NCBI GenBank assembly: GCA_029834535.1
Contig: JAQMWT010000684.1
Location: 62,001-126,000 of the forward strand
Direction of reading: 5' to 3'
DNA: 64,000 bases
From: Chrysophaeum taylorii
Taxonomy: Eukaryota > Sar > Pelagophyceae > Pelagomonadales > Pelagomonadaceae
Shown: piece after piece, positions 1-64,000 of the stretch
Numbering within the stretch: position 1 is the stretch's first letter
How the letters are laid out: each line of letters begins with the position of its first letter
Made by a program: the position numbers and the translations under genes
The notes under the pieces: model-generated
What the model saw: only the letters and a program-made list of their open reading frames with translations
Database searches by the model: none
What the model was told of the DNA's origin: nothing

Positions 1-1705
1 CCGAAAAGACGATCTCGGCCTTGACCTTGGAGACGTCGTCTTCGACGTCGAGGTTCTGGAAGCTGGACGCGAGGGCTTCGACGCTGCCGGCGCAGTCGGC
101 CTTGACGACGACGTAATAGGGTCTTTCCTCCTTGGGGACGTCGCCGCCGACGCTCGTGACGAAGCGCGAGAATTGTCGCTGCGTCGCCGCGCGGAGCCGC
201 GCCGCGCGCTGCTCGCTCGCGATGGCGTGGCGCGCGTCGGCGAGCTTGCGAGCCGTCTGCTCGTCGGGCGCGGCGGCGAGGAGTTCGCCCGCGGCGGGCG
301 CTCTGTCGGCACCCGACTGCCACCCGACGACGCGCACCGCCGTCGAGGGTCCCGCCTCGGTCACGGGCGCGCCCTTGTCGTCGAACAAGGCCCGCACCTT
401 GCCCCACGCGGTGCCGGCGGCGAAGCAGTCGCCGATCCTGAGCGTGCCGCGCTGGACGAGGGTCGTCGCCACGACCCCCAACCCCTTCTCGACCGACGCC
501 TCGACGACGACGCCCGACGCCTCCCGGTGCGGGTTTGCCTTGAGCTCCAGGAGCTCGGCCTGGAGCATGATTTTCTCCAGGAGGTCGTCGAGGCCCGCGC
601 CCTCCTTGGCCGAAACCCGAGCGAGCATCGTCTCGCCGCCGAGTTCTTCGGGGACGAGGTCGTACGACATCAGCTCCGCCTCGACCTTCCCGGGATCCGC
701 CCCGTCGACGTCCATCTTGTTCACGGCGACCACCACCGGCACGCCGGCCGTCTTCGCGCACGCGATCGAGTCCACCGTCTGCTCCTTGACGCCGTCGTCG
801 GCGGCGACGACGAGCACGACCACGTCCGTCACGTTGGCTCCCCGAGCGCGCATATCCCTGAAGGCCGCGTGCCCCGGCGTATCGATGAAGGTCACGCGCT
901 TCGACCCCTCCACCTCCACCGAATACGCCCCGATCCCCTGCGTGATGCCGCCCGCCTCGCCCTCGGCGACGCGCGTGTTCCTTATCGCGTCCAGCAAGCT
1001 CGTCTTCCCGTGATCGACGTGGCCCATAATCGTCACCACGGGCGCGCGCGACGCCAGCGACGCCTCGTCCTCCTCCTCCTCCTCCACCACCGCCACGTCC
1101 TCCTCCTCGTCGACGCACTCCCGGCCGTACGCCTCGCACACGGCCTTCGCCGTCGCGGCGTCGACGCGCTCGGTAACGCTAGCCAGCACGCCGACCTTGA
1201 GCATGAGGGTCTTCACGATTTCCGTCCCGCTCTTCCCGAGCTTCTCGCCGAGCTCCTGCACGCCAACGCTCGCCCCGATCTTCACGGGAGGCACCTCCTC
1301 CACCGTCGCCTTCTTCTCCTCCCGATTGCGCTTCTTCTTTAATGACCCCTTCGCTCCGCGGAACTGCTGCGCCCGCGCCGCCGGCTCTCTTCGTCGCGGC
1401 GCGTCGTACGTCTTCCGCGTCCGACGCCGCTCGTCGCGCGCCGGGGAGGGTGCGCGCGGCGCCGCCGCCGTCGCCGTTGCCGTCGCCTTCGCCGTCGCCT
1501 TCGTCTTCGCCTTTGAGGGGGGGGGTGCCGCCTTCGGACCCTCCGCCTCCTCGCCCTTGCGCTTCAGCAGCATCGGCTCCGTCAGCAGCACGACACTCTC
1601 GTCCACCGTTGCGCTCACCCGCGTTCCCACGCGACACACGGGCGCCACCACCTGGAATGCCCGCGTCATCACCGCCAACAACACCACCACCACTGCTCCC
1701 GCCAT
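1..1705 (-). CDS. infB: Bacterial-type translation initiation factor IF-2, plastid-targeted (C-terminus off the window)
   Basis: GTPase that brings initiator fMet-tRNA to the small ribosomal subunit in organelles of bacterial origin. Reading from the ATG at 1705 gives 568 codons without a stop before the left edge. The G-domain motifs are intact: G1 GHVDHGKT, switch I GGITQG, G3 DTPGHAAF, G4 NKMD and G5 SAKEG, followed by domain II and the start of domain III/IV (YYVVVKAD). Before the G domain lie an IF2N-like segment (VQELGEKLGKSGTEIVKTLM) and a basic, Ala/Lys-rich linker. The N-terminus is a short hydrophobic signal (AVVVVLLAVM) ending in A-F-Q. A Phe at the cleavage site is the signature of import into secondary red-lineage plastids, so I infer a plastid rather than a mitochondrial location. 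The family is certain; the compartment is likely. Confidence 0.95.
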   Translation of the reverse strand, partial: MAGAVVVVLLAVMTRAFQVVAPVCRVGTRVSATVDESVVLLTEPMLLKRKGEEAEGPKAAPPPSKAKTKATAKATATATAAAPRAPSPARDERRRTRKTYDAPRRREPAARAQQFRGAKGSLKKKRNREEKKATVEEVPPVKIGASVGVQELGEKLGKSGTEIVKTLMLKVGVLASVTERVDAATAKAVCEAYGRECVDEEEDVAVVEEEEEDEASLASRAPVVTIMGHVDHGKTSLLDAIRNTRVAEGEAGGITQGIGAYSVEVEGSKRVTFIDTPGHAAFRDMRARGANVTDVVVLVVAADDGVKEQTVDSIACAKTAGVPVVVAVNKMDVDGADPGKVEAELMSYDLVPEELGGETMLARVSAKEGAGLDDLLEKIMLQAELLELKANPHREASGVVVEASVEKGLGVVATTLVQRGTLRIGDCFAAGTAWGKVRALFDDKGAPVTEAGPSTAVRVVGWQSGADRAPAAGELLAAAPDEQTARKLADARHAIASEQRAARLRAATQRQFSRFVTSVGGDVPKEERPYYVVVKADCAGSVEALASSFQNLDVEDDVSKVKAEIVFS

Positions 1706-1715
1706 GTTGATGCAA

Positions 1716-2560
1716 GTGCGTGGGCGCGCACGTCCGTCCGTTATGGGTGGTTCCGGACAGCCAGCCAGCCCATTATTGTGTCGCGACCCCCGGGCGGGCG
1801 TCACCATTTTAAACACCCCCCCCTCACGTTTCTTAGCAGTCGGCCTTCAATAAATAACCCCAATTCTTTGCGCACCGAAACCCTCAAGCCCTAAACAGTC
1901 GACCTTTCAAAAATCCCACTGCGTGTTGGCCGCCTTCGCAGTCGACCCTAATAACCCCCAGCTTGGGACGCTGCTCGAGGACTACTCGGACGTCCTCGGA
2001 ATCTCGATTGTGTCGAACGAAGGTCCTGCCTTCGTCCTCCTCCTCCAGAGCGCGTCAATGGCGACCCTTGGAAGCCCAAGCCCAATAACGGGGCTGATGG
2101 CCGAGCGCCGCGAGCGACACTGAAGGCGATAATGGCGTTTATTGCAAGGTTGGCTCGAACTAGGGTCGGATAAGCAACGTGGGAGTCGCGCGCCGGGGCC
2201 GAAAATCCCAACGGACTGGCCCGGATTTTGAAAAGCCCTGAAATTCACCCCAATTGATGACCTGCCTAGGAACGACCTCCGTGCCTGTTGTTAATCTCAG
2301 GTTTATCAAGGGAAAAATCTCTCCGCAGCGCAGCGCGCCAACAAGATGGGCAACCCGACCCGTTAACGGCCCGAAACAACGGCCCATGGCCTTGTCTTGA
2401 AGCCCTGAAGAGCTCGGCTCGAGCGGCGGGGTCGGTCGTCCGATTTGACCTGTCCGAAATCGGGGGCACTTTCAGGTGGCATCCGGCGGTGGTGTCTTCT
2501 CGTTTTTGAAGGACAGTCTCCACGCCCCCCCCCCACACACACGGACCCCCCGACACCGGA
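1716..2560. other. Spacer without recognisable gene
   Basis: The upstream region of IF-2 and beyond contains only short open frames with no recognisable protein. A motif near 1835 (ttagcagtcggccttcaa) resembles the end of the short element at 22925-23038 and 53548-53644, so old repeat debris is probable. Confidence 0.4.
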
Positions 2561-2567
2561 ACTTCTG

Positions 2568-2630
2568 TGGAGCTCTGCTATCTTCGCAGGGAGCAAGCGT
2601 ATTAGGAGCCGCTCTCCATCGCAACCATAA
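2568..2630 (-). repeat. Head fragment of the (TTAG)n-tailed SINE-like family
   Basis: The reverse complement begins GGTTGCGATGGAGAGCGG and continues with a segment closely matching the head of the complete copy at 25834-26215, including the ACGCTTGCTCCCTGCG block. Only about 60 bp of the head is present. Confidence 0.7.
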
Positions 2631-2654
2631 GGTTAATAACGATCGAGGCAGGGT

Positions 2655-2706
2655 TAGCCTGGCTGGCTCCCATGCCCGAGAGAGGTCCGAAGTTAGTTAG
2701 TTAGCT
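2655..2706 (+). repeat. Tail fragment of the (TTAG)n-tailed SINE-like family
   Basis: This matches the 3' end of the copies at 9751-10112 and 26160-26215: GGCTCCCATGC, then AGAGGTC(C/T)GAAG, then four TTAG units. It lies next to a head fragment in the opposite orientation, so the two are separate insertions or a rearranged copy. Confidence 0.7.
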
Positions 2707-2903
2707 CTGCTGTCCTTCCGGGTGGGCATCCTGGACGCCCAAAAACAACTAGTTTAGATGAGGTGTATAGCCCTCTCCGGCTTGAGGTAGTGTTGGGAGC
2801 TTGAATGAGGCAAAGCGGCTCCCGATGATGAGCGAGAGCCTGGAGCAGGCAACGTCCTTGTCCGCCCGGGCTTTGAGTGTGTGAATGCGTCTACATCGTC
2901 GGC

Positions 2904-2941
2904 TTTCTTCTTCTTCTTCTTCTTCTTCTTCTTCTTCTTCT
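2904..2941. repeat. (TTC)n microsatellite
   Basis: About twelve uninterrupted TTC units. The next recognisable sequence is the decayed coding remnant on the minus strand. Confidence 0.95.
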
Positions 2942-2949
2942 CGGGTGGT

Positions 2950-3410
2950 GGCGGCACGCGGGCGTTCTCATCACCAGGTGCAAACTTCGCGCGAAAGCTC
3001 TCGGGGAGCCCAGTGGATCTTGATGCCGTACTGTGCTTCGAGGTGACGAATGATGGTGATCTTTCCGGCGTCCTGGGTGACCGTACGGTCCGAGGTCGTG
3101 GGTCTCGAGCGTCTGCTTGATCTTCTTGACTGAGTAGCCCTTGACGTTGCTGGCAGCCTGCTTGAGGTACGAAGTATTATTGAGCTTCCTCTCGGCGTAT
3201 GCCTGACCGAGTTTTCCACCCACGTCGCGTCCTCGCCGTAGAGTTTGTTGCACTCGCCTACACTCTTCTTCTCAAGGCCCCGATCGTCTTCCCCCGGCAG
3301 CCCGCCGGAATAGACGCCCCCTCCGCGCTCGTCTTCTTGATCCACGAGCTCCGGCGCTCCTCGTTCGAACGGCAACTCCGACGGCGGTACTGGCGGCGGC
3401 GCGTTCAAAC
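2950..3410 (-). pseudogene. Decayed coding remnant, family unknown
   Basis: Three minus-strand frames carry consecutive protein-like stretches: a Pro/Glu-rich part starting near 3408, then a part with GKLGQAYAERKLNN and YSVKKIKQTLETHDL, then GKITIIRHLEAQYGIKI. They join only if at least two frameshifts are allowed. The middle and last parts look like a small helical, SAP-like fold, but that is a guess. No start, stop or splice signals support a live gene. Confidence 0.35.
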
Positions 3411-3433
3411 GAGGTGCGCCGGCGGCGGCTTTG

Positions 3434-3708
3434 GCGGCGGCGCGTGCGCCTTCATCGTCTCCTCCGCCCCGGCATCCTTCAGCATAACTTGCCTTGCTTT
3501 GCGCCCGCTATGTGGAACACGACGTCCATTTAACTGCACCCTCCTCCGCTCTTACGATTCGGATGACACGCCGATTTGGCGGCGGCGCGTGCGCCTTCAT
3601 CGTCTCCTCCGCCCCGGCATCCTTCAGCATAACTTGCCTTGCTTTGCGCCCGCTATGTGGAACACGACGTCCATTTTACTGCACCCTCCTCCGGATGACA
3701 CGCCGATG
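3434..3708. repeat. Tandem duplication, period 145 bp
   Basis: A block beginning gcgtgcgccttcatcgtctc and ending in the gatgacacgccgat region occurs twice, offset by 145 bp (first from 3442, second from 3587), with only a few differences. The period is not a multiple of three, so the frame changes between copies and a coding role is unlikely. Confidence 0.9.
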
Positions 3709-3842
3709 CTGCGACTTGTCGGCGGCGACGGGTGTAGGTAGGCTCTGTCTCTGACGACTCAACCTCCACACGCACGCCACCATGGGCAACGCTTAGCGCC
3801 GAGGAGAGACTATTATTTCCTGCATGAAAATTCTGACACACG

Positions 3843-3847
3843 AAAAA
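3843..3847 (-). terminator. RNA polymerase III terminator of the tRNA-Asp gene
   Basis: A run of five T on the minus strand about 15 nt after the last tRNA base, the standard Pol III stop signal. Confidence 0.7.
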
Positions 3848-3861
3848 TTCAAGAACTCCCA

Positions 3862-3976
3862 CTCCCCCATCGGGAATCGAACCCGAGCCGCCCGCGAACT
3901 GCGATAGAAGCGACGACACTCATCGAGCGACGCGTTCTTTGACAGGCGGGAATACTGACCACTATACTATGGAGGA
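3862..3976 (-). tRNA. tRNA-Asp (anticodon GTC) with a 43-nt intron
   Basis: The minus strand folds as a complete tRNA. The acceptor arm TCCTCCA pairs with TGGGGGA (one T-G wobble) before discriminator G. The D-arm region is TAGTATAGTGGTCAGTAT. The anticodon stem CCCGC carries loop CTGTCA with GTC, and the T arm is TCGGG-TTCGATT-CCCGA. The exon sequence closely follows eukaryotic tRNA-Asp. The anticodon arm is interrupted right after position 37 by a 43-nt insert (3897-3939); the 3' half resumes with C-GCGGG. Removing it leaves 72 nt, the normal tRNA-Asp length. The CCA end is not encoded, as expected for a nuclear gene. Confidence 0.93.
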
Positions 3977-4440
3977 CGACCGCGACCACCAGTGTTGGTG
4001 ATAACCACAAACCAATCTCTAACGCCTAACTTGGTACAAAAAATTTTGTATATAATCAGTCAATTGCATATGAGGAGGGGTAATAGGACAAAAAATTCAA
4101 GCGCGATCGGAATCGAAGCGCTTTTTTCAGTCAGTCCGCCACCAGTCAGACGAGGGGCGTCGAAAGAAGGCGAGCCGGCGGAGAGTGATCAGCAGGCATG
4201 TCGCTTTTCGACGACGTGGAGAGCCAGATTTGAGTGAAAACCCCAACCCCACCCCCCTCCCCCCATACCAGAAGTTCCGGTTTCTGAACGGCCTGCCCGG
4301 TTTTAAAGCGAAGAGGTGCCAACCACACCTACGCCGGGACCTCGCAAGGCGCCACAAAAATCAATCACAAGCACCGTCGCGATAATAATGCGGTTAGCGA
4401 TCGGGGTTTTGTAGTGAAATTATTCGCGCGGACCCCATAT
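3977..4440. other. Spacer without recognisable gene
   Basis: AT-richer than the flanking genes, with only short unrelated open frames. It contains upstream sequence for the divergent gene starting at 4490. Confidence 0.4.
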
Positions 4441-4460
4441 AAGTAAGTCTCTATAAGAGG

Positions 4461-4470
4461 ATATAAAAAG
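4461..4470 (+). promoter_or_regulatory. Candidate TATA box of the coiled-coil/PDZ gene
   Basis: The sequence atataaaaag lies 20-29 nt before the ATG at 4490. If it is used, the 5' leader is only a few nucleotides long. The match is good but the close spacing makes it a candidate only. Confidence 0.35.
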
Positions 4471-4489
4471 GGTAAGCCGCGAGTGAGTA

Positions 4490-6349
4490 ATGGGAGAGGC
4501 GACGACGAGTGTGACGACGACTTTGACGAGCGCGGGGGGCGTGGAGGAAGGCGAGGAGGAGGTGCGGGGTCAGTTGAAGGAGGCGATAGAGGACCGTAAG
4601 CTGCTGCGGCGACACTGCAAGCGGCTGGAGGAAAAAGCATCCTCGCTGGAGGCGTTGGTGGCGGCGAAGAGCGCGTTGGTGGCCGAGGCGGAGCGGCAGC
4701 TGGGTCGGGCCGTGGAGGACAAGAAGCTGTTGCGGCGGCACGCGCGGGCCTTCGAGGAGGAGTGGAGTTCGAAGGTGAAGGCGGCGACCGAGGCGGCGGA
4801 GGCGCGCGGGGTGGAGGCGGACATGTTCCGGCGCAAGGTCGCGGCGGCTCGGGAGGAGGCGGAGGCCTGGCGGGAGCGCGAGGCCGCCGCCGCCGCGGCC
4901 GCGGGGGCGTTGGCGGCGATGGAGCGGTCGCAGCGCGAGGCAGACGAGGCGGAGCGGCGGAGCACGCTCCGCGAGTCTCAGTTGGTGGTCCAGGCGTTGA
5001 GGGAAGAGGTCGAGCGGCTGAGGAGCGGGTGGAGCGAGGCCGAAGCACAGGCGGTGCACGAGCGCACGCGCGCCGAGGCTGCGCGGCAGGCCGCGGGGAA
5101 GGCCGCCGAGGCCGCGCGGCTCGCGGAGTCGGCGGCGAAAAACCGCCTCGGCGCACTCGTATCCGAGCTCGAGGCGTCTCACGCGGCGAAGCTTGGCGAC
5201 GCCGAGGACCGCCTCCTGAAAGCCGAGGCCCAGAGCCGCAGTTCTATCGAGGAGCAGGCGCGCCGCGCGAAGCGGCAGGTGGACGCGGCCGTGGCCGCGG
5301 CTGTCGCGACTGCCGCCGAGGTTTTTGGTCGCGCGGCGGCCGCGGGCGACGCGGCATTCGCCGCCGCCGCCGCCTCGCGCGATCGAGAGCCGGCGCAGAG
5401 GAAATCCCCAACCAAGGTTCTCGCGCGGTTCAGCCCGCCCGCGGCGATGCGGCACAAGTGGCGCACCGAAACGATACGCGTCACCTTTCGCGAGGGGCAC
5501 GTGGGCCTGCACGTGGCGCGCGACGAGCGCGGCGTGAGGGTGACGCGCGTCAGGGGTGCCGGTCTCGCGGCCGGCGCTGCCGCGGGCGACTACGTCCTCG
5601 CCCTCAACGGGCGGGCGCTGGGCGCGGGGATCAGCGAGCTCGAGTTCGCCTCCCTCGTCGCCCGCGAGCCGCGGCCCCTCGTGATCGATCTCGCGCGCGA
5701 CGTCCCCGTCGACCGCGACAAAGACGGGTGGTTAGTCGAAAACGACGAACACCCGTGCCCGGCCTTTGGGGTCTACTCCCCCGTCGTCCAGCACGTCCTT
5801 GCCCAGTGGTCCAGCGAGCCCAACAAGCTCCAGTACGTGCGCCTCTGGCTGGGGGTCGCGGCTAACGCCGACAACCACACCGTCTACGCTCCCTCCAAGT
5901 TTCCTCGCGGCCTCCAGCTCGCCGGCCTGCGTCGCGAGGTCCTGGACGGCTTCCTGACCCTCGTCGTTCCCCTCCTGCGTCGCGCGCGCGGCGCCCACAA
6001 CGTCACCGCCAAGACCCGCCCCGTCGACGACCCCCCCACAAAATGGGACCTCGCGCTCCGCGTCGACATCCCCGAGCCCCCCGCGACCTCCGAGACCTCC
6101 TCGTCCTCTGCGCAACAGACGACGACGACGACGACGCAGCCGCGTCGTTCCCTGCTGCTCCTCGGCGCCCCCTCCTCCTCCTCCTCCTCCTCCTCCTCCG
6201 GGACCCCCCCCACCAGCAGCACTTTGACGACCAGCACGACGAATTCCGAAGACGAAGAGAGCCGCGCGGTCCGCGACAAGCTCGCCGCGCAGCGCCGCAA
6301 GGCCGTCGAAGAGAAGCTGGCCAAGATGCGCGACCACTACCACCGGTAG
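4490..6349 (+). CDS. Coiled-coil protein with a PDZ-like domain
   Basis: A 619-residue protein starting at ATG 4490. Residues about 20-270 form a long Ala/Glu/Arg-rich coiled coil; two segments at its start are near-duplicates (LKEAIEDRKLLRRHCKRLEE and, about 40 residues later, LGRAVEDKKLLRRHARAFEE). Residues about 326-400 look like a PDZ domain: a carboxylate-binding-type strand (VGLHV), then GAGLAAGAAAGDYVLALNG and a closing strand. Residues about 420-510 are a conserved-looking globular region (LWLGVAANADN, RREVLDGFLTLVVPLL) that I do not recognise. The C-terminus is Ser/Thr-rich with a final basic helix. It has no signal peptide or membrane segment, so a cytoplasmic scaffold is the simplest guess. 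It converges on the gene at 6382-8013, with 32 bp between stops. Confidence 0.8.
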   Translation: MGEATTSVTTTLTSAGGVEEGEEEVRGQLKEAIEDRKLLRRHCKRLEEKASSLEALVAAKSALVAEAERQLGRAVEDKKLLRRHARAFEEEWSSKVKAATEAAEARGVEADMFRRKVAAAREEAEAWREREAAAAAAAGALAAMERSQREADEAERRSTLRESQLVVQALREEVERLRSGWSEAEAQAVHERTRAEAARQAAGKAAEAARLAESAAKNRLGALVSELEASHAAKLGDAEDRLLKAEAQSRSSIEEQARRAKRQVDAAVAAAVATAAEVFGRAAAAGDAAFAAAAASRDREPAQRKSPTKVLARFSPPAAMRHKWRTETIRVTFREGHVGLHVARDERGVRVTRVRGAGLAAGAAAGDYVLALNGRALGAGISELEFASLVAREPRPLVIDLARDVPVDRDKDGWLVENDEHPCPAFGVYSPVVQHVLAQWSSEPNKLQYVRLWLGVAANADNHTVYAPSKFPRGLQLAGLRREVLDGFLTLVVPLLRRARGAHNVTAKTRPVDDPPTKWDLALRVDIPEPPATSETSSSSAQQTTTTTTQPRRSLLLLGAPSSSSSSSSSGTPPTSSTLTTSTTNSEDEESRAVRDKLAAQRRKAVEEKLAKMRDHYHR

Positions 6350-6381
6350 ATGATGGTGGTCCTTCCTTTTAATAATAATAA

Positions 6382-8013
6382 TTACGGGGCGAGCGGGATT
6401 GTAACGAGGGTATCGTCGTCGTCGTCAAAGCTCAGCGTCACCTCCGAAAACGTCGGAGCGAAGCTCGCCGTGCAGAGGTCCCGCCGGACCCCTTTTGCGC
6501 TCCTCCTCGTCGTCGTCGTCGGGTCCTGGACGCGGCAGTCGAGGACGAGGGACTGGGTGGGGTCGAGGTGGCGGTAGGTCGTGGCGAGCCTGTCCCGATG
6601 GCCCTCCTCTTCGTTTTGGCAGCGCTTAAACTCGAGGAGCCATCGGAGGCCGTGGACGAAGAAGTCTGGTCTCCGGCGCGCACCGTCTTCCAAAACAAAT
6701 TTCTCGGCTCGCACGACGTAAGTCCGCGGGAGTTGGCGGTGGAAGGCCTCGTTGAAGTACTGGTGCAAGACGTGGCCCCGGGACGCGGCGTCCCCGAGCG
6801 CGGAGGCCGAGAGGGAACCGCAGGCTAGTTTGACGAGCGCGCGCAGAGATTCGGGCGCCTCCTTCGCTCTCTCGGGGTACAGTTTAAAGTAGTAAAAAGT
6901 GGACGCCGCCGGACTCGAGAAACCGTCCGGTCCGAGGATCCCCGAATTTCGCAACGACTCAAAACCCTCGTATCCAGACCCGCTCTCCGCCGCCGCGACG
7001 GCGCGCACCACCTCCCTAGCCCCCGGCATCGTCGACGGTCGAGGAAAGCATCTGCCCAGCCGCGACGCGAAGCCCGTCGACCCTAACTTCTTCGACGCTA
7101 GGGTTTCGTCTTTCGGAAGATCGTCGTAGAGCGAGAAGAGTCCGGCCATCACCGCTCCGACGCGGCCGTTCGCGAGGGCCTTGAGCTCGTCCCGGAACAA
7201 GGTCCACTTCCTCCATTCGGGATTATAGGTCCGACCGAACAAATCGAACAGCTCGTCGACCTCCCCGTCCGACAGACCCAGGTCCGTCTCTTCGCCCGCC
7301 GTCGCGAGAATCCAACGCGCGCCGGAAGACGCGAGATCTTCTTCGCGGAACGGCGGCGCGTCGTCGACGACGAGAGTGATAGGCTCTTCGAATTCGTCGT
7401 GCCGAGGAATAACGCCGCGAAAGTATTTCGCTCGACGCCCCCGCGCCGCGAGCTCCGACCCCGCGAGCTGGAGGAGCGACGTCTTCCCAGAGCCCGGGGC
7501 CGCGCGGACCACCACCACCGCTTCGCTATCGGTTCGGTCGACGAGTTCGACGGCGAGTTTGCGGCGCAACAACACTCCCCCCAAATTCACGCCGTCGACC
7601 GGGGGTCGCCCCATCATCGACCAGAACGACGGGTCAACCTCCCTCGGCTCTCCTTCCAGATCCCGCCACTCCCGCGCGACGAGCTCGGGCACCTCGCGCC
7701 GGAGGGCGGCCAGCTCCAACCCAACACTCTCGGCGAGTCGTGCGAACTCGAGCTGCTCCTCAGAGCTCGTCGCCGCCTCGAACCTGGCGACATACTCGTC
7801 GCGCCGCACCTCGGCCGCGGCGATCTCCGCCTCCTTCGCCTCCAAAGGACCGCAACTAGCCACCAACACACACCTCTTCTTGTTAAGATTGCTGCGATCG
7901 TTGAGAGGGAGAGGGTGACTGCGAGTGCGAGTGCGAGGGAGAGGGAGAGTGCGACTGCGACTGCGAATGCGAATGCGAGTGCTCGTCAACAAGCTCGCCA
8001 CTAACAACAACAT
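6382..8013 (-). CDS. Crinkler-like protein: P-loop NTPase plus PD-(D/E)XK nuclease
   Basis: A 543-residue protein. A P-loop NTPase unit has Walker A APGSGKTSLLQLAG at about residue 176 and Walker B ITLVVDDAP at about 212, where hydrophobic residues lead into DD. Near residues 447-462 is a restriction-endonuclease-fold signature: P-D, twelve residues, then E-F-K inside a hydrophobic strand (RRPDFFV ... WLLEFKR). An NTPase followed by a REase-fold nuclease is the architecture described for Crinkler (CRN/CR-type) effectors of oomycetes, chytrids and other eukaryotes. Family assignment rests on motif order; the usual ubiquitin-like header is not evident. The first 45 residues are encoded by a degenerate hexamer repeat and are Arg/Ser/Thr/Pro-rich, so translation may start further in. 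Cellular target is unknown. Confidence 0.65.
   Translation of the reverse strand: MLLLVASLLTSTRIRIRSRSRTLPLPRTRTRSHPLPLNDRSNLNKKRCVLVASCGPLEAKEAEIAAAEVRRDEYVARFEAATSSEEQLEFARLAESVGLELAALRREVPELVAREWRDLEGEPREVDPSFWSMMGRPPVDGVNLGGVLLRRKLAVELVDRTDSEAVVVVRAAPGSGKTSLLQLAGSELAARGRRAKYFRGVIPRHDEFEEPITLVVDDAPPFREEDLASSGARWILATAGEETDLGLSDGEVDELFDLFGRTYNPEWRKWTLFRDELKALANGRVGAVMAGLFSLYDDLPKDETLASKKLGSTGFASRLGRCFPRPSTMPGAREVVRAVAAAESGSGYEGFESLRNSGILGPDGFSSPAASTFYYFKLYPERAKEAPESLRALVKLACGSLSASALGDAASRGHVLHQYFNEAFHRQLPRTYVVRAEKFVLEDGARRRPDFFVHGLRWLLEFKRCQNEEEGHRDRLATTYRHLDPTQSLVLDCRVQDPTTTTRRSAKGVRRDLCTASFAPTFSEVTLSFDDDDDTLVTIPLAP
7905..7992. repeat. Degenerate (GCGAGT/GCGACT)n simple repeat
   Basis: A purine-biased hexamer-like repeat covering the extreme 5' end of the Crinkler-like reading frame. 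It makes the annotated N-terminus uncertain. Confidence 0.8.
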
Positions 8014-8201
8014 GCCTACTAGGGTACGCCTGAGCGTCGACTCTTCATTGTAGAGGGGTAATCAAATCAAATCAAATAAATGACGCTCCTTACCTAACCG
8101 CACGCGGCAACGGCATTACGCACATGCGCACTTACTTCAGGGAGCGCCAAGACGCTTACAGAAACGCCAACGGCCCCTACGTCTCTCGGCCGCCGGTCTT
8201 T

Positions 8202-8286
8202 GGCGGCGCCCGGACGGTTATTGGGCTAGCGCCTTGCCGTCCCCCTTACACCCACTCACCCCACTCTCCTTTCAGCTCGACGCTCT
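8202..8286 (+). repeat. 85-bp dispersed repeat, copy 1
   Basis: This is nearly identical to 62441-62525, from ggcggcgcccggacggtt through the block cccttacacccactcacccc and tttcagctcgacgctct. The last part is pyrimidine-rich and ends in CAG, like an intron 3' end. In the other copy a retroelement reading frame follows directly. Sequence just after it (ccgccaatctaa.aagctgct) also recurs at 22081-22140. Confidence 0.85.
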
Positions 8287-8350
8287 CACCCCCGCCAATC
8301 TAATAAGCTGCTTTGATCAGCGCACCTTCGCGTTTACTCCTAAACCGCAT

Positions 8351-8640
8351 GGTTGCGATGGAGGACGGTGCCTCCTGAACCTGCGCCTTGCGAGAGCATC
8401 CGTCCTCCCGGCGTAGGCTGGCACCTGCTCACCTCCCGGGCGGACCGGTTGGAAGCCGGAACGACGTTCGCAGCGGGTTATGGCCGGGGGCAGAAAAAAA
8501 GCGTTAACGACGAGATGGTTGCCAGTCACATCGCGGTCTCCGCGCCGCACGGCGACAGGTGCCAACCTCCCTCGACGCTCCTTTTTCTGCGCCCTTCGTC
8601 TCTCGGCCCCGTGATTGATTCTAGACCGGCTCCTGTTCGT
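8351..8640 (+). repeat. SINE-like element, copy A (3'-truncated)
   Basis: Begins with the family head GGTTGCGATGGAGGACGG and follows copies at 9751-10112 and 25834-26215 for about 290 bp. The 3' part with the TTAG tail is missing. Confidence 0.75.
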
Positions 8641-9385
8641 CGCGCGGACGAGGGCCAAGGTGAAGGTCGCGTCGTTATCCGCGGGCCTGGGTCTGTTGGA
8701 GGTCGGACTACGAAGATCGCAGAGAATCCACGGGTCGTTGTTGGCGAAATCTTCTTCGAAACCTTCTGGTGGAGTGATTCTGTGGTCCTATGGACGGACG
8801 GCGACGGGCACGTTCGCTGGGACTCTGGAAAAAACGGCGCAGTCATGCAAAGGCCAAAAGGAAGCGTTCAAGGCCCGAGGCGAGAAGTGCTCGACGGGTG
8901 CAAGGCTCGAGACGCGCGACTCACGCGCATCAACCCCGGAACATTCGCAAAATGAAAAAACGTTGCGCACCTCGTTCGACTTCTTCGCGGTTTCCAAGGC
9001 CACGGGGTTCACGATCGTCGTTGCCGCGAAAACGAGATACGCCGAGTGGTATCGAGTTTCGAGCCAAGAAAGAGAAGCGAGCAGAAAAGGATTGCGTTCA
9101 GTATGTTTTGTAAGACGGACCTCCGTCAAAATTTCACCCAAAGTGGATGCGTTGAGGAGGTCCTCGTATTTACGTTCCGTTACCAACCTCTGCGGGACAG
9201 TCCGCTCAACGCTTGCCCTGTACTCCAAGGACCAAAAGGTGTCGAGTCTTTCGAAGCCACATACATTTCGGCCCCTAAACATTCGCATACCATGCGAAAG
9301 CGGGTCGGCGACGTCGCGTATGACTGCATCCTCGCTAAATTGGAAACGACACTACTTAATCCTGGATGTTCCAGCCGCGTCAAGA
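8614..9385 (-). pseudogene. Protein-coding remnant of unknown family, one internal stop
   Basis: One minus-strand frame reads protein-like sequence for about 255 codons with a single TAG at 8788-8790. Before the stop are LVTERKYEDLLNASTLGEIL and YLVFAATTIVNPVALETAKK; after it are DHRITPPEGFEEDFANNDPW and ADNDATFTLALVRATN. Upstream a stop near 9385 closes the frame, and downstream it runs into SINE copy A, suggesting that insertion truncated it. The plus-strand frame across the same bases (8615-9472) has no protein-like character. I cannot name the family. Confidence 0.45.
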
Positions 9386-9399
9386 GACACCGCCACCAC

Positions 9400-9750
9400 A
9401 CCTCGAATGGATATCAGAATTCAGGTCCAGTCCAGAGAGTTGTGCCCTAGTAAACTAAAACTCTCCATCTAGGAAGCAGGTGTAAAACTCTGTGGTATGT
9501 TGTCTCTACCGTCGGCCCGCTACGGACGGGAGACAACTCGTTGAGAACATTTAAGAGCTTTTGCTAATACGCCGATATTGGGTGACCAAGTGATAAGGGT
9601 GAGGCTAATAGCCAAAGAAATGGGGATTTTCCCCTTCTACACCCCCCACGCAGATCATACCAGAGATGATCTGAAAAATAGCAACATCATCAGAAGTAGA
9701 TGTCGCCGTTCGAGGTAAGACGACCATAAACTATGCCTTGTCACGAGTCA
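9400..9750. other. Spacer, probable LTR or repeat debris
   Basis: No gene is visible. An imperfect inverted repeat at about 9500-9540 (gttgtctctaccgtc...gacgggagacaac) and a C-rich stretch near 9640 could belong to a terminal repeat of the decayed Copia element to the right, but no second copy is visible. Confidence 0.3.
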
Positions 9751-10112
9751 AACTAACTATCTAACTAACTAACTAACTAACTTCAGACCTCTCCCGAGCA
9801 TGGGAGCCAGGCCGGACCGACAGGAGCCTGTCCGGAATCACGGGCCTGTAGACGAGGAGCGCCGAAAGGTCGGTCGGTCGGAGGAGAGTGACCATCAAGC
9901 TTGTCGCCATGCGACGAGGAGACCGCGATGTGACTGACAACCAACTCGTCGATAACCTTCCGTCTTCGCCCCCCGGCTATACCCCGTCCCACTGCGAACG
10001 TTCCGGCTGCCCACCGGCCCGCCCGGGAGGCGAATAGGTGCCAACCTACGCCGGGAGGGCGGATGCCCTCGCAAGGCTCAGGATTCATGAGGCACCGTCC
10101 TCCATCGCAACC
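9751..10112 (-). repeat. SINE-like element, copy B (full length, (TTAG)n tail)
   Basis: On the minus strand it runs from GGTTGCGATGGAGGACGG at 10112 to a tail of about eight TTAG units ending near 9751. It aligns along its whole length with copy C at 25834-26215 and shares the GGCTCCCATGCTCGGGAGAG block just before the tail. No long reading frame is present, so it is probably non-autonomous. Confidence 0.8.
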
Positions 10113-10139
10113 GCAGTCGGCGAGTTATATGCAGGTAAA

Positions 10140-10950
10140 TCATAAGTGTCAATGGCATTTATGACATCTGCTGTGGAAGGAGAGGTTGAAGTTGATGAAT
10201 TCCATAGACAGCCTTGAGTCTGTGAGAGGCTGGGCGTGGTAATAACTTCGAAAAGTGATTGATTAGCAGCCTGGTATTGTGTGGGACACCAGAGTGGCTG
10301 ACAGCGTGATTCTCTTGGTAATCACGAATGCGGGATTCACTAAACGAGATATGTCGTGAAGGTTGGTTAACTTTGGGATGATTGGCAACACTAACTGCGC
10401 TATCGATTAGTAGCGGGTTTGATACAAACAAATAAGAAAGGATGAGCTGCGAAGAGTTTTTGAAACCAAGAATATTCATCACCGGCTGCACTAGCGGCGA
10501 TAAGCCCGGATTCCATGGTGCTTTTGGCAGGACTAGTCTGACGTTGTCTACTTGAGCAGAATATTAGATTACCAAATACGAAAATAGAGTGAGAGCGCAT
10601 TTTTTTGAATTGGTCGCGTCTGCAAAATTCGCGTCAGTAAAGCAAACGATGGGGCTGTTAAGATTGAGCAATTCAGGATATTGGCAATGAGCTGCTGAAT
10701 AAGAGGGTTTGCGGAAGAATTCTCGGACGAGAAATCCTAAGCGTCGTTAGGAGTGCCCTTCAGATAACGTAACAGAACACAAAGATGCAGCAAGTGAACT
10801 TGTTCTGGATTGTGCATAACTTTACAACATTCGTTACAGAGTGTCGTGATATCAGGTATGCAAGTGACCAAGATGCAAAAAACTAGAACCACAATAACGA
10901 GGAAAGTGAACAGGAAGCGATTCAAGTGTCGGTGTGATATTGGCAATGAA
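10140..10950 (-). pseudogene. Degraded ordinary Ty1/Copia pol (RT end and RNase H)
   Basis: Consecutive minus-strand frames match the 3' part of Copia pol. At 10740-10850 the RT-end motif reads NPEQVH...LLRYLKGT. At 10480-10580 the RNase H stretch reads FCSSRQRQTSPAKSTMESGL. At 10200-10440 it reads SAVSVANHPKVNQPSRHISF and then IRDYQENHAV, as in the usual 'HI...IRD' segment. Stops and frameshifts separate them. It is not the same family as the giant element at 11293-24568, whose RNase H sequence is quite different. Confidence 0.75.
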
Positions 10951-11129
10951 TTTGGCCGATGGCTTGTGAAGGAACAGCACAGGGTTAGGCAGGCAAGTCG
11001 GTATCGTGGAGATTGAGACTGTGCTCAGAGAGCACCTTATTTATTTTAGCTGAGACACTCATAGAAAGTCGACCTTCGGATGCGTTACAGTGCACATCAA
11101 TAAATTGTCTAGAGATTTGACCCTCTGTT

Positions 11130-11292
11130 GGTCTGGTAGAGACCTCGATGCGGTCTAAGATGTGACGAGACCATTCCGCCTCACCATGTGCTACTTCTCA
11201 GGAATAACAGAGTTCCTCACTTCACAGGGGCATACTCCCTGAGAAGCTTTCACACTAGTAGCGAGATACAAAGCTACTGACTACTGAACAAT
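11130..11292 (-). repeat. Diverged LTR-like fragment
   Basis: A block here (gaccattccgcctcaccatg) resembles the corresponding part of the LTRs at 11293-11602 and 24959-25242. It is too diverged and short to delimit. Confidence 0.35.
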
Positions 11293-11602
11293 TGCAGAGC
11301 ATTTAGCATGCAGTGGTAAGTCACCTGGGAAACCATCCCGCCTCATCATGAACGTCTGGAAGGTTAATTCGGGGAATGAAAGGTATGTTCTCTATATCCT
11401 CAGAACACGACAGGCGGCATCTAGAACTACACGAGAAAGGTTAAGTGTATAGTGCTACATACCTCGGGGCGCGCTAGACTGATGATGAGCTTGAGCACAA
11501 GTCAGAGGACTAATTGACTGTGTAGAAAGGAAGAAGAAGGAAAAGGAAGAGATCACGTTCTCAACGGACGGATAAGGGTAAGAGGCATCAGATTTCTCTG
11601 CA
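11293..11602 (-). repeat. 3' LTR of the giant Copia element
   Basis: Starts TGCAGAGCATTTAGC and ends CAGATTTCTCTGCA on the plus strand. It is very similar throughout to 24254-24568, differing by scattered substitutions and small indels. Confidence 0.92.
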
Positions 11603-11612
11603 CCCCCTCGAG
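11603..11612 (-). other. Polypurine tract of the giant Copia element
   Basis: In the sense direction CTCGAGGGGG directly precedes the 3' LTR. The same CTCGAGG(G)n motif precedes the LTR of the second copy (25241-25253), supporting its role in plus-strand priming. Confidence 0.8.
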
Positions 11613-12489
11613 ATGTCTTAAGCGCAAGGTGCGACTATAGAACATCTCTTGAGAAAGATGATGATGAAGGAAAGAAAAAAAGGAGTATACAGTCTTGATG
11701 GTCGCAGAGGTCACATACGAAGCATCAAGAGTATAGAAGGAGTGTCTTAAGGCTTAGGTTTGGTGGAGGAGCTGAGAGTAGATTTGATGCTTTTGACCAG
11801 AACGTTACGAAACACAGGTACAACAGACAGTGTGTTAGGGTTATTTGAGGTGGTAGACATCGTTACTGGTTCGAGAGTGTTGGAATCGTCGTCAGCTTCT
11901 GCTGTAAGGTGGTGAACACCAATAGCTGAATATGGTGTGGTACCATGCGAAATGTGAGTGCAAGTAAAGCATTCAGTATGGATGGAACAAGCGAGTCGAG
12001 TTGTAGGGTGTCCAGTTGGTTTTCCAAGAAGTTGGACTCGGCGAACGGATCCGTGAAGATAGAAGAGTCTTCCGATTCACATGAGAGAGGAATACTCTGA
12101 ATACATGAGAGTAACTTGTCACGCAGATGAAGAAGGTGGTCGTCCGGGGAAGAGTGGTTGGAGGCATGTTGTTCATGAGCGGTTAGTGTTAAGCGAGACA
12201 GCAGCTCTGTGATCTTGTACAGTGTTATAAGTAACACATGAGCGTTGGCTGTAGGAGGAAAGAGCCGGTTCTCCAGGGAGGTGATTGAAGCAATAGCAGC
12301 CTGTAGATCTGTGCGTAGGGACAGATTCTCAGCACTGAGAGCGTTGACCTTGCGAATATGGACTCGAAGAGTTTCCTGGAGCTGTTCGACTTGTTGACGC
12401 AAGGCGTCGAAATCAGCAAGCGAAGCAGAAGACGTAGGATGTGACGATGGCGAAGATATCTCCAGAGTAGGGTCTGGCGTGGAGTGTAA

Positions 12490-12513
12490 GTAGTTTAACG
12501 ACGTTTCGGTCAA
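12490..12513 (-). repeat. TETSLNY boundary motif, site 1 (within 3' region)
   Basis: Encodes LTETSLNY in frame. It is base-identical to the motif at 20835-20858. Confidence 0.9.
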
Positions 12514-13770
12514 CACATGCTGTGTAAGTGAAGGGTATTTCGCGTTTAAAAAGCGCAGAAAGTCTTGATGTTCTGCCTGAGTATAAGTGGGGCCGAACAT
12601 CTCATCCAGGAGTGACGGCGGTTTTGTATCATCTGAAGATGTCACGTAGTCGTCAATATGTTGTACCCAAGATTGAGCAACAGTAGTGACCACATGCTGG
12701 AATCTGGATGGCTTGAACGTAGCCTGAGCTTTGCGACTCTGTGTTCGAACAAGAGTCACAAGGAAATTAAGATGCTCAAGGTGCATCTGTGTTATAAGCC
12801 GAAGATCCAGTGCGAATGGCAATTGTGTGGTGGGATCTGTGGCTATAGCGGATACGGATAAGACCAAGCTAACAAGTGACGGGTGCTGAGCTAACATACT
12901 TGTCAAAAGAGTATATAACTCCCTTGACAAATGATAGACGCGTATGAGGGTAGCGCGTATATGACCAGCTGAGCGCGCATCTCAAGGGAATTGGAAAGAA
13001 GTATCATTGCGAGCATATACGGTAGGTTGCGAAGGCACCTGATCAGTATTTTGACACGCGAAGCACAAGCCAACTGCAATAGCAGAAATGGGGATGTGAC
13101 CATTCTTCTTATGGTCGTCCATGTTGAGGTGACTCAGTACTTTGGTAGGTAGTTCACGAGGCGTTTGCGCCTTGGAACTATACGTGGTTGAGTCGAGGAA
13201 AGTCGGTTGTCCAAGATCATCGAGGCATTGCGTACAAAAGGACGACAAAATGAAACGTTCGCGTTTGGGGCCTCTATAGCAGCCAATAGAAGCAATAGCA
13301 GGAGCAGCTTCCCAAGGGATAGTAATGGGTACACGCATGGATATGAATGTAACCAGTTCCACAAATAATGAAGAGTCATTAGACTCATAAACGGAATGAA
13401 GAGCAGTAAAAAGTTCCACTAGCATAAAAGAAGAGAGAAATGGGGTGACAGGGACACGGTAGTTTTCAACGAGAGAGATTCATCGCTCGTACGCAGCATA
13501 GTCAATGCTGAGGCAGTCTTGGAACGTCAGCGACTGAGGTGAGACATGCACGGCTGGTGTCGGTGCAACCGCAGCAGCCTGTGTGGTAGCAGCAGTCATG
13601 GTTTGTCGCTTTTGCGACAACCTGGGGGAAGGTTTGGCCGTGGAGAGCGAGCGTGGGACTGTCCTTCGAACGACTGGGGAGAAGCCGCGGCCACGGGAGT
13701 GCCAAGAAAAGGACATAGGCGACACTCACACGCACAAAAATATTTGTGGCAAAAGAAGGTAGGGCCAGGG

Positions 13771-13794
13771 CTAGTTTAACGACGTTGCGGTCAC
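13771..13794 (-). repeat. TETSLNY boundary motif, site 2 (RNase H / 3' region)
   Basis: Encodes VTATSLN followed by TAG where the others have a Tyr codon (TAC/TAT). It lies just after the RNase H end. Confidence 0.85.
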
Positions 13795-13809
13795 TAGGGT
13801 TAGGCATCT

Positions 13810-14196
13810 TCAATCCTGTAAAGGCTTGTCATCAGAGGTATGATGCATACCGAGTAGAGAACGAAAAGTGGAGAACTCAGCAGCAAGTGGCTTTGTAAAA
13901 CCATCAGCCACGTTTAGCTTGCCGGGAACATGGTGGACTCGAATTTTCTGTAGCGAGATGTACTCACGGATCTTAAACCATCTGGTCGACAGTGCCTTGG
14001 AGCGAGAGGATCCATCTGGGTCATTAGAGGTGTGAACAGCAGCACCATTGTCAGACAAGAGAGGGAGGCTTCTGATGAAGCGCATATCTTCAACAATTGG
14101 CTTGTCATTGTCATCGAAGTCAACAGGATCAGCGGTGTTCTCACCATTAACATTGTTGACGTAGAAGGTGGGGTTGACGACAAAGGAGAGTTCCAA
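13810..14196 (-). pseudogene. RNase H C-terminal part of the giant Copia element
   Basis: Contains the RNase H segment with an active-site Asp (LSDNGAAV) and the typical closing motif of Copia RNase H (KIRVHHVPGKLNVADGFTKPL in shortened form: HHVPGKLNVADGFTKPL). It follows the previous fragment after a stop that truncates that frame (AVWLR). Confidence 0.85.
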
Positions 14197-14202
14197 CAGC
14201 AG

Positions 14203-14976
14203 CTAGCGTAGCCAAACAGCTTCGTCAGCACAAATACTGAGGGCAATCAACTCAGCTTCGTGAGTTGAGCAGGAGACAATCGGTTGAAGTTTGCTTTTCC
14301 AACCAATAAGGCAGTTGAAAAGATAGAAGACAAACCCGGTGGTAGATTTCCTATCTTCCTGTGCTAAGGAAGGGGCGTTGTCAGCGTCAACCATGGCAAC
14401 TAAGGGGTCAAACTGTCCAGTAGATACATCCTGCGGTTGGTAGTCAACCACAGTAGAGAGATCGATATTAGCGGAAACAGTGCGAAGGTGAGCTTCAATA
14501 GCATTACCTTTAGGATGAAACCAGAGGCGAAGTGAGCGGTTGTCCGGCTTCCTCAGGTAGCGGAGCAGGTGTTCTAGCATCTGGACATGAACGTACGTGG
14601 GTGCATGCATACCACGCGAACATCTGCCCACGGCTTGCGAGAAGTCAGGTCTGCAGGCGACTTGCATGAACACCAGCTTGCCAAGGAGGGTGGCAAAGTG
14701 CGAGTTGATGTACAACTCTGTTTCAGAGCTGGGAGTGCCATCTTCGTACTTGAAGGACGAGGACATAGGATATTTAAGCGGAGTAAGTTGCTGCAAGACA
14801 GGATGATCAGCAACGAGTTCATCAAGCTTGGCTTGCACATCCAGAGAAATGGATCCATCAGATGTACGACACACACGCATACCTAGGAGAGTATAGACAG
14901 GTTCAAACTGCTCTACAGCATACCGTTTGTGGAGGGCTTCCTGTAACTCAGTACGAAGAGTGTCATCATTGGACAC
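14203..14976 (-). pseudogene. RT C-terminal part and RNase H N-terminal part of the giant Copia element
   Basis: A 257-codon frame with the RT connection region (MRVCRTSDGSISLDVQ, YPMSSSFKYEDG) and the RNase H start (VDADNAPSLAQEDRKSTTGF, then CSTHEAELIAL), giving the first two catalytic acidic residues. Just upstream the RT active-site strand reads SVDHIVIVSND, whereas Copia RTs have YVDD. The second catalytic Asp is His and a frameshift separates this part from the RT body. Confidence 0.88.
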
Positions 14977-15095
14977 AATAACAATGTGGTCTACAGACAG
15001 ACTGCATACGACGAACTTAGCCTGTGCGGATACTCGAGCATATAGGAGTCCGAATGCAGGCGCTTGTAGCCAAGGCTACAGAAGAAGCCGTCTAT

Positions 15096-16400
15096 CTATT
15101 TGTTCCAAAGAGATGGCGATTGCCGAAGTCCATAAAGTGACTTCAGCAGTTTCGGTAGGCGTCGGCCCTTGTAGTTAGCGTCATCGGGGTCGATAAGCTT
15201 GATGCCGTCTGGTAACTGAACGTAGACGTTGGCATCAATGTCAGACTGAACGAAGGCGTTCGGGACGTCTGCGTGGTAGACAGGCAATTGCTTGTATGCT
15301 GCAATCGCCAGTAGTACCCGGATTGCGGTCATTGTGGCCATTGGGCTGAAGGTGCCAAAGAAATCGGCGCCAAAGGAGGCTAGGAAGTCACGTAGCACGA
15401 GGCGAGCCTTGTGCTTAACGTATTTGCCTGCAGAGTCTGTTTTAATCTTCAGCACCATCCTGCAGTCAATAGGACGAGAAACACCGTCGGGTAATGAAAG
15501 CTTGAAGCAGCCAAAGCGGACAATGTCGTGGAGTTCCTTGGCGATGGCCTTGAGGTAGGCGTGCCTGTCTTCAGGCGACATACCGTGGAGGCACTTGAGC
15601 CTGTATTCGTCGATGGAAACGTCCGCTTCTTGGACCTTGTATTCATCAGGACCAACAGTGGCTGGTGAACTATAGTTTAAAGACGTTGCGGTCGAAGCAG
15701 TGTGCGCGAATTCGTGATATGCGGAAACAGCGCCAGTAGGAGGGGTAGAGGAAGCAGATTCCAGTTGAATATGGATAGTAGGGTCGGCATGTAAGACCTG
15801 AGTGATATACTCTGTAGAGACCAGAAGGTATTCCTCCAAGTCAGACAGAGATGCAGAATTAGCGCCAAACTCGGAAGAATTGTGATCGATAAAGCTGGTC
15901 GGCGCCAGATACGAAAGTGCATACTGTAATGAAGAGATGCCAAAGGCAGCGGCGTGCTCAGTGAACGCAGCTAAAAGAGGCTGAGAAATGGAGCGCGCAG
16001 GTGAACCATCAGCAGTTAGAAAGGTTGCGGCTGGGATGCTGGATGCGCACTTAGCGCGGGCGAAGTGACCATCGACGTGAGGGTGACGGGCAAGTAAGTC
16101 AGTGCGCAACGGGAGAAGAAGACGAGCTAACAACGCATGTTCCCCATCTGAGCAGATAGCAGACCAGAGGATACCACCATTGATATGCAGGGCGGAGAGG
16201 GCGGGAGACTTGAACGTAAGAAAGTGGTGGCGAAGATCCCAGCGGAAATCGGCGAGTTTGCCACCAGCGGCTTTGTAAGCACCAATAGTAAAAGCTTGCA
16301 GCCGGGCTTGGATATTTTTCATGGAGGTTGCCTTGCGGTTGTTAGGAACCTGGGACAAGAACGAGGTCATCTTGTGCAAAAAGGTCTTTGTAAGAAGGAA
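15096..16400 (-). pseudogene. Reverse transcriptase body of the giant Copia element
   Basis: Copia-type RT (RVT_2): KHKARLVLRDFLASFGADFF, FSPMATMTAIRVLLAIAA, VYHADVPNAFVQSDI and KLLKSLYGLRQSPSLWNK are all recognisable. The frame is open to 16862, but only the part up to about 16350 is RT-related; the rest is a shadow of the integrase tail. It ends at a TAG right after LWNK. The S-L-N-Y boundary motif at 15672-15695 lies just before the RT domain. Confidence 0.9.
15672..15695 (-). repeat. TETSLNY boundary motif, site 3 (integrase / RT)
   Basis: Encodes STATSLNY in frame immediately before the RT domain. Confidence 0.9.
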
Positions 16401-16554
16401 GCAAGGGCGGCGGTGGCATAGAGCCAGAATCGTCGACGGGAGCGTCGGAAGGAGGAGGAGAAGCAGGAGCAGGGGACGAAGAAGGAGCTGAGGGAGGTGG
16501 AGAGTGCCCCCTCTGAGGATGAAGTGTCCGTGTCCCCCTCTGAATGTAATGGTC

Positions 16555-19368
16555 TTAGATAGCAGCGTGGGGTGTGAGCGAGAAAGGCGCGGGAGGAGCG
16601 TGAGGCGGAGGGGCAAGTTCAGGATCAGGAGTAGGATGCTGGAGCATGTAGAGGAATTGCAGCTTGGACGAAACACGGATCTGTCCGTTTTCAGGGTTGA
16701 TGACGACGTCGGCAATACGGTCAACACGTGGGGAGACGAGCGGGTTTTGCGCGTTGGCGCAACATAGATATAAGTACTTACGGCGGCACGGTTCCCACCT
16801 GTGGTGCTCGTGGGGTTCCAATAGAAGGTAGCATTCAGCGCCGAAGATCTTGAGCATGTCATGCTGGGAAGTGCTCAGTTGATTGTAGAGTAGCTGTTGC
16901 GGACTCAGGATAGCATGGTGAATGCGCTCGAGCGTGGCGTTCGGGAGAAGGTTGTAGCTTTGGATGTTGTGTATCACCGCCCAGGGAAACATGATGGCTG
17001 GTTCCACGATCTTGGAGTCACGATAATGAGCATTAAGGAGAGAGCGAAGGCGAGTTGAGGAGGCGGAGGCGATGAACCCGATGGCTGACTCAACTTCAAA
17101 GTTAAAGTGGTGCATGTACGGAGGGAAAGCGATGAGCTGATTGCCCTTATCGACGCGGTTCGGGGCGGTAATGTGCTGGCTAAAATAGGGCTTGAAAGCA
17201 TCGGAGTAGAGGGTGCGCAGGTGCACGTTGAGTTGTGTACGACAAAAGTCATACACAAAGTCCAGAGCTTGAGTGAACTCCGTGGCGTTGGTGGTGCGTG
17301 TAAAGTACACCAAGAGAAACTTCGAGATAAGTTCCTTGAACACAATGATATGGGTGAAGCCTCCCCACTCTGACGGAATTGTCACATAGCCGCCGTCGCA
17401 CGCCCAGACTTCGCCGGCTTTGTGAGTTTGCTCAAAAGAAGGCTTGGTCGGATTAAAGTGTTTGTGCGGGTGGCGCTTGTTGTGCGCGATGCAGTCGGTG
17501 CATAAGTCGCGATACTGTAGATCTGAGGCAGAGAAGCCAGGGCGAGCCAGTACGTTGGGGGCCTTGGCTGCAACGTTGTCGGGGCAGTGGTGCACCCGGT
17601 GGAAGCGATTGGCACGTTCTTTGGCGTTGAGATATTCAGCAGATCCGTGTGCGAGGGATTTGCGAGGAATGGGATGAGCGGGGATATGACGTTTGCGCCG
17701 AACATCGAACTTGAGTTCGGTGTCCAAGGCAGGAGGAGGCGGTGCGTCGTCATCCTGGTGCGCAGCAGGGTCACTTGGAGGTGCATCCTCATCATCACAA
17801 GTAGCGAGAGTATCTTCGTAGGATGACGAAGGCATATAGTTTAACGACATTTCGGTCAAGCAGTTGCTGGAGATAGAAGTCATGAAGGCTTGTGCCAAAG
17901 ACAAGGTATCTGTGCTGCACGTGGTGGAGGCTGGATCAAAGGTCATGAAGGTGGATACATAGGATTTCTTCATCACGGCAGCAGCATGTTGGAAGGTAGG
18001 GTCCAACATAAGGGACTTAATATCGGCAACGAGGAGCGAGAGGTGCTTGTACAGTGTGCTGTACGTACCGGCAGGCAGAGCATTGCTGAGCATGTCACAG
18101 CAAAGGTCGTGGCGAAGAGACAAGAGGAAAGATTCCTGTTGTTTGGTGTGGTTGTTAGCACGAATCAACTCCGGTCGAGTGGGATAGCGTAATTTCCCGT
18201 TGCGAGGGTCGAGTAAGATAATGTTTGCATACCCTCGGACGGTGGGCAATGGAGCAAGCATGGAGTGGATTTTAGAGCCGAGTTTGCGGTCACTTCCACG
18301 AAGATACCCTATATAGCGACTATGGGACAAGTGGTGATCTTCCAGAGCAAAATGAGAATCCTTGTAGTCGAAAGAATTGTCGGTGGCCTTGTAGGTAAGG
18401 CAGCCAGGCATCACAAGAGAGCATCTGGACAAGAGCTTTTGTATGGCAGTGCCATAGGCGGCAGCGGAGCCAACTTGAGGAAGGGCTTGGATGATCCACA
18501 AGAAACCCATAAACGGCTCCAAATATACAGATCTGTCTCTGTCGCGGGGGACGTTGGAGGCAGTAAACGTATACGTGCTTCCAAACGCGTCAATGGAAGC
18601 ATGATATTTGGTGGCGGCGTTTTCTATGGTGAGGTTGCCGTCAGTGTGGTGGCCACCGGTTAAGAAGTAGGTGTTGTGTGATGTTGATGAGGTTGTAAGT
18701 AGTAACCTATGTGACGGTTGGTCAGTTTCGAAAACGGTTATGTAATAGGACACAGGAGTGGGTGAGTTAGTGTGCAATCTGGCAAACAAGTTATATAATA
18801 TGGTGAAGGCCTTGACACGCAATGGATTAGTTGCATGTGGCAGTGGTTCCATGGAGGAGCGTTTGAAACACAGCTGATGATAAGTACACTCGGATTGAAC
18901 AGAGTGCGTGCGTTGCTCGTGAGCCTGTTGTGAGTGAAGGCGGAGAAATAGTAAATTGAGTGTTTCAAGGTCAGTCATGGTAAGCTGAACAGAACCTGTG
19001 CGAGAGTAAGGTGCAAAAGTTTTAGGAACGGGGACATCTGGTGGATCGGGGAACACCCGGATCCAGTCTTTGGCGATATCTTTGGATAGCCAAAGTCGTT
19101 TAGGAATGGCTTGTATGTCATCCACGATCTTAAAGAAGGGGCGTGGGTGGTGGATAGGCCATGAGAGTATGTTGATTGGTCCAGTAGAATACCTGCGTGC
19201 GATGCAGATCCATCTTTCCCTAGATTGGTAGTCGCCACATAGGTAGGTCGGGAACCTGTCAACAACATCAACACAGTAATCGAGTGTGGAATGGATGAGA
19301 TTGGCCACAGTTATGTGGTCTTGATGACAGTACTTGTGGGGTGGTGTCATCTCAGCCAGTAGTACCAA
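16555..19368 (-). pseudogene. C5-methyltransferase C-terminal half, unknown region and integrase of the giant Copia element
   Basis: An open frame of 937 codons. Its first 45 residues carry methyltransferase motif VI (LLAEMTPP in place of ENV) and motif VIII (GDYQSRERWICIAR; consensus Q-x-R-x-R). About 400 residues of unrecognised sequence follow, then the boundary motif LTEMSLNY (17836-17859). The integrase then begins with an H-H-C-C zinc finger (FHRVHH ... LCTDC) and a DDE core: ACDGG, then LYSDAF, then FEVESAIGFI. The frame stops at TAA after HAAI, although integrase-frame sequence seems to continue to about 16350, so the stop is probably a mutation. Confidence 0.88.
17836..17859 (-). repeat. 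TETSLNY boundary motif, site 4 (before integrase)
   Basis: Encodes LTEMSLNY in frame between the unknown region and the integrase. Confidence 0.9.
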
Positions 19369-19824
19369 GGGTTGGAGAAGGTTGATGACAGACAGCGTGC
19401 TGTCGTAAAGGGAGTCGTCGAACAGGCTGTGTAAGTCTTCGGTCTTATGCTGCGTTAGTAGATTCCTGTTAGTGCATGGAGGAGTTATCTCGATAATATC
19501 ACAATAAAATTTGCGCCTTTCCTCTGGTTAGATTTGGTGAAGATGGTTGATAAAGGCGGGCAAAGATTCAAATAATAATACTGTAGGAAAACTGTGGCGT
19601 AACATGCGCACAAGAGTTTCATCAGACTCAACAACAACTTTTACGTTGATATTTAAGCCTAGGTCATTAGTGGCTTGAGACAGGAACGCTGGGGTTAACA
19701 AACCAGAACAAGTAACATGACAGAGGGTTTGCGAAGATTGGGCTCTTGTGAGAGAAACACTGGGCGTGAAAGCATTCATGTTAATGGTTGGGTATTCTGC
19801 TGAACAAATTTGTTCTGTTTCCAA
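19369..19824 (-). pseudogene. C5-methyltransferase N-terminal half of the giant Copia element
   Basis: Motif I is VTCSGLLTPAFL (second Gly of the usual F-x-G-x-G lost). Motif II is VVVESDE, with an acidic residue at the SAM-ribose position. Motif IV is DIIEITPPCTNRN, with the catalytic Cys codon at 19474-19476. Spacing between motifs fits bacterial and eukaryotic C5 methyltransferases, and motifs VI and VIII follow in the same frame at 19368 and below. A single TAA at 19528-19530 interrupts the domain; the second element copy has a sense codon there. A frameshift just before motif I separates it from the protease frame. Together these data identify a cytosine-5 DNA methyltransferase inserted between protease and integrase. 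Confidence 0.85.
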
Positions 19825-21908
19825 AGATTAAGAACCAAAGGGCGAATCCACGGGCGATCTGGTAAAACTCTCTTGAGGAGATAGTTATAATATGCCAGTA
19901 GATCCCTGTTTTCGTGGTATCGTTCGAGCGGAAATGCGAGGGAGCGTAGTTCGAGTTGCTTGTCGCGGGCGATGTTGTAGGTGAGACAAGGGAGAGCAGG
20001 CAAGTTAGATGCTACGTAATGTATGGGAATACGCACATCTTTGTCTATGCGGCTCGTGACAGCGCTGAGCTTTGGCTCAGATCGATCACTGAACACAGTG
20101 GTCAAGTTCGTCTGGTTCCACTCGAGCATGCTCAATATAGCGAGATGTCGGTTGTGTACTGGTTTAAGACATAAAGCGAAGTCAATCTTCACGTAACCGA
20201 TTTGTGGATGATCTGGTAGTGGAACAACAATGTTACGTGTTAACATCATATGGGAGGCACGTTGTTGTCCAGTGGCAGTTTGTATAATAATCGGTGCGTA
20301 TTTGGGATCCAGTGGAATAATATGATTCGGAATTGCGTAGTCGTAGCTGGACATTAAAGATATGGTAGCACAAGAGTCAAAATATAAAAAGGAACAATGT
20401 TGGGGAACACTGTTTACCTTCATATATTTCGTTAGAAGGGCATTTTCCGAATGCGGGCAAGTAGTGGAGCGACTGGCAGTGAAGAAGTTATCCAGAAATA
20501 AAAGGTTATTTGGAATGATAACCGGTTGAACAGGTGGTGATGGTTCGTCAGCCTCATCAGCCATGCCGTACTTCTCATCAAATGATGATAGCGAGGTCTT
20601 GTCGACATCCCTTGTGGTTTCGGCTTGTGGTGGTTGGTTCATGGCTGATTGGGCCTGTGAAGATAGCGAGGACAGTAACGCTGGTGGTAACGCCGAGATG
20701 GCGGAAGCAGTAAAGAGGTTAGGCACTATATCAGAGGGGTTACCCTGTGTGTTGGAGGCATTCTTGGTATCTGTAGTAGGAGGTGTTGCCTTTGGCGTGG
20801 GAGCAGTGGCAACAGTATGATGTTGTGGCTCCACGTAGTTTAACGACGTTTCGGTCAAGGATAGATGAACGTCTACATCAAAAATGATGTCTTCTGCGAA
20901 CATGAGTCGTTCGTTTAGACGAAGTAAGTCACCATTGTCCTCAGTGGATGTGGTTGATAGAATATCGGCGGATTGCAACAGAGTTTCAAACAACTTGGTG
21001 ATGTTCTGTTGTAGCTGAGCCGTGATATCATTATCTGTCACATGCCTTGTAAGTTCACTACACTGCTCTTGCAGTGTATTTATGGTGTGCTTAGTTCGAT
21101 CTAATAATTTCATATTAGATCGAGAGGACCTGTCGAAAGTGCGAGAGTAAATTGGATGGTCATGGGACTGTCCAGCAGTTCTCTTGGTGACATAAGAATC
21201 ACCAGAACGGTAATACGATAAGTCGCTGCGAGAGAAAGGCTGGCGTGCATCGTTAGAGTTACGCAAGCGTCTAGCGTTAAACGCGGAGGATGTTCCAGGT
21301 TGAGAAGAAGTAATGGACGCAAGAGCATTTGCAGTTTGAGTCAGACTTTTGTCTGATAGATCCAGCGTGTTTGTAAGTAGTAATTTCGGTTTTGGTTGTG
21401 GTGTCAAACCTTCAACGTAAGGTTGCCAAGAAACAGGGCGTTCTAAGCGTCTTTTGTTCGACCTATCTGATACTACATTATACAAGTCTAATGCGTATTC
21501 TAAGATATAGCTAGGGTTGGTAGGATGACACAATCGTTCAGCGTCTGGCACAGGCCGAGATGAAGATCGAGTTTCATACATATAACACCAGTCTACCCAA
21601 CCACGATCGTAACGATTGTTGCTGGTATTATCGGCATAATGCCGATGTATCTCTTCATAATTTTTTCTACAAAGAGTACCAAAGTCGAATTGAAGGTCAG
21701 TCTCTTCCTGGTTAAGTTGGTAAGAGATTTGCCTAAATGCCAGGACAGCTTCAATAAAGACATGGACATACCAGTTAGGATTACAAACAACAGAGTTAAA
21801 CTGCTGTTTCAGGTAGGATACATCAGTACTCGTAACAGACTCGTAGTGACTAAAGGCAATGAGCATAATGGCGCGAGCCTTGTTGGGCAAATAACTTTTG
21901 TTATACAC
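19776..21908 (-). pseudogene. Gag C-terminal part and aspartic protease of the giant Copia element
   Basis: A 710-codon frame. Residues 1-350 are Gag-like with basic and helical segments; a coiled-coil stretch (INTLQEQCSELTRHV) precedes the boundary motif LTETSLNY at 20835-20858. An acidic/Pro-rich linker follows, then an aspartic protease with active site FLYFDSCATISLM (the usual D-S-G replaced by D-S-C) and a downstream ATGQQRASHMML strand. The frame ends at TGA after QPLT. The first codons are not a natural start: Gag continues upstream across the insertion at 21916-23038. Confidence 0.85.
20835..20858 (-). repeat. TETSLNY boundary motif, site 5 (Gag / protease)
   Basis: Encodes LTETSLNY in frame between Gag and protease. 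Confidence 0.9.
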
Positions 21909-21916
21909 AAGTGCAG

Positions 21917-22250
21917 GCCAGTAAGTTCACCTAGTCCCAATCTCTAACCCCAGTAAGTTCACCTGGTCCCAGTAAGTTCACCTGGTCAGTAAGTTCACCT
22001 AGTCCAAATCTCTAACCCCAGTAAGTTCGGCGCAAACCCACTCGTGCTCACACCACTCCTTCGAGCTCGTCGCTGTCGCCTCCGCCAATCTAAGCTGCTT
22101 CGATCTGCACACGCCGCTAACCTTTGAGTTTACTCTAAAACCCCCAGTAAGCTCACCTGGTCCCAGTAAGTTCACCTGGTAACTATATTCACCTAGTCCC
22201 AATCTCAAAACCCCAGTAAGTTCACCTGGTCCCAGTAAGCTCACCTACAG
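21917..22250 (-). repeat. Array of a 19-20 bp repeat, CAGTAAGTTCACCTGGTCC
   Basis: About nine imperfect units in two blocks (21917-22030 and 22143-22250), some separated by AATCTCTAACCC-type spacers. Between the blocks, 22031-22140 resembles sequence following the repeat at 8202-8286. Confidence 0.85.
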
Positions 22251-22514
22251 TGCGCGTGTAGACGCCGGGAGGGGGGTTATCGGTATTGCGCAGCACGTGT
22301 GGGGTAGGGTGGAGTCGTCGACTCAGAAGAGCATATTCTCGGGGTTGCAGATCGACAGAGAGCCACGTAGAGCTGGACGTGACAGAAGACGGGCTTGTGG
22401 GCAAGAGGACGCGGACCTCGCGGGGCGTCTGGCCTGGCTCTTGTTGATCGTTTCGCGTAGGCGGGCCTTAAGGGATACAGGTTGGAGGAGCCTCGGTGAC
22501 AACGACACGATCAA

Positions 22515-22838
22515 TCATGTATCTGGTACCGTCGCAGTGGCCGTGCGACGGGTCGAGGTTGCGAAGACTTTAAGCTCGCGATCAAAGTCAGCATCCCGTT
22601 GGTTGTCAGGGAGTTGAAAACTCGACTGTAAAGAGCGAGGCGCCGGCTTCCGACCCAAACCTAGTCGGCCGAAAAGAACTCCGACGCCTCGTCTCCGGGA
22701 AAAAAAGGCCGCGGTCATGCGCGCGTTGTCAGCATCGACAACATCGTTTCGACGGGGCGTGAGAATGGCGCGCTGAAAGAGCCGCCGCGGGTCGTGGAAA
22801 TAGTCTGCGAGGTCGCCGTAGACGGCTTCGAGGATCAA
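22515..22838 (-). pseudogene. Pif1/Helitron-type helicase fragment
   Basis: A 107-codon frame with YGDLADYF, then HDPRRLFQRAILTPRRNDVV and DADNARM. This resembles the 'R-A-I-L-T-P-x-N-x-x-V-D-x-x-N' segment of Pif1-like helicases, including those of Helitrons. Nothing upstream or downstream completes a helicase. It indicates DNA captured from a transposon or host gene before insertion into gag. Confidence 0.5.
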
Positions 22839-22924
22839 TGGCTGGCTCGCGGGCCTACCTGATCCTTACCCTAAACCGGGGGACAAACAAGCAAACAAAC
22901 AGACAGACAGACAGACAAACATCT

Positions 22925-23038
22925 GGTCCCGCGTACTTATCTCCGCCCGTCAGGCACATCCCTCATACCCCACAAACCCACCCACATCCTTCATGGTCCC
23001 CCCACACACCCCCCTCTTAGCAGTCGACATTTAAAAAT
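22925..23038 (+). mobile_element. 114-bp short element with 12-bp target duplication
   Basis: Starts ggtcccgcgtacttatctcc and ends cagtcgacatttaaaaat. Directly flanking it on both sides is agacaaacatct (22913-22924 and 23039-23050). A second copy in reverse orientation lies at 53548-53644. The ends are not inverted repeats, so a small retroposon-like element is more likely than a MITE. Confidence 0.75.
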
Positions 23039-23039
23039 A

Positions 23040-23729
23040 GACAAACATCTGTCGATTAGTAGTAAGGACCTCATTGATGGCGGGCCAGGCCGCAAGTGCT
23101 GGTTTTCCAACACTTTCAAGACTGAAGTAAGTATGCAAGAATGTAGCATACGTGTTCTGATAAGTGTGCCAATCAGCAGCAGTTAGCGAGAACATGGTAA
23201 CAGGGGCACGAACACGGGTGTCAAAAGCTAATGCTTTCGGGTGCGCGCGATTTAAGATTCGTTCCTCTTCTAAGAAACGAACATTGATTTCAGGGCGTAA
23301 TGCCTTGACTTCATTGTCGTAACAGAGAGTAGCTAGCTGAGCTACTTCTGTGTCAGTTAAGTCGGGGAAAGCTTCATTGGTGAAGTGCCGTTCCTGATAC
23401 TCAGGGGGCAATTCATCAACAGCTAAATGGAGATCAGCAGCCCTATCGGTCTTCCATTCCAGGAAAACGCGATCGAGAATTTGATTCCGAAAGATCTCGT
23501 AGTCCTTGCATGACCGAGTGTATGCTTCGTACGAGTCGTACTCGAGGAAGGCATCGGCATGACTGGACCGTAATAATTGTTTAATATGCTTGATTTGCAA
23601 GGACACCTTGCGAGTTTGAAGCTGAAATCGATTTCCTTCGTTGAGAAACTCAACTACAGGAGCTTCGAGCTTCAGTATGTCCGCACCTGTGATCGCCTTG
23701 GGTGCGGCTCGTGCTGCGTGTTCTGCCAT
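23040..23729 (-). pseudogene. Gag N-terminal part of the giant Copia element
   Basis: A helical Gag-like protein starting at ATG 23729 (MAEHAARAAPKAI); the frame is open back to 23819 but without an ATG there. It is cut by the insertion at 23038. Features include KVSLQIKHIKQLLRSS and the PEYQERHFTNEAFPDL stretch; no zinc knuckle is seen. Confidence 0.7.
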
Positions 23730-24238
23730 AGCAGTTGACGGGGAACCTGTGGGTTCAGTCGCGCAGTTGACACTGTCTAGACATTCTAAGGGGGTCTGTC
23801 TATCGGTGTCTATGTACACTCATTCGTTATCGATGGAAAGACGTCTATTTGACGACTGTGCAAGCTGTGAGTCCAGAGTAGTGTCGCTAAGCGTAGTCAC
23901 TCATGGCAGCTGGTTTTTTTTGGTGCTCTCAAGGAGCTTGTTAGGTGCATTGCCAGGGAATGTACGAGTGGACGTACCCAAAATATTCCATAACATGTGT
24001 GCAAGAGTACAGGTTAGCCACTTACGCACGCACATCAACATTAACATGACAACACGATACTATGAACAGGTGCACACAAGGTTACACGATCATGTGTGCA
24101 AAATATGCTATATACAGCCCAATGGTAATGGCGTTGTATAAACAAGCGTGTTTGCGTGGCGAGGCTGGACTGGCGCGGTAACAGTCCAAAACCCATAGGT
24201 TACGTGCACGCTTTAACACATGGCTTCTCAGGGACCCG

Positions 24239-24253
24239 CCTGGGCCCATAACC
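24239..24253 (-). other. Primer-binding site of the giant Copia element
   Basis: The plus strand reads CCTGGGCCCATAACC and abuts the 5' LTR end at 24254. This is the anticodon arm of eukaryotic initiator tRNA-Met (CTGGGCCCATAACC), not its 3' end. A primer ending there would be a 5' half-tRNA, as known for Drosophila copia. Confidence 0.8.
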
Positions 24254-24568
24254 TGCAGAGCATTTAGCATGCAGTGGTAAGTCACCTGGGAAACCACCCC
24301 GTCTCATCATGAACGTCTGGAAGTTTTTAATTCGGGGAATGAAAGGTATGTTCCCTATATCCTCAGAACACGACAGGCGGCATCTAGAACTACACGAGAA
24401 AGGTTAAGTGTATAGTGCTAAATACCTCGGGACGCGCTAGACCATGATGATGAGCTTAAGCACAAATCAGAGGACTATTTGATTGTGTAGAAAGGAAGAA
24501 GAAAGGGTAAGGAAGAGATCACGTTCTCAACGGGCGGATAAGGGTAAGAGGCATCAGATTTCTCTACA
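24254..24568 (-). repeat. 5' LTR of the giant Copia element
   Basis: Matches the 3' LTR at 11293-11602; its right end reads TCTCTACA where the other LTR has TCTCTGCA. Confidence 0.92.
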
Positions 24569-24569
24569 A

Positions 24570-24958
24570 TAGGACTCTGTATCTTACGGCACGCAGGGTG
24601 GAACAATCCAAGGTTGGAAGGTGAACCAGACGAGGATAATTGTCTTAGTCGAATTTGCAAGCGGAAGGAAGGAGGTTTGAATTTTGAGGGAACGCCGTGA
24701 TTAAGACTCGGAGAGTAAATCCTCAAGAGAAGAGAAGTAAGGAGTGGTCCTGTGGACCAGAAGTGGGGTGTTGGAGTACCATAGAGTCGTATACGATATG
24801 GGCATAACTCTCTGGACCTAGAAAGATCGAGTGTTGTCGTGTTATCATTATCCTTCTCCAAATTATTGCGAAGAGAAGTAATACTAGAAGTGGTAGTGCC
24901 GGTGACAAGAAGTAATAGGAGGTATCGTCATCAACAGAAACTCCAGAGGATTACGGAG
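24570..24958. other. Spacer between the two giant elements
   Basis: No recognisable gene. A minus-strand frame (24861-24475) is open for 128 codons but resembles no family and runs into the LTR. Confidence 0.35.
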
Positions 24959-25242
24959 TGCAAAAGAGCTGAAGAACCATCCCGCCTCACCGTGTTAGTC
25001 TGGCAGGTAAGAGTTCAGGGAACAGGCTAGTTCTCCTAGCCTCAGCACACGACAGACGACACGTAAAAATACACTTAGGTTAACATGTTAGACTACGTAC
25101 CTACGGGATGCGCTAATCCGTGATGTTGAGCGTGAGCACAACTCAGAGGACTATCTGGTTGTGAAAGGGAAGAAGAAGGATAAGGAAGAGATGTCGATCT
25201 CAACGGACGGCGCAAGGGCTAGAGACTGCAGATTTCTCTGCC
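24959..25242 (-). repeat. 3' LTR of the second giant element copy
   Basis: Diverged from the other two LTRs but collinear, beginning TGCAAAAGAG and ending CAGATTTCTCTGC, with an adjoining CTCGAGGGGGGG-type polypurine tract on the sense strand. Confidence 0.8.
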
Positions 25243-25830
25243 CCCCCCTCGAGGAATCAAGAATGCCAAAGAGGTAATAATCTTGTTGACTCAAGAGAAA
25301 GCATGGAGTAGTGAAGTGGGGTGAGACGACTTTGATTTAAATCTTCGCGTGCCTTAGGGAGTAACTCCGGAAAAGGAAGCCCGTTGGGAATGTTTGGAAC
25401 ACTTTGTAAACAAAGCTACTTCTTTTCAGCTCTAAACGAGGGCACCAGAAGGAAATGATGATGGTAGCACTGAAGAGACATTCGAAATCATGGTTGGTTG
25501 TGTTTGTTCAGGTTTGATTTCATCAGTTTCGTTGATAGCCTGGACATCATCGTCATTGTTAGCGTTGATATTAAAAACAAAACGATAATTTCTGCTGCGG
25601 TGGAAGAGGAGTATTAGTTAATTAAGAGTTGATCCACGATTATGGGAATAGGTCTTGGGAATAAGTTCATGGAGTTGCGAATCTTCAATTCGATCGGCTG
25701 AAAGATGTGGCTCGACGAAAGGACCAGATAAGGTATTATTGCCATCGACTTGGAGGCAAGGGTGCCGTATGGATCTTGCCGAAGTTTAGGAAACGCCCAT
25801 CCGCAACTTGTATTAGGTGGTTCGCTAACC
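25243..25830. other. Decayed 3' internal region of the second copy
   Basis: No coding sequence that I can align to the first copy. RT, RNase H and most of the 3' coding region are absent, consistent with a large internal deletion. Confidence 0.4.
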
Positions 25831-25833
25831 GTT

Positions 25834-26215
25834 GGTTGCGATGGAGGACGGCGCCTAACACGCTTGCTCCCTGCGGCGGCCCCGGCCGTCCCGGAGTGAG
25901 ACGGTGCCTGCTCGCCTCCCGGGCTGGCCGGTTAGCACCCGGAAAGTCCGCGCTGGGATGGGGTTCGCTCGGTTGGGCAGAACGCGACGGACAGGTCGAT
26001 TTATTGTTCGTGGACCAACACGTCCGCGGCCTGCGACGCTTTTGCACGACCTCGCACAAGACGGTCCACCATCAACAAGTCCGTCCTCGTCCCTAGCCTC
26101 TGCCCCAACTGCGTGATTTTCATCTGTAATTCCGTACCGGCTCCTGCCGGTCCGGCCTGGCTCCCATGCTCAGGAGAGGTCTGAAGTTAGTTAGTTAGTT
26201 TAGTTTAGTTTAGTT
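25834..26215 (+). repeat. SINE-like element, copy C (full length, (TTAG)n tail)
   Basis: From GGTTGCGATGGAGGACGG to the tail gaagttagttagttagttta and beyond, about 380 bp. It is collinear with copy B and inserted in the second giant element. Confidence 0.8.
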
Positions 26216-26499
26216 AAGTGTTCCGTTACTTCAACTGGCAACTTGGGGATAATCTTCTTTTTATACATGTCAGCAGAAATACGCAGCGGGACACCATTAG
26301 GGAACAAAAGTGGGTAACCATAATGCTCTCTTTCCTTTCTTTGGTCCCCTTGAGCAGATTGTGGATTGAATTGCAGGAGCGTCAGCATGAGCCTTTTATA
26401 ATTGGGCCTCTCATAGGGAAGAAGGAGGATAACTCCAAGAACTGCGTTAATTCGTTGGATACTTAAATATTGTTGAGAACATCGAGCAGCGCAGTCTGA

Positions 26500-27700
26500 C
26501 CTATTGACTGCAGGAAGGTGTTACAGGTACTCTGAAAGTCTCGCTCACTGAGAGCCAGAGTCTATGTACGTGTTGAAGTCGAAGGTGAGGCAGTTAGAGA
26601 GCGTAAGTGTGAGGGGATTACGTTCTTTGACCTTTACAGCATCTTCCGTTCTACGACTCAGTGAAAGTCTGTGAGTATGCCACCAGCGGCTTTGCACGTA
26701 CCAACAATAGAAGCTTGGAGGCAAGCAGTGATGTACTGCATAGACGCGGCTTTGCTTTTGTTGGGGCGTCGAGGACCTGGTTGAAGTTCGAGATTATCTT
26801 GAGTGAAAAGTCCCTTGTAAGATGGTAGGAGGGGTGGTGGCTAAACGGTTTATCGACAGTGGAAGGAGTGAGCGGTGTAGTGTCTGCAGGTGACGTGGAC
26901 GTAGGGTGATGTGAAAACGGGAGGAGGAGCAGGAGCCGGAGAGGGATTTTGAGAGTTCACTCCTCTAAGTTTGATTCCCCCTCTGCAATGCGTCATCGGG
27001 GTCATCTTCTTTTTCGGGTGTTATGTCGAAAGTGACGGGCGTGAGCGTCAGGAGGAGGAGCATGTTCAAGATCGAACGTGTACGTGGAGTGTAATTTAGA
27101 AGAGACACGGATTGCCCGTTCTCAGGGTTGAGAACGACGTCTGCATGATGATCAACACGAGGAGCCATAAGTGGGTTAAAAGCGTTAGCGCAACAAATGT
27201 AGAGATATGAAGCGCCGTACTTGTGCTGTTCACGAGGTTCCAATAGCAGGAAACACCCAGCCCCAATTTTTTTCAGGTTATCATGTTGGGGCGTTATTAA
27301 CTCACTGTATAGGAACTGTTGTGGGCTAATGATTGCATGATGGATGCGTTCAAGCGATGCGTTTGGGACCAAATTGTAGCTTTGCACCGTATGAACCACT
27401 GCCCATGGGAAATGAATGGTAGGCTCTACGATTTTCGCGCCTTTGTCTTGAGCATTGAGAAGGTTGCGAAGCCGTGTAGCAGAGGCAGAGGCAATGAAGC
27501 CAATAGCCTGCTCGACTTTATGGTTAAACACATGAAGGTAAGGCGGAAATGCGATGAGGTTGATACCTTCATCAACACGAAAAGGAGCTGTAATGTGTTG
27601 ACTCAGGTACGGTTTGAGAACGCACCGGAATAAACGGTCCGAAGGTGGACGTTATGTTTCGTTCTACAGAAATTGTAGTGAGAGTCCAAAGCTTGGGTTA
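26500..27700 (-). pseudogene. Integrase tail and RT leader remnant of the second copy
   Basis: A 188-codon frame (27531-26965) matches the first copy's integrase end nearly residue for residue (KVEQAIGFIASASATRLRNL, HAIISPQQFLY). From 26960 to about 26500, short matches to the pre-RT region of the first copy (around 16260-16400) remain. Confidence 0.8.
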
Positions 27701-28100
27701 GTTCAGTTGCGTTGGTCGTTCTCGTGAAGTAGGCCAGCAGAATGGCACCAAGTAGATAGCTTTTCTTCGGAATCGACAAGAGAAGTGAGGGAGTAGGTCA
27801 TGCCAAGAGCGTGTATGGATGTCTTACTTGGTAGACCTTTTTGTGACAAGGAGATTACCGTCAATGTGTTTACCTCTCTAGTTATAAAATAAATGTTGTG
27901 ATTGGAGGTGGAGTATATGAGAAATAACCTGTTAGTACATTGGTTAGTTTCGAAAATCGTGCTATCGTAGGACACGGGGGTTGGAAGATTAGGCAGAAGC
28001 CTAGAAAGATGCTGGAAAGCAGGGTGAATGCTTTCAAGCGACTAGGATTGGCAGCATTCGGCAGATGTGACGTTGAGTCAAGTAAGAACCCTGGATGATG

Positions 28101-28983
28101 CTAAGTGCACTCAGGGTGCGAGTCGTGTGTGGATTGTTCCATAGCTTGCTGGGAATGTAGCCTGAGAAAAAAGAGATTTAAGGTCTTTAGTTCATGCAAA
28201 CTCAGCCGTGTACACTGTGCGAGATAAGGCTGGGAAACCCGTAGGTGAAGAGACAATGGGTGGATCTGTAGAGACTCGGGCCCAGTCCTTTGCGAGATTC
28301 TTTGACAGCCACAACTGTTTTTGGTATGGCAGAGAGATCGTCTGCTATGTTCATGAGCTGCTTTGGATGTTGATTTGGCCAGGAAAGGACGTTGAGGTTG
28401 CCGGTGTGGTATCTGCGTACTGCAGATCCATCTTTCCCGAGCCTGAAAGTCTCCGCAGAGGTATGTCGGAAAGCGGTCGACAACATCCATAGCGTATTCA
28501 AGTGTGGAGTGAACTAAATTGGCTACGGACACATTGTCCTTACACATGGCGGGGTCATCTCAGCAAGCAGGACCGGGGGCTTGATTAGTTTGATAACAGA
28601 AAGAACACTGTCAAACAAGGCATCATCGAGTACATTTTCGACAGTTCAATAGTCTTGGAATTCTTGATTAAATTGCGGTTCGTAGAACGGGGGGTTACCT
28701 CCACGACGTCGCAGTAGAATTCCCGCCGTTCAGACTCAGAAATGGAATGTAAATGGTTAATGAAGGACGGCAAGGATTTAATGACGAATATATTCGGGGA
28801 ACGTCGGCGTAACACTCTTGCTAGAGCATCATCAGACTCGACAACAACTTTAACATTGATGTTCAAGGCTAAGATTGTGTCAAAAAATGCGGGAGTCGAC
28901 AGACCAGAACATAGCAATATGACAGAGGGCTTACGCGACTGACCGTATTCTATAGAAAGGAACACTGGTCGAGAATTCGGTCA
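28101..28983 (-). pseudogene. C5-methyltransferase remnant of the second copy
   Basis: Motif I is VILLCSGLSTPAFF and motif II VVVESDD. The motif IV region reads VTPRSTNRN, so the catalytic Pro-Cys of the first copy is Arg-Ser here. Motif VIII is GDFQARERWIC. Motif I follows an in-frame TGA at 28981-28983, aligned with the TGA that ends the protease frame of the first copy. Confidence 0.8.
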
Positions 28984-29610
28984 CGTGGGAGGCGTCGAGT
29001 TGTTGCGCACAAACTCGTTGTTCTGCCGTATGTTAAGTAGAAGAGGCGAAGCCAAGGGTGCACGGGTAATTTGCGCATTAGATACACGTAGTACGCGAAT
29101 ATTATTTCACGATTGTCATAGTACCGTTTTATTTTAAGGGAAACATCAAAGAGCGCAATTCCATGTTGCCATCGCGAGCCAGAGTGCACGGTATACAAGG
29201 CAAAGCCGGCACGTCATGATCTACAAATCATGTTAGTGGGTACCTTAACATCTTTGTCGTGTTCACTTGTGACAAAAGACGAGTAAGGCAGCTCGCTGCT
29301 GTTAAGAGTAATTGTCAAACGAACATTGTTCCATTCGGATGCCGACAAGATAAACAACCGACGACCATGTATACCTTTCAGAAAGAGAGCACAATAAATC
29401 TTCAAATATCCGACCTCGGGATGAGACGGAAGCGGCGAAATGATGATGATCTTGACGAACGTAATATCGATGAGACACTTGCTGTTGACCAGTTGCGGTT
29501 TGAACTACACAGGTGCAATGCGAGAATAAAAAAGGGACGATATGCTCATTAAAAGCGCAATCAAACGTGGTCATCAGTGATATTGATGCGCGCGAATTGA
29601 GAATGATCAG
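28984..29610 (-). pseudogene. Protease region remnant of the second copy
   Basis: Scattered frames match the first copy's protease (QTATGQQQVSH; later LNIRQNNEFV, which matches LNLWKQNKFV at the protease end). The active-site strand itself is not recognisable. Confidence 0.65.
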
Positions 29611-29745
29611 CAGCTAAAAATGTGGAGGTAGTTTGTTGTCGCGCATGTACTTAGACAGGAGAGAGCATGCTCGGAATTTGCGTTGGTTGAAAAGACACTT
29701 GCGGCATACAGCGTGGGTTGGGCCAGTAACTTTGGAGACACAATT

Positions 29746-30500
29746 TTACACGAATAAAGATGTTAGGTGTGAGAAGGACAGGTGCAAGTTCGTTGTTGCC
29801 ATAACCGACTCCATTCTGTATATATCAAAATGCGAAAGTCCTGAGTCCGGCTGCCAGTTGGGTGCATTGTGTGAATCAGAAACATGTTGTTGCTGTTCGT
29901 TAGCACGGCATAAAGCGGCAGTTGCATGCGTAGACAAGCGTTGAAGTTCATCCGTAGGCAGACGAGCTATGGCGTCTTCTTCTGTAAAAGGCAAAGGGGC
30001 GTGTGCGACAACAGTAGCACCATCGGGGCTTAGTGGAGCATTCGGCGTCTGGGTAGAGACCTGGTTGGCACGTTGGTCTACCCCGTCGTTAAACAACGCT
30101 TCGGTCGACGTAAGTAAGATGCGTGTGTACGTCATCACGAACGATACCAACAGCATAATAATAATCCAGATGGTCATAGAGTCGGAGCACGTCCGTATCT
30201 TCGTCGGAAGAAAGCGTAGCGATGGCATCTGATGAGAGCAGAAGAGTGTTAAGAATTTTGTCGATGTTACTTCCTGCAACTGCGTTGTAGTGCTGTTGCG
30301 AGGTGCATGACGCGATAACTCCTTTAAGGAACTGACCGCATGATGCATAAGTGCGATCTGACAGCTTCGTGTCAGAACGAGCAGGGAGGTCAAAGGTAAG
30401 CGCATAAACAGGTTTGTCGTTGGATTGGCTATCGGAATGTTTGGTGACGTATGAGCTGCCATCACGGTAATAGCTCAGGTCACTACGAGCAAAAGATGAC
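29746..30500 (-). pseudogene. Gag remnant of the second copy
   Basis: A frame of 239 codons with the diverged boundary motif LTSTEALFND at 30085-30108, where the first copy has LTETSLNY. A short stretch near 30440-30500 matches the nucleotide sequence of the first copy around 21180-21240. Confidence 0.65.
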
Positions 30501-31100
30501 TAGCATTTTGTCTTTAGCGTCACATGATCAAACTTTTTGATCTAATAATAACTTCACCAAAATTTGAACAAATTGTTTGCATCGAACAGCAATCGGCCTG
30601 TGGCCCGTCACGCGCGACGACGACGCGCCGCGAGCCAGCGCTGCTCTCATCACGACCACCAAGTTCTCGATGGTCGCCACGTCTCACCATGTCCATCCGC
30701 CTCCGAGCCGGAGTGCGCCGAATTATACGTGTACTATAACCTCCGGGCCCTCGGCCCGACGACGATGCCCTCTTGTTCGTCCCGGGGTGCCACCACCACC
30801 ACCATCACCACCGCCACACGCACTCCACACCATCGCACTGCAGTGCGCTCGGAAGAGGTGCCGGTGTTGGTGGTTAACGGATGAGACTCTCTCTCTCTTT
30901 CTCTCGCGGTCGCAAAATAAAAAAAAAAAGTATGGGGGGTGCGTATACTAATAAATAACTGTAGCACATCCCAATACAGTAGTACATAAAAGAAGCAGCG
31001 TGTAATTAAATTTGCCGTTCCTCCGGTGGGTGGTCCTTTGTTCCACAACACGAGAAAAAGAAGGGTATCCCACCCAGTCCAAGTCGAAAAAAGAAGAAAG
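30500..31100. other. Spacer without recognisable gene
   Basis: Only overlapping low-complexity frames; a (CT)n and A-rich stretch near 30885-30930. It contains downstream sequence of the translocator gene. Confidence 0.4.
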
Positions 31101-31109
31101 GTAGGCGTA

Positions 31110-32261
31110 CTACTTTTTGTCCTTTGGTTTCCAGATTTGGTCGGCGAGCGAGTAGAGAAAAACGCCGCCGATCCCGATCGTGCAGCCAAGCAATTTGAGG
31201 GGGGCGAGACTCTCGCCGAGGACCAGAGCGACCCCGACGATGACAATGACGCGCTTGGCCGTGTTGGCGACGGACTGCGTGACGGCCGAGGTTTTTTTGA
31301 TGGTCATGGTCGCGAGCTCGTTGTAGCCGTAGAACCAGAGGCCCGAGGCGAGGGTATTGAAGCGGACGATGGGATTTTCGTTCCAGATCTTGACGAAGCC
31401 CCCGAGCTTGTGGCCTTCCTGGAAGTAGACGAGGGGAAGCGAGAATAAGAAGGCGAGGATCGTGGTGAGGGCAAACTGGTTTCCGACGCTTCCGAGGCGT
31501 TCCTTGATGCCCGGGGTCGTCATGAGCTTTGAGTTTTCGTTGGCCTTGAAGGCCGCGAAGAGGTTTGCGATGGAGGCGGCGATGAGGGCCGAGACGGCAA
31601 AGTCGAGCTCCTTGAGGGACGCGAGGACGACGCCGCCGATGACGGGAATGAGGCAGAGCCACTTGGCTTTAGATATTTTTTTTCCGTAGAGCAGCGTGCC
31701 GACGACCGCGGCGAACGCGGGCTCGGCAGCCTTGACGATCTGGCCAAAGCTAACGGCGCCCGCCGAAAGCGCGAAGACGCTGCCGGCGTGAGCTCCCGCG
31801 GCGCAGAAGGCGACCGGGAGAATCTTGAGGATGTCGAGGGGCTTGATTCGCGGGAAGGACCGCGCATCGGGGGCGATCCACAGGAACAAAGCGTAGATCG
31901 ACCCGACGGCGAGCTGCGTGGTAGAGATCGTCATCGGATACCCGGCAGCTCCGCCGGCCGCGTTGAGCGCGAGTTTGTTCGAGATGTTGTAGTAGTAGTT
32001 CCCGAGGTACCAGAAAAAAAAGTACAGGAGCAGGGGAATGTCCACGGGGAGCTTGGTCTTTTTCTCCTCGGTGCCCGTCGTCACGGCGCTCGCGCTCAGG
32101 ACGGTCGGCGGCTCGCCGTAGAGGCTCAACTGTTCGGAGAACACAGTTGTCGGGTTTTTGTTTATGCGGCGTGCTGCCGGGGGGCGGACCCGCGTCCGCG
32201 GGACCACCACCAAAGCCGCCCCACTCCCCAATAACAACGAAACGAAGAAGAAGAAGCGCAT
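31110..32261 (-). CDS. Plastid-type sugar-phosphate/phosphate translocator
   Basis: A 383-residue member of the triose-phosphate/phosphoenolpyruvate translocator family (DMT superfamily) that exchanges phosphorylated C3-C6 compounds for phosphate. Family hallmarks are GQIVKAAEPAFAAVVGTLL and SVANTAKRVIVIVGVAL, which carry the substrate-binding Lys and Lys-Arg. About eight to ten hydrophobic helices span residues 75-375. The N-terminus (MRFFFFVSLLLGSGAA, then a basic stretch) is a signal peptide followed by a transit-like region, consistent with one of the outer or inner membranes of a complex plastid. Exact substrate cannot be read from the sequence. It is encoded 102 bp downstream of the EF-hand gene on the same strand. 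Confidence 0.93.
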   Translation of the reverse strand: MRFFFFVSLLLGSGAALVVVPRTRVRPPAARRINKNPTTVFSEQLSLYGEPPTVLSASAVTTGTEEKKTKLPVDIPLLLYFFFWYLGNYYYNISNKLALNAAGGAAGYPMTISTTQLAVGSIYALFLWIAPDARSFPRIKPLDILKILPVAFCAAGAHAGSVFALSAGAVSFGQIVKAAEPAFAAVVGTLLYGKKISKAKWLCLIPVIGGVVLASLKELDFAVSALIAASIANLFAAFKANENSKLMTTPGIKERLGSVGNQFALTTILAFLFSLPLVYFQEGHKLGGFVKIWNENPIVRFNTLASGLWFYGYNELATMTIKKTSAVTQSVANTAKRVIVIVGVALVLGESLAPLKLLGCTIGIGGVFLYSLADQIWKPKDKK

Positions 32262-32362
32262 GACGACGACGACGAGATCGCGCGCTACTGCAACTTGGCG
32301 CTTGAGGTTGAACTCTGAGCGTCACCAAACCCGAATGAGAAGACGTAAGTCCGTTGAGAGAG

Positions 32363-33202
32363 CTAGCCGTTCTCGACGGCAATGTTTGTGATGAGCGAGG
32401 TGCGGTAGAAGTGTTGTCTTTTAGCATGGAGGACGTCGAGGGACCGCGAGGCGTCGGCCTTTGCGGCTATGGCCCTGGACTCGAGGAGGGCGGCCCGGGA
32501 TGATGATGATGTAGTTGGTGGGACATTGTAATTACGGGGGTTGGCCTCGTAGTCGTTCCAGGCCGTCGTGTCGAACTTGTCGCAATAAAAGTGGTACTTG
32601 TGGTGGTGGTGGGCACTCGTGAGGATCCTTCGACACTGCGAGCTTCCCGAGTTGAAAAGCCTCCGTTCGCGGCGCTTGAGGTTGCGATACGAAACCGCAA
32701 AGTTCTCCGCGTTGGCCAAGCGCGCCGCCGCCGCCGCCGCCGCGTTGGAGGAGGAGGAGGAGGAGGAGGAGGAGGAGGAGGAGTCGGTCTGCCACCCGTA
32801 TAACTGGATGTCGTGCTGGTGGGTGCGAAAAAAGTCGTTCGCAATGCCCCGGCGCGCGTCGCGCTGCTCGGCATCCTCGAGCACTCCGTTGCCGTTCGCG
32901 TCGTACTTCTTCGCCAACACGTAGTCGTCCGGCGAGACGTCGCCGTCGCCGTCGATGTCGAAGCTCGTGTGGGCCTCGTTGGCTCGTCGGCGCAACCGGA
33001 GGAGCTCGGACCGCGTGCGGGAGGGCGGGATGTTGTTGACCTCGGGGTCGAGCAACAAGGTCCGGAGGGGTGCGGTCTGCGAGACGAGGGGCCGCGAGTA
33101 GCGGTTCTTGCGCGGATCGAGGCGCGAGCCCCTCGCGGTCACGATAACGTCGACCGTCGAGGGCCGGCCGTTGGTGCGTCCTGTCAAGACGCGGGCGGTC
33201 AT
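32363..33202 (-). CDS. EF-hand calcium-binding protein
   Basis: A 279-residue protein. One pair of EF-hand loops is clear near residues 80-115: DIDGDGDVSPDD and DANGNGVLEDAE, both with the Asp/Asn ligands and a terminal acidic residue at position 12. A Ser run, then an Ala run, follows at about residues 143-163; these come from GAG/GCC trinucleotide tracts at 32700-32785. The N-terminal part (GRTNGRPSTVDVIVTARGSR) and the C-terminal part with a His cluster are not recognised. It has no signal peptide. It shares a 113-bp intergenic region with IFT46, transcribed in the opposite direction, so co-expression and a flagellar role are possible but unproven. Confidence 0.8.
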   Translation of the reverse strand: MTARVLTGRTNGRPSTVDVIVTARGSRLDPRKNRYSRPLVSQTAPLRTLLLDPEVNNIPPSRTRSELLRLRRRANEAHTSFDIDGDGDVSPDDYVLAKKYDANGNGVLEDAEQRDARRGIANDFFRTHQHDIQLYGWQTDSSSSSSSSSSSSNAAAAAAARLANAENFAVSYRNLKRRERRLFNSGSSQCRRILTSAHHHHKYHFYCDKFDTTAWNDYEANPRNYNVPPTTSSSSRAALLESRAIAAKADASRSLDVLHAKRQHFYRTSLITNIAVENG

Positions 33203-33315
33203 AATCGATTCCTCTCTCGTTATTATTACTTTACTTAGTTACCAAGTATCTGGACGTATCCTAAACGTCGTTCTGGCGCCAACGGTCGGTTCGGTCGTGC
33301 TGTTTGAACCACGAG
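33203..33315. promoter_or_regulatory. Putative bidirectional promoter, EF-hand gene / IFT46
   Basis: Only 113 bp separate the two ATGs of the divergent genes. No clear TATA box is visible. Confidence 0.5.
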
Positions 33316-34281
33316 ATGCCGCGGGAGGAGAAGGTGGGAAACATGCCGTACGACGAGGCTCTCGAGCTTTCGCAGGATTCGGAGGAGCCCCAGAGGAAGG
33401 AAGAGAAGCTGACGAACGAGATCTTCGACGAGGCCCACGAGTTGGACGACTCGGAGCAGTCGGTCGAGACGACGAGCGAAAAAAATAAAAAAGCCGAGCC
33501 CAAGGTGGCGGCGCCGGTTGCGACGACGGAGGCGACCTCCGAGTCGGAGGAGTCCGACGAGGCCTCAGCCTCGGCCTCGGCTGCCCCTCGAAAGATCGAG
33601 GGTCAGTACGACCCGCAGGACTATAAGGACCTCGACGCGACGAGCGAGGTGCGCGACCTCTTCCAGTACATAACGCGGTACGCACCGCACGACGTCGAGC
33701 TCGACTCGACTTTAAAGTGCTTCGTCCCCGAACTCATTCCTGCGGTGGGAGAGATGGACCCATTCATCAAGGTCCCTCGTCCGGACGCGCGGCGCGACAA
33801 TCTCGGCGTTACGGTGCTCGACGAACCCGCGGCCGCGCAGTCGGACGCAACGGTCCTCGAGCTCCAGCTCCGCGCCGTCTCGAAGAAGCAGCACGGCGAT
33901 CTGGCGGTGAGGTCGATCGACAACGCCGCAAAGTCACCTCTCGAGATCGACAGATGGATTGCGTCGATCGCCGATCTCCATCGCGCCAAGCCGCAGACCC
34001 AGGTCAACTATCGCAAGCCCATGCCGGATCTCGACGCTTTGATGGCCGAGTGGCCGCCGGCCTTGGAGGACCGCCTCAAGGACATTGTCCTTCCCGACGC
34101 CGACATCGACCTCTCCCTCCCCGAGTTCGCCCGCCTCGCCTGCGCCCTCTTGGACGTCCCCGTCTACGACAACCTCGTCGAGTCCCTCCACCTCCTCTTC
34201 TCCCTCTACCTCGAGTTCGCCGAAAACGCGCACTTCAAGGCGACCCAGCAACCTCCGGACACCGCAACGACCGCCAAGTAG
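33316..34281 (+). CDS. IFT46: Intraflagellar transport protein 46
   Basis: A 321-residue subunit of the IFT-B complex, which carries cargo such as outer dynein arms along the cilium. The start is ATG 33316; the frame is open upstream only from a TTG. The N-terminal 100 residues are acidic and disordered with the family's YDEALEL motif. Residues about 108-305 are the conserved core: LFQYITRYAPHDVELDSTL, VPELIPAVGEMDPFIKVPRP, LDEPAAAQSD, WIASIADLHRAKPQTQVNY, MPDLDALMAEWPP and SLHLLFSLYLEF. Order and spacing are those of IFT46 across ciliates and algae. It shows that the organism makes flagella in some stage. Confidence 0.95.
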   Translation: MPREEKVGNMPYDEALELSQDSEEPQRKEEKLTNEIFDEAHELDDSEQSVETTSEKNKKAEPKVAAPVATTEATSESEESDEASASASAAPRKIEGQYDPQDYKDLDATSEVRDLFQYITRYAPHDVELDSTLKCFVPELIPAVGEMDPFIKVPRPDARRDNLGVTVLDEPAAAQSDATVLELQLRAVSKKQHGDLAVRSIDNAAKSPLEIDRWIASIADLHRAKPQTQVNYRKPMPDLDALMAEWPPALEDRLKDIVLPDADIDLSLPEFARLACALLDVPVYDNLVESLHLLFSLYLEFAENAHFKATQQPPDTATTAK

Positions 34282-34301
34282 TAGTGCGTACCCGTACGGT
34301 A

Positions 34302-34332
34302 CGCCCGTCCGTCCGTCCGTCCGTCCGTCGGT
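34302..34332. repeat. (GTCC)n microsatellite
   Basis: About six GTCC units just after the IFT46 stop. A (CA)n tract (34497-34518) and GTC/GTCCTC tracts follow before the eIF4G stop. Confidence 0.9.
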
Positions 34333-34671
34333 CGTCGTATTAACCCCCTTCACGTGGACGGCTTCAGCAGCAACAACAAACACACGCCTCGGCACCGCTG
34401 GGGGTACTTAGGAAATATGTGTGGCGAAAAGTGGTGGGACGACGCGCCGCCCGCCGCCGACGAGTCGTCGTCGTCGCCGTTTTTGCGTCGAAAGGTGACA
34501 CACACACACACACACACAGAGTAGTCGTCGTCGTCCTCGTCGTCGTCGTCGAGTCGGGAGGCGCCGCGCGCTAATATTTCTTTCCTTTTCTTATCTTCGA
34601 GAAGCAACGAGGCGTTGTCGTCTCGCGCGTATGTTTGGTTATAATCATCCTCTTGAAGCGGCGCGGCGTCC

Positions 34672-37600
34672 TCACGACTCAAAGAAAGGAATGAGGTCGG
34701 GAGCGGGTCGTTTGGGGTTTGGGACGGTTTGTTGTTGTTGTTGTCTGGGGAGCTCAGCGACGAGGATAGCGAAGAATTTTTGCCGATGCGGGAGTAATTC
34801 CTCCGCAAATTCCGGGTCGTCCGCGGGAAGGACGTTGGCCTTGAGCCAGGCGGGGTCGAGAACCCCGCACAACAAGAGCTGCGCGGCGAGGGCGGCCACC
34901 CAATCGTAGACCTTTGGAACGTCGACGGCGAGATCGTAGAGTGCCTCGAGGACCGGCGCCAAACCCGATTCGAGGTGCTGGCGTCGCAACCTGTCGGCCG
35001 CGACGAGGGCGAGGAGCGTCGCGTAGGCCGCCGCCCGCTGCTTTTCCTTGCCCTCGATGATATGCTTTTCGACGGCGATCCCGACGGTCAAAGCCGCGGC
35101 GGCCGGCGGAAGCTCGTCGTAGGATTCGAGGAGCTCCTTGTCGTCGCGCATCTCGGCGTACTCATCGAGGATCGAGGCGATCCGGTTCTCCATCCTCTCC
35201 TTGGACCACCACTCCGGGCGCCGTTGCTGCGGCTCCTTGGTGGCAGCCGCCGGCGGCGGATTGGCCGTCGGCTCGCCGCGAGGCAGGATCCGAACGTCGG
35301 GCGCGAGTCGTCGCTGCTGCTGTTGCTGCTGCTCCTTTCGACGGGCATCCGACGACTCTCGCGCGCGCTGGTGCTGCTGCTGCTGCTGGGCCGCCCGGAG
35401 CTGGTCGCGCGAATCCTGGGGTTTCTGCTGGTTGTTCGTGAGCTTGTGAGGCCCGTCCTTCTGGCGTCGTTCGCGCCAGTCGTTGCGGCGCGTGTCGTTC
35501 AGGTCCTGGAGCATGAACCGGGTGCGCGCGGCGAGGCGCTTGTCCTTGGCGAGCTTGTCGAGGTACGCGAAGTAACCGTCGAGCTTCGCCTTGCTCGCCG
35601 CGGGCGACTCGAGGCGCTTGCCAATGGTGAGAAAGAGCTTGGCCGCCGCCTCGACCGACTCGTCGTCCGGGACGAAGTCGGGCGCCGCCCGGCGGTCGCC
35701 GAGGAGAAGCTTGAAGCACTCATGTACGTGCTTCTCGCGGACGAGATCCTGCTTGAAGAGCTCGCCGATAAACCGGACGATCCCGAGCATGCGTCGCTTG
35801 AGCTTGACGACCCAGTCTGCGTGCGCGAGCTCGTCGGGCGGGAGCGGCGGCGGGAGGCCCTTGGCGAGGGCGTCGGCGCGCGCCCGCGCCGTCGCCTCCT
35901 CCTGGTCCTTCATCGCCTGAGTCGCCATCTCGGCGAGCGCGGTTTCGCCGCCCGAGGCCCCCGCCACCTTTTTGAAGTTCTCTTCGCACTGATTGAGCAA
36001 ATTCCGCCGAAACGACAGCATCTTCATCGCGTCGAGCATCGCGTCCTCCCGCGACTTGAAGCCCGTCTGGCCCACCTTGCACACCTCCGATTCGAAGAGC
36101 GCCGACGCGTCGACGAGCACGGCAAACAGCACGCCCGGACGCTGCTGCGGGGCCAGAAAACACACGAGCCCCCGATCCTCGCGGACCACGCAGTCCCCCG
36201 GCTCGAGCTTGAGCTGACCGACCCCGACCGCCTCGGGGAGCGCGTTTCCGAGGTGCTCGTCAGAGTTCTGCGAGGCCTCGAGCCGCCGTCGCTCGCGCGA
36301 CGACCGGTCTTCTTCGATTTTACGCTCTCCGAGCATCTCGTCGTCGCGCTCGACGACCCGCTTCAGCAGGGCGCTCGCCGCGTCCACGTTACCCTCGACC
36401 GGCACGAGCCGCGCCGTCTCAACCTTGAGATCCACCACCCAAAACCACTCGCGAGCGACGTCGTCGCGCACGACCTTTATGAACGGCCACGCCCTCACCT
36501 CGGTCACCACGCGGTGGCAGAGCTGCGCGTATACCACGGCAAAGTGCGGCTCGTCGACCGCCTTCTCGAACAAGACGCGAATCACCTCCCTCAGCATGTC
36601 GAGCGAGATCATCTCGAGCTCCATCAGCTGCGAGCTCAGCTTGTCAAAATTTTCCGGGGTCATCTTGTTCAAAATCGACGTCACCTCGGCCACCGCGCGC
36701 GCCATCGCGTCCGCGCTCTGTTTTAACTTGGTCGGGTCCCACCGGTGCGCCGACTTTTTCAGAGGCTCCACCTTGCCGGCGGTCGTTCCCTCGACGGGAC
36801 CCGGCGCGGCCTGGTCGCGCGCCACCTTTTGCCCGCGCTTCCAGACGTCGCTCTCGGCCGAGTTCCGCCCGCGCAACGCCTGCTGCTTTGGACGCCGCGC
36901 GTCGTCCAGCTCCTTGGGCGGCGCCGATCGCGCCGTTCCCCCGGGTCCGAGCCGCCGTCGTCCGGGCTCTTCCTTCGGCTTTTCGATCGCGAACGACGGC
37001 AGCGACTCGGGGGGTCTCTCGCTCGCGTCCACGCTCCCCCGGATGCTCAGAAGCACCTCCTTCGAGTAGACGCGCCGCCCGCACGCCTCCTCCTCGGCCG
37101 ACGGCGACACCACCACCGCCTCGCCCGTCTCCACGGCCGCCATCTCCTCCTCCTCCTCCTCCCAGTTCTCCGCGATCTGGCTCGCCGGCTCTGGCGCGGG
37201 CTCCTCCTCGGGCTCGACCGCCACCTCGGGTTCTGGCGCCGGCTCGGGCTCCTTCGTGGGTTCGAACGCGTCGTACAGCCCGCTCGACGTCCGGTTCTCA
37301 AAGTCTGCCGCGCGCTTCTTAAGGGACTTTTTCGCGGGACGCAACGCCGGCGACGGTTGCTTGTTCTCGCGATTCGGTTCCGTCAGAGGCTTGGGGGTCT
37401 CCTGGGTTGCCGATGCCATCGCTGGCGTCGGCGCCGGCTCTGGCTCCGAAGGCGTGGCCGACGAGGCCGCCGACTCCTCTGTGCCGGCTCTAGCCGCCGT
37501 TGGCTCCCCATCGACATCAACTGATGGCTCCTCATCGACGGCAGGCGCTGGCGCCTCCTCCGCAGCCGTCGGCACCTCCACCGCAGGGGGTGGCTCCTCG

Positions 37601-38574
37601 ACAGCAGCCGTTGGCGTTGGCTCCTCGACAGCAGCCGTTGGCGTTGGCTCCTCGACAGCAGCCGTTGGCGTTGGCTCCTCGACAGCAGCAGTCGGCGTTG
37701 GCTCCTCGACAGCAGCAGTCGGCGTTGGCTCCTCGACAGCAGCCGTTGTCGGCTCCTCGACAGCAGCTGTTGTCGGCTCCTCGACAGCAGCTGTTGTCCG
37801 CTCCTCGACAGCAGCTGTTGTCGGCGCCTCGACGGCAGCCGGCGGTGGCGCTGGCTTGTCGCCGTGAACGACCGGAGCATCCGGCGGCGCGCCGTCACGA
37901 GCGTCCGCCGGAGGACGCGGCTGGTCGGGCACGGCGGGCGGCTGCGGCGGGGGAGGGGGCGGCGGCATCGGGCGAGGCGGGGCCGCGGACGGCATGGAGG
38001 GGGGCGGCGGCACGGGAGGCGGGGGGGGCTGGAGGGGTGTCGGCACCATGCCCATCGGAGCGTGCAGCTCGACGTCGTACTCCTCGTGGGGATAGTAATA
38101 GCCTTGGTTGTACATGTAGGGCGGGTAGTAGGGGTACCGCGGGAGGACCCGGGGCGGGGCCGGAAACTGCGAGATGTGCTGGTTGGGCTGCCAGGCGGCC
38201 GCGGCGGGGTTGAGGCCCGGCGCGGGCGCGCCGGTTGGCGCCGGCACGACCGGGGGGGTCGATCCTTGGCCGCGGCCGCGGCGGCCCTTGGTGTTTCCGC
38301 GCCGCCGGTTCGGCTGCTCGTCCAACACCATCACCGGCCCCAGGGCCGAGGCGGGCGCGCGCTGGGGTCCGCGGCCCTGCGAATTCGGCCGCCGACCTCC
38401 CCGACGCGGCTCTTCGTCTTCGACTGGCATCTGAATCGGGAGCATGGCCATCATCGGTCCCATCATCGGCGGCGGCGGGGGCATCTGGGGCGGGGGCGGC
38501 ACTCCGCGGCCTCGCCCGCGCCCGCGCCCGCGCCCGGGCCGAACATCCTGTAAGAGCACTTCATTTTGGTCCAT
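34672..38574 (-). CDS. eIF4G-like translation initiation scaffold
   Basis: A 1,300-residue cytoplasmic protein that would bridge eIF4E, eIF4A and the ribosome. The N-terminal 400 residues are disordered: RG-rich, Pro/Met-rich, then tandem EEPTPTAAV/EEPTTAAV repeats and Glu/Pro repeats. At about residue 502, VYSKEVLLSIR fits the eIF4E-binding consensus Y-x4-L-hydrophobic. Residues about 610-1020 form a MIF4G domain (ILNKMTPENFDKLSSQLMEL, FEKAVDEPHFAVVYAQLC, RMLGIVRFIGELFKQDLV, RTRFMLQDLNDTRRNDW). It contains an insertion of roughly 170 residues after the first HEAT repeats. Residues about 1130-1290 are MA3-like. It is divergent to the small gene at 38635 with 60 bp between, and convergent with IFT46. 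Confidence 0.9.
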   Translation of the reverse strand: MDQNEVLLQDVRPGRGRGRGRGRGVPPPPQMPPPPPMMGPMMAMLPIQMPVEDEEPRRGGRRPNSQGRGPQRAPASALGPVMVLDEQPNRRRGNTKGRRGRGQGSTPPVVPAPTGAPAPGLNPAAAAWQPNQHISQFPAPPRVLPRYPYYPPYMYNQGYYYPHEEYDVELHAPMGMVPTPLQPPPPPVPPPPSMPSAAPPRPMPPPPPPPQPPAVPDQPRPPADARDGAPPDAPVVHGDKPAPPPAAVEAPTTAAVEERTTAAVEEPTTAAVEEPTTAAVEEPTPTAAVEEPTPTAAVEEPTPTAAVEEPTPTAAVEEPTPTAAVEEPPPAVEVPTAAEEAPAPAVDEEPSVDVDGEPTAARAGTEESAASSATPSEPEPAPTPAMASATQETPKPLTEPNRENKQPSPALRPAKKSLKKRAADFENRTSSGLYDAFEPTKEPEPAPEPEVAVEPEEEPAPEPASQIAENWEEEEEEMAAVETGEAVVVSPSAEEEACGRRVYSKEVLLSIRGSVDASERPPESLPSFAIEKPKEEPGRRRLGPGGTARSAPPKELDDARRPKQQALRGRNSAESDVWKRGQKVARDQAAPGPVEGTTAGKVEPLKKSAHRWDPTKLKQSADAMARAVAEVTSILNKMTPENFDKLSSQLMELEMISLDMLREVIRVLFEKAVDEPHFAVVYAQLCHRVVTEVRAWPFIKVVRDDVAREWFWVVDLKVETARLVPVEGNVDAASALLKRVVERDDEMLGERKIEEDRSSRERRRLEASQNSDEHLGNALPEAVGVGQLKLEPGDCVVREDRGLVCFLAPQQRPGVLFAVLVDASALFESEVCKVGQTGFKSREDAMLDAMKMLSFRRNLLNQCEENFKKVAGASGGETALAEMATQAMKDQEEATARARADALAKGLPPPLPPDELAHADWVVKLKRRMLGIVRFIGELFKQDLVREKHVHECFKLLLGDRRAAPDFVPDDESVEAAAKLFLTIGKRLESPAASKAKLDGYFAYLDKLAKDKRLAARTRFMLQDLNDTRRNDWRERRQKDGPHKLTNNQQKPQDSRDQLRAAQQQQQHQRARESSDARRKEQQQQQQRRLAPDVRILPRGEPTANPPPAAATKEPQQRRPEWWSKERMENRIASILDEYAEMRDDKELLESYDELPPAAAALTVGIAVEKHIIEGKEKQRAAAYATLLALVAADRLRRQHLESGLAPVLEALYDLAVDVPKVYDWVAALAAQLLLCGVLDPAWLKANVLPADDPEFAEELLPHRQKFFAILVAELPRQQQQQTVPNPKRPAPDLIPFFES
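37596..37830. repeat. Coding minisatellite of 27/24-bp units in the eIF4G gene
   Basis: Five 27-bp units (EEPTPTAAV) followed by four 24-bp units (EEPTTAAV) in tandem, with near-identical bases. They keep frame because both periods are multiples of three. Confidence 0.92.
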
Positions 38575-38634
38575 ATTGTATCGCTGAGGGCGAGTAGTCC
38601 GTTAAACGTGCCGGTGTATAAAACAACCAAGACC

Positions 38635-38970
38635 ATGAATCCGACTATGGTCAAAACCGAGCTCCAACGCCTCCGCCGGGAGCGCGCCACCAAGGACCAC
38701 GCGTCGACCACCCTTTGGGACGAGGACGACACCAATCGCCTCTGGCTCCAGTTGCAGAAGGAGGAAAAGGACCGGCGAAAACAACAGCTGGCCGCGGCGA
38801 CACCACCACCGCCGCCGCCGCCGCCGCCGCCCGAAGACCCGGTGGACCATGTCGCCGCGCCGCACTGGGACCAGCTCCAGGGCCTCGAGCGGGCCGAGCG
38901 CGATCTCTTCCGACGCCGCCTTTTACCGCAGGGCCAGAAAGCCGACGCCCTCAAACATCATAACAAATAA
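38635..38970 (+). CDS. Small charged protein with a poly-Pro stretch
   Basis: A 111-residue protein from ATG 38635; the frame is open upstream but lacks another ATG. Basic, helical N-terminus (VKTELQRLRRERATKDH), then TLWDEDDTNRLWLQLQKEEK, ten consecutive prolines encoded by CCG units, and a charged C-terminus. No family recognised. A TATA-like gtgtataaaac lies about 15-25 nt before the ATG. It shares a 60-bp intergenic region with the divergent eIF4G gene. A real gene is likely from codon character, but it has no other support. Confidence 0.55.
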   Translation: MNPTMVKTELQRLRRERATKDHASTTLWDEDDTNRLWLQLQKEEKDRRKQQLAAATPPPPPPPPPPEDPVDHVAAPHWDQLQGLERAERDLFRRRLLPQGQKADALKHHNK

Positions 38971-39920
38971 AGGGTACCAGCTAAGCTTACCCTTCATTCT
39001 TTTTTTTTTTTACTCAGCATCCTTACTACTAGTTAGTAAACTTTGTTTGTGTCATCTATTGGAAATCTACCGAAGCAAAATTAAGGAGAACCACAGAACT
39101 ATTTTGAGATCTTCGAACGAACCACTTGTGTGGTCGCCAGTTCCGTGGTACCGAGCGACTCCAACCTCTGGCCGCGCGGGTCGAAGCGGCCCCGGACTGA
39201 CGAAGGCGGCAACTGGGGCGCGTGGGTGTCGAGAATTGAGGTTCGAAAGTCGGACCTTGCGAGCACGCCGACCGCACGGAATAATACACTCCCCCCCCCC
39301 CCACCGAGAGGTAGTCCGCGGTCGAGACGCTGGGCTCAGCCACTGCCCGAGCGCGAGCCCCGGATCGCCCGCACCGGGAGCTGCATTCAGTGACCGAAGC
39401 GCGCGACGTTGTCTTCGTCGGCGCCCGACGCGGTCGCCGCGTCTAAGAGGACGATGGTGTACCGTTACGCCGCCGGCGTCGAGCGTCTCTCGTCGTACCA
39501 GTGGGAATGGACCTTCAGACGTAGTTCCGAAAGCGATCTAGAGCGGCGCGGCGGCGCCTTTCAGCTTGCATGGGCGCGCCTTCCATACCGAGCTCATAGA
39601 AGCCGTCTTCTTCTTCGGCGCTGTTGTCGTTATCGTCGACCGGCTCGGGAGTTCGCACACCTTCGTCCGCCATCGGCCCCTTGACCTTTACTAGACCTCC
39701 TTGCAGCACTCTTTCTTGCCCCGTTCCATTTTTTCTACTATAACTCCCCTCTTTGCGTTCTTGCTTCGTCCTTGTCTCCCTATGCGCTCATTTTTGCGTT
39801 CTTGCTTCTTCCTTGTTTCCCTCTACGCTCATTCATGCTGGCGCCTGGGAGTTGGAAACGACAATAAACACCTTATTCCCTCTGCGCGCATATCCTTTGT
39901 GTTCTTGTCCTTGATTCCCT
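38971..39920. other. Spacer without recognisable gene
   Basis: Short frames only. A minus-strand stretch at 39515-39675 (MADEGVRTPEPVDDNDNSAE) has protein-like acidic composition but no partner exon. Between 39735 and 39960, blocks such as gttcttgcttc.tccttgt and cgcctgggagttg recur imperfectly. Confidence 0.35.
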
Positions 39921-39924
39921 GCGC

Positions 39925-40194
39925 TCATCCAAGCTTTTGCTCTTTGAGCCTGGGAGTTGCGAACCATATAATTAAGGAAACAAATCGAAAAGTCGCTGCA
40001 ATGAAATTCTTCTTCATGCGCAGCAGGGCAAATTTGTCCGTCTCGTCCGCGCCGAGCAAGATGTGTCCTTGGTTCATAATCCAGTTATTCCTCCTCAACC
40101 TCCACTCGGCGGTTCCACTTCGCTCATATGACGGGGGCAGGGTCAGGCCTTCTTCAGCCAAGTGAATGAATGTAAGATGAGCATGGGGACACAA
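39925..40194 (-). pseudogene. Possible exon or coding remnant, unknown family
   Basis: An 89-codon frame with well-formed sequence (HLTFIHLAEEGLTLPPSYER, NNWIMNQGHILLGADETDKF). It has no recognised family and no adjacent exon. It could be an isolated exon or transposon debris. Confidence 0.3.
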
Positions 40195-40765
40195 AATTTT
40201 CGTGAAGTGAAGTGAACCAAGTTGAGTGAACCTGGTGAAGTGAGCTTTGTGAATTCCAAACGTTGTTAATTAATAAAAATGCAAAAAAAAAGCCCTAGGC
40301 TTCTGAGAAGAACTGTACCAACAAGTTTTTCAAGACTCTAAAATTGATTTAATTTTTTTCAAAAGAACAGAGTGTCTGTCTCTGCCTGTACAGCTGTCTG
40401 TCTGGGGCTTTCAGAGTCTGCTGTCTGTCAACTAGAGAACGAAACGAAGAATGGTATAATTCGACTAGGGGGGGCGCCACATGGGACGCCGCCGGGCGCG
40501 TAGGTGAGATTGATAGATAGTGTGCGGTGTTGTATAGCGGGGCCGATGATGGGGGACGCAGGGGATGCAGAGAGGGAGATGAAAAGGGCGCGTCACGGCC
40601 CAGTAAGAAAAGGGGAAACAGGAGGGGGGCACTTTTGTCTGTCTGTCTGTCTGTCTGTCCGTCCGTCCGTCGGATGATGATGAGGCGAGCGACCAAGTGC
40701 ACGGGAGAATTTTTTTGGAGCGAAAATGAAGATGATGAGCAAATTTTTGGTGGCAGGTCGGCGGG
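40195..40765. other. Spacer downstream of the kinase gene
   Basis: AT-rich at first, with a (GTCT)n-(GTCC)n microsatellite at about 40637-40671. No gene is visible; minus-strand frames here are shadows reaching into the kinase. Confidence 0.5.
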
Positions 40766-40767
40766 TC

Positions 40768-41775
40768 TTAGAAGGTGCCCTTGGCCATTTTGTTGGTGAG
40801 GATGACGCCGCGGACGGTGCCGCGGAACTTGCGGCGAGCGTTGAACTTTTTCATGGTGTCGAGGGTAGAGGTGAGGTTGCGGGAGATGAGCTCGTGGTCG
40901 CCGACGAGGAACCAGGGGTGGCGGAGGGCCTGGTCGGCGGTGAGGCGAGAGTCTGGGTTGACAACCAGCATCTTCCTTATGAGGTCTTTCGCGTCGTCGG
41001 AGACCTGCTCCCAGTACTGAGGCTCGAAGGTGTAGTCGGCGGCCTTGATCTTGCGGTACAAGATCGCGTGGTTGTCGTCGTGGAAGGGGGGATATCCCCC
41101 CAAGAGAATGTAAACGATGACGCCGCAAGACCACATGTCAACTTCCGAGCCGTATTTGGTGCCCTTGAGAATTTCGGGGGCAACGTAGCCCGGCGTGCCA
41201 CACTGGGTGTCGAGGGACTTGCCGTTGACCTGCTTCGCAAAGCCAAAGTCGGCGAGCTTGATGTCGAAGTCGTTGTAAGGACTCTTCAACAGCAAGTTCT
41301 CGGGCTTCAAGTCGCGATGCACGATGTTGCGGTGGTGGAGGTAGGCCAAGGCATCGAGCAGTATTCGGATGAGGTCCCGCGCCTCCTTCTCGTTGTAAAA
41401 CGTCTTTTTTACAATTCTCTCGAAGAGCTCCCCCCCTTCCATCAGTTCGATCACCATGTAATACATCTTCTTCTCCTCAAAAAAGTCGTACAGTTTGATG
41501 ATGTTCGGGTGGTCGATAGAACGCAACACGGCCACCTCTTCCTGGAGGCTCGCGATGTCCTCGGCTTTGAGTTCGGCGGTCTTGCTGATGCATTTTACCG
41601 CCACGGCCAACCCCGACGACCCGTCGGGCATTCGCTTGGCGCCCTTCAACACCTTGCTGAACGCACCCGTCCCGAGCTCGGCTCGATGATCCAGCGTGTA
41701 CGCTTTCGAAAAGTCCGTGTCGTTCTCCGCGTCGGCGGCATCCCTCTTTATCGCCGTGCTCCCACAGATGCCCAT
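40768..41775 (-). CDS. CaMK-family Ser/Thr protein kinase with N-terminal lipidation motif
   Basis: A 335-residue protein from ATG 41775; upstream the frame continues to a TTG only. The N-terminus MGICGS fits N-myristoylation (Gly2, Ser6) with Cys4 available for palmitoylation, predicting membrane attachment. The kinase domain is complete: LGTGAFSKVLKG glycine loop, VAVKCISK with catalytic Lys, HRDLKPENLLL, DFGFAKQVN, GTPGYVAPEIL and DMWSCGVIVYILLGGYPPF. After the domain, a basic amphipathic segment (FNARRKFRGTVRGVILTNK) resembles the autoinhibitory/calmodulin-binding region of CaMKI. EF-hands of the CDPK type are absent. So it should be a calmodulin-regulated kinase at a membrane; the substrate is unknown. 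Confidence 0.93.
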   Translation of the reverse strand: MGICGSTAIKRDAADAENDTDFSKAYTLDHRAELGTGAFSKVLKGAKRMPDGSSGLAVAVKCISKTAELKAEDIASLQEEVAVLRSIDHPNIIKLYDFFEEKKMYYMVIELMEGGELFERIVKKTFYNEKEARDLIRILLDALAYLHHRNIVHRDLKPENLLLKSPYNDFDIKLADFGFAKQVNGKSLDTQCGTPGYVAPEILKGTKYGSEVDMWSCGVIVYILLGGYPPFHDDNHAILYRKIKAADYTFEPQYWEQVSDDAKDLIRKMLVVNPDSRLTADQALRHPWFLVGDHELISRNLTSTLDTMKKFNARRKFRGTVRGVILTNKMAKGTF

Positions 41776-42730
41776 CGCGTCGACTGTGACGTTCAACGGA
41801 ACACTTTTTAGTCTCCAGCCAACGTCGACTCGGAGGACGACTACGACGATTTTGTAATTTAAATTCTACAATATCGCGGGGCTAGACCTCCTACCTCTCA
41901 CGGCGTGTGTGGGACCTGCAGCCCTGGCTAGTCCGCGGATAGCAGCAGCAGCAGCAGCAGCAGCTGCTGCTGCTGCTGCTGCTGCGATGGAAGTCTCATC
42001 GCCGTAAATGCAGGGTACGAAAGAGTGGGCGCACGGCACCTCGGCTTCTCCCGCCAACGCAAGCGCGCGCCCTTGATGTTTGGCTCGCCAGCCGACTCGA
42101 GATGCCAGGCAGTCAGCCCCGAGATTTTTAAAAATGCCACCCGAGAATTCGCGCAACTCGCGGGCAGTTTGGGTTCGTTCAACGGAACTGTATCTTTTTT
42201 TGAACACCGGGTCAGTGATTCCGCCATTTGCATGGACTACTCGTATGCCAGGAGGCACTACGCGGCATTCTCTCGGAGCCGCACTGATCAAGCATGTACT
42301 ATTGTTCTACATCACGGTGCGCCCGCGCTGGGGGCGCTGTAGATCGGAGGCGCTGGAGATCTTCGATGAAGACGCGATCTAGCATCATTTTCGGGGCTTG
42401 TCACGCGCTCGCCGGATCTATCTATCTATCTATCTACCTAAACACCTCCGCGTCTCCCTGATGAAAGCGCAGAAAGCCCACGTCGGCGGGCATGGTGAAA
42501 AGAGGCCTGCATCCTCTCGATCGAGCGGCAAGCCTTTGGTGGTTGCGATCTTTTATTTTTAAAAAATCCGAATGAATTTTTGTGTCCCAGTGTTGGCCCG
42601 TCGATCTTGAGTAGCATTCGATATCAATAATAATCTATATATTTCATAATAACGTAAAAAGCCACAATTAACAAATCAGCTGCTGCTGGTAAAATTTGAA
42701 AAATTTTCAATAGGTCGGTAGAGTAAGAAC
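41776..42730. other. Spacer without recognisable gene
   Basis: Contains the trinucleotide palindrome at 41940-41986 and AT-rich sequence near 42540-42720. Frames on both strands at 41866-42380 overlap but neither resembles a known family. Confidence 0.4.
41940..41986. repeat. Perfect (AGC)n-(TGC)n palindrome
   Basis: Seven to eight AGC units run directly into seven TGC units with AGCT at the centre, giving a perfect inverted repeat of about 45 bp without a spacer. Confidence 0.95.
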
Positions 42731-42734
42731 ACGG

Positions 42735-43290
42735 AAGGATGGGAGCTCGTTCTTCTTCGAGCCGCCCGACCCCGACAGCTCCGAGATGGAAGGGGCATTG
42801 GAGGCGATGCCGCAGTCCGACGAGTGCGCGGCTGAGGCGGTGTACACGGGATTGGGTGGCATTGCGTTCAGATGTTTGCGTTTCGCAATCCGTAGGATCT
42901 AGCAGGAAAGGCGGCCGCCCTCGCGGCGAATTCGCCGTATGTGTCTTTCTTCTCCGGCAGCGCCGGTGACCTCGCGGTCGCAACGTCGCTGACGGGAGCA
43001 ACGCCTCGCCCGGAGGCGTTCGCGGCGACGCGCGCGGAGACACACCCCGAGAACGAACTGCTGTTCGGGAAGGCGGGGTACCTCGCCGCTCTTGCTGGAC
43101 GATGCTGGGGACCCGAGGGCCGACCATGCGTCTCTGCTGGACGAGCGCACGCGTCGCGAAGTCTCGAAGTCGCGAGGGGCTTCGACCTGGGCGTGCTTAT
43201 GCGGGAGCGGCGGCGCCCCGCGGGGATCTTGACCTGGTGTTGCGCGAGAGGCTTGCTCGAAGACGGCGGTGCGACGAGTCTCTAAGAGAA
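42735..43290 (+). pseudogene. LanC-like (LANCL) remnant
   Basis: Different plus-strand frames carry successive LanC-like motifs. First AVYTGLGGIAFRCLRFA, as in the first barrel helices; then, after a stop and frame change, YVSFFSGSAGDLAVA; then PENELLFGKAGYLAAL, the 'E-L-L-x-G-x-A-G-Y-L' signature of LanC/LANCL proteins; then, in yet another frame, LLDDAGDPRADHASLLDE. The zinc-binding C-terminal half is not seen. At least two frameshifts and one stop make it a decayed gene unless very short introns are present. Confidence 0.45.
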
Positions 43291-43500
43291 ACGCGTATTA
43301 TGCTAGAGCGTCGTGTTTATGGACCGCGACATGGGCCGTTTGGTCCACTCGTGCGGCGGAACTCGCGAGGAGCGCGATGGCCCGGGACCCCGGTTTGGGC
43401 GACTCGTGCCGTCGAGCGAGGTGGTCTGGGCGCGCGGCCTCGTCTTGAAAGGCCCGCGGCGTCACTGGCGTGCGCCTTCCTTTCGGCCTCCCAAGTGCTA

Positions 43501-43533
43501 AGAGACGACGACGACGACGACGACGACGACGAC
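43501..43533. repeat. (ACG)n microsatellite
   Basis: About ten GAC/ACG units in tandem between the LanC-like remnant and the TFIIIC90-like gene. Confidence 0.9.
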
Positions 43534-43757
43534 CCTATTATCGGCGCGCTAAAATAATAACTCCGCGCCCTCTTCGCCGCCGTAATGGACAACTCCAACC
43601 TCAGGGCCGCCCAGGCCGACCCCCAGCGCCGCGTCCAGTGCTCTCCCTGACGGAGGGGTCCCTCCTCCTGCGGGAGACCCCCCCCCGTCGGGTTTGCGGG
43701 CTGGGGCGACCTCGCCCCCCCTACGAAGGAGGACAAAGATGATTACTAAGATAATAA

Positions 43758-45197
43758 TCAATACGAGGACGCCGCGAGGGCGCAGGAGACGCGGCACAAC
43801 GGGCAGACGGCGAGACTCAAGTCCGGCCCGGCGGCGACGGAGAGGTCGCAGGCCGGGCACACCCACCGGGGCCGGTCGAGCGGGATGGGCTCGAGGGTGC
43901 GCGCGCACACGAGGATCGCGTGGCCCTTCGGACACGTCGGGGTCGTGCCGTAATAATCGGCGGGCCTCGGCGCCTCGGCCCCGCACGCGGGGCACTCGAC
44001 GGCCGCCGGGGGCCCTTCGTTTTTTTTCCATCGCGCGGAAAAGCGGGCCCGGAGCTCGGTCAGGTCCGCTCCCGTCGCCGCGTTCAGCAGGTGTGCCAGC
44101 TCGAGGTCATCGTCGCTCCCGGCGGCGAGCCACTTGCACGCGGGCGCGCGGAGGCCCGTCACCTGGCTCTCGAGGGCGCGCTTCGAGATAAACGCCGCTA
44201 CCCAGAGCCACTCGTCGCGGCGGCTCTGTAGTGCCTTCGAGGGTTTGGGGAGAGTGTCGGGGTCGTCAAACAAGGCGACCACCTTCAAGGCGCAGCAGGC
44301 ATCTGTTCGCTTGACGGCGTCCGCCGGGACGCGATCGAGGACGGCCGCGACAAAACCAAAGACGGGGGCCTTCGCGAGGCCGTGGGCGTCGCTGGGCCTG
44401 CGCGAGACGAGGCTCGCGCCGCGCCAGCAGCACAATTCGCCGTCGCTCGCGCACGTGACGAGGTACGCCTGGTGTCCTAAAACGGCGACGACTGGCCGAC
44501 CGCGAGCGCTCGTCTCGAGGACCCGACGCGCGCCCGACCAAGCCTCTACGACCTCCACGCTCAACGCCGCCGCGACCACCACCTCCTCACCCACGCAGGC
44601 CAAAAGGTGGACGGCGCGGCCGTCGGCTGGTCTCAGAAGGACCGGCTCCTCTCCTCGCCACGCGGTCACCGAGCCGTCGCCGTCGCCCCACACCCAGCAC
44701 GATCGCGACCGCGCGATCGCCGTCGCGGCCACCGCCCCGGGCCCCCTCAGCTCCCGGGTCGGCTCCTCCCACACGCGCACCGACCCGTCGGCGTGGGCCG
44801 ACCCCACCACCGCGCCGTGCCACGCGACGTCGGTCGCCTTATCGTCTCTCTCTCGCCAATCGTCCGCGCTTCCGTTCGCCCGCAGCACCAACGCAGACCG
44901 CCACTCGTAGTGCGAGGGCACCCGCGGCGGCTCGTAGACGCTCAACCCCCCGAACCCCCAGCACACGGCCAGCAGACATCGCGCGTCCCAGCCCTGCTTG
45001 TCGGGGGACCACGCAATTCGCTTTGCGACGTCTCCGCGCACCCACTGCTGCCGCAGCCGATCCAGCACGCACACCCCCACGTTCGTCGCGACACCGAGCC
45101 GTCCGTCGGGGGCCCAGGCGGCACACGCCACGCTCCGCGTCGTCGTCCCCCGAAGCACCACCTCGGCCAGCACCTGCTTCTGGCTCAGCACCTCCAT
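43758..45197 (-). CDS. TFIIIC 90-kDa-like protein: WD40 N-terminus, zinc-binding C-terminus
   Basis: A 479-residue protein from ATG 45197 (MEVLSQKQVLAEVV); the frame is open further upstream but that part is not protein-like. Residues about 15-290 have WD40-type blades (VACAAWAPDGRLGVATN, DVAWHGAVVGSAHADGSVRV). The last 75 residues have paired zinc-binding motifs: VECPACGAEAPRP, CPKGHAILVCARTLEPIPLD, WVCPACDLS and CPLCRVSC. A C-x2-C followed by C-x-x-G-H-x4-C and T-x-x-P-I is the TFIIIC zinc-finger signature found in GTF3C4, which contacts RNA polymerase III machinery. Mio-like SEACIT proteins are the alternative, since they also combine WD40 and zinc domains. Confidence 0.7.
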   Translation of the reverse strand: MEVLSQKQVLAEVVLRGTTTRSVACAAWAPDGRLGVATNVGVCVLDRLRQQWVRGDVAKRIAWSPDKQGWDARCLLAVCWGFGGLSVYEPPRVPSHYEWRSALVLRANGSADDWRERDDKATDVAWHGAVVGSAHADGSVRVWEEPTRELRGPGAVAATAIARSRSCWVWGDGDGSVTAWRGEEPVLLRPADGRAVHLLACVGEEVVVAAALSVEVVEAWSGARRVLETSARGRPVVAVLGHQAYLVTCASDGELCCWRGASLVSRRPSDAHGLAKAPVFGFVAAVLDRVPADAVKRTDACCALKVVALFDDPDTLPKPSKALQSRRDEWLWVAAFISKRALESQVTGLRAPACKWLAAGSDDDLELAHLLNAATGADLTELRARFSARWKKNEGPPAAVECPACGAEAPRPADYYGTTPTCPKGHAILVCARTLEPIPLDRPRWVCPACDLSVAAGPDLSLAVCPLCRVSCALAASSY

Positions 45198-46695
45198 CAG
45201 GGGACGGAAACAACACTTACCCTCTAAGAATCCTAACGACGAACAACGACAAGGAGACTTGAGACGCCTGTCGCCTCTGCTACGGCTTGAAGACTTGAAG
45301 AAGAAGGAAGCCCTACGAGAAGAAAATTGGATGCAGACCCGGCCGTCGACGACGACGGTGACGGCCACGCGGACGCCGATTAGGTCGACTTTCGCCCTTG
45401 TTGTGCGCGCACCACCCGGCATTTCGACGCCCGCTGGACACCTACTCTCCTGTGGCTAGGAGCTTCCTTCCCACACGCCGAGTGACTTTTGGTGTGTAGC
45501 CCGTCGCCAGCTTGAAGTATCAGCCGCTAAAGGCTGTGTGTGAGGAGGTGGTGATGTCCTTTGGTGGTGTGACAGGAGAACAAACAATAGTATTGGTTTC
45601 CCCCCGCATCAATCGTAACTTTTCTTTCTTTCTTTCTTTCTGACCACGCAAATACAAACAAATACTGTTGAAGATCTTACGAAATGACCTTCTTCAAGCA
45701 CCAAGCCCCTCTTATTATTATAAGTCGACCGAGAAATAATGAACGCAATAAATTTGTGGCTGAGCTCATGAGTGGAGTAGAAAGCTGCAAAAAAAAAGGC
45801 GCTGGGACACACGTAGGAGCTAGCTTCGGCCTCTTCGATGCCCTTTATTTGGTCCAAGAGCGACTTCAAAACTCGACGAAACCGCTGAGTTACGAGGTCG
45901 CGACGGTGGCACCAACGTTTTGAGCGAGCGGTATCCAGCGAAAACCCCTTAAAGGGCGATTTCTCGAAAGTACCGCTTGGCACCAAATGTAGCTTTTTAG
46001 ATCACATTTGCTGATTGCCAATTGCGGGTCGACATGGATGCTGTCGCAGCGAGGTCGCGAGCCCGAGCGCGGAGCGCGAGCAGCACGGTGCGCCGTGAGG
46101 GCGAGCGATGACTTTTAGGTCGCCGTCCGAGCCCAGCGCGCCGACTGGCTTCCGATGAGGCGAGACATTGTGCGCAGCCTCGCGACCCTGGCGGTCGCTC
46201 GGTAACGGTCGCGCGGGCCTGTGATCCTCGCGTCGTTGGCGACGGCTTGGACAGACAGCTCGCCGTTTACGCCCCCGCGGCATTTTTTAGGGGGACCCTC
46301 GACGCGCGCAGCGGGGCCTACGCTGGCGCCACGGCCCGCGAGGAGGAGGATATAGCGTCGTGTCGTGCGTCAGGAAGGAACTTCTCGCCCTCGCCTCGGC
46401 CTGTTCGCCGCTGGGGTCCTTGTATGCACCTACGACACTGCCATGTTTCGCTTCCCAAACGATCGAGATCGCCATCATGGCCCACGACTGGAGTGTACGC
46501 GACACACTTCCCCACTTCCAAGTGGTGCAGGAGGTCCTCCGCTGTTAGCAATCTCTATCGAGGACGTTCGTCCTTCTGTCTTCCAAGGTGGTGGTCGACT
46601 GGTGTGCCTGAGTTCGAACCGAGGGGCGTATGTTCGTCTTTATGTCCGTTACAAGTGTTGTGCTGACTCCACCAACGGCACGACAATAAATTTAT
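45198..46695. other. Spacer without recognisable gene
   Basis: Short frames only on both strands. A (TTTC)n stretch lies near 45618-45640. Nothing resembles a known protein or RNA. Confidence 0.4.
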
Positions 46696-46729
46696 TGCCA
46701 CCACCACCACCACCACCACCACCACCACG
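46696..46729. repeat. (CCA)n tract immediately upstream of the surface-protein start
   Basis: About eleven CCA units ending a few bases before the ATG at 46736, so they lie in the 5' leader or core promoter. Confidence 0.9.
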
Positions 46730-46735
46730 CGCGGC

Positions 46736-48355
46736 ATGTTGTGGTGGGTGCTTCCAGCGGCGGCGTCGGCGGCCCCCGTCCCTGGATACGACGGCGACAC
46801 GTACTGCCCGGAAGGATGGTGCCTCCGCGCGAACGGGACCGGGTACGAGTGCTACGCGAATCGCAGCACGATCGAAGCGGCGTGGGACGAGGCCCCCTTT
46901 GATGATGCTGATGATAATAATATGACGTGGGAGATCGCCTCGCTGTGTCCTTGCGCCGACTCGGGAAGCTGGTACAAGTCGGAGTCGCCCTCGAAAGACT
47001 GCGTGTGGGTATCTGAGTACGCGGTGAAGCGGTGCGACGTCAAGGGAGCGTCGAAACTGCTCGCGTCGTATAGCTGTCCGGCGGCTTGCAACACGAGCTG
47101 CTTCGACAGCGCCTTGTGGTACAAGCGCGGAGAGCCGAGCAAGACGTGCTCCTGGGTGACAATATATCCCGAGCAGCGGTGCACCACCGAGAGCGACGAC
47201 GGCGTGAGAGCGGACTGCGCGTGTCCGACGGCGTGTTCGACGTCGCTTACCTTTTGCGAGCCGACCGCCTCGCCGACCATCGCGCCGACCGCCTCGCCGA
47301 CCGTCTCCCCGACCGCCTCCCCGACAGCCTCGCCGACCGCCTCCCCGACCGCCTCCCCGACCGCCTCCCCGACCGTCGCGCCGACCGTCGCCCCCTCCCC
47401 GGGTTCGGCTTCTCCGACAGCGATCCCAAAGAAGAAGAAGAAGAATAAAAAGGAGGATGTCCCGATCATCATCATCATCATCATGATTGTAAGCGTCTCG
47501 GTGTGCTGCGTCGTTTTGGTATGCGTTGCCTGGAGATGCCGATTTCGGGAAGCCCCGGCGGACGACAAGCGGCTGCTTCGAGAAGAAATGTTCGACGAGT
47601 TAGCCAAGTCCGACAGCTTCGACCGCCTCTGCAATCAGGACCCGGGCTTTGCCTCCTTCCTTGCCCACAAAGCGAGAATCCAGCCCATGAAAGACGAGGA
47701 GGCGGAACCGCCGCAGAAACAGCTCGACGACGAGGAGGAAGAGGATGTGCTCGACGACGAGTTGGAGGAGGATGTGCTCGACGAGGAGGTCTGCAACATC
47801 CTGGACGAGACGAAGGAAACCTTCGACGACTCGGTGACGACTTTTCTCGAGGACATTAAGCCGCCCGACTCCGACGAGGTGACCGTCCCGCCGCTCTACG
47901 CGTCCCCTCTTTCCGACAACCCGGACGACGAGACTCGCGACGATTACGAGGAAGACGGGGAGGAGTCGCAAAACGATGAGGCCGAGTCCCTGGTTCACCC
48001 CGACGATGACGAGACCCGCCCCTTGGAGGAGCAGGAGGAGGAGGAGGAGGAGGAGGAGCCCGTTGTGGAAAGAAAGCCCCCCGAGGCTCTCGGCGGCGGC
48101 TGGATGGCCGCCTCTTTCGACGAGGAGGAGGAGGAGGAGAACGAGAACGAGAACGAGAACGAGAACGCTCACTGGCTGGACCCGTCCGAGGCCGAGGAGT
48201 CTGACGACATTTTCTCCGAGGGCGGCGAGTCCCGCCACGGGTCCATCCGCAAAGAGCTCTACCCGCTCCTCGAGACGCCCCTCGAGGACGAGGAGGAGGA
48301 CGAGGGGTCGTTTGCCGATGAGACCCCGGCGCACGAGCTCGTTAATGTCGCGTAG
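46736..48355 (+). CDS. Type I membrane surface protein with two Cys-rich repeats and a Thr/Pro stalk
   Basis: A 539-residue protein. Signal peptide MLWWVLPAAASAAPVPG. Residues about 78-185 hold two homologous Cys-rich units: each has W-Y-K, P-S-K-x-C-x-W-V, R-C and a closing C-P-x-A-C (GSWYKSESPSKDCVWVSEY and ALWYKRGEPSKTCSWVTIY). A stalk of repeated ASPT units (about residues 186-225) is a likely O-glycosylated spacer. Then comes a Lys cluster (KKKKKNKK) directly before a hydrophobic stretch (PIIIIIIMIVSVSVCCVVLV); the charge order is unusual for type I topology. The 270-residue C-terminal tail is strongly acidic with GAG-encoded Glu runs. Ligand and function are unknown; similar Cys-rich units are common in stramenopile secreted proteins. 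Confidence 0.8.
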   Translation: MLWWVLPAAASAAPVPGYDGDTYCPEGWCLRANGTGYECYANRSTIEAAWDEAPFDDADDNNMTWEIASLCPCADSGSWYKSESPSKDCVWVSEYAVKRCDVKGASKLLASYSCPAACNTSCFDSALWYKRGEPSKTCSWVTIYPEQRCTTESDDGVRADCACPTACSTSLTFCEPTASPTIAPTASPTVSPTASPTASPTASPTASPTASPTVAPTVAPSPGSASPTAIPKKKKKNKKEDVPIIIIIIMIVSVSVCCVVLVCVAWRCRFREAPADDKRLLREEMFDELAKSDSFDRLCNQDPGFASFLAHKARIQPMKDEEAEPPQKQLDDEEEEDVLDDELEEDVLDEEVCNILDETKETFDDSVTTFLEDIKPPDSDEVTVPPLYASPLSDNPDDETRDDYEEDGEESQNDEAESLVHPDDDETRPLEEQEEEEEEEEPVVERKPPEALGGGWMAASFDEEEEEENENENENENAHWLDPSEAEESDDIFSEGGESRHGSIRKELYPLLETPLEDEEEDEGSFADETPAHELVNVA

Positions 48356-48677
48356 GATAATATTCTTTTCTTTTCTTTTTCTTTTCTACAAGCCGCCGCC
48401 GAATGGCAATCTATATTGGGGACAAGAATATAGTAGGGCAGTATCACGTGGCTGGCGGTGTCGCGCGAGATAGTTATATGAGAGCATGCGAAGGGAAGAG
48501 TGGAAAAAGGAAACCATCTTCGTCGTCGTCGTCGTCGTCAAGGTGAGTGGGCGTGCGTCGGTTGACCGGCCCGCTGCTGTCTTTGGAGGCCTCGGAAGGA
48601 AGGAAGGGAGTAAAGAAATAGACGGGCGGCGGGGACGCACTGCAGATATGGTCACTTGGAGTGCGAGAGGTCCTGGA

Positions 48678-50309
48678 TTATTGGGGGACGGGCTCCAAAA
48701 TCTGGTGGTTTTGCGGAGATTGTTGCCTGCGAACCATCCCTGGGTCAAAGGATTTTGAGCGGTCCCAGTAGGTGTCCGGGTGGTCGGCCATAAAGGTCTC
48801 CAAGTTGGAGAAGGCGACCTCGATCTCGGCGTCGGAGAAGTCGTCGACAAAGGCGCAGGCGCCGATCCCGTTCGGGAGGGGCGCCCTCAAGATGCCGTCG
48901 CGATGCACCGTTATTTCCCTGGTAGCGCGCTTGTAGGTATCGGCGGTGATGCCCTTGATCGAGCACGGAAGCTGGAGCTTGGCGTATAGGTCGAGGACCC
49001 TCTTGGCCTGCGCGTCGGAGACGAGGCCCTTGACGTGGGCGATCATGGTGGACATGACGCAGTCGATCGCGACAGCTTCTCCGTGGCGAAGCTTGAAGGA
49101 TTGGCACGCTTCGAGCGTTCGAGAAAAAGTGTGTCCAAAGTCCATCGGCCGCAACAACGATTCCTCCCAGAGGTCGGGCCCGATGCACTCGAGCATGGTG
49201 TCGACCGACCTTTTGATGATCTCGGCCGCGTGCTCGCCCTCCTGGAACCTCTCGTCGATCAAGGCAGCGCCGTGCTCTTCCATCAGGTCGAACAACGCGC
49301 CGTCGTGGACGAGGGCCGCTTTCATGATCTCCCCGCATCCGGACCGCACGTCGGCGAGCGACAGGGTCCCCAGAAAGGAGTCGTCGATAAAGGTGTGGAG
49401 CGGCGAGAAGAAGTGGCCGACGCCGTTTTTCCGATGGTAGTTGACGGCAACCTTGATGCCGACCGAGGCGTCGACCATGCCGAGGAGCGTGGTCGGCATG
49501 CGGCACCACGGAATCCCGCGCCGCCACAGAGCGCACGCGAACCCGGCAGTGTCCGTGAGGACGCCGCCCCCGATCGCGAGGACCGGTTCCGAGCGTCGCA
49601 ACGGATCGACGCGCGCGAGCTCGTCGAGCATGAACAGCATATTCTCCATCGTCTTCTCGTCCTCGTTTCCCGGCGCGACGATCGCCTCGAGACTCACGCC
49701 CACGCTCTCGCACCAGGCCTCGAGCTTTTGCCCGTAGAGTTCCCAGACGGTGCTGTCGACGATCGCGACGAGCCTCGACCCCAGCTCGAGCTTTTCCTTG
49801 AGAAAAAGCTTGCCGGGGGCCAAGAGGTCCCTTTCCTGCCAGATTTTCTGGACGACGCGCCCGTCGTCGGTCTCCCACTTCGGACCCTCCTTCTTCAACT
49901 CCTCCTCCTCCTCCTCCTCCTCGACAACCGCGCCGGTCCACATGGACGTAACGGCGCCCGCCTCGTCCAGCTCGACCTCGACGTCCACCGCGCCCGACGC
50001 CTTATCCACCACGAGCCTCTCCTCCACAACGCGCACGCCGACGCAGGGCTCCTCGAACAGCAGCTTCGACAAACCCCGTTTCACGGCGCCCTGACCCTTA
50101 AACTCGCGCTCGCCGACGAACAAGCTTCCAGAATAAGAAAATTTTCCTACGATCTCATCCACGCGACGCTTGTCCTCGAGCGCGACTTCCATCGACGACC
50201 GGAGTGCCTCGAGCTCTTCCGAGACGGCGAGCATCCGCAGCCCAGCGCGGAATTGAACCGGGCTGGGGCTTTGGAACGCCCCCACCGCCCACGGCACCAA
50301 CCACAACAT
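48678..50309 (-). CDS. Plastid-targeted sugar-phosphate cyclase with an N-terminal NTF2-like domain
   Basis: A 543-residue protein from ATG 50309; MLWLVPWAVG-AFQSP is a signal peptide with the A-F plastid cleavage motif, so this Met is better than the upstream frame start. Residues about 20-130 look like an NTF2/SnoaL fold (FSYSGSLFVGEREFKGQGAV, then alternating strands). Residues about 150-530 are a dehydroquinate-synthase-fold cyclase: AIGGGVLTDTAGFACALWRR, GIPWCRMPTTLLGMVDASVG, VNYHRKNGVGHFFSP and PMDFGHTFSRTLE. The RRGIP...PTTLxGxxDASVGIK pattern and MDFGHTFS in place of NLGHTFGH are nearer to 2-epi-5-epi-valiolone/desmethyl-4-deoxygadusol synthases than to AroB. Substrate probably sedoheptulose 7-phosphate, by family; no mycosporine or shikimate genes are adjacent. 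Confidence 0.8.
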   Translation of the reverse strand: MLWLVPWAVGAFQSPSPVQFRAGLRMLAVSEELEALRSSMEVALEDKRRVDEIVGKFSYSGSLFVGEREFKGQGAVKRGLSKLLFEEPCVGVRVVEERLVVDKASGAVDVEVELDEAGAVTSMWTGAVVEEEEEEEELKKEGPKWETDDGRVVQKIWQERDLLAPGKLFLKEKLELGSRLVAIVDSTVWELYGQKLEAWCESVGVSLEAIVAPGNEDEKTMENMLFMLDELARVDPLRRSEPVLAIGGGVLTDTAGFACALWRRGIPWCRMPTTLLGMVDASVGIKVAVNYHRKNGVGHFFSPLHTFIDDSFLGTLSLADVRSGCGEIMKAALVHDGALFDLMEEHGAALIDERFQEGEHAAEIIKRSVDTMLECIGPDLWEESLLRPMDFGHTFSRTLEACQSFKLRHGEAVAIDCVMSTMIAHVKGLVSDAQAKRVLDLYAKLQLPCSIKGITADTYKRATREITVHRDGILRAPLPNGIGACAFVDDFSDAEIEVAFSNLETFMADHPDTYWDRSKSFDPGMVRRQQSPQNHQILEPVPQ

Positions 50310-50680
50310 CGCAATATTCTGTCTGTGCCCGGCGGCGGCGGATCTCACAAGTACGTACCTGCGCCCCAACGTCATTCTTTTGATTTCTTTCGAAATCCAA
50401 ACGGATTGCCTCCTTTAGTTCAACTTTGTTATCTTATGACCGTTGTTGTTGTTTGTTGTTGTTGTTGTTGGCATTTTTGTTTCTGATGAAATCAAATGAT
50501 GCGCCTGCCATTGTCGCGAATTTTAGACGAAGAGCCTCGAGAAGCAGGCGTCGTCAGGTCGACAGGACATTTCAAGACACCGTGGTGCAGCGGCGCTAAA
50601 GTGTACACGTAGGTGGGGTGGCGGCCCGCCCGTCTCTCTTCTTCTTTAGAAGGTACAAGTGCAGCAACGTTATAATAATA

Positions 50681-51982
50681 TTAGACGCTGACCCCGTCCC
50701 GGCGAAGGAGGACGAGCTCGGCGTTGAGGTCCTGGACGGAGGCCTCGAGGAAGGCGACGCGCTCGCGGGCGTGCGCGTTTTCGTTTAAGAGCTGCTCGAG
50801 CCGGTTTGCGAGCTGCGCGCAGACGTCGCAGCTCGAAGCGTCGGGGCTCGTCCGCAAAGTTTCGAGTTGGGCAGTTTTTTCTCGAAGCTTGTCGCGATCT
50901 CGCTTGAGTTGGGAACGGAGGTCCTTGAGAAGTGCGGCACTCTGCTTTTTGTGGGCACGATGCTCCGCTTCCAAGTCCTCGAAACGCCGACGGTCGCGGT
51001 CCTTCGATTCGAGGACGACGCGAGCGTCGGCAGCCGCGCGCAAGGCGGCCTCCGCGGTGGCGTCGGCCGCGGCCCTCGCCTCGGAGGCGCTTTGGGCCTC
51101 GCCGGCAACCCGCCGGCGAGATGCCTCGGCGGCCGCCGCGCGCGCGTCCGAAGACGCGGCGGCGGCCGCGACTCTATCGGCTTTCGTCGCCGCGTCGCGG
51201 GCCGCCGCCTCAAAGGCCGCCCCCGACGCCTCCGAGGCCGCCGCTCGTGCCCGCGCGGCATCGACGACGAGCTCGAGGCTTCGTCGCGCGTCCTGCGCGC
51301 CGCCCACCTCCTCCGCGGTAGCCGCGAGAAGATCTCGGCACGAGGCGAGCTCCCGCTCGCGCTCCCTCGCAGCCTCGCGCTCGAGGTCGCGCGTCGAGAA
51401 CTCGACCGCGGCCCCCGGCACGGCGTCCGAGGGGACCACCACCGTCACCGCCGAGCCGTTGGGAAGCCGCACGACTATCCTCGACCTACCCGGCGACGCG
51501 TCTACGGGGACCGTCGCGGCGACCGAACCCTCGCTCAGCCGCTCCTTGAGGTGCGCGACCTGCGCCTCGGCCGTCGCCGCCCGCGCCTCGAGCCTCTTCG
51601 CCTCACTTCGCGACGCGCTCAACGCTTCCTCGCCGGCTTGAAGCCGCGACACCAGAGCTCGGACGTCTTCCGCGTGACCTCGCCGAAGCTCCGCCATCTC
51701 GCGCCGCGCCGAAACCACCTTGGGGTCGCCGTCCTCCTCCACCACCGACGCTTCTACCACCGGCGGCGCCGCCCCTCCGCGCAAAGCCGCCCGAAGCGCC
51801 TCGAGCTGCGTCGCGAGGTGCTCGTTTCTCTCCGCGAGCAGCCGCATCTCCTCCGCGTCCTTCGACCCCGCGATGTGCCGCTGCGCCGTCGCGACCGCCT
51901 CCTCGAGGTACCGGCTCCGCCGCTCGGCCGTCTCCAGCCGTACCTTGAGGGACCGCACGTGAGACTCGAACGATAGAGACAT
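50681..51982 (-). CDS. Coiled-coil protein with a short beta insertion
   Basis: A 433-residue protein from ATG 51982 (MSLSFESHVRSLKVRLETAE); the frame is open 54 nt further upstream through a CAC-repeat-derived hydrophobic stretch that is unlikely to be translated. Nearly the whole length is a heptad-rich coiled coil (residues 1-130 and 215-430), Ala/Glu/Arg-rich with a Cys pair near the end (CDVCAQL). It is interrupted at about residues 170-215 by a beta-rich segment, IVVRLPNGSAVTVVVPSDAV, with flanking V-P-x-x-x-x-P-G motifs. No family recognised. A structural or basal-body role is possible but not shown. Confidence 0.75.
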   Translation of the reverse strand: MSLSFESHVRSLKVRLETAERRSRYLEEAVATAQRHIAGSKDAEEMRLLAERNEHLATQLEALRAALRGGAAPPVVEASVVEEDGDPKVVSARREMAELRRGHAEDVRALVSRLQAGEEALSASRSEAKRLEARAATAEAQVAHLKERLSEGSVAATVPVDASPGRSRIVVRLPNGSAVTVVVPSDAVPGAAVEFSTRDLEREAARERERELASCRDLLAATAEEVGGAQDARRSLELVVDAARARAAASEASGAAFEAAARDAATKADRVAAAAASSDARAAAAEASRRRVAGEAQSASEARAAADATAEAALRAAADARVVLESKDRDRRRFEDLEAEHRAHKKQSAALLKDLRSQLKRDRDKLREKTAQLETLRTSPDASSCDVCAQLANRLEQLLNENAHARERVAFLEASVQDLNAELVLLRRDGVSV

Positions 51983-53537
51983 TTTCGATGTTTTCACCAC
52001 CACCACCACCACACTTATTATTGTTACCCGCGTCACTACGAGCTGCTGCTTTCGGTGCTGTGTACATATGCGCGGGGGTTATTATGGTCTCGCCAACAGC
52101 TTCCTCTGTGCCCGGCACTCATCGCCCGACCTATACTCCAGACTAATCATTATGATCCACAAGTCCTGCGCCACTACCTGGTCGGCGAAAAAGGCACCAT
52201 GGCGCACCAACGACTGCCCATAACTCCATTCGAGGGAGTGGTGTCCAGCAAATCTTACCCTTTTTTTTACCTCGGAACATTACCCTATTTCCATTGACCC
52301 CAGACCCTTTTTTTTGCGCATCTAAACAGTTCGCTGAACTGAAGAAAAACACCAGTGAGAGAGAAGACATTTGCGACCGACCACCCTCGCAAGTGGTAGA
52401 TTTATATCACTTAAATCGCTCTCGTGTGAGGATCTCGAGCTAGCCGCCTAGCCGATCGACGATTTTATAGACCCGATGCTTGAGATATCCACCGTCTTGA
52501 CCCAGCCAACCTGCTTTTGTCGTCGCCCGAGCGTCACAAACTTCACGAGCTCGCTCCGTGTATCTACTACCACCGCATATCGCAGCTCAGCTGACCTCAT
52601 CTGCGGTTTTAGGCGAAAACGTCAGCTTGAGTCGCTTGCGCTCGCGGTACTAAACTCCAGCCCTATGTGAAGAAGACAATTATTGCCTTTAGAATCGCAG
52701 TTTCCTTTTGGCTTTCCAGAGTCGAGAGACCTGCCGCGTCACCACCGGTTGCCTCCCGCCACAGAAACCGGGCTATAAGAATCTCGGGAAGATGATTAGG
52801 GAGTTCTTGAAGGAGGGCGTCAATACTTATTTTGCCGTTGAGCCCAAAACTGCGATCGTAGGGACACGTAAGGAGATCGATCGCTCGTTTCCATGCAGGT
52901 GGCAGCATGAAAGGGCCGTGTTCACTCGAGGTTTGAAGAAAGTGTGTCGAGCTTGAATTCCATTGTTTTTCGGTCCATCTTACCCGGGCGGGCCTCCAAG
53001 TGCATGGCCTTGAATGTTTCGGAGCCTACTGTAAAGCCTCATATCCTGAAAGATCTGAGTAAGGAGAGAGAGGCATAGTGGGAGGAGCATTTGACTCAGA
53101 GCACATCATAGGAGCGCTGACAATAAAGCAGGTTCGTAGATAATAATCTGCATGTGCGCGTCGTGACGCACCCATCTAGGGCGGGTTCGTTGGTGGATGT
53201 CTGCGATGGTACGCATGGAAAGCAGGGCATATGCGCGTTTTGACGCGGTGATGGTGAGGGTGTTGAATAGGCGCGGTTACGGAGTGCGCATCAGCACCGT
53301 TGCGAGAGCCCGTCTATCTCTCGCCGACTGTGATCAGCTTTGCACTATGGGAGGGACGAGGTCATTGAGGACGTTGCTACATTCACGGAAGTTGCCCACA
53401 ATAAGGTCTTGGCAGCCGCCGTACCCCTGAAGTCGCTGTGCACAGGTCCAGGGGCGCCATTGTTATCAGCGAGGCCACGTGACACGAGCATACTGCGGCG
53501 CGAAGTCCTGTCGCGAAAACCCGTCACACGAAAGCAG
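51983..53537. other. Spacer without recognisable gene
   Basis: Two overlapping frames at 52663-52956 and another at 53340-53540 look moderately protein-like, but none has a recognisable family, a splice partner or a consistent strand. A T-rich stretch and no clear repeats otherwise. Confidence 0.4.
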
Positions 53538-53547
53538 TAGTAGTGTC

Positions 53548-53644
53548 TTTAAATGTCGACTGCTAAGAGGGGGGTGTGTGTGGGGAGCATGAAGGATGTG
53601 GGTGGGTTTGTGGGGTAGACGGGCGGAGATAAGTACGCGGGACC
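53548..53644 (-). mobile_element. Second copy of the short element found at 22925-23038
   Basis: The reverse complement matches 22925-23038 closely from GGTCCCGCGTACTTATCTCC to TTAGCAGTCGACATTTAAA. Flanks tagtagtgtc (53538-53547) and tagtaatgtc (53648-53657) form a 10-bp target duplication with one mismatch. Confidence 0.75.
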
Positions 53645-53835
53645 TAGTAGTAATGTCAGTACCTTCACATCATCGTACTCGTAGTAAGCTAACTACTAGT
53701 GTGACGCAGTGCAGATTGTTTTTTGCAGTATAATACCGCAGTACAATAAATTGTGCAGTTAATAAGTTCAGAGAACAACCGAGTATCCTATCGGGTTCGT
53801 TTTCGGTAACGAGCGATGTTTTGGTACCCGTGACC

Positions 53836-56800
53836 ATGCGGCTCGGTGTGGCCGTGTTGGCAAGCGCGCAACGAGGCCTCGCGGATGTTGGGTGCTTCGA
53901 CATTGCGATGTTCGACACGTGGGGCGACGGATGGAATGGCGCCGAGTATCAGTTCACCTCGCGCGACGGCGCGGTCGTCGCGTCCGGGGGGATTGAGGAA
54001 TTCGTGTCGAGTCAGACTGACACGATTTGTGTCGACGATGCGCCGGTGTGCCTCACGATAAGTGTCGACTCGGGCTCGTATCCCAGCGAAATCTACTGGA
54101 ACCTCGGGGAAGGCGTCCTGAGTGGTGGCGCCCCCGACGTGGGACAAGACTTGTACGTCCTTCCAGGCGACGACGGCGTCGTCGATAGCTCGTGCACAAA
54201 CCCGCCGTTCTCCGTCGTGTCGTGCGACTTTGAAGAGGAAAACAGCTGCGGCTGGACAACCGAGGAGGAGTCGTCGCATAGGTGGACTCGCAGCGCGGGC
54301 GCAACATCCTCGCCAGACACGGGACCCTCGACGTCGTGGGGCCATTACGCGTACGTCGAGGCGTCGTATCCGTACCATCCGCACAAAGGCCCATTTTTGC
54401 TGACGAGTCCACCGTTCGTAGTCGACGAGTCGTTCGCCCGAACGTATCTCGAGTTTTATTTCCACATGTATGGCTCTGACATGGGAAATTTGACGCTCGA
54501 ATACTTATCGGACGACGATGTTCGGTGGGTTCCGCAAGGCTGGAACAAGACAGGCGACCAGGGGGATATATGGCACTCGAGCGGTTCTCTCGAGATCCCG
54601 GCGAAAGTTCGAGGAATTCGCTTCGTTGCGTTTACGGGTTCTGGCTATAGAAGCGATATGCTGGTTGATAATGTCACGTTCGCGCCAGTGTTGAAATCAT
54701 ACCGAGGCATCGTATTTATGTGACGACGTGATTCGGCGCAGGTTTACAGGAACTCTAGCAACCGAAACGCCAACGAGCACGTCGGTACCGACCGCCACCG
54801 AGACGTGCTTTGACCTCGTTCTGAGAGACTCGTGGGGGGACGGGTGGAACGGCGCGGAGTATACCATCTTCAGCAGCAGCAGCGACAGGTCAGTCGTCGC
54901 GACAGGGAATGCCACTTTGTACGGCCAGACCGACACAATCTGCGTCGTAGCCGGTTGTTACTCGATTCAAGTTTCTGCGGGTGATTATCCATCGGAGATC
55001 TCATGGACGCTCGGGGGTGTACTAAGTGGTGGCGCGCCAGACCAAGGACAAGAGTTTTATGCGCAGCGCCCACACGGCGTTACCAGAAGTTCGTGCACGG
55101 GCGCGCCGAGCGTCTCTCCACAACCGTCGTTCGTGCCAACAACCGACGCGCCGTCCTCGAGCCATGTCCCAACCGTCCGAAATCCCTGTTTCGACCTCGT
55201 GATGAGTGATTCTTGGGGTGATGGGTGGAACGACGCAGAGTACCGAATCTCGAGCGAGGGCGAGGTTGTCGCGGCTGGCTCAATGTACGACGGCGAAAGC
55301 CAAACTGACGAGATCTGCGCGGAGAACGTGCCGGCGTGTTTCATGATCGAGATTAGCCCTGGAAACTACGCGAGCGAGATCAGCTGGACGCTTGGTGAAG
55401 CTATCCTGAACGGTAGTGCGCCAGAGCCGGGACAATGGTTCTACGTGCTTCCAGGTGGCGGAGTCTTCCCCAGCTGCAATTCAAAGCCCACGGAAAAACC
55501 AACGAGTTCGGCGCCAAGCATGACTCCTGCACCCTCGCGCACACCGATACCAAGCCTGGCGCCAACATCAGCAATATTTGAGTACGCGGCCTTGGTCTCT
55601 GCTGTCGCAGCGGCGGAATCTTCTCCGGATGGAAACACGGCACGTCGTGTCGTCGACGTCGAAGGAAATTTGGAATTTGAAGCTGAAATTGTGATTCAAA
55701 ACAAGGATCTCGAAATTTCGGGCACCAGCCAGTGTCGATATCAATCAATCTATCAATGTTTCCAACGCGTGCTGATGATACGCCGAAGATGAAAAAAGGC
55801 CGTGTGCATTCGCCTAACGTTTTTTTTTATTTCGACGCAGGCCCAGCTGCGGAGGCCGAGGCAGTTTTCAGTGGTGGATCTCGAACGAGGCTTTTTAGCC
55901 TTAGGAATGCTGCATTGTCTCTGTCGAACATCATCTTCACAAATGGTGATGCCTTTGTTGGAGGAGGGTGTTTTTCAGCGACTGATGGCTCGCGCATTGA
56001 CCTTACGGACTGCGAAATCACAGAGTGCCATGCTGGCGCGTACGGTGGTGCCTTCTATCTTGAGGATAGCCATCTCACAGTCACAAGCTCAAAATTGTAC
56101 AATAATAAAGCTAATTTTGCACATTGACGGAGCCCCGTCAATTAAGAGAGCGTAGCTGCATGCTCTTCTTCTTCTTCTTCTTCTTCTAACTGACACTCGT
56201 CGTCTGTCACAGGATGGTGGAGTCGCCTTCGCTTCATCGTCGAGCACAATGCGCATTGTGCATAGCATGATCGAGTCGAACACAGCCGTACGAAAACAAG
56301 CGCAGCGTCGAGAAAGAATTATTATTGTTGTGCACATTCTTTGATAGACTACTCTGATTAAGGTTGCGTCGTGCGTTTGTATCACGTCGACGACGACTTG
56401 GCGTGAAAAGATAAATAATCCCGTGCTGCTGCGTAGGTCCGCGTATGATGACAGTGCCGCGTTCAACACGAGGTTTGATGGTGCATCGACATGACATGCT
56501 GTCTGCAGGATGGCGGCGTCGCGATGGTTGTTTCGAGCACTCTCGCGATCGAAGATAGTACGCTCAAATCAAATTCAGTGGTAAGATATAACGCTGCGTC
56601 GAATGATAGCCGGTCGAGTTCAATCGACACGAAGTGTCGACACATACAATTCTCGATCAATCACGTTGGCAACGATGATTTCTCGCGCGCAGGGCCGCGC
56701 ACGTTGGCAGTGCCATGATCAGCATTTCTTTTTTTCGCTCGCGAGGATCGAGCGATCGATATTTCGCACCTAACTGTAGGATGGTGGGGTCGTGCATGCT

Positions 56801-59800
56801 TCGGACTCGACGACGCTTAGCATCCTGGAAAGTACTGTAGAATCAAACTATGCGGTACGGTGCGGCGTACTTTTATTTGTGCTCTACGCGCGGATCTTGT
56901 TTGTTCTCGTCCTGGCGACGAGAACGCTTGTTGTATGGTGCCGCTGCTCGAATATCATTGAAAGTTATATATCAGCGACGTTTATGCCAAGGCTTTTTGC
57001 CGTAGGGTAATTCCGGTGTGATTTTCCTACAAAGCCTCTGCGCGTTCACCCTCTACAAGACAACTCTTTTCAACAACACCGCGACGTACTCGGAAAATTT
57101 TTTGAAATGCCAGGTGAAAAAAATGTTTCATCTCCCACTCAAATAAAGATCACAAACAGGCAACGAGCGTCATCTATGCTGCGTTGACAGTACTACTTGA
57201 TGAGACTGAAGGGTTCGAACTGGACGACACATGTACTATGTACGCTCGAGCACCAGAGTCAACGAATGTCCACACTCATGAGCTTGTTGTTGTTGTTGTT
57301 GACAAAAAACAGGTTCTTCTACATGGCAAACAACGACGGCTCTGCTGCGATGGGAAATTTTCTAGAGCGCAGCATCTTCAGTGACAACGCGACGAGCTGT
57401 GGGCCGACCAACCTGCGCTACTGGACATACCCTTGCACGGCAGGTTCGTTCACAATATTATCTCGTGTAGAAACTAATATGGATGAGATGCTGATCGTCA
57501 GGCACATTCTCATCGGACGGTCTCGAGCATGGCAACACGGCGGCTTACTCGGATGTCAACGGCCTCACGATTAACCAGAACGGTCACGTTGATTATTTGT
57601 TGCGTAAGCACTAAATGTGTCGTCGCTCTTAGATCCGACCTGCGGCGATGACTGCGATAGTTCGTTTGACTGTGGAAGGACTGCTGAGTGCCCGGGGAGC
57701 TGTTCTGTTTGTACGTCTTCGACACAGCGCCAAGAACGCCCCAACGTCAAGTCGAGTAGTTGACATCGTGCTCGCAGGTCCAAGCGGCAAGTATTCAGAA
57801 TTTACTCTCGATCGCTTTTCGCTGCTCGGTGCGGGATCGTGCGACGAATGTAAGTGCCGCCGAGGGGCGACTCTTTTCGCTCGTGAAGAGTGGTCGAATT
57901 GTCGTTCGAAACGCTTAATTAACACATTCCCCAGGTCCAGTCGGTCGATTTCTCCGCGACGAGGGTAAAATCGCATCGCTCCATGATAATGAAGAGGACT
58001 GCATCGAATGTGCGCACGCTTCCTTTGCATACTTTACTCTGGGTGCGTACAGGTCCATCTGGAACATTTGGAAGCAAGACCGGCGCGAAGGAGTGCGACA
58101 CGTGTCCCGATGGTGCGTCGAGCTCGCGACGCCCGCGTGTAGCGTCGTTCCGACCCCCAAGCACTCGCAACTGTAGGATCGTTTTCCTCTACCGCCGGGG
58201 CTATCACTTGCACGCCAAGCAAGCCCGGATTCTTCGCCGCAAACGCGGGACGCGAGGTCCCTTGTCCTCCAGGGAGTTACTCGGGAAGCCAAGCCACCGA
58301 GTGCTCGCGTTGTGAGCGTTTGTTGCTTGTGTGCGTGGAATGACAGGGGAGTGACAGGCGAAGTCGGCAAGTATCAACCAAACAAAGAGGCGGATACGTG
58401 CACGCCCGCTACAGAGTCTCATGACTTTTTGTGTTGTAAACAACACCCGATGAAATCTTTAACCGAACGACAATTTTTACCTCGACGCGGCGCACCTTAG
58501 GCCCGCCCGGGCCGGGTACTTCGTAAACGAGACTGGGTCGATCACCGACACGCCCTGTCCCGTCGGCACCTTCAGCGACTCTGGAGCAATAATTTGCACA
58601 AACAAATCGGCGGCGTTATTCCACAGAACAGACGACCTCGTGCCACTCTCGTCCCTCCGTCGCAGGCACCGAATGTGACGCGTCGGAATTCAATCACAAA
58701 GAAGGCCAATCGAGTTGCAAAGGCTGCCTGGCGCCGTTGACGACGACGACCAAAGGCGAAGCTTACTGTTCAACCTGTTCTTTTTGCAGTGCCTTTTGAG
58801 AGCTTCGCTTGACCGTCAATGTTATCAACCATCGCTCGTCGTGACGACGCGCGTCGCAGGCATTGAAGGCTTTTATTACGACAGCGTATATTGGGAATCA
58901 GAAGGGAAGGCTCTCTGGGAAAGCAACAGTACGCAGTGTCGCGACTGCTGCGTAGAGTGCGACGGGGACGGGATGGAGTGCGACGAAAGCAAATGGCCTA
59001 CCAAGCTCGAAGACATCTACGTGTCGCGAGGGTACTGGCGAGCGACGGATTTGAGTACGGAAGTTTACGAATGCAGGCTGGACAACGCTTGTCTGGGTGG
59101 GCCAAATGTCGACGAGCAGTGCGCCCGCGGTCACCACGGCGCATTGTGTGCAGCGTGTGAGCGGAATTATTACCTCGACTTGGCAAGGAATCGGTGCGTG
59201 GAGTGCTCGTCTCGCGTGTCTCCCGGGAAAATCCTTGCGGCGTGTGCCATCGCCCTCTCGTGCGTCGTGCTCTTGGTCGGCGTGCTGTCGGTTCGGTTCG
59301 GCCTCAAGCGTGTTACAAATGCAATGAAGGAGGCGATGGCGGGAGAATGCACCGGGAAGGGTGAAAATGATACGGTAGTAGTTCATGCTTTCGATGATGA
59401 TGATCCCGAGCGCCGCCGTAGCAATAGTGAGGAGCAAGATGCCCAAGCGGCGGAAGAACGCAACCAAAAGTTCTGGAAGTCCGTTCTTGTCAAACTCAAG
59501 ATCGTCGTCGCAGCGTACCAGATCGCCTCCTCCGTGACCTGGGTGCTCCCGACGTTGAAGTTTCCAACCATCACGACGAGCTGGCTGCGCGCACTCAATT
59601 TCCTCAACTTGGATCTCTCGAGCTTGGTTCGTTTTAAAAATCATCAAAGATGAAAAGCGCTGATGCACAGGCGACGACGGACTGCTGGATGCACACGACA
59701 TTTTACGGCAAATTTCTGTTCGCGACAATCGCGCCCGTGGTCATCGTGACGCTCGGAGCTCTGGTCGTGGGAATTTATATTCTGTTTTGGCGCCCAAAAA

Positions 59801-61201
59801 AGCGGAGCGACGCGCCCACGAGGGAGGAGGAGGAACATCGCGTCGATGCTATCGAGGAGCGGGCCTACTACGCGTTGTTGTTGTTGCTCTACGTGTGCCT
59901 TCCCGGGTGCTCGTCGTATACGTTTCGCTACTTTGGATGTGAGAAGAATTTTAACCTTAATCATCACGGCGGGAAGAAATCTCAACAGAGACCTCGCAGG
60001 TCGTAAGCTCGATCGCGGCGTCGGCAGGAACGAGCTCAACGTCCTCCTCGTAGATCCCGATCTCCGCTGCGCGGGCAAACGCTACAAAAGTAGCTTGCAG
60101 CTCGTGCTCATGATGATCGTCGTCTGGCCAATAGGCGTGCCCGCGTGCTTTGCGATACTCCTGTGGCGGAACAGACACAAAATAAACCCGAAGATGCCCG
60201 ATGCTGCGAGCGCGGACGCGGCATATGCCTCCTTGTTGGGCTTCGATGCTGACCGGGATCGGTTCTTCCAGAGTGTCCAGCAACGCTGGAAAATCGAGGC
60301 ACGCGAGCAAGATGAATCCATAAAGTGGCTCGAGTTTCTTTACGAAGAGTGAGCCGTCGTGCCGCTGCCGATTCTTATTCTCCTTCGTCTTCGTCCATGT
60401 TCGCGCAGATACGAGCCTCGCTGCATGTACTTCCCGCTCGTCGAGCTCGCCCGTCGCATCTTTCTCACGGGGATATTGGGTATGCTCCATCCCGGCTCGC
60501 CGAGCCAGATTTACGTCGGGTTCGTGGCTGCCTCGGTTCTCTACAGAATTTACATCGCACAAAAGCCGTACATCGTGGACAGCGACGACATCGTTTCCGA
60601 GGCTGCCCAGACGCAGGCAGTGATAATGTGCGTCTTCTAAATGCGCCGACGAAAGAAGAAAGTGCGGGATCGCAGGTACTTTGGGGCGTTGGTCGTCTAC
60701 GCATCGAACGAACTCAACCACAAGCAGGGCGTCTTCGATAGCACGATCTTTGGCGTCCTGCTCATATTCATTTACTCGCTCGCCTTCTTCTTCGCTTCCT
60801 GGCATATCTTGGTCGACGTCTTCGGCTACAACCCCTACGAGGCACTCTGCGCGTGCTGCCGCCGCAAGAAACAAGACGACGGCCCCGAGTCCCCCCGTTC
60901 ACGCGAGAGCAACCCGACGCCGCTCGCAACAAACGCAATGCCGGTCGCCACCAGCAACCACAGCCAGCCGGTCGACCTGGCAAGAGTCGTGCTGCCTAGT
61001 CCAAGAGCGTTGGCTTCGTTGGACGGCGAATCCAGTCCCGAGAACGGGCCGATTCCCAAGGATGATGAATCTTTATTCGAACAGCCCTGTCGTGACGTGG
61101 TCTACCAAGAGCAGCAGGCTCCTCAGGAAAGCGTGCTCCCCACCGAAGTTTCGTCCCTGTCCGATATCGCTTTGATTTACCCCGACTGCGCATCATCATG
61201 A
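53836..61201 (+). CDS. Multi-exon receptor-like surface protein: W-G-D-G-W-N domains, MAM, beta-helix, Cys-rich repeats, multi-pass membrane region
   Basis: Twenty-three exons placed by eye give 1,853 residues with consistent phases: 53836-54719, 54742-55733, 55841-56109, 56213-56287, 56509-56580, 56780-56854, 57006-57113, 57160-57239, 57313-57443, 57502-57582, 57633-57710, 57778-57849, 57935-58009, 58053-58112, 58177-58311, 58358-58397, 58501-58595, 58666-58776, 58860-59626, 59671-59938, 60000-60348, 60409-60627, 60676-61201. After a short signal sequence come three repeats with D-x-W-G-D-G-W-N-x-A-E-Y, the first followed by a MAM domain (VSCDFEEENSCGWTTEE). A right-handed beta-helix follows (FSLRNAALSLSNIIF, then D-G-G rungs). 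Next are ephrin-receptor-like Cys repeats (C-P-x-G-x-[FY] ... C-x-x-C). About nine hydrophobic helices and an acidic tail end the protein. Exons 3 and 17 need GC donors; intron 1 would be 22 nt. Ligand and signalling partner unknown. Confidence 0.82.
56164..56189. repeat. (TTC)n microsatellite in intron 3 of the receptor-like gene
   Basis: About eight CTT/TTC units upstream of the acceptor at 56211-56212; it doubles as a polypyrimidine tract. Confidence 0.9.
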
Positions 61202-62437
61202 TGACGATTTCCTGCTGACTGCCTCGGATAGCTGTCGGAGTAGTCCCCATGGCCTTCCTGTGCACTGTGACTGCGTGGTGGGGTCAATCAACCAATCGCT
61301 TGTCGCTCCTTCGTTGTGACTAACCACCACCGTGATGTCGCAAATCCCCTACTTTTCGCGCGCTTCTGCGACGTGTATGTACCCTTTCCTAAAAAAAAAT
61401 CTTCGCTTTGGTGCTCCTCGCACCATTCTTGCTTGTGGACATGCTCTCTTCACTATTGATTGTCGCTAATAATTTTTACTATCAGCGTATTCTACAAACC
61501 CGTGCTAGAGTTCACTTTTCTGCACTTCACTTCGCAAATGATTTGCTTCGCTTCGGGAGCGGCTGGAGGTGACGAGAGACTCCAAGAAAAGCGCCTGGCA
61601 TGCAGACGACCAAGCCTCTTGCCTACTTTAATGCGAAGCATCCGGAGCACGATGCGATACCAGTGGCTCAAGGAAGAACGTGGTATTTACGCTTGCACCG
61701 CATTCCACCACAAGGCTGCAAAGATAAGACTGCCCCCGAGCCTGCGGCGACCCACAATCTCTACACTGCACTCGACGCACCCGGCGCTTGGGACGACATT
61801 AGCGGCGAGGAACTACGTGCTACGCCTGCGATCCAGATGCCCTATTTCATTCATTCATTCATTCATTCATTTCGGAGGTAGACCGCGCCTTCACTCACTG
61901 GATTGGGCCCTCTAGATCGACCAACTAGAAAGCGCTATATCCTGAGCTTGAGAAGAATGATGAAGTCGTTTTCACGGATCCGGCCGTTAGCGATGTTGGA
62001 ATGCCGTATCGATCGGTCGCCAAGGAGCAGTATGGGTTCGTTCCTTCCAGACTTGGCGAGAGCATCGAAGGGGTCGATTGGTAAACATCTGGGGCGCGCA
62101 GAGCTACCGTGAGCGCTACCCAAAATCTTCTTCTCCTGACCGAGGGAAACACCAGATTGCTCGACGAGACACGTCGAATCGGGTAAGAAACACAAAATAC
62201 CATCCAAAGTCGACCATTTCAAACCCAAGAGCACCAGACCTAGGCACTCGCGGGCGGCGGGCACGGAATTGACGGGGCGCAGCGGGGACGCACGGCACGC
62301 GCAGGCGTTACGAAGAATAGTAGCGTTCACTTTACCAAGATTCACGGATCGAGGTTGGACGACGTCTTCGTTCACTTCAATCATACTTCCAAAAACACAC
62401 AACCCGCGTGCACGTTCGCTCGGCCGCCCGGGTCCCT
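61202..62437. other. Spacer with possible coding remnants
   Basis: Two plus-strand stretches look protein-like: 61600-61830 (RTWYLRLHRIPPQGCKDK, DAPGAWDDISGEEL) and 61945-62084 (EVVFTDPAVSDVGMPYRSVA ending at TAA after GVDW). They are separated by stops and by an ATTC repeat at 61847-61871. They may be exons of one decayed gene; I do not recognise the family. Confidence 0.3.
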
Positions 62438-62440
62438 GGC

Positions 62441-62525
62441 GGCGGCGCCCGGACGGTTTAGGCTAACGCCTTGCCGTCCCCCTTACACCCACTCACCCCA
62501 CTCTCATTTCAGCTCGACGCTCTTC
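62441..62525 (+). repeat. 85-bp dispersed repeat, copy 2
   Basis: Nearly identical to 8202-8286 and ends with a splice-acceptor-like tttcag at the point where the retroelement frame becomes open. Confidence 0.85.
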
Positions 62526-62537
62526 TCACTCCACTGC

Positions 62538-64000
62538 ATGTACTCGTTGGGCCGCTACTGCATCGCCCCGCGCATGGACTACCTCGCGCAACACTGCTAC
62601 CCCGCCAATGCCTTGAGCGCGCTCCGCCGCTTCGACGTTGCCGTCCTCAGCTTCGTCGCCACAGCACTTGGCGCTGAGCCGCCTCAGGTTTTTGACTCCA
62701 CCGGCATCGTCCTCCAACGCCTCCGCCTTCCTGCTTGGAGTGGGGGTGGCGGCATTCGCTCCTGCTGCGCCGACCTCAGCCCCGCCGCCTTTGTTGGCAC
62801 GGCGGCCCAGGCCCCCCCACACCTCGTCGACCTTCGCGATCCTACGGGTGCCGTGGAGGTCCCTGGCTACCTCCCCTTCCTCGCCTCGGTCCTGGGTGCC
62901 ACTTCTTTTCGCACAGGTAACGAGTTGCACCGTTGGCACCACCTCCTCGCATCCGGTTGCCGCCTGGGGCGAGCACTCGCGACTGCGTGGGACGGACTTC
63001 GGGCTGATCTCCGTACCACGCTGGCTTTTTCCCACGGCGGCGCTGGTTCCGGCGACCACGCCAACGCTCATCTCGTCGACGGTCCTCTCTTCCACGAATT
63101 CGTCTCCATGGGCGTCCTCGTCGACCCCACCATCTCGACACCCGTGCTCATACTCCAACTCCAGCGTGCTCTAACCTCCCAGCGCGAGACAGCTCGGGCC
63201 ACTGCACTCCAGCGCCTTGCGGCCGCCCTTCCCATCACCGATGCACTTCGAGTAGCGGCGTCCTCATGGGATCGCTTCTCGACCACGTCCATCAGCTCGT
63301 GGCCCAGCTCCTCCCTTCAAATCCCCAACCGCTGCTGGGCTGAGATGTGTGCCCAGTACTTTGGCTACCCCTCTCCAGCTTGTTCGGGCCTCGATCGCAT
63401 TCTGGGCACTGACGTCGTTCTCGACGCTCACGGCAAGGTGCTTCTCACGCAGGCCAACCTCGTCAACCGCGGAGGAGCGCGGACCACTTGGCACGACAGC
63501 TTGCTCGATCGCGCCCTCTCCACCACCAAAGAGGCCGGCATCCCAGCCCTGTCCGAGGTTTTCGGCATCTTTGCTGACGTCGTCGCCCCTACCATTCGCA
63601 CGCGCCTCTACGGCCGGTACCGAGGCAATCTCGCCCGACGCCAAGTCGTCCCAGACATCCTCACCCTGCTCGACAACAAGGAGCAACTCTACGACCTCAA
63701 AACCCTCGCTTGGGGTTCGTTATACACCGCCCACGCCCTCCATCCCTCCCACCCGTCGCCTGTCGATCGGCGCGCAGCGCAAGTCCACTCCGAATACCTC
63801 GCTCACGCCCGCGGCATCGACGCCATCATCCCCCAGCCGGGCACAGCACCACCGCCTGGCTTCTTGGGCCCTGTCGAACAGCGGCTACGTAGCTACGGCA
63901 CTGTCGCCGGCCTCGTCTTTGGTGCCTTCGGCGAGGCCCCCAGCGCGGCGTGCCACGCTCTCACCCAAACATGCGCAGAGCGCATCGCTACGCGAACCTG
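62538..64000 (+). CDS. Retroelement protein C-terminal region with a restriction-like endonuclease motif (partial)
   Basis: One plus-strand frame is open from before 62538 (first ATG) to the right edge, 487 codons. It begins with CIAPRMDYLAQHCYPANALS, resembling the segment after the RT domain of a family of algal and protist retroelements (basic 'P-R-x-x-Y-L' stretch, then a surface-helix region). Near 63637-63708 is VVPDILTLLDNKEQLYDLKT: P-D, ten residues, then D-L-K, a PD-(D/E)XK nuclease signature. Downstream GPVEQRLRSYG and GLVFGAFGEAPSA fit the conserved C-terminal block of the same elements, as I remember them. No RT domain precedes it in the window, so this is a 5'-truncated copy or a spliced product. 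The frame is intact over 1.46 kb, suggesting a recent insertion. Confidence 0.6.
   Translation, partial: MYSLGRYCIAPRMDYLAQHCYPANALSALRRFDVAVLSFVATALGAEPPQVFDSTGIVLQRLRLPAWSGGGGIRSCCADLSPAAFVGTAAQAPPHLVDLRDPTGAVEVPGYLPFLASVLGATSFRTGNELHRWHHLLASGCRLGRALATAWDGLRADLRTTLAFSHGGAGSGDHANAHLVDGPLFHEFVSMGVLVDPTISTPVLILQLQRALTSQRETARATALQRLAAALPITDALRVAASSWDRFSTTSISSWPSSSLQIPNRCWAEMCAQYFGYPSPACSGLDRILGTDVVLDAHGKVLLTQANLVNRGGARTTWHDSLLDRALSTTKEAGIPALSEVFGIFADVVAPTIRTRLYGRYRGNLARRQVVPDILTLLDNKEQLYDLKTLAWGSLYTAHALHPSHPSPVDRRAAQVHSEYLAHARGIDAIIPQPGTAPPPGFLGPVEQRLRSYGTVAGLVFGAFGEAPSAACHALTQTCAERIATRT

Follow-up and report, generated by a model that had tools for sequence, protein, structure and literature searches.

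Copia-type LTR retrotransposons in the genome of Chrysophaeum taylorii bear, between protease and integrase, a domain related to cytosine-5 (C5) DNA methyltransferases. The best explanation, and on balance a probable one, is that their pol region carries a C5-cytosine-methyltransferase domain whose catalytic residues are kept and which would mark the new DNA of the element. The window, i.e. the whole stretch of 64,000 nucleotides analysed here, contains one decayed copy of such an element together with the remains of a second; the evidence comes largely from their relatives in the genome.

Architecture of the element in the window

In agreement with a preliminary description of this DNA, the element is of the Copia LTR type, as is evident from an RVT_2 match, a pair of LTRs and a 5-bp target duplication, and in the window copy as well as in its relatives the methyltransferase-like domain lies between protease and integrase. 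The order of its parts is LTR, gag-protease, UGA, methyltransferase-like domain, integrase, reverse transcriptase (RT), about 2 kb of short frames, and LTR. In window coordinates the features are as follows.

11293-24565, minus strand: decayed Copia LTR retrotransposon (LTR pair, target duplication, RVT_2)
24566-24570, minus strand: target-site duplication, 5' side, ATTGT (as read on the minus strand)
24254-24565, minus strand: 5' LTR, 94.2% identical to 11293-11599 over 312 columns
24238-24253, minus strand: likely primer-binding site adjoining the 5' LTR, from the count of this 16-mer in the genome
19776-23819, minus strand: gag-protease ORF1, named by position and protease-like motif, split by an insert at about 21906-23067
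21906-23067, no strand assigned: nested insert in gag, about 1.2 kb long; copy L056 has related sequence at its pol end
19776-19778, minus strand: UGA at the gag-pro/pol boundary, a TGA shared by nearly all copies of this kind (type A, see below)
19085-19775, minus strand: C5-methyltransferase-like domain that opens pol and contains motifs I to VIII, end approximate
19710-19684, minus strand: motif I, CSGLLTPAF
19635-19621, minus strand: motif II, VVESD
19528-19530, minus strand: in-frame TAA breaking the domain in this copy
19488-19462, minus strand: motif IV, ITPPCTNRN, with the Cys at 19476-19474
19362-19348, minus strand: motif VI, LLAEM
19227-19207, minus strand: motif VIII, QSRERWI
17176-17424, minus strand: integrase core (rve; PF00665, E 0.006, under the Pfam cut-off)
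14803-15494, minus strand: reverse transcriptase (RVT_2) in two frames (PF07727, E 3.3e-25 and 4.4e-5)
11860-13480, minus strand: region of short ORFs on the downstream side of pol, homologous in another copy (C42)
11293-11599, minus strand: 3' LTR, partner of 24254-24565
11288-11292, minus strand: target-site duplication, 3' side, ATTGT
26545-30474 (about), minus strand: a second element of this kind, further decayed; remnant of the methyltransferase at 28101-28980, ends approximate

Both LTRs are about 310 bp long and 6% apart, and copy L096 ends in an LTR that is 93% alike to the 5' LTR of the window. The candidate primer-binding 16-mer would be complementary to the anticodon arm of the initiator tRNA-Met; allowing one mismatch at most, the 70.8-Mb genome contains it 314 times, as against 2 occurrences of the reversed control. 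Besides the window copy, RVT_2 (PF07727) is matched at E 7.7e-42 in copy L055 and at 1.6e-38 in the second lineage, type B (see below). In L055, L057, L080 and L081 rve precedes RVT_2 in one frame, with rve E-values of 0.003-0.011 that are all under the Pfam cut-off, and SH3_retrovirus is over the cut-off in L080. In the pol of L080, a stretch near the C-terminal part of the integrase occurs twice in tandem.

The canonical protease motif is D[ST]GA, in place of which the protease-like stretch of ORF1 in the window reads FDSCAT. Since Pfam yields no gag or protease match in the window or in the pieces of relatives searched, both names are given by position and motif only. In the relative L056, gag-protease is a single frame of 960 aa. 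The insert that splits it in the window contains internal repeats, and because it has a relative at the pol end of L056 it is a mobile or repeated sequence in its own right. Between RNase H and the 3' LTR, region 11860-13480 is coding-like and in pieces 76-89% identical at the DNA level to the C42 copy; it is possibly a third ORF. Further along the window, a gene of the triose-phosphate-transporter family (31113-32321, minus strand; PF03151, E 2.1e-86) would suit a photosynthetic host.

The window copy is old and broken: in addition to the LTR divergence of 6%, the reading frame changes on the way from the end of gag-pro to motif I, the domain is interrupted by the TAA, pol has frame breaks, and the RT site reads SVDH as against SVDD in L055 and SADD in L056. 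Nevertheless, all five motifs are found on the minus strand, in the order and with the orientation (that of protease and integrase) given in the preliminary description. The interval 19369-19824 to which they had been assigned holds motifs I, II and IV, and motifs VI and VIII lie outside it. The second copy does carry motifs I, II and VIII as claimed, its motif IV reading TPRSTNRN with the Cys missing. At the level of profiles, the window pieces have no methylase match in Pfam at E<=1 and none in PHROGs at E<=10; the letters of the window alone therefore prove little, and it is the relatives that decide.

Homology to C5 methyltransferases

A search with the C5-methylase profile, proposed at the outset as a check, gave a divided answer, being negative for the window copy and for all four members of its kind (type A) that were compared with PF00145 at E<=10, and positive for relatives. 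Copies of type B have a recognisable PF00145 domain at the same position of pol, with matches in five of five members. Two outside homologues, P0001 and P0002, were retrieved from the protein database with a type A profile, and with respect to PF00145 P0002 scores over the Pfam cut-off and P0001 just under it. With these homologues included, the type A profile matches type B at E 6.5e-8 over 205 aligned columns, whereas without them the comparison is not significant (probability 1.4, E 0.036).

Further comparisons differ in strength. The type A members L036 and L047 match a PHROG methylase only at E 0.011 and 0.0031, respectively. Against the PDB, a mixed profile of both types finds a cytosine methyltransferase at 1.8e-6 and M.HhaI at 0.0022, and type B alone finds M.HhaI at E 0.039; with the type A profile, methyltransferases at 0.079 and 0.16 rank below a chance-like proteasome chain at 0.045, and P0002 alone finds nothing. 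A fold model of the domain is of low confidence (mean pLDDT 41.4, pTM 0.41), and in a Foldseek search it leads to C5 methyltransferases, DNMT2 among those listed, with 6 of the 50 rows shown being other SAM methyltransferases. By its sequence, type A is thus tied to the C5 methyltransferases through the two outside homologues and the profile match to type B, and less firmly through the fold model, and the homology put forward in the preliminary description is borne out by this route.

Type B has no homologues in the protein database at E<=0.001, with either the polyprotein region or the domain alignment as query, a search that is insensitive because ordinary C5 methyltransferases were not returned either. 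Viral contigs contain no homologues of either type, and prokaryote genomes none of type A. Downstream in pol, motifs IX and X and a target-recognition part are not recognised, and the retroelement profile matches stop near motif VIII.

Catalytic residues and selection

The motif IV Cys (TPPC) is present in 30 of 30 type A copies, chosen by domain similarity, and together with the motif VI Glu in all 25 type B rows (26 loci were given, of which 25 were long enough, representing 24 distinct copies, with L025 the same as L054). In canonical C5 enzymes, motif I has a second Gly and motif VI reads ENV. Type A lacks this Gly, and its motif VI keeps the Glu in 29 of 30 copies but reads EMT where ENV is canonical; type B keeps PCQ and ENV, with E and N in 25 of 25 rows. 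In motif VIII (QxRxR), 29, 28 and 30 of the 30 type A copies have the Q, the first R and the second R, respectively, and in type B a K replaces the first R, the last R being present in 25 of 25 rows. Both outside homologues keep the motif IV Cys, AEMTPP and Q.RERW.

Median dN/dS is 0.19 in type A (373 of 435 pairs had a computable ratio and a dS exceeding 0.03) and 0.15 in type B (296 of 300 pairs). When L055 is compared with L056 and with the window copy, respectively, the ratio is 0.086 and 0.095 in the domain, 0.070 and 0.055 in the integrase core, 0.143 and 0.151 in RT, and 0.13-0.18 in the linkers. The low ratio of the domain is partly due to a high dS, its dN (0.039 and 0.052) exceeding that of the integrase core (0.033 and 0.027) and of RT (0.017 and 0.030). 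As dS differs across the regions compared, varying from 0.12 to 0.55, these three copies may be mosaics. Taken together, the domain is clearly under purifying selection of the order seen in the other pol enzymes, and judged by dN it is somewhat freer than the integrase core and RT.

Copies and lineages in the genome

With a 209-aa piece of the domain as query, type A is found in at least 150 places among the matches listed (the best 150 of 151); since 150 of 946 first-look candidates were scored, this count is a lower bound, and at least one pair in it (C10 and C297) looks like an assembly duplicate. The outside homologue P0001 as query gives at least 105 places among the listed matches, from 1056 candidates, of which 25 overlap the type A list. 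A third lineage, of which L080 and L081 are examples and which in the parts compared is 45-56% identical to type A, probably accounts for many of the rest. Type B gives at least 135 matches (125 of 646 candidates scored), in which a single copy is in some cases represented by more than one piece.

A genome search with PF00145 (123 of 474 candidates scored) lists at least 57 places, and 55 of these 57 are type B, 50 by overlap with listed type B matches and 5 by matching type B directly. The other two are the only stand-alone C5 methyltransferases among them, a relative of DNMT2 (L001, for which DNMT2 is the top PDB match at E 7.7e-39) and a DNMT5 relative (L002; PF00145 E 5.4e-18), the latter having as its sole PDB match Rad8 (E 2.1e-143), an entry of which, 7r78, is labelled DNMT5 in the Foldseek output. 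Stand-alone DNMT1, DNMT3 or DNMT6 is not among the 57 listed places, in a search that may miss a host gene split by introns.

That the domain belongs to the element family, and is not a chance insertion, is supported by its presence across many type A copies and by the purifying selection on it. The presence of the domain in every family member, however, holds only in part. From 1670 candidates, 150 RT places were scored and listed. A type A domain match lies 2.5-7 kb upstream on the same strand, mostly at about 3.4 kb, in 47 of them, and a P0001-query match, mostly at about 3.1 kb, in 14 more, so that 61 of the 150 have a domain match upstream and 89 have none among the matches listed. Out of 16 pieces fetched from these 89, ten carry parts of the motif I-VIII stretch (L080, L081, L082, L084, L086 and L088-L092) and three (L087, L093 and L094) just the tail that follows this stretch; in the remaining three of these RT-selected places (L083, L085 and L095) there is no trace of the domain, which may reflect indels or loss.

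The UGA junction and a proposed mechanism

Of the distinct type A copies, 34 extend as far as the junction (two duplicate rows being taken once); one reads UGG at this point, and in the other 33 gag-pro ends in UGA. Behind it, the frame continues into the domain in most copies compared, the window copy and L049 excepted. The codon that follows in the 33 copies is ATG in 13, CTA or CTG in 13 and ATA in 7, and because it varies a start codon is not a common feature of the junction; reinitiation at an AUG after the UGA was accordingly rejected as a general rule, the next codon being ATG in only 13 of 33. Use of UGA as an amino-acid codon is unlikely as well, judging from L056, where the frames of 960 and 1154 aa parted by UGA contain none. 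UGA followed by CUA is a leaky context. A frameshift is suggested for the type B copy L057, whose gag and pol lie in different frames with a 37-base overlap.

Among Ty1/Copia-like elements, a related arrangement is known from Tca2 of Candida. In the available text of PMC2194720, this retrotransposon has a UGA between gag and pol, so that as in type A two ORFs are parted by this codon. In contrast to Tca2, type A has a protease-like part before the stop in ORF1, and its ORF2 opens with the methyltransferase-like domain.

We propose that the UGA would be read through at a low rate, producing the enzyme as the first part of pol, with its amount limited to that of integrase and RT, and that it may be packed with these two in the particle. 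There it could methylate the new cDNA, or the flanks at integration, so that the copy would arrive with cytosine marks, which the host DNMT5 could then copy. The read-through step is assumed because the UGA is conserved, whereas packing and marking, and with them DNA methylation by the Copia-borne domain, are what we infer.

In long copy pairs the excess of C/T differences at CpG is weak (15.2% between the window copy and L055, as against 9.9-12.9% in other contexts), and domain-level pairs have no excess at CpG beyond other contexts. As the excess is weak or absent, no clear trace of heavy CG methylation is left, and the CpG record speaks either against strong marking at CG or in favour of a different context. 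The element has a CpG observed/expected ratio of 0.90, and the flanks within the window, which differ from it in base composition, one of 1.26-1.27.

Alternative explanations

With respect to what the domain does, its catalysis might have been lost in type A, leaving a structural or nucleic-acid-binding part of pol. The divergent motifs I and VI and the missing Pfam matches would fit such a decay, but the Cys of motif IV in every type A copy and in both outside homologues, the AEMTPP and Q.RERW of the latter, and a dN/dS of about 0.09 make it rather unlikely. Somewhat less likely still is that a relative of C5 methyltransferases now acts on RNA, such as the element RNA or the tRNA primer. The C5 enzymes do include RNA methylases (DNMT2), which the weak fold model also brings up, motif VI is altered in type A, and RNA methylation was raised for a LINE-borne enzyme by the authors of PMC5890265 in the text available. 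However, DNMT2 chains are reached with the mixed profile only, at E 0.089-0.21 and behind M.HhaI and DNMT1, and not with the profile of either type, and type B retains both PCQ and ENV. That the resemblance is due to chance and the stretch is an unrelated pol domain is very improbable: the silence of the window pieces in profile searches and the proteasome chain ranking above methyltransferases would be expected from it, but the sequence evidence, and with it the fold search on a weak model, point to C5 methyltransferases.

A different question is whether types A and B inherited the domain from a shared ancestor or captured it separately. The domains of the two types are 20-21% identical (alignment A1) as compared with 38% in RT, as would be seen after separate captures; yet both occupy the same site between protease and integrase, and their profiles align over the 205 columns mentioned above, so that two captures appear possible but not probable.

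Relation to known elements and implications

Retrotransposon-borne DNA methyltransferases (DNMTs) have been described before. According to the available text of de Mendoza 2018 (PMC5890265), they occur in LINE, DIRS and Gypsy elements (SymbioLINE-Dnmt, SymbioDIRS-Dnmt3, KnitGypsy-Dnmt3); the DIRS enzyme confers de novo CG methylation in yeast, whereas for the LINE and Gypsy enzymes the tests gave no clear answer. Like the present Copia elements, these carry a C5 methyltransferase in their coding region that is under purifying selection and has kept its catalytic residues. However, the carriers there are LTR Gypsy, DIRS and LINE elements, with a Symbiodinium Copia reported as being without any DNMT domain, whereas here it is a Copia with the domain between protease and integrase and, in type A, far diverged. 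The accessible part of a later paper (PMC12344493, MBE 2025) mentions DNMT3 embedded in LTR Copia and DIRS elements, for streptophytes and dinoflagellates. It cites the 2018 paper, where the charophyte carrier is a Gypsy element. In that account the enzyme is a DNMT3, whereas the domain described here is assigned no more closely than to the C5 methyltransferases. The portions available of a survey of microeukaryotic DNMTs (PMC9998398) contain no retrotransposon-borne one, and those of PMC12477816 deal with a Sola DNA transposon whose methyltransferase is a different one. Among titles and abstract beginnings of the open-licence literature, there is no report of the present element. As far as these sources extend, retrotransposon methyltransferases as such were therefore already known (from LINE, DIRS and Gypsy, with a mention of Copia in PMC12344493), and what is new are the Copia carriers, the divergent enzyme, the two lineages and the UGA junction.

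In the yeast Cryptococcus, DNMT5 is a maintenance enzyme. Among algae, it has been reported from diatoms, a pelagophyte and green algae (PMC3145265, available part). It is conceivable, if doubtful, that the Copia-borne enzymes are the main source of de novo cytosine methylation in this host, with the elements marking their own cDNA and DNMT5 keeping the marks.

Elements that carry a methyltransferase are puzzling because hosts commonly silence mobile elements by cytosine methylation. The Copia lineage adds another class of carriers to these methyltransferase-bearing mobile elements, and if the domain methylates DNA, a parasite may mark its own DNA inside the host. A host with hundreds of copies or fragments, with a DNMT5 and with no DNMT1 or DNMT3 found in the PF00145 search is a clean place to ask who writes the first marks, the parasite or the host.
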